From Bacteroidota bacterium (GTDB lineage Bacteria > Bacteroidota > Bacteroidia > Chitinophagales > Chitinophagaceae): DNA of 46,148 nucleotides. Location: positions 1 to 46,148 of the forward strand of contig JAFDYA010000086.1 of assembly GCA_018267675.1 (NCBI GenBank), read 5' to 3'. This document shows positions 1-46,148 of this stretch, one piece after another. Position 1 is the first letter of the stretch; each line of letters begins with the position of its first letter. Under the pieces are notes generated by a model. The model was not told the origin of the DNA, searched no databases, and saw nothing but the letters and a program-made list of their open reading frames with translations. The position numbers and the translations under genes are program-made.

Positions 1-7
1 ATTTTGG

Positions 8-1444
8 ATGATGAAATTCCTGATTGGGCTCTTGTCGCTGCTCTTGAGCATTAATGTTGCTGCACAGCAAATCCATTTCTCCAAAGCAGAACAATATGAC
101 TATCGGAATGGTGATTACAGTGTAGTTGGCAAGGTGGGCGGGCTTTTGTACACCTATCGGGCTAACAAAGGCAACTACTACCTAGATGCATACAACGACA
201 GTATGCAACGCGAGCACACTGTAGTTTTAGACTTCTTCCCCACAAAAATTTACCAAACACAATTCATCAATTACCCGGACAAGATTATCGTCCTCTACCA
301 GGCGATTGAACGAGGGAAAGTTATCCAATATGCTGCGCTCCTCAACGAAAAGGGCCTGTTGCAGGGACGACCTTTAGTCTTGGACGAGGCAAGAACCGGC
401 ATCTTTGGAGCAAGTGGTAGCTACTTCAATAGTGCGATTTCAGAAAATAAAGACCAGATTGCGATATACAGAGTCGGGGTAAAAAATAAGCAGCTCAATC
501 TATCCTGCAACTTTCTAAACAGTCAATTGGAAAAGCAGGGGCGGCTTGAAAAAAATTATGATACACACGGCAATGAAGACATACAAGCTGCCCTATTGGA
601 CAATGCCGGGAATCTCTATCTGCCAGTACTGAGCAATTCAAAGGAAGGAGGAAACATCCTTGTAATAGAAAAGGCAACTAACCAAATCAACAATCACCCC
701 TTCAGCTTTGATGGTGCCCATTCGTCCGGCCTATTTTTCAAAATTGACAATCAAACAAATCAACTTTATTGCTGTGGCTTCTATGCGCAGCGAAAGAATA
801 GTACCATAGACGGTGTACTTTTCATGACCAGGAGATTGGATAGCTTTGAAAGCAAGCCAGTGCAACTCCTCAGCTTCAGCGACCGGTTGAAGGAAGCCAC
901 GGGCAATGGGCTGCGACGAGGGTTCAACAACTTCCAGGCACGACAATTAATCATCAGGAATGATGGTGGATTTGTGTTGATAGCTGAAGACTATTCTACC
1001 AGTTATAGAAATGGCGGAATGGGCTACAACGGGTATTACAGTAGCTACTACAGTCCATTTATGATGGGCGCACAAACTATCCGGGAGTATCGTTATGGGG
1101 ATATAGTAGCCCTTTCGTACAATGCAGCGGGGCAACAAGAGTTTAGTTCGTTTATCCGCAAAGACCAATATTCCGAAGAAGACGGAGGATTGTTTTCCTC
1201 TTATGCATTCTTCAATTCCGGAGGGGCGCTAGGCTTTCTTTATAATGACTACGATCGCCGCCGGTCCCAGATCACACTTGCGGGATTAGATGCATCGGGT
1301 AAAATTGCAACACATGCGCTTTATTCCGTTGGTTCATCCGATCCGGATTGGCTTCCAAGGGCTGGCAAACAAATTTCGGCCAAAGAACTGGTGGTACCTT
1401 GTTTGGAAAAGAAACAAATCTGCTTTGCTAAAATCGTACTTTAG
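8..1444 (+). CDS. Secreted protein of unknown function
   Basis: I do not recognise the family. The N-terminus has a classical signal peptide (hydrophobic residues about 3-18, cleavage near the Ala-Ala-Gln at 18-20), so the 478-residue protein is probably exported to the periplasm or surface. The mature part is rich in short beta-strand-like segments. It has a Tyr/Gly-rich stretch around residues 338-354 and no cysteine-based lipobox. There is no obvious T9SS sorting domain at the C-terminus. Two ATG codons (8 and 11) are possible starts. The next gene begins 5 bases after the stop, suggesting co-transcription with the DUF6427 membrane protein and purQ. A beta-propeller-like fold is possible but is only a guess from strand periodicity. 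Confidence 0.75.
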   Translation: MMKFLIGLLSLLLSINVAAQQIHFSKAEQYDYRNGDYSVVGKVGGLLYTYRANKGNYYLDAYNDSMQREHTVVLDFFPTKIYQTQFINYPDKIIVLYQAIERGKVIQYAALLNEKGLLQGRPLVLDEARTGIFGASGSYFNSAISENKDQIAIYRVGVKNKQLNLSCNFLNSQLEKQGRLEKNYDTHGNEDIQAALLDNAGNLYLPVLSNSKEGGNILVIEKATNQINNHPFSFDGAHSSGLFFKIDNQTNQLYCCGFYAQRKNSTIDGVLFMTRRLDSFESKPVQLLSFSDRLKEATGNGLRRGFNNFQARQLIIRNDGGFVLIAEDYSTSYRNGGMGYNGYYSSYYSPFMMGAQTIREYRYGDIVALSYNAAGQQEFSSFIRKDQYSEEDGGLFSSYAFFNSGGALGFLYNDYDRRRSQITLAGLDASGKIATHALYSVGSSDPDWLPRAGKQISAKELVVPCLEKKQICFAKIVL

Positions 1445-1449
1445 CAGCC

Positions 1450-2436
1450 GTGTTGCACCTATTGCGGTCAAATAGTCCGTATTCGATTCTCATACTGTTT
1501 ATTCTGGCACTGGTGCTCAAGCTACAGGCTTTGAATAATGCCTTGCTACCTATGCCTATCGCGGGTGCCAGCTTGTATAATGGATTTTTGGGAGGATTAA
1601 ATTGGATCATTGGCCAACACGCAATAATATATGCCATACTCGGCATCTTAATACTTTTTGCTCAAAGCCTTTATGTAAGAGGTATCGCTGTGCGCCACCG
1701 CATATTGGCGAATCAGGGCTATCTCCCTTCGTTTGTCTTTATAGTTTTGAGTTCCCTACATCCCGCGTTGAGCAGTTTTTCCATGGCACTATGGTTAAAC
1801 TGGCTTTTACTTGGTGGAGTAGATTTGATACTACAGCTTTCAAAAGCCAATGACCGACGGATCGTCCTTTTTAATATTGGCTTCCTATTTGCCTTGGGCA
1901 GTTTGTGGCATTCTTCTGCCCTTATTTTCTTCGGCTTTATGCTCCTCGCATTGCTAGTGATGCGCCCCATACGACTTCAAGAATTAGCCATTACATTGAT
2001 TGGCTTTGGATTTCCATTCTATATCACCTTCTGCCTGCTTTATCTTTTCAACCAACTACCTGTTGCAAGAAGCTGGCTTCAATTCAATCCGAAGCTACCG
2101 ACGCATCTCTCTCCCTGGTTCTATTTACCCTTAATCCTTCTGGTAGTTTTTTGCCTCCTGGTGGCTGGTCTTTTTTGGTTATCACAAAACTTTAGCAGGC
2201 TACCGGTAACAGTCCGGCGGGCATGGCAAATCATATTAATTGCCCTTTTTACCAGTAGCCTCACGGCCGTAATTTCTCCCGGCAATGCTGTTTCCGTATG
2301 GCTAATCACCCTACCTTTTCTCGCTATGTTAATTGCTCCCGCTTTAACAAGTGAAAAACGAAGCAGCTTTGCTAATTTTACCGTTTACTTCTTAATCATT
2401 TTCGCCTTCTATTGTCAGCTCCTGCTGCCTACCTGA
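1450..2436 (+). CDS. DUF6427-like polytopic inner-membrane protein
   Basis: A 328-residue, very hydrophobic protein with roughly eight to nine membrane segments and only short polar loops. The N-terminus (LRSNSPYSILILFILAL) and the overall plan resemble the Bacteroidetes-restricted DUF6427 family, whose function is unknown. The start is GTG, 5 bases after the preceding stop; no ATG lies near the conserved N-terminus, so I accept GTG. The purQ start follows 7 bases after the stop, so all three genes are probably one transcript. No catalytic motif is visible. Confidence 0.75.
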   Translation: MLHLLRSNSPYSILILFILALVLKLQALNNALLPMPIAGASLYNGFLGGLNWIIGQHAIIYAILGILILFAQSLYVRGIAVRHRILANQGYLPSFVFIVLSSLHPALSSFSMALWLNWLLLGGVDLILQLSKANDRRIVLFNIGFLFALGSLWHSSALIFFGFMLLALLVMRPIRLQELAITLIGFGFPFYITFCLLYLFNQLPVARSWLQFNPKLPTHLSPWFYLPLILLVVFCLLVAGLFWLSQNFSRLPVTVRRAWQIILIALFTSSLTAVISPGNAVSVWLITLPFLAMLIAPALTSEKRSSFANFTVYFLIIFAFYCQLLLPT

Positions 2437-2443
2437 ATATTTT

Positions 2444-3136
2444 ATGAAATTTGGAATTATCGTATTTCCCGGCTCTAACTGCGACCGCGACATGGAACAT
2501 GCCTTGCGCGACGACCTCAAGCAATCAGTAACCATGCTCTGGCACAAAGACCGCGACCTGAGTGCGTTTGATGTGGACGACTGCATCGTACTACCCGGCG
2601 GGTTTTCCTACGGTGACTATTTGCGCTGTGGCGCATTAGCCCGTTTTTCCCCCATGATGGAACAAGTAATCAACTTTGCCAATAAAGGAGGAAAAGTCCT
2701 TGGAATTTGCAATGGATTTCAGATTCTTTGTGAAAGTGGCTTGTTGCCCGGAGTACTGCTACAAAACGATCACCAGAAGTTTGTTTGTAAAAATGTATTC
2801 TTAAAAAGTCAGTCAGTAAATAACATTATCGGTGATAATGTCGGTGCAAAAATATTGCAGGTACCCGTTGCACATGGGGAAGGGCGATATCATGCAGATA
2901 CCGCAACCATGAAGGCATTGCAGGAAAATGACCAAATCATTTTTAAATACTGTAACAGCTTGGGGGAAGTGCACCTAAGCTCCAACCCTAATGGAGCCAC
3001 AGACAATATTGCCGGCATTTGCAACGTTACGAGAAACGTATATGGCATGATGCCCCACCCAGAACGGGCTACCAGTGAAGCATTGGGCAATATAGATGGC
3101 CGGATGATTTTAGAAGCATTTACCCACATGAATTAG
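2444..3136 (+). CDS. purQ: Phosphoribosylformylglycinamidine synthase, glutaminase subunit PurQ
   Basis: Glutamine amidotransferase subunit of FGAM synthase (step 4 of de novo purine synthesis). It hydrolyses glutamine and passes ammonia to PurL. At 230 residues it has the normal length of stand-alone PurQ. Visible family motifs are the start KFGIIVFPGSNCDRD, the oxyanion region PGGFSYGDYLRCGA, the nucleophile in GICNGFQ (Cys89) and the His/Glu of MMPHPERA (His205, Glu207). So this is an intact class I amidotransferase. PurS and PurL are not in the window. It sits in a run of same-strand genes (gaps 7 and 7 bases) that are otherwise unrelated to purines. Confidence 0.96.
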   Translation: MKFGIIVFPGSNCDRDMEHALRDDLKQSVTMLWHKDRDLSAFDVDDCIVLPGGFSYGDYLRCGALARFSPMMEQVINFANKGGKVLGICNGFQILCESGLLPGVLLQNDHQKFVCKNVFLKSQSVNNIIGDNVGAKILQVPVAHGEGRYHADTATMKALQENDQIIFKYCNSLGEVHLSSNPNGATDNIAGICNVTRNVYGMMPHPERATSEALGNIDGRMILEAFTHMN

Positions 3137-3143
3137 AACAATC

Positions 3144-3593
3144 ATGAAGCATTTCTTACTCCTTAGTTTCATTTTACTACTAGGATTTCAAAGCAAAGCC
3201 GATAGTAATACCGACCCTTCCCATTGGGATATATCTGCAGTCAAGATTGAAAAAGGTCTATATCGGATTGAATTCAAAGTGTCCGTGGATCGGCCTTGGT
3301 ACATCCCCGTACTCAACCCCAATGGTGATGGAACGGTCGTGGGACCAACATTTAATTTTAAAAAGGGAGCTTATACCTTATTCGAAGGAGTAGGCGAACA
3401 AGGCATCGCTACCCAAACTAAGCTTGGTGGCGACAGCCAACCGATATACTTCTACCCATCCGGAGCCATGTTCACCCAATCTGTGAGAGCAAAACGAGGG
3501 ACAGTCATTACCGGCACCTATACCTATCAAATTATTGGCAACACCAGCCACAAACCACTTAAAACAAGTTCTTTTAAGGTTAAACTACCTTAA
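3144..3593 (+). CDS. Stand-alone DsbD N-terminal (alpha) domain-like exported protein
   Basis: A 149-residue protein with a signal peptide (residues 1-19). The mature part looks like the N-terminal periplasmic domain of DsbD-family reductases. It shares the DPxxW start and an NPNGDGT motif with residues 27-67 of the DsbD encoded 20 bases downstream (DPTTW, NPGGDGT), and the closing strand TGTYTYQIIGNT aligns with TGTLEYQVCDES of that protein. The two cysteines that carry electrons in the DsbD domain are absent here, so it is probably not redox active in the usual way. It may be a binding or accessory module for the reductase. The tandem arrangement suggests duplication of the domain. The function is inferred. 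Confidence 0.7.
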   Translation: MKHFLLLSFILLLGFQSKADSNTDPSHWDISAVKIEKGLYRIEFKVSVDRPWYIPVLNPNGDGTVVGPTFNFKKGAYTLFEGVGEQGIATQTKLGGDSQPIYFYPSGAMFTQSVRAKRGTVITGTYTYQIIGNTSHKPLKTSSFKVKLP

Positions 3594-3613
3594 ATAATTC
3601 TGCACCATCACAC

Positions 3614-5785
3614 ATGCGTTTCGTTCGACTTTTTTTCATAGCCAGTCTTTTGTCTTTTGTTGCCGGTACGGCTTGGGGGCAGATGACCGCCGACCCCACA
3701 ACATGGACTTTTGAAGCAAAAAAATCCGGAGATAATCACTACAAGCTGATCATCCACCTGAAGCTCAAAAAAGATTGGCATATCTATTCCATGAATCCCG
3801 GTGGCGATGGCACTCTGATTCCTCCTTCCTTCGCTTTTGATAAGAATCCTAATTACAAACTAATTGGGAAAACAAAAGAGTCGGGAAAACTGGAGAAAAA
3901 CAATTTCCCCGGTGTTGATGGAACTGTAAACTATTTCCTGAATACAGTGGACTACACTCAGGAGATATCTGCCAGCGCTAATGGCAAAATAACCGGCACG
4001 CTTGAATATCAAGTTTGCGATGAAAGCATGTGCCTACCGCCAAAAAAGAAAGGATTCTCCTTTGAAATTAAAGATGTACTCCCTACTGCCGACAAGGTAG
4101 ATACCACAAAGACAACAGGAGCTACAACTGCAGATAGCACAACAACAGCAAGCGCGCCCATCATCAATACCAACCAAGATTCCGGTAGCACCACCGCTGC
4201 AAACCTAGCTACCGGTGCGGCCAGAGGGTCGGCAGCAAGTACTACAGATAATGGCGCTGCTTCGGAAGCACCCAAAACCACCAATCTTTGGCTTCTCTTT
4301 GCGCTCTGTTTGGGAGGTGGCTTAATTGCTATCACTACTCCTTGTGTCTATTCAATGGTACCCATCACAGTTAGCTTCTTTACAAAAAGGAGTAAAACAC
4401 GCGCAGAAGCCATTCGAAATGCGATCTACTACTCACTGTCCATCATCATCATTTTTACAGTACTTGGGGTACTCATCTCTGCCATTTTTGGCCCTCAAGC
4501 CTTGTACAAATTGAGTAGTAACTGGGTCGCTAACCTGTTTTTCTTTGCCATTTTCGTCATTTTTGGTATCTCCTTTTTAGGGGCATTTGAGATTACCCTA
4601 CCCTCCTCCTGGACAAGCAAAACGGACTCCAAAGCCGGAACAGGAAGCTTCAAAGGGATATTTTTCATGGCGCTAACGCTCGTGATTGTGTCCTTCTCCT
4701 GCACCAGCGGTATCATTGGTCCATTATTAGTTGCAGCAAGCCGAGGCGGATTTGTAGGCCCTGCAATTGGCATGTTTGGCTTTTCACTCGGCCTAGCACT
4801 CCCCTTCACCTTTTTTGCGTTTTCACCCGGCCTTATCAATAAGATGGGCAATGCCGGCGGCTGGTTGAATCAAGTGAAAGTGACGCTGGGTTTCATTGAA
4901 ATTGGACTAGCACTCAAATTCTTTTCCAACGCAGATCTAGTAAAAGGCTGGCGCATCCTAGATCGGGAAATCTTCATTGCCATCTGGATCGTATTGGCTA
5001 TACTGCTGGGTATGTATTTGCTGGGTAAGCTCAAACTATCCCACGATGATGTGAACAAGAAAAACATGTTTGGGGTGGAATACACTTCCCTTTTCAAACT
5101 ATTCCTAGCTTTCAGTTCCTTCACGTTTGCCGTCTATCTGCTTCCGGGCTTGTTCGGTGCTCCACTCAAAGGATTAGGTCAATTCCTACCTCCTATGGGA
5201 ACACAAGATTTTGTCCTCAATACTAATGGAACAATTGCCAGCAATGGGAACACCGGCTACACCAACAATGTTGAGGGGATGCATCCTATAAAATATGCCG
5301 ACGCTATGCGCTTATATGAACCGGATGTTGTGAAGAATAATGGCTTGGTCACTTATTTTGACTATCAAGAAGCCCTAGATGCCGGTCGTAAACTCAAAAA
5401 GCCCGTAATGCTGGACTTTACCGGTATCACTTGCGTGAATTGCAGACTAATGGAGACTAATGTTTGGGCAGCACCGGAAGTGATGAGTCGTTTAAAAAAC
5501 GATTTTGTAGTCGCCTCTCTTTATTGCGATGCCAGCACAGTAAAATTACCGGAGGCGGAACAATATGACAGTAAAGCATTGGGCTATAGAGTGACCACCC
5601 TCGGCGACCGTAGTCTGGACCTTCAAGTCTCGTTGTTCAATGCTAATTCCCAACCCTTCTACTTCTTTGTTGATGAAGACGGGAAACACCTTGCAGACAA
5701 AGGGTACGGAACTAATACCGATGTAGCGGCTTTTGTTGCCCACCTGGATAATGTAAAGGCCAAATACAAGGAAATGCATCCCTAG
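3614..5785 (+). CDS. dsbD: DsbD-family thiol:disulfide interchange protein
   Basis: A 723-residue membrane reductase that moves electrons from cytoplasmic thioredoxin to periplasmic thiols. The order is: signal peptide (1-22); alpha domain (about 25-155) with the redox pair Cys135/Cys140 in YQVCDESMCLPP; a Thr/Ser/Ala-rich linker (about 160-222); a polytopic beta domain (about 223-515) with Cys244 in TTPCVYSMVP and Cys363 in FSCTSGIIGP, matching the two membrane cysteines of DsbD; and a C-terminal thioredoxin-like gamma domain with a CVNC active site (Cys607/Cys610). All six expected cysteines are present, so it should be functional. The long low-complexity linker is unusual. It follows a paralogue of its own alpha domain. 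Its role in disulfide isomerisation or in cytochrome c maturation cannot be separated from sequence. Confidence 0.93.
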   Translation: MRFVRLFFIASLLSFVAGTAWGQMTADPTTWTFEAKKSGDNHYKLIIHLKLKKDWHIYSMNPGGDGTLIPPSFAFDKNPNYKLIGKTKESGKLEKNNFPGVDGTVNYFLNTVDYTQEISASANGKITGTLEYQVCDESMCLPPKKKGFSFEIKDVLPTADKVDTTKTTGATTADSTTTASAPIINTNQDSGSTTAANLATGAARGSAASTTDNGAASEAPKTTNLWLLFALCLGGGLIAITTPCVYSMVPITVSFFTKRSKTRAEAIRNAIYYSLSIIIIFTVLGVLISAIFGPQALYKLSSNWVANLFFFAIFVIFGISFLGAFEITLPSSWTSKTDSKAGTGSFKGIFFMALTLVIVSFSCTSGIIGPLLVAASRGGFVGPAIGMFGFSLGLALPFTFFAFSPGLINKMGNAGGWLNQVKVTLGFIEIGLALKFFSNADLVKGWRILDREIFIAIWIVLAILLGMYLLGKLKLSHDDVNKKNMFGVEYTSLFKLFLAFSSFTFAVYLLPGLFGAPLKGLGQFLPPMGTQDFVLNTNGTIASNGNTGYTNNVEGMHPIKYADAMRLYEPDVVKNNGLVTYFDYQEALDAGRKLKKPVMLDFTGITCVNCRLMETNVWAAPEVMSRLKNDFVVASLYCDASTVKLPEAEQYDSKALGYRVTTLGDRSLDLQVSLFNANSQPFYFFVDEDGKHLADKGYGTNTDVAAFVAHLDNVKAKYKEMHP

Positions 5786-5823
5786 TTACTTTTGATTGGT
5801 TTTTTAGGAGAAGACCTAACACC

Positions 5824-7401
5824 ATGATCAAAGAAATAGTATTAGCGCTAAGCCCGTTTGAAGCTACCCAAAACGAAATTGTACGACAAGCCATTGCTGA
5901 GGCTATCGGTATAAAGCAGGATAGGATTGAAGGCTATCGCATCCATAAGCGCAGTATCGATGCTCGCTCCAAATCAAAAGGGGTACAAATCATCCAGACG
6001 ATTACTGTCTTTGTTGACGAGCCATTCCAAGAACGCGCCCCATTTGACCCGGAACTAAAAGATGTACATGGCGCACCGGAAGTAGTCATCGTAGGTGCAG
6101 GGCCGGCAGGCCTATTCGCCGCGCTGAAACTAATCAGCCTCGGCGTGAAGCCGATAATTTTGGAGCGCGGGAAGGATGTCCGTAGTCGTAGGCGTGATTT
6201 AGCACAACTCAACAAACAGGGCATTGTGAACCCGGAAAGTAACTATTGTTTTGGTGAAGGTGGAGCAGGCACCTATTCCGATGGCAAATTATACACCCGA
6301 GCTACCAAACGTGGCGATGTAGGTAGGCTGCTAGAGCTATTTGTGCATTTCGGCGCATCAGAAACGATACTTTACGAAACACATCCGCATATTGGCACCA
6401 ATAAACTCCCGCATATTATCAGTGCTATGCGCGCAGCAATTGAAGCATGTGGCGGCGTCATTCATTTTGACAAAAAAGTCAATAATCTCATCATCAAACA
6501 AGGTAAACTAGTAGGTATAGGTACTGAAGATGGCGCTCAACTCGACACGAATACCCTGATCCTGGCAAATGGTCATTCAGCTCGAGATATTTTTGAACTA
6601 CTACATCAAAAACAAATCCTGATTGAAGCGAAGCCTTTTGCCTTGGGTGTACGAATAGAACATCCTCAAGCATTGATTGATTCCATACAATACCATTGTG
6701 CCCTACGCGGCGACTACCTGCCACCTGCTGCCTATTCTTTGGTTGCACAAGCAAAAGGACGAGGGGTATTTTCCTTTTGTATGTGTCCCGGAGGCATCAT
6801 CGCACCGGCAGCAACAGCCCCCGGTGAGGTAGTCGTGAATGGATGGAGCCCCTCGAAGCGCAATAACCCCTTTGCAAATTCTGGTACAGTGGTCACGGTC
6901 GAAGACAAAGACTTTGCGAAAGCCGGATTTGCCGGACCACTCGCCGGAATGCATTTCCAGGCAATGGTAGAAAGAAAAGCATACGAACATGGTGGCGCTA
7001 ATGGCAATGTAGCCCCAGCGCAGCGTTTGCAGGATTTTGTAGCTAATAAGCTATCCAATAGTTTACCTGATTGCTCTTATCTTCCCGGACTGAAAAGTGC
7101 GTTAATAAAACGAGTATTGCCTAATGAAGTACATCAAGCATTACAAGCCGGTGTTGGCATCTTTGGCAGTAAGCTCAGAGGCTATTTGACCAATGAAGCG
7201 GTAGTGGTGGCAACCGAATCTCGAACATCCTCACCTGTGCGCATTCCTCGGGTAAAAGAGACCTTGCAGCATCCTCAGGTAGCCGGCCTTATCCCCTGTG
7301 GCGAAGGAGCCGGATACGCCGGAGGCATCATTAGTGCCGGCATGGATGGTGAGCGCTGTGCCGCAGCAGCAGCGCGATTGGTACTCGGAGCCAATGCTTG
7401 A
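5824..7401 (+). CDS. NAD(P)/FAD-dependent oxidoreductase (COG2509 type)
   Basis: A 525-residue predicted flavoprotein dehydrogenase. An N-terminal alpha/beta domain of about 85 residues precedes the FAD dinucleotide fold, with the motif VVIVGAGPAGLFAALKL (about residues 88-104) and the ribose-binding acidic residue in ILERG. Further family segments are CFGEGGAGTYSDGKLYTR, FSFCMCPGGIIAPAAT and the C-terminal FAD contact GEGAGYAGGIISAGMDG. This matches the widespread 'uncharacterized FAD-dependent dehydrogenase' family, whose substrate is not established. It starts 38 bases after dsbD and could be co-transcribed with it. It is followed by a palindrome at 7522-7548. Confidence 0.88.
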   Translation: MIKEIVLALSPFEATQNEIVRQAIAEAIGIKQDRIEGYRIHKRSIDARSKSKGVQIIQTITVFVDEPFQERAPFDPELKDVHGAPEVVIVGAGPAGLFAALKLISLGVKPIILERGKDVRSRRRDLAQLNKQGIVNPESNYCFGEGGAGTYSDGKLYTRATKRGDVGRLLELFVHFGASETILYETHPHIGTNKLPHIISAMRAAIEACGGVIHFDKKVNNLIIKQGKLVGIGTEDGAQLDTNTLILANGHSARDIFELLHQKQILIEAKPFALGVRIEHPQALIDSIQYHCALRGDYLPPAAYSLVAQAKGRGVFSFCMCPGGIIAPAATAPGEVVVNGWSPSKRNNPFANSGTVVTVEDKDFAKAGFAGPLAGMHFQAMVERKAYEHGGANGNVAPAQRLQDFVANKLSNSLPDCSYLPGLKSALIKRVLPNEVHQALQAGVGIFGSKLRGYLTNEAVVVATESRTSSPVRIPRVKETLQHPQVAGLIPCGEGAGYAGGIISAGMDGERCAAAAARLVLGANA

Positions 7402-7521
7402 CACGCTTGCTACAAATCGTCTTCCGCGAGCCCAAATTTTAGATCAATTCGACAATAGCTGGGTTTCGGAATGAACAGTCAGCTATAAGACGCTACTCAA
7501 AAAGCAATTTTGGATTGGCGG

Positions 7522-7548
7522 GTATGGCGGCGCTTCGCGCCGCCATAG
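7522..7548. repeat. Perfect GC-rich palindrome, REP-like
   Basis: TATGGCGGCG (7523-7532) is followed by a five-base spacer (CTTCG) and its exact reverse complement CGCCGCCATA (7538-7547). The pairing extends by one more C-G inside the spacer. No T-run follows on either strand, so it is not a standard intrinsic terminator. It lies between two convergent genes and looks like a short extragenic palindrome. It could act as a transcription or RNA-processing barrier. Whether it is repeated elsewhere in the genome cannot be seen here. Confidence 0.6.
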
Positions 7549-7657
7549 GAAAATCATATCCGGAAACTAGCCTCAAGTTGCGAACACGACTTGATACTAG
7601 GAACGGTTTGCATTAAGGATTGAAGAGAAAATATTGCTCCAAGAAAGGAAACTAGGC

Positions 7658-7688
7658 AAAAAAAAATCGCCCGACATAGCCGAGCGAT
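7658..7688 (-). terminator. Intrinsic terminator of the 7715-8251 lipoprotein gene
   Basis: On the minus strand ATCGCTCG (7681-7688) pairs with CGGGCGAT (7666-7673), 8 pairs including one G-U. The hairpin is followed by nine T residues (a run of A on the plus strand at 7658-7666). It lies 26 bases beyond the stop codon. Confidence 0.8.
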
Positions 7689-7714
7689 TCATTCCAAAGT
7701 ATTGTCGGTTCCCC

Positions 7715-8251
7715 CTATTTAGAAACATGGAACACCCCTTCGCTGATAGCATGTGTTTCCGAAGAAGCTGCCTTGCCAGCTGCATCAAAATAAAATGTAC
7801 CAGAACAGTGCGCAGCATCATTTTCTAGGAGAAGCACCCGGCCACCTTTGCCAACAGCGGTAGAAAATTTTGCACCATCCACCACTAAACCTGCATGAGC
7901 AACTGTGCTAGAAGTCAAATCCCAGGTCGTATTATTCCCGGCATTGGAGGGGAAGGATACCTCCAATTGATCATTCCCGATTTTTGCTGAGAGCTTCGTC
8001 ACGCCACCAAGATCAGTTACCTGCACGTCATTTGCATTGACAACGCCACCATCAATTTTTACCTGCAAATTGCCCATTCCCGAACGAGCAAAATCGTTGG
8101 TACCAGTGCCATTCAGGACTCGTTCAGTCTTTAATGGATTACCTGCGGAATTTACATTATTGGGATCAGCATCGTAGTCGCCATTCATACATGCCGACAA
8201 GGAAACTGCCGCAAATAAAGAAAGACAAGTGGCTTGGAAAGATATCTTCAT
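7715..8251 (-). CDS. Lipoprotein of unknown function
   Basis: I place the start at the ATG ending at 8251, which gives a 178-residue protein beginning MKISFQATC. It has a lipoprotein signal peptide and a lipobox LSAC, so it should be anchored to a membrane. A longer reading frame upstream lacks a sensible N-terminus, and the signal peptide fixes the start. The mature protein is rich in Asn, Gly and Val and reads as a small beta-sandwich. Two cysteines are visible, the lipid-modified one and one in AAHCSGTF. I do not recognise a family. It is monocistronic, with its own terminator downstream and the terminator of the next gene upstream. The 260-base leader holds nothing I can identify beyond a weak TATCTTTA box at 8267-8274. 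Confidence 0.8.
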   Translation of the reverse strand: MKISFQATCLSLFAAVSLSACMNGDYDADPNNVNSAGNPLKTERVLNGTGTNDFARSGMGNLQVKIDGGVVNANDVQVTDLGGVTKLSAKIGNDQLEVSFPSNAGNNTTWDLTSSTVAHAGLVVDGAKFSTAVGKGGRVLLLENDAAHCSGTFYFDAAGKAASSETHAISEGVFHVSK

Positions 8252-8512
8252 GGTTTTATTTTGCCTTAAAGATAATGATAGAAGTAAAATTTTTCGCCTC
8301 AAGTTGCCCTTAGGGAAAAAATCATTGCGATGAAACTTTTTTGAACTGCCACTACTTTTTGAAAAGCTTGCATCAGATGGGATTCTTGAAAACCGGATTC
8401 CGCAGGAGTATTTCACTGTAGCAAAGAGTCTATTTCGGACGCTGCGTAAATCGTAGCTCAGAGTGTTACCCTTGCCTATTTGCTGTTTGAAATAATTCCA
8501 CACAATCCACAT

Positions 8513-8553
8513 CTAAAAAAAGAAAGGCTGTCTCTTAACCAGAAACAGCCTCT
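8513..8553 (-). terminator. Intrinsic terminator of the 8574-9479 gene
   Basis: On the minus strand AGGCTGTTTC (8542-8551) pairs with GAGACAGCCT (8525-8534), ten pairs with one G-U and a seven-base loop, followed by TTCTTTTTTT. The stem is nearly the same as the terminator at 22065-22105. It lies 22 bases past the stop codon. Confidence 0.85.
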
Positions 8554-8573
8554 CAACTCATGAGCCAATTCGG

Positions 8574-9479
8574 CTACTTTTTCTTTGCAGTGATCGTAAT
8601 ATCCTGATTCATGGTCAATGGAATCTTCATTCCCATCATGCTGATATCTCCCTTGATGTCTTGCTTCAAACTACTATTCACTACCAAACCGCTAGCAATC
8701 TCAACGTCCATCGTCCCTTTCTGGTCGCCTTTCAAATCCACCTTTACATTCTTCATCTCTTCGGTGCCGGTGATATCGCCACCACCGGTCAATTTTGAGT
8801 TCACTTCGATATGCGCAATTCCCTTGTCAACTGAGGCGAGCTTGTATTCATTGTCCATATTCACAGACATAATACTCATGTTCATTGAGTAGCTTCTTTT
8901 CCAGGTATCACCAACTGACACCGGCTTGTCCGGGAAAAAATTCAGCGATTGTTGCAGCATGCCTTTCATGGATGAATCATTGAAACTTGTGGCCAACTGT
9001 TTCCGCATTTGTAGGCCTGCTTCCGATGTGGAATCACCCATTGAATTGATGATTGCTTGGAGCCCTTCTACCTTCAATATTTCTCCTTTTTCAGAAACAA
9101 GCATGTTGAACGGTTTATGAAGCATATAGCCCATCATGCCCAACTCCGGGGAACTGTTCGCGGTATCCTTAGAGTCATAGGATAGATTAGCCATCTGACT
9201 CTTCATCTGCATCGCAATCCGATCATAGGTGACCGTGATTTTTTTATTGGTGCCTTCGGCTGCAGTCACGTCATACACAAAGTCCATGATCATGTCGTTA
9301 TTGGTCTTCATGGTCTGCCCCATTGCGCTCTGTGTCATTTCCATTTTAGTGTTCATGGAATAGAGATATTGGGTGCCGGGTTGTAGGTTGAGCTTAAGGT
9401 CAATCTTTTCTCCACCGCCCTTGCAAGAGGCCATCAAGCCAAGACCTAAGGCTAAGACGGGAATAATAATTTTTTTCAT
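8574..9479 (-). CDS. DUF6263-like lipoprotein
   Basis: A 301-residue lipoprotein. The signal peptide MKKIIIPVLALGLGLMASC has a lipobox MASC, followed by a short Gly/Lys linker. The body begins IDLKLNLQPGTQYLYSMNTKMEM and continues with Met-rich, alternating beta strands, ending in Lys residues. Length and opening resemble the Bacteroidetes DUF6263 family, whose function is unknown. Many Met, Gly and Asp residues but no catalytic pattern stand out. The gene is flanked by a TAnnTTCG-type box (9510-9517 on the minus strand) and a strong terminator, so it is probably expressed alone. The family assignment is tentative; the lipoprotein call is firm. Confidence 0.85.
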   Translation of the reverse strand: MKKIIIPVLALGLGLMASCKGGGEKIDLKLNLQPGTQYLYSMNTKMEMTQSAMGQTMKTNNDMIMDFVYDVTAAEGTNKKITVTYDRIAMQMKSQMANLSYDSKDTANSSPELGMMGYMLHKPFNMLVSEKGEILKVEGLQAIINSMGDSTSEAGLQMRKQLATSFNDSSMKGMLQQSLNFFPDKPVSVGDTWKRSYSMNMSIMSVNMDNEYKLASVDKGIAHIEVNSKLTGGGDITGTEEMKNVKVDLKGDQKGTMDVEIASGLVVNSSLKQDIKGDISMMGMKIPLTMNQDITITAKKK

Positions 9480-9509
9480 GAAGGTTGCTATTAGTTGTTT
9501 GTAAGGGCG

Positions 9510-9517
9510 CGAAAATA
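9510..9517 (-). promoter_or_regulatory. Candidate -7 element for the DUF6263-like gene
   Basis: TATTTTCG on the minus strand fits the Bacteroidetes TAnnTTTG/TAnnTTCG element, about 30 bases upstream of the ATG at 9479. I see no good -33 TTG. Confidence 0.4.
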
Positions 9518-9700
9518 AGTTTTATATCGCAGGATAAACGAAAATGAACGATTGAGGATGGAGAAAAAGTTTGCTTTGCGCCCAGCGTCCTTTAGGTGAC
9601 TTAAAAGTAATTATTAATTAATACTATTTCAATACTGTGGACTACAGATTATCCAACATAGCAAAGCTAAACTCGTCAAGCATTGAAAGGCTTTACTATC

Positions 9701-10490
9701 CTATTTTACAATCGTAAACCTTCCCGAACTCAAAATTTTACTTCCTGTGGCTATACTATAATGATAGATGCCGGTAGGGAGGTCTATTTTAACATCGGGT
9801 AATCATCATCCACGTCAAGCAGATTGCCTGTGATATAGCTGTTGTAGGGATTGAGGCCGTGGCTATATTAGGAATGATAGGGCGCGTAGATGATGCATCT
9901 TCGGTTGTTTCTTAAAATAGCATGGCTGGCATAGATAATCCCACCCGCATCATTGCTACTACTTACCGACTCGCCATAGTTGGCCACGCCCACCCGGGCA
10001 TGTTCTATCACAGCTCCATTGTATATTCCGGCTATGCCTTGGGCTGAGGTGTTTTGTTGCGGTTGGCCGGGCGTACCCCGCACGAGGATGCCTTTCCTAA
10101 AGCCCCCGCAAGCATTGGTGATTTTAGCGCCATCCACCACGAGTTCTCCACCGGGATCTACCACGATGGTCCAATTCTTGGGCATATTAATCACCGCCTG
10201 TGCTGCACCCACGGTATTGTTGATGGTTAGCTTGGCTCCGGAGCGAATGCGGATGCCGGTGTAGATGGTCTTATCGCTGCTCCAAGTGGTGTTGCTGGAG
10301 ATGACCTTTGTTTGCTTTGGGACAAAATCGCCAACTATGGGATTGTTGTTGTTGGGGTCATCTACCAAAAGATCGGTGCTCCAAATGGCGCGGCCATAGG
10401 TGGAGGCATAGAGCTTGCCGTCGCAGTAGTTGATTTCTAGATCGGTAGTATTGACCATCGGGAAATCCGGCTAACCGCTTGCACCTTGAT
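9701..10490 (-). pseudogene. Decayed remnant of a T9SS-exported repeat protein
   Basis: The remnant reads on the minus strand from about 10490 to 9701. It begins with GASG, a TAG stop (10471-10473), PDFPMVNTTDLEINY and KLYASTYGRAIWSTDL. The last is the blade signature seen at the end of sialidase/BNR-like propellers. A right-handed beta-helix-like stretch (PGGELVVDGAKI ... SHAILRNNRRC) follows. After a TAA at 9868-9870 the same frame continues as YSHGLNPYNSYITGNLLDVDDDYP. Around 9795 the frame changes to VKIDLPTGIYHYSIATGSK ... FTIVK, a typical T9SS type A sorting tail ending at 9701. There is no start, there are two nonsense codons, and one frameshift or deletion junction. The 591-base open stretch inside it (9868-10458) is therefore not a true gene. 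The 9518-9700 stretch shows nothing else. Confidence 0.8.
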
Positions 10491-10508
10491 TTAATTATTG
10501 GAAGACGA

Positions 10509-11069
10509 CTATTTATTGAAAGCCGTCATCGTTTGTGCCAAGCCAACAGTGGCAAAACTCTCTATAAGGGCTACACTTTTCAAGATTTTTTCTTGCACTG
10601 TAGGCAGTTCGGTGTTTTTCCACTTCCCGAGTACATAGTCCACTTGCTTGCCTTTGGGAAAATCGTTGCCTACGCCAAAACGAAGCCTGGGATATTGATC
10701 TGTCTGTAAGACCTCTTGGATATTCTTTAGGCCATTATGCCCGGCAGAAGAGCCACCGGCGCGCAAGCGAAGTGTTTCTATTGGCAAGGCAATATCATCT
10801 ACGATTACCAAAGAATTGGCAGCCGGTATCTTCTCTTTGTCCAGCCAATATTTCATGGCTTTGCCGCTCAGGTTCATATAGGTAGTGGGCTTGATGACCA
10901 CAAAACTCTTGCCCTTCCATTTGCAGGTGGCAACATAGGCCAGGCGATCGAGTGCAAACTGTCCGCCATGCTTAATCACAAAGGCATCGGCCACGTCGAA
11001 GCCGATGTTGTGGCGTGTGGCATCATATTCGGCTCCGATATTGCCTAGTCCTACGATGAGGTATTTCAT
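10509..11069 (-). CDS. pth: Peptidyl-tRNA hydrolase
   Basis: This enzyme releases tRNA from peptidyl-tRNAs that drop off the ribosome. The start is set at the ATG ending at 11069 (MKYLIVGLGNIGAEYDATRH), giving 186 residues, the usual size. The upstream in-frame extension to 11231 runs through a repeat and is rejected. Catalytic residues are all visible: Asn10 and His20 in the first motif, Asp91/Asp92 in IVDDIALP, and Asn112 in GGSSAGHNGLKNI; the KPTTYMNLSG motif is present. The stop abuts the pseudogene remnant. In many bacteria pth sits with rplY/ctc, which is not seen here. Confidence 0.95.
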   Translation of the reverse strand: MKYLIVGLGNIGAEYDATRHNIGFDVADAFVIKHGGQFALDRLAYVATCKWKGKSFVVIKPTTYMNLSGKAMKYWLDKEKIPAANSLVIVDDIALPIETLRLRAGGSSAGHNGLKNIQEVLQTDQYPRLRFGVGNDFPKGKQVDYVLGKWKNTELPTVQEKILKSVALIESFATVGLAQTMTAFNK

Positions 11070-11133
11070 GTTGCGAAGGTAAAAACTAGGCCCTGCTTCA
11101 GTTTCCAATTTTTTTATGCTTTGAGGAGGTGCC

Positions 11134-11229
11134 ATCCGGAGGGGGTTCCCCGCGCCAGGGATCGCAACGGAAATCATTTGCGTCCCGATAGGGCGCAAAT
11201 ATTGTAGTGTAGAGCCCGCCCGGGCGCCC
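11134..11229 (-). repeat. Dispersed intergenic hairpin repeat, copy A
   Basis: On the minus strand the unit reads GGGCTCTACACTACAAT, then a hairpin (ATTTGCG CCC tatc GGG a CGCAAAT), then GATTTCCGTTGCGATCCC and a GC-rich end. The hairpin has a single bulged A on its 3' arm. The same architecture is found at 35148-35216, and related flanks occur at 14683-14805. It fills the gap between pth and the propeller lipoprotein gene. Confidence 0.7.
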
Positions 11230-11264
11230 AAAAAAAGAAAACGAATTTCAGGCCGTTGGTACCA

Positions 11265-12326
11265 CTAGAATAAGAAATGGCCGGGCCCTACACCTGTGGC
11301 AAAACTGTGTACCAGCGTGCCATTGGGCTGATAAATGCTGACGTTTCCGCGCTGGGTGAAGCCTTTGGGATCGCTGAGGTAAATGTGACCGGTACTCGGA
11401 TCTATGCCCAAGCCCCAGAAATATTGAAAGCCCTGTGCGGGGATGAACGCCGCCTCGGGAAGCGCGGTATCCTTGATGCTCATGCGATAAAGTCCGTTGT
11501 GTTCTGAGCCGCCACCATAGGCTACTTCAAGGAAATAGAGGGTATCCTTTGTGGGGTTCAACTCCAACCGGATGGGGTCGGCACTACCAAATGAAAAACT
11601 GCGCAAGCTCGTTCCTGTAACAGGATGGAGCTGGGTGAGTGTTGCGCTTACTCCTTCTGCGACATTGCCGGACAACACCCAAAGCATCCCGTCCTGGTCC
11701 TTAACGACGGACTGGGGGGCATGACCTGCAAGCACAAACTTATACACCTGTTCATCACGAGCGGTATCCAAAGCGATGATGGAACTATTGGCGGAATCCC
11801 ATTGGCATACGAATAGCTTATCACCGACTAATTGCATACCCTCGGGATTTTTGAACGGCATTGGTATGCTCCCGCGCAGGCTCAGGTCTTGTGGATTGAT
11901 GACGTAGAGCTTGCTGCCAAACAAAGAGGATACATAAGCCTTTTGCGGACTTACTTGCACGATATAACGCGGCTTAGGCACGCTAAGTTCCCCAATCCTT
12001 CTGAGGCTGTCTTTGTCGAGAACAATGATCTTATCACTATTGTTGATACAGAGAAAATACCGCCCATCCCAACTGCGGGTGATACTCTGAAACACATCGC
12101 CCAATGCGGCGTTATTCACTTGGCGGTACCGGTCTTCAATGGCTAGCCCGGACTCTGGATAATACACGGTGAGGGCACTATTTCCGCTGCCGTATGCACC
12201 TTCGCAGGCTACAAACACCTGCCTGCCCGATGCGGGTGGAGCGGGCGGATCGGCAGTGTCTTTCTTGCACGAGCTCCAGCCAAAAAGCAATAGGGCAACT
12301 ACTGATGTAACAACAACTTGGTGCAC
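11265..12326 (-). CDS. BtuG-like beta-propeller surface lipoprotein
   Basis: A 353-residue lipoprotein (signal peptide with WSSC lipobox, then KKD and a Pro/Ala linker). The body has repeated YncE-like propeller blades such as DGRYFLCINNSDKIIVLDKDSL, KAYVSSLFGSKLYVINPQDL and DGMLWVLSGN. It is the last gene of a three-gene operon headed by a cobalamin riboswitch. In gut Bacteroides, BtuG proteins are propeller lipoproteins of this general kind that capture vitamin B12 at the BtuB receptor; that function is known for BtuG and inferred here. The start is GTG, overlapping the end of the preceding gene by 28 bases, which suggests translational coupling. No TonB receptor is adjacent. The alternative is a generic DUF5074/YncE-type lipoprotein not binding B12. 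Confidence 0.8.
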   Translation of the reverse strand: MHQVVVTSVVALLLFGWSSCKKDTADPPAPPASGRQVFVACEGAYGSGNSALTVYYPESGLAIEDRYRQVNNAALGDVFQSITRSWDGRYFLCINNSDKIIVLDKDSLRRIGELSVPKPRYIVQVSPQKAYVSSLFGSKLYVINPQDLSLRGSIPMPFKNPEGMQLVGDKLFVCQWDSANSSIIALDTARDEQVYKFVLAGHAPQSVVKDQDGMLWVLSGNVAEGVSATLTQLHPVTGTSLRSFSFGSADPIRLELNPTKDTLYFLEVAYGGGSEHNGLYRMSIKDTALPEAAFIPAQGFQYFWGLGIDPSTGHIYLSDPKGFTQRGNVSIYQPNGTLVHSFATGVGPGHFLF

Positions 12327-13297
12327 GAGTATCCATTTTGAAATTGAAGGCGTAGAAACAGAAGTCCGGCGGGTAGTTCTTGTAAGGAAAGGCGTGTAGT
12401 GCCGGAGTGGATGGCATTTTGCCGCAAACAGGCGCCTGAAGGGGCATACAGGCTCAATAGCCCCGTTCCAAACCCATCCGGCACTCGTACATCTAGTGTG
12501 GCTCCGGCGGGATTGGGATAGACCGAAATATCAGTGGCTAAAGTCGGTACGACTGTTGTTGCCGTGCTATGAATCACCCCCACAGCATCCAAGTCAAAAC
12601 CGCTGCTGGGGAAAGGCGTAGGGAAGGGATCGTTGACCTTCCTACCCTGAGCGTCCAAGCTGCCATCTGCCCCAATTGCCCCGACCACATCAATGAGCCG
12701 TACTGCAATTATATGCTGCACATCCAGCCCGGGACTATCCACCAACTCTTGCAGATCAAATGGTGTCCCGAAGCCGGCGATATACTTACCGGCTAGGTTG
12801 TGCAGTTGGCGTGCAGTGGTATAGGACGGTGCAGCGGTACTGGAAAGCTGGACGGTATCTTGTGTCTGGGAAATGGCGGGGAAACGAGTGAAATGCACGC
12901 CATCGGAACTTACCTCCACAAAGGCCAATTCCAGAAAAGCTTCTTCCGGGTTCAACACATTGGCAAAGCCATTCTCAAACACGGCAAAGTCCGCACCAGT
13001 ACCATTACGGAGGGCATCCTTAAAAAAAACGGTAGCCACACCGGCGTCCCCCAAACTGAGCACATTGCCATCCGGTGCGCCAATCGCTGCACTCGTATCG
13101 CCCAGGCTCGCATAGCCACCAGCCATATTCCCGATTTGCTGCAAGCCTCGCTGCACGTCACATCGAGTAGCCCAAGCCTGAAACAGGCTACTCGTTTTGG
13201 GTATCGCCGTAGTACCGACAACGCCGGCCTGCGGCGCATACTGAGCTTGCACGGCTCCACTCAGTAGGAGGCATAGAGCGATGAGAATCCCTTTCAT
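12299..13297 (-). CDS. T9SS-sorted surface protein of the B12-controlled operon
   Basis: A 332-residue protein with a signal peptide (MKGILIALCLLLSGAVQAQ) and a C-terminal type A sorting domain starting VYPNPAGATLDVRV (about residue 261), so it should be exported by T9SS and anchored at the surface. The N-terminal domain (20-245) has the conserved-looking segments GADFAVFENGF, EEAFLELAFVEVSSDGVHF and GSSLDA-like GADGSLDAQG, followed by SSGFDLDAVGVIH. I recall this type annotated only as 'cell surface protein' in Bacteroidetes, and no function is known to me. It starts 5 bases after the DUF4465-like gene and overlaps the propeller gene. Its position under the riboswitch points to a role in corrinoid capture, which is inference. 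Confidence 0.82.
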   Translation of the reverse strand: MKGILIALCLLLSGAVQAQYAPQAGVVGTTAIPKTSSLFQAWATRCDVQRGLQQIGNMAGGYASLGDTSAAIGAPDGNVLSLGDAGVATVFFKDALRNGTGADFAVFENGFANVLNPEEAFLELAFVEVSSDGVHFTRFPAISQTQDTVQLSSTAAPSYTTARQLHNLAGKYIAGFGTPFDLQELVDSPGLDVQHIIAVRLIDVVGAIGADGSLDAQGRKVNDPFPTPFPSSGFDLDAVGVIHSTATTVVPTLATDISVYPNPAGATLDVRVPDGFGTGLLSLYAPSGACLRQNAIHSGTTRLSLQELPAGLLFLRLQFQNGYSCTKLLLHQ

Positions 13298-13302
13298 GTT
13301 CG

Positions 13303-14283
13303 CTACTGTTTGATAAAGGTGCTGGCTGTTTTACCTGCTTTCCCTCTCAGTCGGAGCACATAGCGCCCTGCCGGAAAGCTAGAGATGTCCAGCGTTTGCC
13401 GTAAGTTACTAATCGGAAATTGAGCCACTACCCTACCGGACATATCCAGGATTTGGCAGGAACGAAAATCAGCAGCATTCAACTCCAAATGGAGCAAGCT
13501 TTGAGCCGGTACAGGGAAAATACGAGCTTGTTGGTCAAATGGAAGCGCCGCTACAGTAGAGGGCTGTAGGAAGAATACATTGTCCAGCGCAAAGTACAAG
13601 GGAGTATTGATACCAAACATGCCGGTATCGGAGGAGCTAAGGCTGAAGGTTAAGCTGTCTAGTTCGTGTGCGGGATTGAACGGTAGATTGACGGGTGTCC
13701 AGTCATTAAGGATATAGTCTTTGGAATTGTCGCTAAAACGAAAATCGGCCAAATAAAAATCAAAGCTATCCATTGGGTAAACACCTTTCGTATCATAGCC
13801 CTTAATGGTCAGTTTGAACCAATCAGAATCATTGCCGCTCGCGCCGCCAAACTTCTTGGCAAAAGCATCCCCATTGAGCATGGAATAGTAGGCATAGACC
13901 GTATTCGTTACATAGAAAGAAGTGATTGCCCCTGCTTTCTGCGCCTTCACATAATTATGCCCGCCATTTACCACCATATACTGCTTAGATGCCGTATCCA
14001 CGCCCTTTTTATACTTTGCCGAATACTGATTGCCATAGCCTGGCGTAGTCGTATCCGTCATATTGGACCAAGCAAAACCGGAGGACCAAAGGCCGCCAAA
14101 AGCAGTGTCGTACACGCATGGGTAATGCACGAAAGCCTCAGTGACCCCGACATCTTTACCCGGCTGACTATAATTCACATAAAACGTATCCGGCTTAGGG
14201 AGGGTCAAGCGCTCAAAAGTACCCAATTGAGCAGAAGCAGAGAGCGGCAGCAAGGCCAAAGAACAGAGGAGCAGTTTGCGCAT
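13303..14283 (-). CDS. DUF4465-like T9SS-sorted surface protein
   Basis: I start at the ATG ending at 14283 (MRKLLLCSLALLPLSASAQ, a clear signal peptide), giving 326 residues; an upstream in-frame ATG would add 11 polar residues before it. Residues 20-250 carry DUF4465-type features: the repeated WSSGFAWSNMTD motif, YGNQYSAKY, GYDTKGVYPMDSFDFYLADFR and LYFALDNVFF. The tail (RIFPVPAQSLLHLEL ... GRYVLRLRG) is a T9SS type A sorting domain. It is the first gene after the cobalamin riboswitch, with a leader of about 300 bases. DUF4465 proteins have no established biochemical role that I can state, but I recall them near B12 uptake genes in Bacteroidetes. Confidence 0.85.
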   Translation of the reverse strand: MRKLLLCSLALLPLSASAQLGTFERLTLPKPDTFYVNYSQPGKDVGVTEAFVHYPCVYDTAFGGLWSSGFAWSNMTDTTTPGYGNQYSAKYKKGVDTASKQYMVVNGGHNYVKAQKAGAITSFYVTNTVYAYYSMLNGDAFAKKFGGASGNDSDWFKLTIKGYDTKGVYPMDSFDFYLADFRFSDNSKDYILNDWTPVNLPFNPAHELDSLTFSLSSSDTGMFGINTPLYFALDNVFFLQPSTVAALPFDQQARIFPVPAQSLLHLELNAADFRSCQILDMSGRVVAQFPISNLRQTLDISSFPAGRYVLRLRGKAGKTASTFIKQ

Positions 14284-14427
14284 TATTTGTTGGTTTTTGA
14301 AAAATGACAAATTCAATAAACGCCATCACCAACAACGCAAAAAAGTAGGAAAATACCCATACGGAAACTAAGATTCCAAATGGACTATCCGCAGCTTTTT
14401 TCCCGAAGGCAGCGATAACTATAGTGC

Positions 14428-14580
14428 AGTGGCAAGGTCTTCTGACTTACTTCTTCGCGTTGGCGGCCTTCCCATCCTAATTCATCTTTTTGGCGGACAG
14501 TGGCACTAATGCAACGCGCATGGATTGAAGCTTACAGCATCGGGTAATGTTGAGGATTTACACCTCATTCCCTTTTCCAA
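14428..14580 (-). ncRNA. Cobalamin (B12) riboswitch
   Basis: Read on the minus strand the conserved blocks appear in order. GGGAATGAGGTG (14561-14572) is followed by AAATCC and CCCGATGCTGTAAGC (14530-14544). Then come GTGCCACTGTCC (14495-14506) and GGAAGGCCGCCAACGCG (near 14456-14472). The B12 box AAGTCAGAAGACCTTGCC (14431-14448) closes the series. These are the core elements of adenosylcobalamin-class aptamers. The expression platform should lie in 14284-14427; I could not identify a convincing terminator or sequestering stem there. Binding of B12 would be expected to switch off the three downstream surface-protein genes. Confidence 0.93.
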
Positions 14581-14588
14581 TTGCAGGG

Positions 14589-14618
14589 CAAAGGTAGCAA
14601 CAAAGTGCTGACTGGAAC
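14589..14618 (-). promoter_or_regulatory. Promoter of the cobalamin-riboswitch operon
   Basis: On the minus strand TACCTTTG (14589-14596) is an exact TAnnTTTG element. A TTTG block lies about 21 bases upstream. Transcription would begin just before the riboswitch aptamer. Confidence 0.65.
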
Positions 14619-14682
14619 AAATCCAATCTTTGCTAACCCAAAAAATCATTGAAAATCACAAGTAGATTGATTCAATTTTTTA

Positions 14683-14805
14683 GGGCGTGCCTCCGCAGAA
14701 TGCGGAGTCGGGCTATGCACTACAAGTCCTCGGCTGGCTCCGTTGCACTCCGCCAACCTGTGGGCTTTCCGTTGCTATCCCTCACGCGGCCCCGAGCATA
14801 CACAC
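14683..14805 (+). repeat. Dispersed intergenic hairpin repeat, copy B
   Basis: It starts with GGGCGTGC and a perfect small hairpin (CTCCGCA gaa TGCGGAG, 14691-14707). Next come CGGGCTATGCACTACAAGTCC, an imperfect GC-rich stem, and GGGCTTTCCGTTGCTATCCC with a CACGCGG end. The flanks match copies A and C (GGGCTnTnCACTACAA and TTTCCGTTGCnATCCC), but the central hairpin differs. It lies between the riboswitch promoter and the end of mscS. Confidence 0.65.
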
Positions 14806-14863
14806 TATCCACTTCAACTCAATAAAAGCCATGTTAATACTCCCGCTTTCTACCTGAATAGAG

Positions 14864-15967
14864 TCACGGTGTATTCGTCACAACCAGACTACCAATTTCC
14901 TCAAAAATCTTCGCATTGATCCTCCCAGCCTGTTCGAGTACCGCAGCTTCCGGTAGCTCATCCGGAAGGTGATAGACAACCAACACAATCAACGAATCCG
15001 CAGTGAACGAATCTATGGATACCGAAACTGAGCCGGCAAGGCTAGCTTCCTGCTCCACAAAATTCTTTATCCTATGCAGGAGTTCCGGTAGTTCCTCCGG
15101 CTTCCGAGTGCGCGAGATCGGCACTTGTACCCGTACAATACGTCGCTCCCGCTCAGAAAGGTTTTCAAGGGCTTCATCTATCAATTTCTTGTTCGGGACA
15201 ATCAACAAAGTACCATCGCTAGCCCTAAGCCTTGTACTTCTAAAACCGATCCGCTCCACTTTTCCCTGAAGTGTGCCCAACTTCACCGTATCCTCCACCG
15301 CAAAGGGCTTATCTGCTAAAATGGAAAATGAAGCAAGCAAGTTTTCAATAGTTTCCTTAGCAGCCAAAGCAATTGCCACTCCGCCAATACCTAAGCCGGT
15401 AACAAGAGCAGGAATATTGACTTCAAATACGACACCGAGTATCCAAAAGAAACCAAGCGTCCAGAGCAAAATTTTCAACACATCCTTGAGTAGCGGCAAC
15501 ACTTGAACTCGCGACTTTTCCGCCTTACTCCGCGCCTTAGCCGCCTTCACTCTAAAAATAAAATCAATTGTGCGGGAGCAAAGCAGAATAAAAAAGACGA
15601 TCCCAAAGAATGCAGCCAAAAGATGAACCAACTCATCCAGATTCAAGCTTTCAGTCCCTGACTTCCGCTTCCAGTGCACCAAAACAATATCGCGGAGTGG
15701 ATCCTCAATGAAGCTAAAGGCATAGAACCAAAGAATCACCGCCAGCAACCATTCCAGCGGCTTGCGAAGCAAGTTCCTAAAGGCTGCTCCATGCGTACCC
15801 TCACTGAACTTTGTGGCAATTCCAGCACCGAGGCGTACAAACAATTTAGCCAATAGTCGCTTGAGCAGAAATGTACTCGACAAAATAAGGAAGCAGGCTA
15901 GGTAATCCCCTAGCCGCGCACCCCATAGCTCATCTTGGAAAAATTGAAAAAAATCCGCCATCTGCAT
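14864..15967 (-). CDS. MscS-family mechanosensitive ion channel
   Basis: A 367-residue membrane protein that should open under membrane tension to release solutes during osmotic downshock. The N-terminal half has about four to five membrane segments. The pore-lining helix and start of the beta domain are clear: GIGGVAIALAAKETIENL and then SILADKPFAVEDTVKLG, with the usual VERIGFRSTRLRASDGTLLIVPN following. A soluble alpha/beta domain with repeated RRIVRVQVPISR-type strands completes the protein. It is slightly larger than E. coli MscS (286) because of an extended N-terminal region. Two ATG starts (15967 and 15961) are possible. It begins 6 bases after dapD, so the two are probably one operon. 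Confidence 0.92.
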   Translation of the reverse strand: MQMADFFQFFQDELWGARLGDYLACFLILSSTFLLKRLLAKLFVRLGAGIATKFSEGTHGAAFRNLLRKPLEWLLAVILWFYAFSFIEDPLRDIVLVHWKRKSGTESLNLDELVHLLAAFFGIVFFILLCSRTIDFIFRVKAAKARSKAEKSRVQVLPLLKDVLKILLWTLGFFWILGVVFEVNIPALVTGLGIGGVAIALAAKETIENLLASFSILADKPFAVEDTVKLGTLQGKVERIGFRSTRLRASDGTLLIVPNKKLIDEALENLSERERRIVRVQVPISRTRKPEELPELLHRIKNFVEQEASLAGSVSVSIDSFTADSLIVLVVYHLPDELPEAAVLEQAGRINAKIFEEIGSLVVTNTP

Positions 15968-15973
15968 TCAAAA

Positions 15974-16798
15974 TTATACCGACACGCCGAAGTCCCGAAG
16001 CGCATCATTCAGGCTTGTCTTTTTGTCTGTAGATGCTTTACGCTGACCAATGATCAGGGCGCAGCCCACACCGTACTCCCCTGCCGGAAACTTCTTATTA
16101 TAACTACCGGGTATCACCACACTTCTGGCCGGAACGCGCCCGGTAAAAGTTACAGGTTTTGGACCACTAACGTCAATAATCTTTGTACTTTGCGTCAAGA
16201 CCACATTCGCGCCCAGAACGGCTTCCGCCTCTACATGCACCCCTTCCACCACGATGCAGCGGGAGCCAATAAAGCAACCATCCTCAATGATAACCGGTGC
16301 CGCTTGCAGTGGCTCCAAAACACCGCCAATGCCTACTCCACCACTCAAGTGAACGTGCTTGCCAATTTGTGCACAAGAACCGACAGTTGCCCAGGTATCC
16401 ACCATCGTACCTTCATCCACATAAGCACCAATATTGACATAAGAAGGCATGAGCACAACATTCTTACCTAAAAAAGCCCCATAGCGCGCCACAGCATGCG
16501 GCACAGCTCGCACACCAATGGCCGCATAATTTTTCTTTAGGAGCATCTTGTCATAAAACTCAAAAGGAGGCAGCTCCCATGTCTGCATTTTTTGGATGCT
16601 AAAATATAGAAGGATGCCTTGTTTCACCCATTCGTTGACCACCCATCCGCCACCCTTAGGAGCCGGTTGTGCTACACGGATTTCGCCACAATCCAAAAGT
16701 TCCAAAAGCTTGTGGATTGCCGCAACTGTTTCCGGTTGCTGTAGGAGTTGTCGATCTTGAAATGCTGCACTGATGGCAGTAGCTAACTGATGTGTCAT
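15974..16798 (-). CDS. dapD: 2,3,4,5-tetrahydropyridine-2,6-dicarboxylate N-succinyltransferase
   Basis: This enzyme succinylates tetrahydrodipicolinate in the lysine and meso-diaminopimelate pathway. I choose the ATG ending at 16798 (MTHQLATAISAAF), giving 274 residues, the family norm; a TTG three codons upstream is less likely. The N-terminal helical part contains GGWVVNEWVKQGILLYF. This is followed by a left-handed beta-helix of hexapeptide repeats (NIGAYVDEGTMVDTWATVGSCAQIG, GCFIGSRCIVVEG, AVLGANVVLTQSTKI) and the C-terminal VVIPGSYNKKF region. Its presence implies the succinylase branch of DAP synthesis. It is the first gene of a unit with mscS and lies divergent to an FKBP gene. Confidence 0.96.
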   Translation of the reverse strand: MTHQLATAISAAFQDRQLLQQPETVAAIHKLLELLDCGEIRVAQPAPKGGGWVVNEWVKQGILLYFSIQKMQTWELPPFEFYDKMLLKKNYAAIGVRAVPHAVARYGAFLGKNVVLMPSYVNIGAYVDEGTMVDTWATVGSCAQIGKHVHLSGGVGIGGVLEPLQAAPVIIEDGCFIGSRCIVVEGVHVEAEAVLGANVVLTQSTKIIDVSGPKPVTFTGRVPARSVVIPGSYNKKFPAGEYGVGCALIIGQRKASTDKKTSLNDALRDFGVSV

Positions 16799-16814
16799 AA
16801 GGTACAAAACTGCA

Positions 16815-16822
16815 CAAACTTA
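16815..16822 (-). promoter_or_regulatory. Candidate -7 element for dapD
   Basis: TAAGTTTG on the minus strand is an exact TAnnTTTG match, 16 bases upstream of the dapD ATG. The -33 side is not convincing. Confidence 0.5.
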
Positions 16823-16911
16823 CAGCCGGATTTCCCGTGGCTGGGATAAAAAAAGAAAGTATTGGAAAAGCTTTTTCGAACAGATCGCATTCACTTCCGT
16901 AGCTTGCGCCC

Positions 16912-17388
16912 ATGAAACATCTATGGGTATTAGGGATTGGTGCCATCTGCATTATAGCTTCTTGCTCAAAAGCCGACGATACAAGTCGTTGTGCCGCCGT
17001 GACACTTACGGCACCGGACAGCGAGATTCAAAGTCTAAAAGCCCATTTGGACTCCAATCATATCGCTGCAATACCCGACAGCCGAGGTTTTTTCTACACC
17101 ATTCTTAATGCAGGCGATACCAGCTTACGCCCTACAGCCTGTGCAAGTATCACGGCAACCTATACCGGTAGGTTATTAGACGGCACTCAGTTCGACGCGG
17201 CAAATGGGGCGAAATTCTTACTTCAGAATCTTATACCCGCATGGAAGGAAGCTATTCCGCTAATTGGCAAAGGAGGCAGTATTGCATTCTATACGCCACC
17301 TAGTCTGGCTTATGGCAGCACGGTTAAGGGCAGTATCCCAGCCAACAGCAACTTATATTTTGCTATCGAACTCTTGGACGTGCAATAA
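16912..17388 (+). CDS. FKBP-type peptidyl-prolyl cis-trans isomerase lipoprotein
   Basis: A 158-residue lipoprotein with signal peptide MKHLWVLGIGAICIIASC and lipobox IASC. Residues about 75-158 form an FKBP domain: ITATYTGRLLDGTQFDA, then LIPAWKEAIPLIGKGGSIAFYTPPSLAYGS and IPANSNLYFAIELLDVQ. It should assist folding of exported proteins by isomerising prolyl bonds, anchored in the outer or inner membrane leaflet. The spacing from the putative active-site Tyr/Asp/Phe cluster to the C-terminus is normal. It stands alone, divergent from dapD with 113 bases between them. Confidence 0.92.
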   Translation: MKHLWVLGIGAICIIASCSKADDTSRCAAVTLTAPDSEIQSLKAHLDSNHIAAIPDSRGFFYTILNAGDTSLRPTACASITATYTGRLLDGTQFDAANGAKFLLQNLIPAWKEAIPLIGKGGSIAFYTPPSLAYGSTVKGSIPANSNLYFAIELLDVQ

Positions 17389-18347
17389 GCAGTTCGACCA
17401 ATTTACTTTTTTTTCAGCAAGGCCACAGTTGATTTAATTTAATCATCAGGCCCAGTATGAAGTTGTTTAAAATTTTTCAATTTTTGAATAAGGTCCTGTT
17501 AGTTTGTATTAGGAAAGAAGTTAGGAAGCAAAGGATTTGCAAATCAGTGTCTTTATTCACCCTCAAGCCCTGCATCCGGCAATAGTCTTAATACTCCTAC
17601 TCGCTTTACAAATAACTTTCACTCCCTTTAGTGAACAAAAGAATTTACGCTATTGCCTGAATTATCTGAGCGTCAGGAGGTAATATTGCAGAAGGTCACT
17701 TCCTTCCATTGGTGTCCTCTTCCAATATTTGCCAATTATTATTTGTAGCACTATCTTCCGTTTGATTGGTGAAATGTTACACTCCTGCACCGTTGTGTTT
17801 ACGCTGACTACCGTACCAGAACCATAGCCCGGTGGATCATTGCCCTGAATACAACCCTTAAGTATAGGTTCCATTCCTCTACTGTTCCAATCCGTATTCG
17901 AAGGGCTACGAATTCAGTAGTTATACAAGGCAGGCAAGACTGAAATTAATGTACTCTACTATAATATTGGTAGTAAAGACCTTTTGACCAAGTCGCCAAA
18001 ACACATTCATCATTGAGGCTACAGAGCCACTTGGAATCGTAGGGCTACCAACAACTTATTGTTTTGGAGCACTTACCCATCTTTTGTTGCAATAGAACTA
18101 GATGAATCAACTTAGGAAGGAGCGTGTCCATGCTATTCAATTTCAATTAGTTAATTGAAGGATACACTTAACAAATGAGTTTTTTTAAATTTGAATTTAT
18201 ACAATTAGCAGTTATTAGACAATTATGGATTCAAAAATATTAAAATTATAGACAAGATTATGCAATTAATGCAAAAATGCCCATAATCATAACCACCTAA
18301 TAGCTAAAATAAATTAAGTTCGCGGCTCAAAAACCACAATTTAGTAC
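17389..18347. other. Long intergenic region, mostly unexplained
   Basis: About 960 bases lie between the FKBP gene and the large surface protein. The right part (18160-18347) is AT-rich and ends in TAAGTTCG near 18317-18324, a possible -7 element for the gene at 18348. The middle, on the minus strand, contains a 70-codon open stretch (17662-17874) with GNDPPGYGSGTVVSVNTTVQ, and an overlapping frame with TNNNWQILEEDTNG. These look like scraps of a former exported protein, but I cannot identify it. I saw no tRNA, terminator with T-run or clear repeat here. Confidence 0.45.
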
Positions 18348-21300
18348 ATGAGATTCATTTCATTACCAAGTTTAATACTCACCTCGCTTGGTTTAATTTG
18401 GACAGCTACAAGTGGCTTGGCCCAGGCACCTACCTCGCTTCAGTATCCAGGGCCAAATACCATACAGGTTGGGTCGGGCAATGTCTTTTATTCCCCAACC
18501 CTCGCAGGAAACGCTACATCATATAGTATCAGCCCTGCACTACCCAGCGGGATGACGTTCAATACAAATAATGGCGTGATTGGCGGAGCACCATCTGCTA
18601 GACATGCTGCTACAAACTACACTGTCACAGCAAGTAATGCCTCTGGGAGTACTTCTACCGTAGTCAACTTTAAAGTCATTTCGCCATACTATGATGCGTC
18701 GTATGACACCGTAAAATTCGTCCATGGCACCGGCACTTATACCAATATCAAAGGAACTGGTACAAGTGTTGGCGACAGTGTACTATACAAAAATGTAATT
18801 ACTGTTGGCGGACAAAGTGTTGACTGTATTGTAACCACTACTGTACTAGATAATGTAAGCTCCTTCTCCGCATACGATCAGGAGGCGACGTCTGGCTCTG
18901 GTTTCAATAGTAACCTACCACGGTTTTTCTCCCCGCAACTTTCGTTCGGTTCGGGGGGCGGAAGTGCGACGTTCAAATTCCAATATATTGAGGGTGGTAG
19001 CTACGTCAATTCATCCAATCCCGGCATCCCTGTGATCCTACAGAACGTAAAAGTGAACACTTATGATATTGACGGGAATGGGGCATCAAACAGCAATCAG
19101 TTCAATGAATTTGACGCGTTTGATACTACTGAAGTGGGCAATCCTACCAATCTTTCTATAGCGTTCAACTCCACTACGGCACTCACGCAAATTAGATCCA
19201 CTACTTCTGCTAATACCACATCAATCACGGACCCGAAGAACCGGGCTCGGGTTACCTACAACAACATGAGTGAATTTGCGTTCAACGTAGGTACCGGTGC
19301 TAGTGGTTTAGCTTATTATTTTATTGATTTTAGCCCTGGTTCGATAACGTTTTCGCCGGTCACTAAGGGTTCTTCGCCTGCTATTGACCTTAACACAGAC
19401 ATCCCCGGCGGCAATAATTCCAATATTGGTTGTTCCGATTCCTTAAGCTTTACTGGTGGTACGGCACAAGATAATCTGGAGTCTAACGGCACTGCCTTTA
19501 CACAATTACGCGTGTCATTCCCCACAGCCTCCATCATTGATGGTGCTGATGAGAAGATCGTATTCAAAGGAGCAACAGCCGGAGCTGTAGTCGCTTTAAA
19601 CTCCAACCCATCTATCACTAACCTAACCTTGGGTGGTGTAGTTTATTCGGTATCCGGCTCTGTAACGAGTGGTATTCGCACCTTAGTGATTACCCGAAAT
19701 TCCGGCACCTATTCCGAAGCCAATATTGAAGGTCTGTTAGATGCTATGCGTTATTTGAACACATCAATCAACCGCACAAACGGCAAGCGCTCTTTTACTA
19801 TTACTACTCGGAATGCTTCTTACGAAAGCCCTGCGGTAATATTTAATGCTACTATCAATTGTGGTACCATCAGTGGGAATATCTGGCATGATGCGAATGG
19901 TCTTTCCGACAGTATCGTGAATGCCAATGGCCCTGCTGGACAATTTGCTGCTAGTGGTGCTTATGCAGTATTGGTCGATCCAACCACGAATACCGTAATT
20001 AAAACGGTACCGATCGCGGCTGGCGGTGCTTATACCTTTGGTAGTATTGATGCCGGCAATTACAATATTTTTGTAAGCAACACGGCAACACCGCCAACTA
20101 CGCTCACGACTCCTTCCTACCCTGCTGGCGGCTATATTAGTACCGGAGAAAACCTGGGAACGGCAAAGGGTAATGATCTACTTGTTGATGGCAAGTTGAA
20201 TGTTACACTAGGCTCAATCACGGTTACAAATGCCAATTTTGGTGTTCAAATTCCGCCAGTTACGACTAGCTCTACATACAACAATATTCCTAACCCTGGT
20301 GGCTTCAACGGCTACACCCCGGTTGCGGGAGCTTTTGGTTCTACCGACGCCGATGGAACCGTAGATTCAATCAAAATCACTGCTTTCCCTACTGGTGCCA
20401 ACTACATCAAGATCGGAAGCGACATATATACTAACCCAGTAGGAGGCCAATGCCCACCACAGTCCACATGTAAGACCTGGCCTGGATCCGTAACCTTGCC
20501 TTATGCCAATGTATCTACCATTTCCGTAGATCCATCCGGAACAGGTAATACCCAAGTAGTCATCCCCTTCTCAACAAAGGACAACGGCTACGGTGTAAGC
20601 AACAACAGCACAGTAACCCTCAACTTTACCGTCCCTGCTACCCCGATAAGCATTACCGGAAATGTGTGGAATGATGCCGACGGGAATGGGAATAAGAATG
20701 GATCCGAAGCGAATACTAATGCTGCCGGAACTGGTGAAACATTATACGCTGTACTCGTTCAGTCGACCAATACCTACTCAGGTGATTCTACAATCTATAC
20801 TACTGTCCCAGTAGCGGCTAACGGCTCTTATACTTTCCCAAGTGTACCCGCCGGCAACAACTATGAAGTAAGAATAGTATCAAGTGCTACCACTCCGGTA
20901 GATGGTGCCCACCTGAATACAATTACACCAAAATTGGCTCCGCTTTATACCGGTGTAAGTACCAACAATAATGGAACAATCACAACCTACCCAACTCCAG
21001 GCACTAATAACCTACGCAACGTACTCGGTGTAGTGAACGGTAATAAGACAAATGTTGATTTTGGTATTGAGCGTACACCGGAAGCTGATCCCAAATCTTT
21101 CACAGCTCCGAATAATGCGTTTACACAAAACACGAGCATTATGATTGGTGGTAAACCTACCTATTCCATCAGTGCTACAAGCACCTCACTCACCGGATCT
21201 GCAATCAAATCACTCTCCGGCAATGATGCTGAAGACTGTGCTACTGCTTCTTCTTGTGCTGTTGGTAAGAAGTTCCAAATTACAACCATCAAGTCCAATA

Positions 21301-22043
21301 CCTTGGTTTATTATAACTATGGTGCAGGCCCTGTATTAGTTACCGCCAATACAGTTATCAATAATTTTGACCCAGCTAACATGACCATTTATGGGCAACA
21401 AGGTCAAGGTGCTAGTGCTGCAACTGCATTAGGCTTTGATTATAGTTTAATCGACGCAGCCGGTATTGCATCTACACCTGCACCTTACCGAATCCAATCC
21501 AATAACGCGCTACCAATCATCTTCTCTGACTTCAGAGTGAACCTTAGTGGATGTAATGCGGTGTTGAGCTGGAAAGCTGCTGCAAAGAACATCAAAGGCA
21601 ATTTTGAAGTGCAAAAAAGTACTGATGGTAGGACCTATAGCCAGATTGGAACTGTAGCTGTTCATCAAGAAGTGATTGGCACAGACTATCAATTCCAAGC
21701 TGCTGGATTACAAGCCAACAACTATTTCCGAATTAAATTCATGGACGGAAATGGAGCTGAGAACTATAGCAATGTGCTGAAAATAGCTGGTGGTACTTGT
21801 GCAACTACGAACTTGGTTATCGCGCCAAACCCAGTGGTAAACACCTTGAACATTAAGGGACTGCCTAGCGACAACACTAGCATTGCGCTCTACAATGCAA
21901 TGGGTGTTTCTGTAGCGAAAATCAACACAAATGAAAACGCTGCTTCACTTCAATTGAACACATTGGCTAGCGGTATCTACCAATTGCGCATCGTAGATCA
22001 ACACGGCAATTTGCTGTATTCCGGTTCTATCATGAAGCAATAA
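18348..22043 (+). CDS. Large T9SS-sorted adhesin-like surface protein
   Basis: A 1231-residue exported protein. It opens with a signal peptide (1-25). A putative Ig domain of the He_PIG kind follows (about 26-110; SYSISPALPSGMTFNTNNGVIGG). A beta-rich Ser/Thr/Asn region comes next, then two SdrD B-like or carboxypeptidase-regulatory-like modules (about 504-590, SGNIWHDANG; and about 766-860, TGNVWNDADGNGNKNG). An FN3-like domain occupies about 1060-1145 (AVLSWKAAAKNIKGNFEVQKS). The type A sorting domain starts at about 1155 (VIAPNPVVNTLNI). It should be secreted by T9SS and displayed on the cell surface, with a structural or adhesive role. Cysteines are few. It is monocistronic with a strong terminator 22 bases after the stop. 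A ligand cannot be named. Confidence 0.9.
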   Translation: MRFISLPSLILTSLGLIWTATSGLAQAPTSLQYPGPNTIQVGSGNVFYSPTLAGNATSYSISPALPSGMTFNTNNGVIGGAPSARHAATNYTVTASNASGSTSTVVNFKVISPYYDASYDTVKFVHGTGTYTNIKGTGTSVGDSVLYKNVITVGGQSVDCIVTTTVLDNVSSFSAYDQEATSGSGFNSNLPRFFSPQLSFGSGGGSATFKFQYIEGGSYVNSSNPGIPVILQNVKVNTYDIDGNGASNSNQFNEFDAFDTTEVGNPTNLSIAFNSTTALTQIRSTTSANTTSITDPKNRARVTYNNMSEFAFNVGTGASGLAYYFIDFSPGSITFSPVTKGSSPAIDLNTDIPGGNNSNIGCSDSLSFTGGTAQDNLESNGTAFTQLRVSFPTASIIDGADEKIVFKGATAGAVVALNSNPSITNLTLGGVVYSVSGSVTSGIRTLVITRNSGTYSEANIEGLLDAMRYLNTSINRTNGKRSFTITTRNASYESPAVIFNATINCGTISGNIWHDANGLSDSIVNANGPAGQFAASGAYAVLVDPTTNTVIKTVPIAAGGAYTFGSIDAGNYNIFVSNTATPPTTLTTPSYPAGGYISTGENLGTAKGNDLLVDGKLNVTLGSITVTNANFGVQIPPVTTSSTYNNIPNPGGFNGYTPVAGAFGSTDADGTVDSIKITAFPTGANYIKIGSDIYTNPVGGQCPPQSTCKTWPGSVTLPYANVSTISVDPSGTGNTQVVIPFSTKDNGYGVSNNSTVTLNFTVPATPISITGNVWNDADGNGNKNGSEANTNAAGTGETLYAVLVQSTNTYSGDSTIYTTVPVAANGSYTFPSVPAGNNYEVRIVSSATTPVDGAHLNTITPKLAPLYTGVSTNNNGTITTYPTPGTNNLRNVLGVVNGNKTNVDFGIERTPEADPKSFTAPNNAFTQNTSIMIGGKPTYSISATSTSLTGSAIKSLSGNDAEDCATASSCAVGKKFQITTIKSNTLVYYNYGAGPVLVTANTVINNFDPANMTIYGQQGQGASAATALGFDYSLIDAAGIASTPAPYRIQSNNALPIIFSDFRVNLSGCNAVLSWKAAAKNIKGNFEVQKSTDGRTYSQIGTVAVHQEVIGTDYQFQAAGLQANNYFRIKFMDGNGAENYSNVLKIAGGTCATTNLVIAPNPVVNTLNIKGLPSDNTSIALYNAMGVSVAKINTNENAASLQLNTLASGIYQLRIVDQHGNLLYSGSIMKQ

Positions 22044-22064
22044 GCATTCTTGTTGACTAAATTG

Positions 22065-22105
22065 AAAGAGGCTGTCTCAATTTCGGAGACAGCCTCTTTT
22101 TTTTT
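22065..22105 (+). terminator. Strong intrinsic terminator of the adhesin-like gene
   Basis: A perfect 14-bp stem (22065-22078 with 22086-22099; core GAGGCTGTCTC) with a seven-base loop is followed by an uninterrupted T-run (22097-22105). The core is almost identical to the terminator at 8525-8551. Confidence 0.93.
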
Positions 22106-22223
22106 GATGAAGAAGAACCCAGAGCAAAACCTAATTGTGCAACATGCCCTTTGCAAGATGAAATGTAGCTTCACAGTAGCTACAACTGCTCAGAATATTG
22201 TTGATTAAACAACACCGATTGAA

Positions 22224-22577
22224 TCACAAAAACAAAATACCGGCTATGGCTACTGCTGCTATAGTGGCAACAAGCACCGCTCCGGCGGCGATGTCTTTTA
22301 TTATTTTCACCTTGGGATGATATTGCTCCTTACACCACAAATCACAAAGCATTTCCACGCAAGTATTCAAAGCCTCAGCCACCCAAACAAGAGCCAGAGC
22401 AAATACCAATAGTCCCCATTTCATTGAAGAAAGCCCATGCACCCAGCCCAAAACGAGTACCGATATCGTGGCTACCAAATGTATTCTTGCATTCGGCTCT
22501 TGTGCAACAAGCGATTTTAACCCTTGAAATGCTGGGACAAAAGACCCTAACCTTGATCGCAGATCTGTTGATTTCAT
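22224..22577 (-). CDS. Diacylglycerol/undecaprenol kinase family protein
   Basis: A 117-residue integral membrane protein of the small prokaryotic DAGK family. Three membrane helices are visible. The signature WVAEALNTCVEMLCDLW (family: E-x-x-NTAIE-x-x-x-D) is followed by HPKVKIIKDIAAGAVLVATIAA, with the His/Lys/Asp contacts to ATP-Mg. It phosphorylates a lipid alcohol (diacylglycerol or undecaprenol) at the inner membrane. The length is typical. It lies next to a Wzx-like flippase on the same strand, so recycling of the lipid carrier used in surface glycan synthesis is a plausible role, by inference. Confidence 0.92.
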   Translation of the reverse strand: MKSTDLRSRLGSFVPAFQGLKSLVAQEPNARIHLVATISVLVLGWVHGLSSMKWGLLVFALALVWVAEALNTCVEMLCDLWCKEQYHPKVKIIKDIAAGAVLVATIAAVAIAGILFL

Positions 22578-22656
22578 CCCTTTAAGCTACATTCAAAAAA
22601 GACAAAAATGCAAAATAGCTAATTGGCTTAAGCCCCTCAAACCAACAATAGCTTGA

Positions 22657-24141
22657 CTAAAATAGTCGCTTCGTACTCCGAATTTGACCGAAAAATGTGC
22701 TTAAATCCGGGGAAGGTCTGAAGTAGAACATCGCCGCAATAAAAGCCGCCAACAGTAACGTTGAACGATACAACGCATCTACTACCGGGCTACTCAACAT
22801 GGGCAACAGATAATTCATCAAAAACAAAGCAATACCCACTAGCGCAATCAGGCCAGTTTGTTTTGAAATAGGCGACAGGCCCAACTTTCGGTACAGAAAA
22901 ATCATCTTACAGATATTGAATACAGCCAGCGTCAAGGTAGAGACCCAAGCTGCGCCAAACAAACCGTAGTGCGGAATAAAAATCCGATTAAACACCACTA
23001 TGGCCACCAGCAATGCCAGAGAAAGGTAGAAAGTGAACTTGTAATAGTTGGAAATGCTGATGAGCTCCGTATTGAGGCCGGTAGCCATATCTATCATGCG
23101 CCCGATAGATAAAATCAAGACACAGGGAGCCAGCGCAGCATACTCCGGCGGTAAAATAGCCACTGCATTATGGAGATTGCACACCACAACGACCCACATG
23201 CCCATCGCCGCGATTTGCATATTGATGGATGAACGTTGAAACAGTGATTCCAAATTTGGATCTTGATCCACGTAGGCTTGGTTGAGCCTTGGAAATGCCG
23301 CGCCGGACATTGCTTTGTACGGAATGGTCAGGATAGAAATCAAGAACAGTGCAAAGTTGTAGGTGGCCACATCTGCCAAGCCATTGGGAGATAGTGGTGC
23401 GAGCAAAAGTATATCCAGCGTGCCGGTAAGACTTAGCGATACCATGAGCAACATGTGATACCAAGAATAATGCACGATACTCTTTAGCTCTGTCCTAGAG
23501 AAAATTCGCCAATTCAGGGAGAAGCCAAAGCCTTGCGTCTTCATGGAGTAATAGAACAAGAGCGAAACGGGCAAGAGGTGAACCAACACAGTACCTACCA
23601 CAAACTGATGAAAGTCTATCCACTCAAAAAAGAAGGCGACAATCAAGGCAATATTGCCCAAGCGCAGCACAATCTCCCGCATGGAATTACCGAGGGCTAC
23701 CTTCATTTGTGCCATGAGATAATACTCCAACAAGGCCATGAAGCTCCAAAGCAAGCCAAGTACGGGCAACCAATTATAAAACTCAGCCACGAATTGTCGG
23801 TCAAAGCCTTGGTAGCGCCCTACGACAAAATCCTTAATCAGGAAGTAGGGTACGCAAAATATCAGGGTAGCAAAGACGGGTACGAGCAGGGAAAAAGTAA
23901 TCACGACAGGGCGTTTCGGATCGTCTAAAGCATAGCGTTGTGCGTAAGTATGGATGATGGAGATGGTGCCCATCATCAGAAAGAGATACAGTACGGCACC
24001 TTGGTTGATCAGGTTGCGAGATACGCCGAGCAGATTCTGCGGAAAGACGTGGGTATAAACGATATTAATCCCGGCACCAAGCAGCGCTCCGGTGAAAATA
24101 ACTAGGGTTGTTTTGATAGATTGACGGAAGACGATACCCAC
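22657..24141 (-). CDS. Wzx-like oligosaccharide flippase (MATE/PST superfamily)
   Basis: A 494-residue protein with about 12-14 membrane helices and a polysaccharide-biosynthesis (PST) layout. It should flip lipid-linked oligosaccharide across the inner membrane. The N-terminus MGIVFRQSIKTTLVIFTGALLG matches the typical MGIV-RQS opening of Bacteroidetes family members, so I accept the GTG start at 24141. A TAnnTTCG-type element (TATCTTCG, 24148-24155 on the minus strand) lies only 6 bases upstream, which would give almost no leader. It is divergent from a sugar-modification cassette, and the two probably serve the same surface glycan. The substrate is unknown. Confidence 0.88.
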   Translation of the reverse strand: MGIVFRQSIKTTLVIFTGALLGAGINIVYTHVFPQNLLGVSRNLINQGAVLYLFLMMGTISIIHTYAQRYALDDPKRPVVITFSLLVPVFATLIFCVPYFLIKDFVVGRYQGFDRQFVAEFYNWLPVLGLLWSFMALLEYYLMAQMKVALGNSMREIVLRLGNIALIVAFFFEWIDFHQFVVGTVLVHLLPVSLLFYYSMKTQGFGFSLNWRIFSRTELKSIVHYSWYHMLLMVSLSLTGTLDILLLAPLSPNGLADVATYNFALFLISILTIPYKAMSGAAFPRLNQAYVDQDPNLESLFQRSSINMQIAAMGMWVVVVCNLHNAVAILPPEYAALAPCVLILSIGRMIDMATGLNTELISISNYYKFTFYLSLALLVAIVVFNRIFIPHYGLFGAAWVSTLTLAVFNICKMIFLYRKLGLSPISKQTGLIALVGIALFLMNYLLPMLSSPVVDALYRSTLLLAAFIAAMFYFRPSPDLSTFFGQIRSTKRLF

Positions 24142-24291
24142 AGTGAGCGAAGATAAACCCAGATTTTACAGTGGCCTATTTGCAATATCGAAATCCAGCA
24201 GCAAAATCCGGAACTACGCGTGACAAAAAAACAAGTACTGCTCTAGCAAAAAATCGTGGCATTGTAAAGCATTTGGCAGCCGATACTGTTT

Positions 24292-24299
24292 TATATTCG
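24292..24299 (+). promoter_or_regulatory. Candidate -7 element for the sugar cassette
   Basis: TATATTCG fits TAnnTTCG, 22 bases upstream of the rmlC-like start. A TTTG lies about 16 bases further upstream, slightly closer than usual. Confidence 0.45.
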
Positions 24300-24321
24300 C
24301 AGCCAATTAAAAAAGGAGTTA

Positions 24322-24879
24322 TTGGAATTCCAAAATACCTCAATCGACGGACTGGTTACGATCAACCTAAAAACATTTGAGGATGATCGGGGTTGGTTTG
24401 CACGTACATTTTGTAAAAGGGAGTTTGGAGCCATTGGTCATACTGCTGAATGGACTCAGATGAACCATTCCTTTACAAAGCAAAAAGCAACAATCCGGGG
24501 CTTGCATTATCAAATCCCGCCATTTTCTGAGGTAAAAATGATTCGGTGTATTGCTGGAGAAGTGTTTGATGTTGCCATAGATTTACGGGAACATTCAAAA
24601 ACTTTCCTCCAATGGCATGGCGAAATACTCTCAGCGAAGAACAGAAAAATGTTGTATATTCCTGCTGGTTTTGCACATGGTTTTCAAACCCTAAGCGAAG
24701 ATTGCGAATTAATTTATCACCACACATCATACTACGAACCGAACTTTGAAGCTGGCATTCGTTATGATGATCCTGTCCTTAACGTGCAATGGCCTTTGCC
24801 ACCAGCTTTGGTTTCGGAAAGAGACCGTGGCCTACCCTATTTATCTACCAATTTTAAAGGTATTCAAGTAAATTTATGA
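24322..24879 (+). CDS. rfbC: RmlC-like dTDP-4-keto-6-deoxysugar 3,5-epimerase
   Basis: A 185-residue cupin enzyme acting on an NDP-4-keto-6-deoxyhexose. Motifs include DDRGWFARTF (near 21-30), QMNHSFTKQKATIRGLHYQ with the catalytic His62, IDLR (86-89), YIPAGFAHGF, and the Tyr pair in SYYEPNFEAGIRYDDP. It is of normal RmlC length. It starts at TTG (24322) with AAGGAG only 3 bases upstream; the N-terminus MEFQNTSIDGL aligns with the usual RmlC opening, so TTG is accepted. It overlaps the next gene by 4 bases (ATGA). RmlA, RmlB and RmlD are not in the window, so the substrate must come from elsewhere. Single (C3 or C5) instead of double epimerisation is possible. Confidence 0.9.
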   Translation: MEFQNTSIDGLVTINLKTFEDDRGWFARTFCKREFGAIGHTAEWTQMNHSFTKQKATIRGLHYQIPPFSEVKMIRCIAGEVFDVAIDLREHSKTFLQWHGEILSAKNRKMLYIPAGFAHGFQTLSEDCELIYHHTSYYEPNFEAGIRYDDPVLNVQWPLPPALVSERDRGLPYLSTNFKGIQVNL

Positions 24880-26102
24880 AATGCAGATTCTGTCAGGCAG
24901 ACGTTACCGTAGAATTTATAGATCTTGTCAATTCACCGGCTTCAAACTCATTCCTCAGTAAGGAACAATTGAACGAACCAGAAACTTATTATCCACTCAA
25001 AGTTTACGTTTGTAGTGAGTGTTATCTAGTTCAAATTGACGAGTATAAAAAATCAGATGCAATTTTCAATAACTCATATGCATACTTTTCTTCCTACAGT
25101 ACAAGCTGGTTAGCTCATTCCAAAAATTATGTAGAGAAGATGGTAGCTCGTTTTGGATTAAACTCCCAATCGCAAGTTGTTGAGATTGCATCAAATGACG
25201 GGTATCTTCTACAATATTTTCTTCCATACTCCATACCGGTTTTAGGAATTGAGCCCACACGAAATACCGCAGAAGTAGCCATACTTAAAGGTATTCCCTG
25301 CATCACAGAATTTTTTGGGATTAGACTTGCCAACGAATTAGTTTCCAAAGGGAGAAAGGCCGATCTCCTTGTTGGAAATAATGTATTGGCGCATGTTCCT
25401 GATGTGATGGATTTTGTTGGCGGATTGAAGATACTTCTTGCTGATAATGGTGTTATCACTCTTGAATTTCCACACCTGATCAACCTTGTTGAACAGACCC
25501 AATTTGACACTATTTACCACGAACATTTTTCTTACTTATCACTATCAACAGTAAGTAAAATAATGGCAGCGAATGGGCTTTGTGTTTTCGATGTTGAAGA
25601 ACTGCCGACACATGGCGGCTCAATTCGAGTCTTTGCCAAGCGTACACAAAACACTACCCATGAAATCCTCCCCTCCGTTGCACGTTTATTAGCTAAGGAA
25701 CGGGAACATGGCGTGGAAGACATCAACTATTATAAAGGCTTTCAACAAAAAGCAGAAAAGGTGAAGGTTGATTTTATCAAATTCCTAATTGATGCCAAGC
25801 TTGCCAACAAGAAAGTAGCAGCATACGGAGCAGCCGCAAAAGGCAATACACTGATCAACTATTGTGGGGTCAAAAATGATCTAATTGAGTTTGTAGTTGA
25901 TGCTAATCCTGCAAAACAAAATAAATTTTTACCTTCCAGCCATATTCCAGTCGTTGACGAATCGGTTCTTAAAGTGAAAAAGCCCGATTTTGTCATTGTT
26001 CTACCTTGGAATCTTCGTAAAGAAATCACCGAACAACTGGCCTATATCCGGGAATGGGGAGGAAAATTTGTAGTTCCAATTCCTGAACTGGCCATCATCT
26101 AA
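24876..26102 (+). CDS. NovU/TylC3-type sugar C-methyltransferase
   Basis: A 408-residue SAM-dependent methyltransferase with three parts. First is an N-terminal zinc-binding domain (Cys3, Cys6, Cys46, Cys49). Second is the methyltransferase core with VVEIASNDGYLLQYF at about 101-115, the SAM loop of this family, and DTIYHEHFSYLS (the HEH/Tyr segment). Third is a C-terminal domain with VAAYGAAAKGNTLINYCG. This domain order is that of C-methyltransferases acting on NDP-4-keto-deoxysugars at C3 or C5. It overlaps the RmlC-like gene by ATGA and is followed by an SDR gene 6 bases on. The position of methylation cannot be read from sequence. Confidence 0.9.
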   Translation: MKCRFCQADVTVEFIDLVNSPASNSFLSKEQLNEPETYYPLKVYVCSECYLVQIDEYKKSDAIFNNSYAYFSSYSTSWLAHSKNYVEKMVARFGLNSQSQVVEIASNDGYLLQYFLPYSIPVLGIEPTRNTAEVAILKGIPCITEFFGIRLANELVSKGRKADLLVGNNVLAHVPDVMDFVGGLKILLADNGVITLEFPHLINLVEQTQFDTIYHEHFSYLSLSTVSKIMAANGLCVFDVEELPTHGGSIRVFAKRTQNTTHEILPSVARLLAKEREHGVEDINYYKGFQQKAEKVKVDFIKFLIDAKLANKKVAAYGAAAKGNTLINYCGVKNDLIEFVVDANPAKQNKFLPSSHIPVVDESVLKVKKPDFVIVLPWNLRKEITEQLAYIREWGGKFVVPIPELAII

Positions 26103-26108
26103 TCTACC

Positions 26109-26957
26109 TTGAAAGTACTAGTAACAGGCGCGACTGGCTTTATAGGCAACTATGTTGTAGTTGCCCTACTTTCTATGGGTGTGAACGTGATCGCCACAAG
26201 CAGTTCCGCGGATAAGGCAAAAGATTTTGAATGGTTTTCTAAGGTGACCTATGTGCCTCATGACCTAGCAACAAGCATCCCTGACGAAAATTTATACAAA
26301 AAATTCAAGGCTCCTGATCTCCTAATTCATCTTGCATGGGCGGGACTACCCAATTATAAGAAACGATTTCATTTTGAGCATGAACTACCCAATCAGTATA
26401 ATTTCTTAAAAAAGCTAGTGGAAGACGGCCTAAAAGACATGACCATTGCGGGAACATGCTACGAATATGGTATGCAAGAAGGTGAGCTTTCAGAAAAACT
26501 ACCCGCACTTCCCACAAACTCTTACGCAATTGCTAAGAATTGCCTGCGTATTTTTCTAGAACAATTACAACTAGATCATCCCTTTTCCTTGAAATGGACG
26601 CGCCTTTTCTATATGTACGGCAAAGGCCAAAACCCAAACTCCATTCTTGCACAACTGCAAACCGCACTAGATCAAAATCTCGAAACATTCAACATGAGTG
26701 GCGGCGAACAAATTCGGGACTACCTACCTGTTGAACAAGTCGCAAAGAATATTGTTAGTATTGCACTCCAGAATAAAGTAACCGGCATCATAAATTGCGC
26801 CAGCAACCAGCCGATTACTATCAAAGAATTAGTAGAAAATTATTTACAAAAGACCGGTTCAAAAATCAAACTAAATCTAGGCTTTTACCCCTATCCAGAT
26901 TACGAACCATTTATATTTTACGGAAATAATCAAAAATTAAAAAGTATTACAAAATGA
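26109..26957 (+). CDS. NAD-dependent epimerase/4-ketoreductase (extended SDR)
   Basis: A 282-residue extended SDR protein. The NAD(P)-binding motif GATGFIGNYVV is at about 7-17, and the YxxxK active-site motif appears in NSYAIAKNCLR, with a Thr/Ser site in AGTCYEYG. The C-terminal part is of the sugar-nucleotide type (RDYLPVEQVAKNIVSIAL, then GIINCASNQPITI). It probably reduces the 4-keto group after C-methylation, completing an NDP-deoxysugar; a 4-epimerase role is the alternative. The start is TTG (26109), directly giving MKVLVTGATG, with no ATG nearby. It overlaps the next gene by 4 bases (ATGA). Confidence 0.88.
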   Translation: MKVLVTGATGFIGNYVVVALLSMGVNVIATSSSADKAKDFEWFSKVTYVPHDLATSIPDENLYKKFKAPDLLIHLAWAGLPNYKKRFHFEHELPNQYNFLKKLVEDGLKDMTIAGTCYEYGMQEGELSEKLPALPTNSYAIAKNCLRIFLEQLQLDHPFSLKWTRLFYMYGKGQNPNSILAQLQTALDQNLETFNMSGGEQIRDYLPVEQVAKNIVSIALQNKVTGIINCASNQPITIKELVENYLQKTGSKIKLNLGFYPYPDYEPFIFYGNNQKLKSITK

Positions 26958-27685
26958 GTAACCCTATCGAAGAATTCAAATCCGAGTGCAGCACAAGAGT
27001 AGCGGAATATGCTGCAAATATAGAATTAAACAATGCAGCAAAGGCATTTAATGAGGTGTCCAACAGGGAAAAATATTCCTATAACTTCAGTTGGATGGGT
27101 CGCCCGATCATTCAATATCCACAGGATATGATCGCAATGCAGGAACTAATTTGGGACATTCAACCTGACATTCTGATAGAAACAGGCATTGCACATGGAG
27201 GGTCGCTTATATTTTACGCATCTCTGATGGAGCTTATTGGCAAGGGTGAAGTGTTGGGTATTGACATAGATATCAGGGCACATAATCGTGCCGCGATTGA
27301 AGCGCATCCAATGGCAAAAAGAATTAGTATGATTCAAGGTTCAGCGATTGACGAAAACATCGTTGATCAAGTGAAAAAGCACGCCGCCGGTAAGGAAGTT
27401 GTTATGGTATGCTTGGACAGCAATCATACTCACGAACATGTCTTGCGCGAATTGGAATTATATGCACCGCTAACCACGGTAGGAAGCTATTGTGTCGTAT
27501 TTGATACAATTGTTGAAGATATGCCAAGAGCAATGTATGACCGCCCCTGGGATGTAGGCAACAATCCAAAAACGGCTGTTTGGGAATATTTAAAGTCTCA
27601 TTCTGAGTTTGAAATTGATAAACAAATAGACAACAAGCTACTCATTAGCGTTGCTCCGGATGGATACTTAAAGCGAATCAGTTAG
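26954..27685 (+). CDS. CmcI-like (cephalosporin hydroxylase family) SAM methyltransferase
   Basis: A 243-residue protein of the CmcI/rhamnosyl O-methyltransferase family. After IIQYPQDMIAMQELIWDI comes the SAM-binding ETGIAHGGSLIFYASL, then GIDIDIRAHNR and LDSNHTHEHVLREL, whose acidic and His residues are the expected Mg2+ site, and VFDTIVEDMP. Despite the family name, most members are O-methyltransferases of sugars. In this cassette it most likely methylates a hydroxyl of the deoxysugar. It starts within the previous stop (ATGA) and is followed 2 bases later by the glycosyltransferase. Confidence 0.86.
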   Translation: MSNPIEEFKSECSTRVAEYAANIELNNAAKAFNEVSNREKYSYNFSWMGRPIIQYPQDMIAMQELIWDIQPDILIETGIAHGGSLIFYASLMELIGKGEVLGIDIDIRAHNRAAIEAHPMAKRISMIQGSAIDENIVDQVKKHAAGKEVVMVCLDSNHTHEHVLRELELYAPLTTVGSYCVVFDTIVEDMPRAMYDRPWDVGNNPKTAVWEYLKSHSEFEIDKQIDNKLLISVAPDGYLKRIS

Positions 27686-27687
27686 CT

Positions 27688-28605
27688 ATGAACACTCCCT
27701 TAGTGAGTATTGGAATCTTGTCTTATAACCGACCAGATGATCTGGTACGTGCTATAGAATCAGCGATAAATCAAACTTACCATAATCTTGAAATCATTAT
27801 CTCAGATAATGGGTCAGATGACCAAAGATGTGCAGAAATTATTTGGGAATACGCCAAACAGGATGGTCGGATAAAGCCGTATGTTCATGAAATAAATAGA
27901 GGTCCACAATTCAATTTTAAATTTTTGACCGAAGTTGCTTCCGGTAAATATTTTTCGTGGCTTGCTGATGATGACGCTCTAACTAATAGTCAAATTTTAG
28001 ATTGTGTGGAAATTTTGGAAAATGAGTCTAAAGTAATAATTGCTGCATGTTCTCCACTAATATTGGAAAGCAGAATGCCTATAAAGTTCAATTATGTTCC
28101 ACATACATTTGGACTATCCGAACCCAAAAGGCATATAATATTGATAAGAAGCCTATTTATGGATATCAATCTATTCTATTACGGCCTAATACGCTTGAAA
28201 GAATTAAGATTATGCAATCTACATTTCAAAAAATTATTTGGAAGTGATTTATTATTATTGCTAGAACTACTAGAGTATGGTGATATTTTTATCAATACTA
28301 ATAAACCGGGCTATTTGTATAACATCCACGAAGGACAAACAAGCACAAAACCAACCCGCTATAGAGATATAACCTTAAAAAGCGGAGCAACTTTTGAAGA
28401 AACTGCATTCTTTTTTTCAGCATACATTTATAGGATGGTAGAAATTATACTATCATCAACAAAATTATCAATAAGAAATAAACATTTGAGCATTATAGAA
28501 ATATTTAGCCAATATTATCGGACTAATAGATTTCATTTGATCAAGTATGACCTCAGGATAAACAAGCTACTTCAAGCTTTCAAGAGGCTTTTTTTCAAAA
28601 AATAG
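27688..28605 (+). CDS. Family 2 glycosyltransferase
   Basis: A 305-residue GT-A fold enzyme. The nucleotide-binding start VSIGILSYNRPDDLVRAIESA (residues 6-26) is followed by IIISDNGSDD (near 36-45) and the DxD-type metal motif SWLADDDALT (Asp94-Asp96). The C-terminal part is AT-rich, with Lys/Ile/Leu-rich helices and possibly a membrane-associating tail. It probably transfers the deoxysugar made by the preceding four genes onto a surface glycan. Codon use is more AT-rich than in the genes around it, suggesting transfer or relaxed selection. It is convergent with the PorP/SprF gene, with only 14 bases between stops. Confidence 0.9.
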   Translation: MNTPLVSIGILSYNRPDDLVRAIESAINQTYHNLEIIISDNGSDDQRCAEIIWEYAKQDGRIKPYVHEINRGPQFNFKFLTEVASGKYFSWLADDDALTNSQILDCVEILENESKVIIAACSPLILESRMPIKFNYVPHTFGLSEPKRHIILIRSLFMDINLFYYGLIRLKELRLCNLHFKKLFGSDLLLLLELLEYGDIFINTNKPGYLYNIHEGQTSTKPTRYRDITLKSGATFEETAFFFSAYIYRMVEIILSSTKLSIRNKHLSIIEIFSQYYRTNRFHLIKYDLRINKLLQAFKRLFFKK

Positions 28606-28619
28606 AATGTGAATACATA

Positions 28620-29651
28620 TTAAAATCTAGGACATTGGTAAATTTTCCGGCTATCTCTGTTGCTCAAATTATTTAAGCCAGAATAACGAACACTAAATTC
28701 AAACGCACCGTTATGATTGATATATTGCCCGAGATTTGAAATGGTATAATCGTAGCTTGCCATTAGCCTTAATCCCTTCCATTCGTACCCGCAAGTAAAA
28801 ACTAATGCATCATTCCAGCGATTATAAATTCCCGCAAGAAGGTACGAGTTTATTGCCATTGTACCGAAATTTGTTTGGACTAAACTACCAAAAATAATCT
28901 GATAGGCTCCATTTTGCTGCGTATAATAAACCGCTGGATTCACAATTAAACCGTAATGTACTTTGTACAAAAGATCAATATTCGCCGTTGGCCGTATCCC
29001 TAAAGTATTACTTTCATTCAAAAATGTTTCTCTTGGGCTATTTAAATGCAACACAGATATACCGGCTTTCAAATACACATATTCATTAGGAAAAGATGCA
29101 TAGTTAATTCCGAGTCCGAAATCAGTGTAAATTGCTTTGCCGGACAAATTCCTTTCATGGTTAGATAAGGTAGTATTGAAATCTGACCCATCCCATTGAG
29201 CATCAAAACTAAGTTTAGCAAAGTCCACACTCCGTTGAACATAAGCACCAGAAACCCCCATTGACAACATGCTTGTTTCTCCTAAGTGAAGGTGGTAGGC
29301 TATAAATCCTCCTATATTAGTCATTGCCAAATTCCCATCGCCAGCTCTATCTGAGAGTGCAGCCAGCCCAAACCCCAGCCAATTTGTATGCTCCTTATTG
29401 CTTAGTAATTGCAAGTCGGCTTGTACCGAAAATGTATTAAATGGGACAGGTACGCCGCCCCATTGGGATCGATAATTTGCAGACACCCTGTAATCTTTGT
29501 CTGACATTAAGCCCGCGTTTGCCGGTGATGTCAATAGTGGGCTATTGTAAAATTGAGAAAAGTGGATTCCTTGGGCTGACAATTCGAGAAACATCCCGAC
29601 TACGAGGCCAACAGAAATACAAAAGACTTTAAGGCTAAATAATTGGCGCAT
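28620..29651 (-). CDS. PorP/SprF family type IX secretion protein
   Basis: A 343-residue outer-membrane beta-barrel-like protein with signal peptide (cleavage near LSAQG). The family opening is HFSQFYNSPLLTSPANAGLM, then DYRVSANYRSQWGGVPVPFNTFSVQAD. Repeating amphipathic strands follow to a C-terminal SVRYSG. PorP/SprF proteins help export or attach specific large surface proteins, with SprF acting for SprB in gliding bacteria. Here the gene begins 5 bases after the stop of a 1008-residue protein with a type B (CHU_C) sorting domain, the classic pairing. The pair probably forms one export unit. The core T9SS genes are not in the window. Confidence 0.93.
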   Translation of the reverse strand: MRQLFSLKVFCISVGLVVGMFLELSAQGIHFSQFYNSPLLTSPANAGLMSDKDYRVSANYRSQWGGVPVPFNTFSVQADLQLLSNKEHTNWLGFGLAALSDRAGDGNLAMTNIGGFIAYHLHLGETSMLSMGVSGAYVQRSVDFAKLSFDAQWDGSDFNTTLSNHERNLSGKAIYTDFGLGINYASFPNEYVYLKAGISVLHLNSPRETFLNESNTLGIRPTANIDLLYKVHYGLIVNPAVYYTQQNGAYQIIFGSLVQTNFGTMAINSYLLAGIYNRWNDALVFTCGYEWKGLRLMASYDYTISNLGQYINHNGAFEFSVRYSGLNNLSNRDSRKIYQCPRF

Positions 29652-29656
29652 GTCGG

Positions 29657-32600
29657 TTAACGTAGTAAGTTGATATTCCCTTTTTTAGTTTCGCTAGAAC
29701 CATCAATAAATTTCGCCGACAATACATAAGCGAATACGTCGATATCCTGAGCTTGTCCCCGAAAAGTTCCATCCCATCCTTGATTTAAATCAGCTGTTTC
29801 AAAAACCCTTTGCCCCCATCTGTTGAAAATTACTAAATGTACAGAAACGATGCCGGAACCTCGAATCAATAGCAGGTCATTTTCATGGTCCCCGTTGGGT
29901 GTAAATGCTGTGGGTATTCCAACAAATTTTTTTACAACCGCCTGTACGGTTTGACAAATAGTATCCGGGCAGTTCCCATCATTACTCACAATTAAACAAA
30001 CATTAAAATATCCATTTTTCAAGAATAGATGGCTGGGATTTGCAACTGAACTAGTACTGCCGTCTCCAAAATCCCACAACCATTTGCTAACATTTGCGCC
30101 ACTACTTTGAAACAGAATTGGCGTGTTAGCTTGTGGCGGATTTGGTGAATAAGAGAAAGATGCAATAGCCGTTGGAATAACAATTACGTTGAACGTGTCC
30201 GAAAAATCGCAGCCTTTTCCGTCTGAAACAGCCACATAATAGGTAGTTGATACCATGGGAGAGGCGACAACTGAGCTCTTCGTTGTATTGTTCAACCCGT
30301 ATGCCGGAGACCACGAAAAATATTTTCCAGTTGTTTCATTGAGCTGAATGGAATTCCCGGAACAAATGGTAGAATCGCTACTAGACCCCTTGTAATTAAA
30401 AATTTGTATCGACTTTGTTACCGAAAAAACACACCCAGTTGAATCAATAACAGACAAGGTAACCTGATAAACACCTTCTCCTGGGAATACAAATTCTGGA
30501 TCCTTTTGAAGTGAGTTTCCAAACGAAGCAAATGTCCAATTGTAGCTAGTTCCCCAATTCACTAGAGGCGTAAATTGAACTTTATAACAGCCCGTTAGCT
30601 TAAAACTAAAATCTATTGTAAGAGCATTGTCTTTAAAGGTATCAACCAGGCTTGATATTTTAAGATTGGATATGCTTAATCCGGAGTTTCCGGATTGGGC
30701 ATCCATAGCATTATTGAACTGATTTATATTTACACCATACCTGCCACCCAAAGCCGAAAAAGATATAGCCGTTGGCATTAATAATGGTGACACCCAAAGT
30801 GCACCTCCGCCACCGCCACCGCCAGGGCCTAGAATCAAATTGGAAAAAGCCGCCGAACCAATAACATCTGCTCCATGCCCGCCATTTGCACCCACTTCAA
30901 TATTTCCACTAATGGAGTTACAATCTACAAGAATTGTTCCTCCGGCTCCTCCACCACCCATTCCATCGGTACATGGGTATGCCCCCACAATGTTGGTACA
31001 CAATGCACCATCTATTCCATTTGCAACGATAACACCATTTGTAGCAACAATGTTTCCTGCATGAAGAAATACAATTCCACCGCCTGAACCTCCATCACTA
31101 TTTGTCTGATCATTACTATGACCTGCCCCTCCGCCACCACCCAAAAAAATTCGATTTGAACTGCCAGCTATTGCTAGTCCAACCCCTCCCATACCACCAG
31201 TAACATTAGCAGTTGTTGGCGGACATCCTGCGTAATTTCGGCCGCCAATTCCCCCCGTTCCACCATTGCTTCCTCCGCCGCCCCCTGCATTATGTGCATT
31301 ACCGCCTCCGCCGCCATTGGCAGCCGCCCCCCTTGCGAATGATCTAAAAATACTGAGATTTGAAATACCCTCTCCCTTTTGAGCACTACTATCAATGTTC
31401 GGCGGGTTAAAATAGTCCGGATAATTGCAAATCACATTTGAACTGTAAGTAGCTCGGTAGCCCTTTCCACCACGAAAACCCTGTCCACTGACATCAATAC
31501 TGTCTGAAAGGTACAAATTATTTTCTACATTCAGCGCAAACACCCCACCCTTGACTCCATTCCATGGTTTAGCCTTCAACTTGTGGTTTATTGAATAATT
31601 TTTAAAAGATGGAATGGTCACAAACTGTACTTTACCTTGTGGGATATCATAATTTCTTTGCACTTTATATAGTAGTGAAATGATGTTCCCACTAACTGAC
31701 TTTATCACGTTTTTTTCATAATTACCGGCACCGTTATAATTAGATATTGTACCAAAGGTTTGTGAATTGGAAGAGTCTATATCGGCGCCCTTCATTTGAA
31801 TCATGAGGATGGTGTCGCCAGGTTTAAAACCCTGAGAAGAATCAACTAAAAAAGAATTGCCGCACGGCCCTGCCGATACTACAGCAGCATACTTATTAAT
31901 AACTGATAATGAAGGTGGTGTAGGTTTTATAACAAGTTTACACAAAGAGTCTATTTCCTGCGAATTAAGTGTTCGGTTATATATACGCACTTCGTCCATG
32001 ACACCTTTAAAAAAAGCAGGGTCAAGACCACACCAAGTTCCTAACTTTAATCCAGCATTTCTACAAGAATCAATCTTGTGAGGAAAAGGAACTCCTGTAA
32101 TAATTTGACTTGCCAAAAGTGTCCCATTTACAAATATATTCTTTGCTCCAGAATCAAACGTCACAACAATGCAATACCATTTCTTAGCTAGTATTGGAAT
32201 TCCTGTAGTCAGATAGTTATTGCTCGCGCGAGTGGGTGGTGAACATGTACCCTCATGAGCAGAGCCAAAAAGCATTCCTGTAGCGGTACTTGAGACTGTT
32301 GTAATGTCATTAAATTCAACATTGTAACAAAAGTTATTATAAGTATTAATCTCTGCTTTAGCAACCAAAAATTGCCTAACAGTGTCGTATGTCATAAATC
32401 GCAATGATATTGATAGGTGTTTACCGGGCGTTGTAGAAAGTGATGGTAAAATACTCACCCAATCATCCACCCCATCAAAAACAGCACAATTATTAGGGTT
32501 CCCCCATTGATCAGTTCCAAAGCTCACCCCATTATGTCCCGTCCCATGATTACCATTGCCACTCGCGTCATTGAAGGTGCCATTAAATGGATAATAGGCT

Positions 32601-32683
32601 ACTAATCCACTGGACAAATTGACCTGTGCGTTTGATAGTTCAGTGCAAATAACCAGCAAAAGCAACGTTAAAATTCTAATCAT
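29657..32683 (-). CDS. Giant surface protein with LamG, PKD and gliding-type (type B) sorting domain
   Basis: I start at the ATG ending at 32683 (MIRILTLLLLVICTELSNAQ, a clean signal peptide), giving 1008 residues. The order begins with a LamG/concanavalin-like domain (about 25-250; LVAYYPFNGTFNDASGNGNHG). A beta region with AAVVSAGPCGNSFLVDSSQG comes next, followed by a very Gly-rich collar (about 450-640). Then there is a PKD-like domain, an Ig-like segment (STICSGNSIQL) and a second PKD domain (WLWDFGDGSTSS). The C-terminal CHU_C domain (AFTPNGDHENDLLLIRG ... VIFNRWGQRVFE) closes the protein. LamG suggests carbohydrate or protein binding. It should be exported by T9SS through its adjacent PorP/SprF partner and act in adhesion or motility. 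Confidence 0.92.
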   Translation of the reverse strand: MIRILTLLLLVICTELSNAQVNLSSGLVAYYPFNGTFNDASGNGNHGTGHNGVSFGTDQWGNPNNCAVFDGVDDWVSILPSLSTTPGKHLSISLRFMTYDTVRQFLVAKAEINTYNNFCYNVEFNDITTVSSTATGMLFGSAHEGTCSPPTRASNNYLTTGIPILAKKWYCIVVTFDSGAKNIFVNGTLLASQIITGVPFPHKIDSCRNAGLKLGTWCGLDPAFFKGVMDEVRIYNRTLNSQEIDSLCKLVIKPTPPSLSVINKYAAVVSAGPCGNSFLVDSSQGFKPGDTILMIQMKGADIDSSNSQTFGTISNYNGAGNYEKNVIKSVSGNIISLLYKVQRNYDIPQGKVQFVTIPSFKNYSINHKLKAKPWNGVKGGVFALNVENNLYLSDSIDVSGQGFRGGKGYRATYSSNVICNYPDYFNPPNIDSSAQKGEGISNLSIFRSFARGAAANGGGGGNAHNAGGGGGSNGGTGGIGGRNYAGCPPTTANVTGGMGGVGLAIAGSSNRIFLGGGGGAGHSNDQTNSDGGSGGGIVFLHAGNIVATNGVIVANGIDGALCTNIVGAYPCTDGMGGGGAGGTILVDCNSISGNIEVGANGGHGADVIGSAAFSNLILGPGGGGGGGALWVSPLLMPTAISFSALGGRYGVNINQFNNAMDAQSGNSGLSISNLKISSLVDTFKDNALTIDFSFKLTGCYKVQFTPLVNWGTSYNWTFASFGNSLQKDPEFVFPGEGVYQVTLSVIDSTGCVFSVTKSIQIFNYKGSSSDSTICSGNSIQLNETTGKYFSWSPAYGLNNTTKSSVVASPMVSTTYYVAVSDGKGCDFSDTFNVIVIPTAIASFSYSPNPPQANTPILFQSSGANVSKWLWDFGDGSTSSVANPSHLFLKNGYFNVCLIVSNDGNCPDTICQTVQAVVKKFVGIPTAFTPNGDHENDLLLIRGSGIVSVHLVIFNRWGQRVFETADLNQGWDGTFRGQAQDIDVFAYVLSAKFIDGSSETKKGNINLLR

Positions 32684-32704
32684 ACAAAATTCAAGACGGC
32701 TAAT

Positions 32705-32712
32705 TAAAGGTA
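32705..32712 (-). promoter_or_regulatory. Candidate -7 element for the LamG/PKD protein and PorP/SprF
   Basis: TACCTTTA on the minus strand is one mismatch from TAnnTTTG, 21 bases before the start, with TTG-containing sequence about 16 bases upstream. Confidence 0.35.
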
Positions 32713-32801
32713 AAAGGTTGGCAACAAACAATACTATTTCTAGATAAAAAAATTTCTAAAAAAACAAATTCATGACCTAGAAAGGTATTGAGTAAATCCC
32801 T

Positions 32802-32809
32802 TACTTTTG
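32802..32809 (+). promoter_or_regulatory. Candidate -7 element for fusA
   Basis: TACTTTTG is an exact TAnnTTTG match, 39 bases before the fusA ATG. No good -33 partner is seen at the usual distance. Confidence 0.5.
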
Positions 32810-32848
32810 CAGACTTTTTTTAAGAATTAATCTAATTACCAAAAACAA

Positions 32849-34993
32849 ATGGCAGACCTCCGCTTTCAGCGCAACTTCGGCATCGCGGCCCATATTGACG
32901 CTGGCAAAACCACAACTACAGAGCGTATCCTACGCTATACCGGCATGATTCACCGTATTGGTGAAGTGCATGATGGTGCCGCAACTACCGACTGGATGGA
33001 GCAAGAAAAAGAACGTGGTATCACGATCACCTCCGCGGCAGTAAGCTGCAAATGGCAATTCCCAACAGTAAAGGGTAAGGCTGATGCCAATACTAAAGAA
33101 TATTACTTCAATATCATCGACACGCCAGGTCACGTGGACTTCACAGTAGAAGTGGAGCGTTCTATGCGTGTATTGGATGGTCTTATTGCCTTGTTCTCTG
33201 CTGTGGACGGTGTAGAGCCCCAGTCTGAAACCGTTTGGCGTCAAGCTAACCGCTACAAAGTACCACGGATCGGTTTTGTGAATAAAATGGACCGTATTGG
33301 TGCGGACTTCCTGAACGTAGTAAAACAAGTGAAAGAAATGCTCGGCGCCAAAGCCGTGCCGCTTCAATTGCCAATTGGTGCTGAAGACGACTTCAAGGGC
33401 GTTGTGGATCTTATCAAGATGAAAGGTATCGTTTGGCACGTGGAAACTGAAGGCATGACCTTTGACGAAATTCCTGTACCGGAAGACATGGTGGAGGAAG
33501 TTAACCACTGGCGCCAAAACCTCATTGAAGCCGTTGCTGAATATGACGAAAGCCTGTTGGAGAAATTCTTTGACGATCCAAACTCCATCACAGAAGATGA
33601 AGTACACGAAGCGATTCGCAAGGCATGTATCGACCTCAGCATCGTGCCGATGATGTGTGGTTCTTCCTTCAAGAATAAAGGCGTACAAACAGCTCTGGAC
33701 GCAGTTTGCCGCTACTTGCCTTCACCTATGGATATTGAAGACACAGTAGGTACAGACCCAGAAACGGGTAACCAAATCATCCGGAAAGCCAACGCAAAAG
33801 AGCCTTTTGCTGCCCTTGCCTTTAAGATCATGACCGACCCTTTTGTTGGTCGTCTGGCCTTCTTCCGGGTATATTCCGGCCATCTGGATGCCGGTAGCTA
33901 CGTGCTGAACGTACGGAGTGGAAAGAATGAGCGGATCTCCCGGATCATGAAGATGTTTGCCAACAAACAAAACCCCATTGACTTCATTGAAGCAGGTGAT
34001 ATCGGTGCAGCCGTAGGTTTTAAAGATATCAAAACAGGCGACTCACTTTGTGATGAGAAGCACCCAATCGCTCTGGAAAACATGTTCATTCCCGAGCCGG
34101 TAATCGCAATTGCTATTGAGCCAAAAACGCAAGATGGTGTTGAGAAAATGGGTATGGCTATTGCTAAACTTGTAGAAGAAGACCCTACCCTACGGGTAAA
34201 TACTGATGAAGCTACCGGCCAAACAATTCTTCGTGGAATGGGCGAATTGCACTTGGAAATTATTGTAGATCGGATGCGTCGTGAGTTCAAAGTAGAAATC
34301 AATCAGGGCGCGCCTCAGGTAGCATACAAAGAAGCCTTTACTGCTTCCGTTGAGCATCGTGAAGTGTTCAAAAAACAAACTGGTGGTCGCGGTAAGTTTG
34401 CCGACATCCAGTTTGAAATCGGCCCTGCCGACGAAGAATTTATCAAGGAAGGTAAGGGTCAATTCCAATTTGTAAATGACATCTTTGGTGGTTCCATCCC
34501 TAAGGAATTCCATGCGTCAATTGCTAAGGGTTTTGAAAGTTCAATGACAACTGGTGTATTGGCCGGTTTCCCATTAGACACAATGAAGGTGCGCATTTTT
34601 GATGGTTCATTCCACCAAGTGGATAGTGATGCCATGAGCTTTGAATTGTGTGCAAAGAGTGGCTTCCGTGAAGCTGGCCGTAAGGCTAAGCCAATCGTAC
34701 TGGAACCAATCATGAAAGTTGAAGTAGTCACTCCTGACCAATACATGGGTGATGTAACTGGTGACCTCAACCGTCGTCGGGCTATGTTGGAAGGTATGGA
34801 TACACGGAACAACCTTCAGGTAATTAAAGCGAAAGTTCCTTTGAGCGAAATGTTCGGATATGTAACCCAACTTCGTTCCTTGTCTTCCGGTCGGGCTACT
34901 TCTACTATGGAATTCAGCCATTATGCACCTGCACCGCGCAATATTGAGGAGGAAGTTGTTGCTAAGGCAAAAGGCAAAACAACTGCTGCTTAA
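32849..34993 (+). CDS. fusA: Elongation factor G
   Basis: A 714-residue translational GTPase that drives translocation of tRNA-mRNA on the ribosome. All G motifs are intact: [10 protein letters not shown] (P-loop), RGITIT (switch I), [12 protein letters not shown] and the GSSFKNKG region. Domains II-V follow, including TGRGKFAD-like [12 protein letters not shown] and the C-terminal [19 protein letters not shown]. It is full length. It stands alone here, not between rpsG and rpsJ as in the str operon, with its own promoter and terminator. Because the GTPase motifs are complete, it is more like the main EF-G than the GTPase-inactive EF-G2 paralogue known in Bacteroides. Codon use is clearly biased to highly expressed genes. 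Confidence 0.97.
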
Positions 34994-35012
34994 TAGAAAT
35001 GTAGTTCTAAAT

Positions 35013-35048
35013 TAAAAAAGGGCTGCCCAAATGGGTGGCCTTTTTTTT
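35013..35048 (+). terminator. Intrinsic terminator of fusA
   Basis: GGCTGCCC (35021-35028) pairs with GGGTGGCC (35033-35040), eight pairs with two G-U in the RNA. A run of eight T (35041-35048) follows. It begins 27 bases after the stop. Confidence 0.85.
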
Positions 35049-35147
35049 ACCAAATCGAACAAATGCTACAAAATGCTGAACGCAAAAACTAACACCTGCA
35101 CAAGGCTATGTTCCTAGATGAGTGAAATAATCTTTTGGCCGCGATTT

Positions 35148-35216
35148 CCGGCTTTCCGTTCCAATCTTTGTGCCCTTGCGGGACACAAAGTATTTCCACT
35201 ACAATCCGGCGCGGGT
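35148..35216 (+). repeat. Dispersed intergenic hairpin repeat, copy C
   Basis: CCGGCTTTCCGTTCCAAT is followed by a hairpin (CTTTGTG CCC ttgc GGG a CACAAAG, 35166-35190) and then TATTTCCACTACAATCC with a GGCGCGG end. The stem has the same plan as copy A (11134-11229, minus strand): seven pairs, one bulged A, three C-G pairs and a four-base loop, although the stem bases differ. It lies between the fusA terminator and the nusB promoter. Confidence 0.7.
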
Positions 35217-35253
35217 GGTCATCTACAAAATCAATCCACTCCACAAAAAACAG

Positions 35254-35261
35254 TACCTTTG
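35254..35261 (+). promoter_or_regulatory. Candidate -7 element for nusB
   Basis: TACCTTTG is an exact TAnnTTTG match, 32 bases before the nusB ATG, placed just after the repeat. Confidence 0.55.
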
Positions 35262-35293
35262 CCGCCCAATTTTAATAGAGTTCTTTCCATTCA

Positions 35294-36235
35294 ATGATAA
35301 GCCGTAGAAACATCCGAGTGAAAGTGATGCAGACTTTGTATTCTTTACATACTGCAAATCCTGAAGCCTTCAACACTACCCTTGCAAAGCAAGCCAAGGT
35401 GATGCTGAACCAAAAACTTGAACAGTCGCTTGAACTCTTTACTACCATCATTCTATATACCACATCTGTAGCTCAGTATGCCGAGACAGACGCCCGGCAA
35501 CGGGCTGCTAAATACCTACCCAGCCAAGACGATCTCAATGTAAGTACAAAGATTGCCGGCAACGAGGTGGTCTGGAAGGTTTTGGGAAACAATACCTTTA
35601 GTGAAAAGATAAAAGAATCCCACCTGGAGCGACATCTAGATCCGGACTGGGTAAAAAAACTGTATCAACAACTTGTCAGAACAGAGACCTATCAAACCTA
35701 TATCGCGCAGCAACAACGCAACCCAAAAGATGAGTTAGCCATCTATCGGTTCATCTGGGAAGGCGTCTTAAAAGCGAATGATTCTTTCATTGAATTCCTA
35801 TCCGATGAGCTGCCGAGTTGGGAAGATGATGCGCCAATGTTGGATATGCTTCTAGACAACTTCTTCAAGGGCGTAAACAAGGTGAATTTCTTAAGCCTTA
35901 TTTCCGGTGAAAAGCAACAATATGCACAAGAGCTTTTGGAAAGTGTCCTGGAAAAAGATGAGTTAATAATGACCCTTATCAAGCCCAAATTGCAAAATTG
36001 GGAAGCGGAGCGTGTAGCACTCATTGATCTCATCCTGCTCCGCATGGGTGTTTCTGAATTGCTCTATTTCCCCACTATTCCTACCAAAGTAACCATCAAC
36101 GAATACATCGACTTGGCTAAGCTCTATAGCACACCGCAAAGTGGCCAATTTGTGAACGGCGTATTGGACAATCTTTTGAAAGAATTAAGTATTGAAGGCA
36201 AAATCCGCAAGAATGAGCGGGGAATGAAATCGTAA
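35294..36235 (+). CDS. nusB: Transcription antitermination protein NusB (long Bacteroidetes form)
   Basis: A 313-residue protein. The first residues (MISRRNIRVKVMQTLYSLHT) are the usual R-x-x-R-x-x-A/V-x-Q-x-L-Y NusB start. The C-terminal half (VALIDLILLRMGVSELLYF, then TIPTKVTINEYIDLAKLYS and FVNGVLDNLL) is the conserved NusB helical core. NusB binds boxA RNA with S10 (NusE) in rRNA antitermination. The middle region, about 150 residues longer than in E. coli NusB (139), is typical of Bacteroidetes. Downstream lie a DUF1573 lipoprotein, yajC and coaE, a gene order often seen in this phylum. Confidence 0.94.
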   Translation: MISRRNIRVKVMQTLYSLHTANPEAFNTTLAKQAKVMLNQKLEQSLELFTTIILYTTSVAQYAETDARQRAAKYLPSQDDLNVSTKIAGNEVVWKVLGNNTFSEKIKESHLERHLDPDWVKKLYQQLVRTETYQTYIAQQQRNPKDELAIYRFIWEGVLKANDSFIEFLSDELPSWEDDAPMLDMLLDNFFKGVNKVNFLSLISGEKQQYAQELLESVLEKDELIMTLIKPKLQNWEAERVALIDLILLRMGVSELLYFPTIPTKVTINEYIDLAKLYSTPQSGQFVNGVLDNLLKELSIEGKIRKNERGMKS

Positions 36236-36247
36236 ATTCGCGGCTGA

Positions 36248-36718
36248 ATGATACGCATAGTCTTGCCATTATTGTTGCTATTCGCACTAGCTTCCTGCCA
36301 ATCCGGGCCTACAAAAAAGGTTCCCGAAGGTCAGCTATCCGCTTCTATCATCAATGACCCGAGAACGGCTACAGGATTGGATGTACAGGCTGCGGGTGAA
36401 GCCGCCAAAATGCACTTTGCCGACACGAGCCATAACTTCGGATGGATGAATGAAGGCGAAGTGGTCACACACGACTTTAGTTTTACCAATACCGGGAAAA
36501 GCCCGTTAATCATTGCTGGAGCCAGTACGACCTGTGGTTGCACCGTTCCGGACTATACCAAAGAACCAATTGCACCGGGTAAATCTGGAAATCTAAAAGT
36601 AACCTTTTCCAGTGCGGGCAAGTGGGGACATATCCTTAAGTCAATTGTGGTAAGCAGCAATGCATTTCCAGCAACACAGGTCATAACGATCACTGCCGAC
36701 ATAAAATCTAAAAACTAA
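36248..36718 (+). CDS. DUF1573 lipoprotein
   Basis: A 156-residue lipoprotein (signal peptide MIRIVLPLLLLFALASC, lipobox LASC). Residues about 55-152 form the DUF1573 Ig-like domain: HNFGWMNEGEVVTHDFSFTNTGKSPLII, the highly conserved STTCGCTVPDYTKEPIAPGKSG with its CGC pair, and VTFSSAGKWG. The biological role of DUF1573 proteins is not known to me. The gene starts 12 bases after nusB. A TAAATTCG box (36233-36240) overlaps the nusB stop but is too close to the start to be convincing. Confidence 0.92.
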   Translation: MIRIVLPLLLLFALASCQSGPTKKVPEGQLSASIINDPRTATGLDVQAAGEAAKMHFADTSHNFGWMNEGEVVTHDFSFTNTGKSPLIIAGASTTCGCTVPDYTKEPIAPGKSGNLKVTFSSAGKWGHILKSIVVSSNAFPATQVITITADIKSKN

Positions 36719-36766
36719 ACCATAACCATAGCCGAAAAAAGACGGCAAAATTCAAAAACAAACAAC

Positions 36767-37108
36767 ATGATGATTCAACTTTTGCAAGCCCAAGGCGGTA
36801 GTCCAATGATGAGCGTAATCCTGATGGTCGGGATGATTGCCGTAATGTATTTTTTTATGATTCGCCCACAGCAAAAACGTGCTAAAGAACAAAAAGCATT
36901 TAGTGCTAGCATTGGCGCGAATGAACAAATTGTTACCAGCTCCGGTATCCATGGCCGCATCAACCGAATCAATGATGACAGTTCTGTACAGCTTGAAATT
37001 TCCCGTGGTGTATTCATCACGATCGAACGCTCGGCAATCTCTATGGAGATGACCCAAGCGTTGCGCAAACGTGGTGTCTCTGAAAGCACTGCCGTTACTG
37101 CATCCTAA
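36767..37108 (+). CDS. yajC: Sec translocon accessory subunit YajC
   Basis: A 113-residue protein with one N-terminal membrane helix (about residues 12-30; MMSVILMVGMIAVMYFFMIRP) followed by the family motif RPQQKRAKEQKAF. The cytoplasmic domain reads GANEQIVTSSGIHGRINRINDDSSVQLEISRGVFITIERSAI. YajC associates with SecDF in protein export. Length and motifs are normal. Two ATG codons (36767, 36770) are possible. It lies between a DUF1573 lipoprotein and coaE and is followed by a terminator-like hairpin. Confidence 0.95.
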   Translation: MMIQLLQAQGGSPMMSVILMVGMIAVMYFFMIRPQQKRAKEQKAFSASIGANEQIVTSSGIHGRINRINDDSSVQLEISRGVFITIERSAISMEMTQALRKRGVSESTAVTAS

Positions 37109-37133
37109 TATTTTTATCCGTTTTGTAAATTTG

Positions 37134-37167
37134 AAGCACCGGCAAATGCCGGTGCTTTATTTTTTTG
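37134..37167 (+). terminator. Intrinsic terminator after yajC
   Basis: AAGCACCGGC (37134-37143) pairs perfectly with GCCGGTGCTT (37148-37157) around a four-base loop, followed by a T-rich tail (TATTTTTTT). It ends only a few bases before coaE, so coaE would need read-through or its own promoter. Confidence 0.88.
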
Positions 37168-37171
37168 ACAC

Positions 37172-37783
37172 ATGGAAGGATTAAAAGTAGGGATCACCGG
37201 CGGCATCGGTAGTGGCAAGACAACAGTCTGTCGGATTTTTGAAGTACTTGGCATTCCTGTCTTTTATGCAGATGATAGAGCAAAGGCGCTAATGAACGAC
37301 AACCAAGACTTGATGGCCACCCTCAAGCACACGTTTGGTAATGAACTATATTCCGAAGGCGAACTCAACCGCCAACTATTGGCAAAAAAAGTCTTTAACG
37401 ACCCTGCAGCACTCAGAGAGCTCAATCAGCTTGTGCATCCTGCCACAAAACGCGACTATCATCAATGGCTCCAAAAGCAGAACACCGCCTATACTCTAAA
37501 AGAGGCCGCTTTGTTTTTTGAAACAGGTATCAATAAGGATATGAATATTCTTATTGGTGTTTCTGCTCCGCAGAACCTAAGAATAGAAAGGGTAAAAAGC
37601 CGATCAGGATTGACCGAAACTGAAATTATGGCAAGGATCCAACAGCAAATGGATGAGGATGAAAAAATGAGTCGCTGCCATCTAGTGCTTATCAATGACG
37701 ACCTGCAAGCATTGCTCCCTCAAGTTCTAAACCTTCATCAGTATTTGCTGCGCCAAGCTACATTGATGCGAAACGAATCATAA
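37172..37783 (+). CDS. coaE: Dephospho-CoA kinase
   Basis: A 203-residue kinase for the last step of coenzyme A synthesis (phosphorylates the 3'-OH of dephospho-CoA). The P-loop GGIGSGKTT is at residues 10-18, followed by VFYADDRAKAL, where the Asp binds substrate. Then come LNQLVHPATKRDYHQWL and VKSRSGLTETEIMARIQQQM, the lid region. Length is normal. The start is 64 bases after yajC, immediately after a terminator. It is convergent with fumC, with a shared hairpin between them. Confidence 0.95.
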   Translation: MEGLKVGITGGIGSGKTTVCRIFEVLGIPVFYADDRAKALMNDNQDLMATLKHTFGNELYSEGELNRQLLAKKVFNDPAALRELNQLVHPATKRDYHQWLQKQNTAYTLKEAALFFETGINKDMNILIGVSAPQNLRIERVKSRSGLTETEIMARIQQQMDEDEKMSRCHLVLINDDLQALLPQVLNLHQYLLRQATLMRNES

Positions 37784-37812
37784 AAGTGCAACCAAATTAT
37801 CGTACAACAAAA

Positions 37813-37837
37813 TGGCCGCCTCGCGAGGAGACGGCCA
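37813..37837. terminator. Hairpin between coaE and fumC, probably bidirectional
   Basis: TGGCCGCCTC (37813-37822) pairs with GAGACGGCCA (37828-37837) around GCGAG, with one mismatch that becomes G-U on the minus strand. Flanking A/T runs (AAAA on the left, AAAAAA on the right) are modest, so it is a weaker terminator for both genes. Confidence 0.65.
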
Positions 37838-37871
37838 AAAAATAACAAAGGCAACACGGCGCTTGGGAGGA

Positions 37872-39296
37872 CTAACTAGGCAATTCACCCACCATCATTT
37901 CAGGGCGAACCCACTCGTCAAACTGTGCTTCCGTCATGTGTTCAAAATCTAATCCTTTGAGTGTGTATTCAACTGCGGCTTGCTTCAACGTAATGCCGCG
38001 TTTGTGCGCATCTTGAGCAATACCGGCTGCGTTGTAATAGCCAATTTTAGTATTAAGTGCGGTGACCAACATCAAGGAATTGGAAACATGCGCAGCAATA
38101 TTCTTTTCGATTGGCTCTAGGCCTACAGCGCATTTATCATTGAAAGAAACACAACCTTCACCGATCAGTCGGGCACTATGCAGGAAGTTGAAAATCATCA
38201 TCGGTTTGAAGACATTCAATTCAAAATGCCCATTACTTCCACCAACAGAAATAGCCACATCATTCCCCATAACTTGTGCGGCAATCATCGTCAAGGCTTC
38301 GCATTGAGTAGGGTTCACCTTGCCCGGCATAATAGAAGATCCGGGTTCATTGTCGGGGATATGCAATTCGCCAATCCCAGCTCTTGGGCCGGAAGACAAC
38401 ATGCGAATATCATTGGCAATTTTCATAAGGCTCACGGCAATCATCTTCAGTGCACCGTGACTCTCAACAATAGCGTCATGCGCTGCAAGTGACTCAAATT
38501 TATTCTCGGCTGTCACAAAAGGAAGTCCGGTAAGCTTGGCAATATTCTCAGCTACTTTTTCTGCATAGCCTGCGGGTGTATTTAATCCTGTCCCCACAGC
38601 AGTACCGCCAAGAGCCAACTCCGAAAGATGTTCCAGGGTATTGTTCAAGGCCTTTAATCCATGCGTCAATTGGCTCACATAGCCGCTCAACTCCTGACCA
38701 ACGGTAAGTGGTGTCGCATCCATAAAATGGGTACGACCAATCTTCACCACGTGCATAAACTCTTTGCTCTTTGCAGCAAGGGTATCTCGCAATTTTGTTA
38801 CACCCGGAATGGTGATATCCACCAGCATTTTGTAGGCAGCAATATGCATTGCTGTTGGGAAGGTGTCATTACTTGACTGGCTTTTATTCACATCATCATT
38901 CGGGTTCAGCGCTTTCTTTTCATCCATCAGGGAGCCACCATTCAATACATGTGCACGATAGGCCACCACTTCATTGACATTCATATTGCTTTGTGTGCCG
39001 GAGCCTGTCTGCCAAACCACAAGCGGGAATTCTTGATCCAACTTACCTTCAAGGATTTCATCACATACTTGTGCGATCAAATTTCGTTTCTCGTCGGTAA
39101 GGACACCAAGTTCGTTATTTGTGATTGCAGCAGCTTTCTTCAAGTAGGCAAAAGCCTTAATGATTTCGCGAGGCATTTTATTAGTGTCCTGCGCAATTTT
39201 AAAATTGTCGATGGAGCGCTGTGTTTGCGCGCCATAAAACGCTGTAGCCGGCACTTGTACCAGGCCCATTGTGTCTTTCTCGGTACGGAATTCCAT
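37872..39296 (-). CDS. fumC: Fumarate hydratase, class II
   Basis: A 474-residue enzyme that interconverts fumarate and malate in the TCA cycle. Fumarase/aspartase family motifs are [42 protein letters not shown] and the signature [16 protein letters not shown]. Family knowledge separates FumC from aspartase by segments such as [14 protein letters not shown] favour FumC. The N-terminus [11 protein letters not shown] is typical. A TAnnTTCG element (TACCTTCG, 39339-39346 on the minus strand) lies 43 bases upstream. It is monocistronic. Confidence 0.95.
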
Positions 39297-39338
39297 GAAT
39301 ATTGATGTTGGTTAAGATTCAAATACTAAAAATCGGCG

Positions 39339-39346
39339 CGAAGGTA
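39339..39346 (-). promoter_or_regulatory. Candidate -7 element for fumC
   Basis: TACCTTCG on the minus strand fits TAnnTTCG, 43 bases upstream of the ATG. Confidence 0.45.
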
Positions 39347-39389
39347 AACCGATGCGCTTAGTACTCTTTGCATTTCTCGGAGTTTTTTA

Positions 39390-40082
39390 TCAAGAACCGG
39401 CAAATAGCTGGCCAATAAAATAGGCTGCAGCAGCAGCTATAGAGCCGATGAACATAATCCGTGTAGCACCCATCCATGGGTTCTGTCCAGTTGCCTTTGC
39501 TTTGAAAAAACCGAAGAGAAAAAGGCAACATACCGTTACCACACAAGACCAACTTAAGCTCTGAGTAGGCGTATTGAAAAAGAAATAGGGTAACAACGGA
39601 ACAATTCCACCAACGATATACGCACCACCGATATTCAACGCACTGTTTCGTGCTCGTTTCGGGTCCGGTTTATCCAAGCCCAATTCATACTTCATCATGA
39701 AGTCCACCCATTTCTCTTTGTCTTTTGTCATTTCATCAGCAATCAAATTTTGGGTGGATGTGCTTAGACCTAATTCCGCAAAAACATCCCGAACTTCTTG
39801 CTTTTCCTGCTCTGGTACTTGTTCTACCTCTTGATACTCTCTTTGCAGTTCCGCTTCATAATGTTCTACCTCGGTACGACCGGCCAAATAGCCCCCCAGG
39901 CCCATAGCAATAGAACCTGCTACAATTTCGGCAAAACCAGCGGTAAGGATAACGTTATTACTTACTACTGCCCCACTCAATCCGGCGGCCAATGCAAAGG
40001 GGACGGTAAGCCCGTCACTCATACCAATCACCACATCCCTTAGAAAATCCGATGATTGAAAATGTGCCTCTTTGGTTATCAC
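39390..40082 (-). CDS. VIT1/CCC1-family Fe2+/Mn2+ transporter
   Basis: A membrane protein of the vacuolar iron transporter family. Helix 1 reads DFLRDVVIGMSDGLTVPFALAAGLSGA and helix 2 carries AEIVAGSIAMGLGGYLAGRTEVEHYEAELQREYQEVE, followed by the acidic metal-binding hairpin characteristic of VIT1. Three more helices complete the fold. I place the start at the GTG ending at 40082 (VITKEAHFQSSDF), 2 bases after the rocD stop. A TTG further upstream (40130) would overlap rocD by 46 bases and adds no conserved sequence. This gives 230 residues. It probably moves ferrous iron or manganese out of the cytoplasm; the metal is inferred. Co-transcription with rocD is likely. Confidence 0.9.
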   Translation of the reverse strand: MITKEAHFQSSDFLRDVVIGMSDGLTVPFALAAGLSGAVVSNNVILTAGFAEIVAGSIAMGLGGYLAGRTEVEHYEAELQREYQEVEQVPEQEKQEVRDVFAELGLSTSTQNLIADEMTKDKEKWVDFMMKYELGLDKPDPKRARNSALNIGGAYIVGGIVPLLPYFFFNTPTQSLSWSCVVTVCCLFLFGFFKAKATGQNPWMGATRIMFIGSIAAAAAYFIGQLFAGS

Positions 40083-40084
40083 TT

Positions 40085-41323
40085 CTATGCTGAAAATGCG
40101 AGCAATGTTTTTCGGATGATCTCTAGGCAATCATCAATTTGTGCCTTGGAGATAACTAAAGGTGGTGCCAGGCGAATGATATGACCGTGGGTCGGCTTGG
40201 CCAAAAGGCCATTATCCCGCAAAGCCATGCAGAGTTCCCAGGCTGCGTCTTTGTTTGGATGATCAATCACGATCGCATTCAAAAGACCTTTGCCCCGAAC
40301 TTTAGAGATATGAGCACCTTTCATGGCGTTGAGCCCTTCTCGAAAATACTTCCCCAGCTTCATTGCATTCTCGGCAAGATTTTCATCTATTAACACCTGC
40401 ATTGCTGCCATGGCCACCTTGCAAGCCAAAGGATTGCCACCATAGGTAGATCCATGTTCCCCGGGCTTTATGGTGAGCATAATTTCGTCGTTGGTCAATA
40501 CGGCACTTATGGGCATAACGCCACCAGACAAAGCCTTTCCTAGAATTAAAATATCAGGATGCACATTTTCATAATCGCAAGCCAACATCTTTCCTGTCCG
40601 AGCTAAGCCAGTCTGTATTTCATCTGCAATAAACAACACATTGGCTGCTTTACAGATTGCAAATGCCTCAGCAAGGTATCCATCATCCGGCACCATAACG
40701 CCAGCTTCCCCCTGAATAGGTTCCACTAAAAATGCCGATACATTTTTATCTTTTACCGCCTCACGAAGGGTATCCAAATCATTGTAGGGAATGCTCAGAT
40801 ATCCGGGAATAAAGGGACCGAAATTCTTCCGTGCTGTTGGATCGCTACTGAACGAGATTACATTGATCGTGCGACCGTGAAAATTTTGTTTACAAACCAA
40901 TACAACCGCATCATTTTCAGGTACCCCTTTTACTTCGTATGCCCATTTACGCGCCAGTTTTATTGCTGTTTCTACTGCTTCTACACCGGTATTCATCGGG
41001 AGCAGTTTATCATAGCCAAATAGCTGAGTCATGAAGTGTTCATACCCTCCCAACAAATCATTGTAAAAAGCGCGAGAAGTAAGTGTAAGCTTGGAAGCCT
41101 GCTCCACCAATGCTGCAACAATCTTTGGATGGCAATGTCCTTGATTCACCGCTGAATAACCCGACAGAAAATCGAAGTATTTTTTACCATCTACGTCCCA
41201 AACATGAACCCCCTCCCCTTTGCTCAATACTACGGGTAAGGGATGATAATTATGGGCGCCAAATTGCTCTTCCTGCTCAATAAAAAGCTGTGCCTTTGCT
41301 GATGTTTCTACGATTTCCAACAT
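40085..41323 (-). CDS. rocD: Ornithine aminotransferase
   Basis: A 412-residue PLP-dependent class III aminotransferase converting ornithine and 2-oxoglutarate to glutamate semialdehyde and glutamate. Motifs are [54 protein letters not shown] and [20 protein letters not shown]. They continue with [18 protein letters not shown], the Schiff-base Lys in ILGKALSGG, and [17 protein letters not shown]. These are the hallmark blocks of RocD in preference to ArgD. The start is ATG. A TAnnTTTG element ends only 4 bases upstream, which implies a nearly leaderless transcript. The downstream metal transporter gene follows without spacing. Confidence 0.96.
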
Positions 41324-41327
41324 ACTG

Positions 41328-41335
41328 CAAAGCTA
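41328..41335 (-). promoter_or_regulatory. Promoter -7 element directly at the rocD start
   Basis: TAGCTTTG on the minus strand is an exact TAnnTTTG match and ends 4 bases before the rocD ATG, so the transcript would have almost no 5' leader. Confidence 0.5.
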
Positions 41336-41361
41336 AATCATTAGCTACATTCAAAATTGTG

Positions 41362-42339
41362 CTACCTAATTTCGTTAACTTTTGGCAAGGCTACCCGCTC
41401 ATGCTCCCCAAGTTTATCCAGCTCTAGCAATGTGTATTGACCGCTTGGGTCCAGACGAGACATTGGTAAAAACTTTGCACCAAAAACCAGCTCTTGATAG
41501 GTGTAGGAACTACGTTGTTGCACAGTATTGGAGAAATGATCGTCAAAGGCTCTAATATTGACCATCACCTCTACTCTATTGTCTTTGAAATCTTGTTCAG
41601 TAAACCCATACAAGGGACTTTCTTCATTGATGGGATGTACCAAGGTCCAACTCAATGCCAGGGACACGACTTTACTAATCTCCAATTTTAGTGTATAAAA
41701 TTTAGTTTTAAGGACACCTTCCTCCAGGACATGCATAGCGAGGCTCACATTGGCATCCACATCCGTGAGATGATTGTTTTTGAATGTTGCCAGGCGGAAC
41801 ATTAACGCGGTAGCCCCTCGGTAGGGCGCTATCAGAAATTGATCACTAAACCGGATATAGGCTTTCGGGCGGGAAAATCTTCCGTAGAAGACACCCGTCA
41901 CCAGTGCAAATGCAAGGATACCGACCATAGACTCAAACGAAGCCAAAGTATTTGCTGTAATCCCAACCGGAGAAATATGACCATAACCTACGGTGGTCAG
42001 GGTTTGGGCAGAGAAAAAGAACGCTGTTAGAAATTGGTTCATCTGGGTCTCTTGCAGTGTTGCGCCGTCGAGGCCGTCAATTCCGATAAAATAAAACGCT
42101 GTAGCGAATAGGATATTCAAAGCAAAATAAAATCCGAAGACCAGCAATAGGAACTTCCAGCGGGGCATCCTCAAGAGAACATGATACAGACTCAGGCGAT
42201 CAAAAATCGGGATGCCGGTCTTCTTAATATTTATATTCCCATCACGATTGATAAGTCGCCCCCCTTCAATAGCGCTATTGGGTGAAAAGCCGGTATTCTC
42301 CACGTTCGGGAGCCGTTGTCGATGTATAAATTTTGCCAT
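41362..42339 (-). CDS. Kir-type (inward rectifier) potassium channel
   Basis: A 325-residue two-transmembrane channel. Helix 1 (about 62-88) is followed by the pore helix and the selectivity filter TVGYG (residues 116-120, in TLTTVGYGHISPVG). Helix 2 (about 133-155) comes next, and then a cytoplasmic IRK immunoglobulin-like domain (from about 165; SRPKAYIRFSDQFLIAPYRGATALMFRLATFK). Bacterial relatives (KirBac) are gated by lipids and pH. Length agrees with KirBac. The gene starts 3 bases after the stop of a flippase gene, so it is probably translated from the same polycistronic message, an unexpected pairing. It is followed by rocD on its own promoter. Confidence 0.94.
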   Translation of the reverse strand: MAKFIHRQRLPNVENTGFSPNSAIEGGRLINRDGNINIKKTGIPIFDRLSLYHVLLRMPRWKFLLLVFGFYFALNILFATAFYFIGIDGLDGATLQETQMNQFLTAFFFSAQTLTTVGYGHISPVGITANTLASFESMVGILAFALVTGVFYGRFSRPKAYIRFSDQFLIAPYRGATALMFRLATFKNNHLTDVDANVSLAMHVLEEGVLKTKFYTLKLEISKVVSLALSWTLVHPINEESPLYGFTEQDFKDNRVEVMVNIRAFDDHFSNTVQQRSSYTYQELVFGAKFLPMSRLDPSGQYTLLELDKLGEHERVALPKVNEIR

Positions 42340-42342
42340 TGT

Positions 42343-43767
42343 CTAGCTTCTAGCCACGAAAATAGGCAGCAGGCTTAATACGACAGTAACGACAGTGACA
42401 CCGGCAGCCACGAAGAGTTGCCAAATAAGTCCAAAAGAATCGCCTAAGACTAAACTGAGGCAAAAGAATAGTATTCCATATCCCAATAACTGGAGTAGCC
42501 AAGTGCGGAGCGGTAAAAGGGACACTAAGGGTTGGTTCGTTGCTCGTGAGGTATGATACAGATAAAATACAGCTTGAAAAAAACTACTGACCACAAAAGC
42601 CCAAACGATCCCTTTAAGCCCCAAAACATGATATAAGGGGAAAGCTAGACTACAAGCAAAAACCAAGTCCAACACTGCTCCAAGATTGATGATATGCACC
42701 TTGTTGAGGTGCTGCAGAATTGCAGTGAAATTATACGCCCGTAGTGGCAATACCAGTATAGAAATAGCGAAGAGCGGCACTGCTGCGCTATACTTTTCAC
42801 TAAACAAAAAAAGGATAAACTCTTGCCTAAAGAAGAATAAAAAGAAAAAAATCGGGAACACTACCCGAGATAAAATTGACCCGGAAGTACGCATTAACTG
42901 CAACTTGGAAAGCTGCACCTGTGGCCCTTTTGCCATTTGCTGCAATAAACTGCTACCTACAGCTCCTAATACAATCGGTATGAAAGGTACTTCTGTAGTC
43001 CCTATAAAATAGACGGAGAATAATGCCGGGGCAATAAGTATAGCCAACACAAACTTATCCACATACCGAACAGCTACTTGTACCAGATCATAAATACCGA
43101 GTTGCAGCCATTGCCGCCGGATGTTTCGTGGAATTTTTCGACACCGCAGCCCCACAGCATTTTCCCGAAATACCTTCCCGGAAACGATTAATAGAATACA
43201 AAAGCGCAACGCACTGAGTAGGAAAATTCCCCAGATCAACGTAGCAAAAGAAAGACCGAGTACCAGAAACAGTAGGTGAAGCGTCAAGAATGCAAGGGCA
43301 TGAAGCAAACTTACTAATGCCGCTATACCAAGCCTGGCCTGCACAATAAGATAGGTCTCGGTCAAGAGACTACCTACTTGGGCGAGCAGTAAGATGGGCA
43401 AGGCTGCCGTTGGATAAGTATCGTAATCTTTTAAAAGAAAAGCAAGAATCAGTCCCAACAGGGCTACCCACAAGCCGTAGAGTACGACATGACGAGGCTT
43501 CAACAGCATCAACCACCGATTAATCGTCCTTCCGTCATGTGTAAGTGCTAAGGGTGCAAGGCCAAGCCCCGCCAAAACGATGAGGATAGCTGTATCTACC
43601 CAAAGCGCTTGGTACTTCCCAAACAGCGCTGCAGGAAGTTTATGGGAAAACAAAATGGCCACAACCAGCAAGGCCAATGCCGGAAAAAAGCGAATAACAA
43701 AAATGGATGCACTATGCGAAATCAGTTTGTGCTGCATTCCGAAGCTTTGCCTGTTTGTCGCACTCAT
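42343..43767 (-). CDS. Polysaccharide/oligosaccharide flippase-like membrane protein
   Basis: A 474-residue protein with about 12-14 membrane helices and a PST/MATE-like layout (KLISHSASIFVIRFFPALALL at the start, FGKYQALWVD, then KFVLAILIAPALFSVYFIG). It should export a lipid-linked glycan or teichoic acid-like precursor. Two ATG starts are possible (43767 or 43737). Both overlap the preceding acetyltransferase stop (43712), by 56 or 26 bases, so translational coupling is likely. It is only weakly similar by eye to the other flippase at 22657-24141. The substrate is unknown. Confidence 0.85.
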   Translation of the reverse strand: MSATNRQSFGMQHKLISHSASIFVIRFFPALALLVVAILFSHKLPAALFGKYQALWVDTAILIVLAGLGLAPLALTHDGRTINRWLMLLKPRHVVLYGLWVALLGLILAFLLKDYDTYPTAALPILLLAQVGSLLTETYLIVQARLGIAALVSLLHALAFLTLHLLFLVLGLSFATLIWGIFLLSALRFCILLIVSGKVFRENAVGLRCRKIPRNIRRQWLQLGIYDLVQVAVRYVDKFVLAILIAPALFSVYFIGTTEVPFIPIVLGAVGSSLLQQMAKGPQVQLSKLQLMRTSGSILSRVVFPIFFFLFFFRQEFILFLFSEKYSAAVPLFAISILVLPLRAYNFTAILQHLNKVHIINLGAVLDLVFACSLAFPLYHVLGLKGIVWAFVVSSFFQAVFYLYHTSRATNQPLVSLLPLRTWLLQLLGYGILFFCLSLVLGDSFGLIWQLFVAAGVTVVTVVLSLLPIFVARS

Positions 43768-44233
43768 CTTTGGATAATTTTTTAATGACCCGTGCAGGAT
43801 TTCCCGCCACTACACAATAGCCTTCTTCAAAACTTTGTGTTACTACAGCCCCTGCGCCGACTATGGTAAAATCGCCCAAACGAACGCCAGGCAAGACTAC
43901 CGCACCCATCCCCAACCAGCAAAACCTACCAATATGTATTGGCGGAGCACTGACCATTAAATCGTTGTTATACAAATCATGGTTACCGGAAATGATCCCC
44001 ACATTTGGGCCTAGATTAGTATAGTCCCCGATATACACCCCGTTACTCGCATTGATGTAAACACCAGGAGAGTCACCCGGCCAGGTGCCCACGCCCACAT
44101 CAAGCCCTTGCGGATGATGAATAGTAGCCGTATGATGCACTGCCCAGGACACCTTCGCATTTTGGCGAAACACCTTCCGGAATAAAAAATCCAAAAGGCG
44201 AAAACTACGGCTACAAACTTGTTTCAAGGGCAT
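43712..44233 (-). CDS. Left-handed beta-helix acyltransferase (WcaF-like)
   Basis: A 173-residue hexapeptide-repeat acetyltransferase. Visible repeats are YINASNGVYIGDYTNLGPNVGIISG and IHIGRFCWLGMGAVVLPGVRLGDFTIVGAGAVV, with the catalytic-type His of SGNHDLYNND. It ends VVAGNPARVIKKL, the usual closing coil. It should O-acetylate a sugar in surface glycan assembly using acetyl-CoA; the acceptor is unknown. The gene begins 14 bases after the YfhO stop and overlaps the flippase gene, so it belongs to a YfhO-acetyltransferase-flippase-Kir operon. Confidence 0.88.
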   Translation of the reverse strand: MPLKQVCSRSFRLLDFLFRKVFRQNAKVSWAVHHTATIHHPQGLDVGVGTWPGDSPGVYINASNGVYIGDYTNLGPNVGIISGNHDLYNNDLMVSAPPIHIGRFCWLGMGAVVLPGVRLGDFTIVGAGAVVTQSFEEGYCVVAGNPARVIKKLSKDECDKQAKLRNAAQTDFA

Positions 44234-44247
44234 GACATAGCTAATGG

Positions 44248-46148
44248 TTATGCATCGGGATTGTCGTCGGACTTGTTCTTACTTTTCCGAAAACTGAAAT
44301 ATACCGCAGCAATGATCAAGCCCCATAAAAGCAAGCTCGATATCCCTGCAATCTTATTTCCGGTATAAAACGAATTTGGATGAAACTTGAACACGATCTC
44401 ATGTTGGCCCGCCGGCAATCGCAAGGCCCTCAAGACATAATCTGCCCTAATAATCGGCGTTTCCTTGCCATCAACATAAGCTTTCCACCCCAATGGATAC
44501 CAGATGTCCGAGAATACGGCCAATCCTTCCTTTGCATTAGAAGACTTGTAACTAATTTCGTTGAGGCCATATTTATCCAGCTTCACAAAAGCACCGGAAT
44601 CAAGGCCGGGATGTAGTCCGGCAATTTCTTTCGAGAAAGTACTCCTAATGATTGCCGTCTCCCGTGAGTTCCAGTCACCCACACCCTTTGCAGTATCACC
44701 CAATTTGGCAGCTTTCATGGACAGTATTTCCTCATCGGCAGTGGGAACAACTTTAATATCCCGCACAAACCAGGCATTACCATCAGCCGAGGGGTTAGGA
44801 ATCACCTGCGCTCCACCTTGCTGCCCACCTGGAACAATAATGTATTTGGTATTGAGCATATCCAATACCTGAGCATTAAAGGACTGGCCATTCATGTGGA
44901 CATCAATAAGGTCTTGATAAATTTCCATTTTTGCCGGGCTATACCCACCAACAGCCTTGTGGAAATAGGCCTGTGAAGCATCGTTATAAACATCCTTACT
45001 CAGATCTAACACCCGGTAATAGGGGTCTTTGTCTTGGAGGATTTGAGCATCAGCAGGTCGGGGTTGAAAATGCTCGGTATAGGTATCGGCATCCGCATAA
45101 TTCTTTTCATTGAGATAGCGCCAAGCGGTAGGAATCAAATCGACAAAAATCAAGAAACCCAGCCCGGCCATCAGGTAAGTAGCTTTAATCTTCTGTTTCA
45201 AAAATGCCCAAAGCAAGCCTGCAGAAAGTGCTATATAAAACGCGCTCAACAGACCGCTATTCCTCGCCATAGCCGCTCTGTCTTCCTTAAAATCAGGTAG
45301 GATTTCCTTGTATTGAGCGTCTTTAGCGGCATTGGTAAAATCAAAGAACATGGAACCACCCAGACCGAGCAACAAGGCCAAGCCTCCAGTAATACCGGCT
45401 GCAAGTTTCACCTTTTTCCAAAGCTCCTCACGCATCCCGGGCGCACTATAATCCTTCATGATATCCTGCACGCCCCAAACAGCCACCAAGGGGAATAAAA
45501 ATTCCGGAATAACTAATACCATAGAAGGTGTTCTTAGTTTGTTCATCACCGGAATATTATCAAAAATCCAGTAATTAAATGCAGCAAAATGATTCCCCCA
45601 ACTCATCATGATTGCCAGGGCACTCACCGCAGCTATCCACCATTTATGCGGGGAACGAATCACCATTAAACCCAGTACAAACAGAAAACAAATAATTGCA
45701 CCAAAGTAAACAGGCCCCGAAAGAAAAGGTTGTGGCCCCCAGTAAGTCGGCAATTGCTCTGCCCGACCTCCGATCGCATCACTGGTGGCCGGTGCATGAC
45801 TTGCATCTTCACCACTTCCCCCTCCATAGAGGTAAGGAACTAAAATGCAGAATGTCTCCCCAATACTATTGCTCCAACGAAAGGCATAATCTTTATCTAA
45901 GCCGCCCGTTTTCTTATCCTTGTCATGTCCAAACGTTAGCTCACTCGTACCACCCCGCATACTCAATTTTGAATATTCGAGCGTAGATAGAAATGCAGGC
46001 ATGGAAGGCCCTGCGCCTAAGCCCAGCGCCACTATCGATAAGATTGACGCCAAAATAAAATTCTTGATCTTCCCCTCCTGAATGGCCACGTACAATAAGC
46101 CTATCCCCATCGCCAATAAGATGATGAACATGTAGAACAAGATCTGCA
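44248..46148 (-). CDS. YfhO family membrane protein, partial at window end
   Basis: The reading frame is open to the edge of the window, so the true start lies outside; an internal ATG at 46140 is not accepted as the start. At least 632 codons are seen. The visible part has about eight to nine membrane helices (LVPYLYGGGSGE, MKDYSAPGMREELWKKVKLAAG, KATYLMAGLGFLIFVDLIPTAWRYLN). A soluble region follows, with NTKYIIVPGG and the C-terminal AVFSDIWYPLGWKAYVDGKETPIIRADYVLRALRLPAG. This is the YfhO pattern; known relatives act in glycosylation of teichoic acids or other surface polymers and resemble GT-C enzymes. It heads the operon with the acetyltransferase and flippase. Confidence 0.88.
   Translation of the reverse strand, partial: QILFYMFIILLAMGIGLLYVAIQEGKIKNFILASILSIVALGLGAGPSMPAFLSTLEYSKLSMRGGTSELTFGHDKDKKTGGLDKDYAFRWSNSIGETFCILVPYLYGGGSGEDASHAPATSDAIGGRAEQLPTYWGPQPFLSGPVYFGAIICFLFVLGLMVIRSPHKWWIAAVSALAIMMSWGNHFAAFNYWIFDNIPVMNKLRTPSMVLVIPEFLFPLVAVWGVQDIMKDYSAPGMREELWKKVKLAAGITGGLALLLGLGGSMFFDFTNAAKDAQYKEILPDFKEDRAAMARNSGLLSAFYIALSAGLLWAFLKQKIKATYLMAGLGFLIFVDLIPTAWRYLNEKNYADADTYTEHFQPRPADAQILQDKDPYYRVLDLSKDVYNDASQAYFHKAVGGYSPAKMEIYQDLIDVHMNGQSFNAQVLDMLNTKYIIVPGGQQGGAQVIPNPSADGNAWFVRDIKVVPTADEEILSMKAAKLGDTAKGVGDWNSRETAIIRSTFSKEIAGLHPGLDSGAFVKLDKYGLNEISYKSSNAKEGLAVFSDIWYPLGWKAYVDGKETPIIRADYVLRALRLPAGQHEIVFKFHPNSFYTGNKIAGISSLLLWGLIIAAVYFSFRKSKNKSDDNPDA

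Follow-up and report, generated by a model that had tools for sequence, protein, structure and literature searches.

A three-gene operon headed by an RNA of the cobalamin riboswitch family was found on the minus strand of the window, the whole 46,148-nucleotide stretch of Bacteroidota DNA that was analysed, and it likely encodes a surface B12-capture module that would be switched on at low cobalamin. The operon combines an RF00174 RNA with genes for a BtuJ relative and a BtuH-like protein, both bearing T9SS sorting tails, and for a BtuG-like lipoprotein. From the computed aptamer match, the family and predicted-fold identities of the genes, their tails, and the gene order and its conservation, we infer how the module would be regulated and exported and how it would bind and hand over cobalamin. 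The initial annotation had proposed a corrinoid-capture role, which now appears likely. All three genes correspond, by sequence or modelled fold, to known classes of B12 binders. Its identification of the proteins was incomplete: the BtuG-like product of gene 3 stood, and gene 1 proved to be a DUF4465/BtuJ relative and gene 2 to have a predicted BtuH-type fold.

The aptamer (RF00174; 14415..14627, minus strand) scored 77.6 bits (E 1.6e-17) against a gathering score of 31.5 bits, so the B12 aptamer that had been read from the letters passes the cobalamin covariance model. It is followed by the genes at 13303-14283 (gene 1), 12299-13297 (gene 2) and 11265-12326 (gene 3). Genes 1 and 2 are 5 nt apart and genes 2 and 3 overlap by 28 nt, which agrees with the adjacent and overlapping arrangement noted initially and makes a single transcript likely. 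The three frames are intact and contain the expected domains. RF00174, DUF4465 and DUF5074 each have one match in the 2.7-Mb, 84% complete genome, all at this locus.

The Bacteroidetes -7 promoter element TAnnTTTG that had been reported ahead of the genes was located within the Rfam match (TACCTTTG; 14589..14596, minus strand). In 44 of 64 relatives, this element and the beginning of the Rfam aptamer match are no more than 3 nt apart, and the frequency of sigma-70-type promoter sites was not above chance. The transcript probably starts at ~14584. The stretch GCAATTGG (14577..14584, minus strand), which likely forms the 5' side of the base stem of the aptamer, leads almost directly into the GGGAA core, and the usual 5' hairpin does not fit in between. 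Since TAnnTTTG and GGGAA are spaced by only 16 nt, this hairpin is absent if transcription begins at the element. Among the 49 riboswitches in which the spacing was measurable (18 others were not), it was 13–16 nt in four (the window, L051 of Taibaiella lutea, L068 of T. koreensis, and L080) and at least 31 nt in 45. The window aptamer is therefore probably a short form without the 5' hairpin, unlike those of its three congeners. Its base stem is weak in silico and its score is the lowest among the four congeneric loci. The stem sequences of L051, L068, and L080 differ and, by eye, are still able to pair.

Just downstream of gene 3 lies a Flavo-1 repeat (RF01705, 48.9 bits; 11149..11225, plus strand), a boundary feature outside the claimed mechanism. 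A degenerate Flavo-1-like stretch at 14709-14779 (minus strand), with two shared motifs and a score under the Rfam cut-off, flanks the operon on the other side in the opposite orientation. The genome contains 56 Flavo-1 matches, of which 32 exceed the cut-off, so that the element behaves here as a dispersed repeat.

Gene 1 (13303..14283, minus strand) encodes an inferred signal peptide, a DUF4465 (BtuJ-type) domain and a T9SS sorting tail. The domain scored 154.4 bits with PF14717 (curated cut-off, 25 bits), and the protein matched the solved DUF4465 proteins PDB 9qpm, 9fct, and 9hmu with E values of 1.7e-18 to 1.7e-17. In its loop INTPLYF, INTPLY aligns with MNTPSY of the solved protein BtuJ1, and the HI-loop motif NTPxY is thus present; the strict motif occurs in 33 of the 54 DUF4465 proteins from the relatives' loci. 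The MNTPSY loop bears a B12-contacting tyrosine (PMC12751083). Taken with the alignment to solved proteins and the eight divergent DUF4465 proteins described as B12 binders in PMC13398666, the INTPLY loop gives strong grounds to predict that gene 1 binds B12. Gene 1 resembles BtuJ1 and BtuJ2 of Bacteroides thetaiotaomicron (DUF4465, IPR027828) in its domain, its HI-loop tyrosine motif and the cobalamin riboswitch ahead of it, whereas the B. thetaiotaomicron proteins are lipoproteins and gene 1 has the inferred signal peptide and the T9SS tail. T9SS-type tails had been reported for this family before: the C-terminal sorting domain IPR026444 was counted on 229 of 824 DUF4465 proteins (PMC12751083).

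Gene 2 (12299..13297, minus strand) encodes an inferred signal peptide, a domain with a predicted BtuH-like fold (residues 18-246; 12560..13246, minus strand) and a T9SS sorting tail (TIGR04183, 25.2 bits; cut-off, 23). With the tails on both genes 1 and 2, the two T9SS-sorted proteins of the initial annotation were recovered. The best Foldseek matches of a full-length model (pLDDT 80) were beta-glucuronidases with query TM values of at most 0.23, and the domain was therefore predicted alone. Modelled in this way, it is predicted by structural comparison to adopt the BtuH fold (BtuH2, 7BIZ; H domain of BtuG1/BtuGH, 8BLW). Searches of the sequence against PDB and Pfam gave only matches to the T9SS tail or chance matches, and a profile search against solved BtuH chains reached none of them up to an E value of 10; hence we call the protein BtuH-like and not BtuH. 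In a local alignment of 41 columns, the nucleotide-loop contacts Asn399 and Phe401 of BtuH align with Asn109 and Phe111 of gene 2, while the low-confidence whole-length HH alignment gives no reliable placement for the contacts Gln333, His476, Tyr510, Trp511, and Trp577. The modelled domain thus shares the fold and the operon place with BtuH2 and the BtuGH H domain, and the Asn and Phe of the nucleotide-loop contact align locally; it differs in the lack of a significant single-sequence match and of PKD domains and in having a T9SS tail instead of a lipid anchor.

A full-length query retrieved 7270 homologues of gene 2, some of which may match through the tail alone. The family size was therefore taken from the at least 561 loci whose search patterns represent the N-terminal domain. 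Precomputed PF18962 annotation is present on 116 of 120 homologues among the matches listed; the tail found in 79 of 79 gene 2 relatives is a circular result, as the tail model was built from the same proteins. A plasmid search with the gene 2 domain gave no match, and models built in this analysis recognised no BtuH sequence in the riboswitch loci of gut-type Bacteroidales.

Gene 3 (11265..12326, minus strand) encodes a DUF5074 beta-propeller (PF16819, 57 bits) with a lipobox-like pattern and is a predicted lipoprotein, as initially proposed. Residues 15-352 of 353 align with the BtuG-type chain 8bmx_D (E 5e-36). Comparison with BtuG and BtuH structures, which the initial annotation had recommended, thus linked gene 3 to BtuG chains and the gene 2 model to the BtuH fold, and left the gene 2 sequence without a BtuH match. 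Unlike BtuG, gene 3 has no adjoining BtuB in the window, and a search of the 84%-complete assembly for a close BtuB gave a best match of 19.7 bits. Gene 3 is named BtuG-like here. BtuB is present in all three other genomes of the genus, directly downstream of the operon in two and ~4.5 kb away behind opposite-strand genes in the third; in the window genome, the gene may have been missed by the assembly, moved to another place or truly lost. The genome also contains the T9SS translocon SprA (2389.7 bits) and a MetH B12-activation domain, making both the export route and a need for B12 likely.

To describe the relatives, a scan kept the best 80 of at least 561 loci with a gene 2 relative. RF00174 occurs in 79 of these 80 genomes. 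In 66 of the 80 loci, it is located upstream on the same strand at a distance of up to 4 kb, against ~0.07 expected by chance. These 66 comprise 49 loci from mapped coordinates with a motif check and 17 (7, 6, and 4) from an Rfam run on the loci. The motif check is loose; with a stricter pattern, a riboswitch is counted in 47 of 80. The riboswitch of L075 is 4.7 kb upstream, and six of the remaining loci have less than 1 kb of upstream sequence. Operon counts use 79 loci, since in L033 the simple ORF caller chose an antisense frame and left no anchor; L033 does hold DUF4465, DUF5074, and BtuB-type genes. In the same-strand run, DUF4465 is present in 51 loci, DUF5074 in 66 and a BtuB-type receptor in 46 (49 anywhere in the locus), with at least one of them in 68. 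The co-occurrence with B12 loci that had been suggested as a check is thus evident in this set of best loci. BtuJ-, BtuH-, and BtuG-type genes (J-H-G) are contiguous in 42 of 79 loci, in two of which (L032 and L052) J and H are fused, and the order J-H-B-G, with the BtuB-type gene inserted, occurs in seven. A culturable relative, Taibaiella soli (L028), has the same operon as the window. The receptor was tested in L018, where its best PDB matches (8p97 and 8bmx) identify it as BtuB. Some loci contain clusters represented in L062 by Peripla_BP_2, FecCD, and ABC proteins; from their context, we take these as BtuF/C/D. A loose lipobox pattern was found in 62 of 69 DUF5074 proteins, 5 of 54 DUF4465 proteins and 12 of 79 gene 2 relatives, and the T9SS tail model matched 2 of 69 DUF5074 and 53 of 54 DUF4465 proteins. 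From these counts, J and H of the operon type would go to the T9SS, and G would probably be a lipoprotein. Seven loci (L060, L072, L073, L076, L078, L080, and L088) have the riboswitch, but their run contains none of the DUF4465, DUF5074, and BtuB-type genes; four (L069, L084, L091, and L093) have neither. Among 39 genomes searched, comprising that of the window and its relatives, 11 have a gene 2 match, G115 with short partial matches only, and all three other genomes of the genus have the gene.

In DUF4465-free loci, the place of this protein may be taken by others. A DUF4430 protein with a T9SS tail stands there behind the riboswitch in L082 (8811-10001), the sole member scanned of a cluster that is also present in L066, L087, L092, and L096. 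DUF4430 is related to the C-terminal domain of transcobalamin. A T9SS-tailed cluster without a named domain (L062 3843-5219 and L090 8667-9941, the two members scanned) lies ahead of gene 2 in six of the seven loci that hold it and is a candidate further B12 binder. In L060, L072, L073, and L076, the gene 2 relative comes first behind the riboswitch, and in the first three a small protein comes next; these small proteins belong to one cluster, and that of L073 matches PSCyt1. Gut-type Bacteroidales have very large proteins straight behind other cobalamin riboswitches: 1257 aa with DUF4465 (L098 9535-13308), 1584 aa (L102 327-5081), and 1276 aa (L101 8331-12161).

In the proposed mechanism, low cobalamin would leave the aptamer empty and allow expression of the operon, and proteins 1 and 2 would be taken through the inner membrane by means of their signal peptides and through the outer membrane by the T9SS. 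The T9SS cuts off such sorting tails and attaches the cargo to the surface or releases it. Corrinoids would be bound by protein 1 in the pocket of the DUF4465 jelly roll and by protein 2 in the cleft of the BtuH-like domain, and cobalamin would then pass to the BtuG-like lid and on to a BtuB encoded elsewhere in the genome or missing from the assembly. Instead of forming a fixed surface layer, the secreted proteins might be released as soluble B12 carriers, analogous to haemophores. Type A sorting tails permit both release and anchoring of cargo, two outcomes that the sequence does not tell apart. The delivery of B12 on extracellular vesicles by BtuJ proteins of B. thetaiotaomicron, described in PMC12751083, speaks for release, which we consider rather doubtful.

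It is unlikely that gene 2 encodes a co-regulated protein without B12 affinity, whose CBM32/discoidin-like domain would hold a glycan or another surface polymer and tether or organise the capture complex. Apart from the structural comparison, the conserved J-H-G(-B) order argues most strongly for gene 2 in the part of BtuH. The operon on a B. finegoldii plasmid (L106) reads DUF4465, BtuH2, lipoprotein, BtuG-type, TonB receptor and transporter genes; the T9SS operons keep its J-H-G(-B) order, and the Bacteroides operon differs in an additional lipoprotein gene that separates H from G, in the attached ABC transporter and in that BtuJ and BtuH of B. thetaiotaomicron are lipoproteins. A degenerating B12 locus, with BtuB lost, the aptamer deprived of its 5' hairpin and the three proteins no longer serving uptake, seems distinctly improbable. 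The missing BtuB, which all three congeners keep in or near the locus, and the weak stem and low score of the aptamer would fit such decay. However, the frames and domains are intact, the incomplete assembly has 14 other TonB plug matches (counted, not examined singly), other J-H-G loci lack BtuB over 10 kb downstream (L029, L051, L063, L068, and L070), and short aptamers recur in L051, L068, and L080.

The surface lipoproteins with which gut Bacteroides capture B12 have been studied well. The initial annotation regarded a T9SS-displayed corrinoid-capture layer as undescribed. As DUF4465 sorting tails are already in print, this claim narrows to the BtuH-like family and the whole J-H-G operon; in the open-licence literature searched, B12 uptake and the T9SS are joined by co-mentions only. 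Each part resembles a known class, and we found no description there of the combination or of the gene 2 family, a large, unnamed group with the predicted BtuH fold. We lean towards a T9SS-based branch of B12 acquisition, so far unrecognised, in Bacteroidota beyond the gut Bacteroides models, in which this family and its BtuJ-like partners, under cobalamin riboswitches, would form a displayed or released layer feeding BtuG-BtuB, with a first slot open to other binders including DUF4430 proteins. If so, many other Bacteroidota would rely on T9SS-delivered proteins for B12 capture, there would be a testable function for a family of "hypothetical T9SS proteins", and the T9SS would have a clear part in vitamin scavenging.
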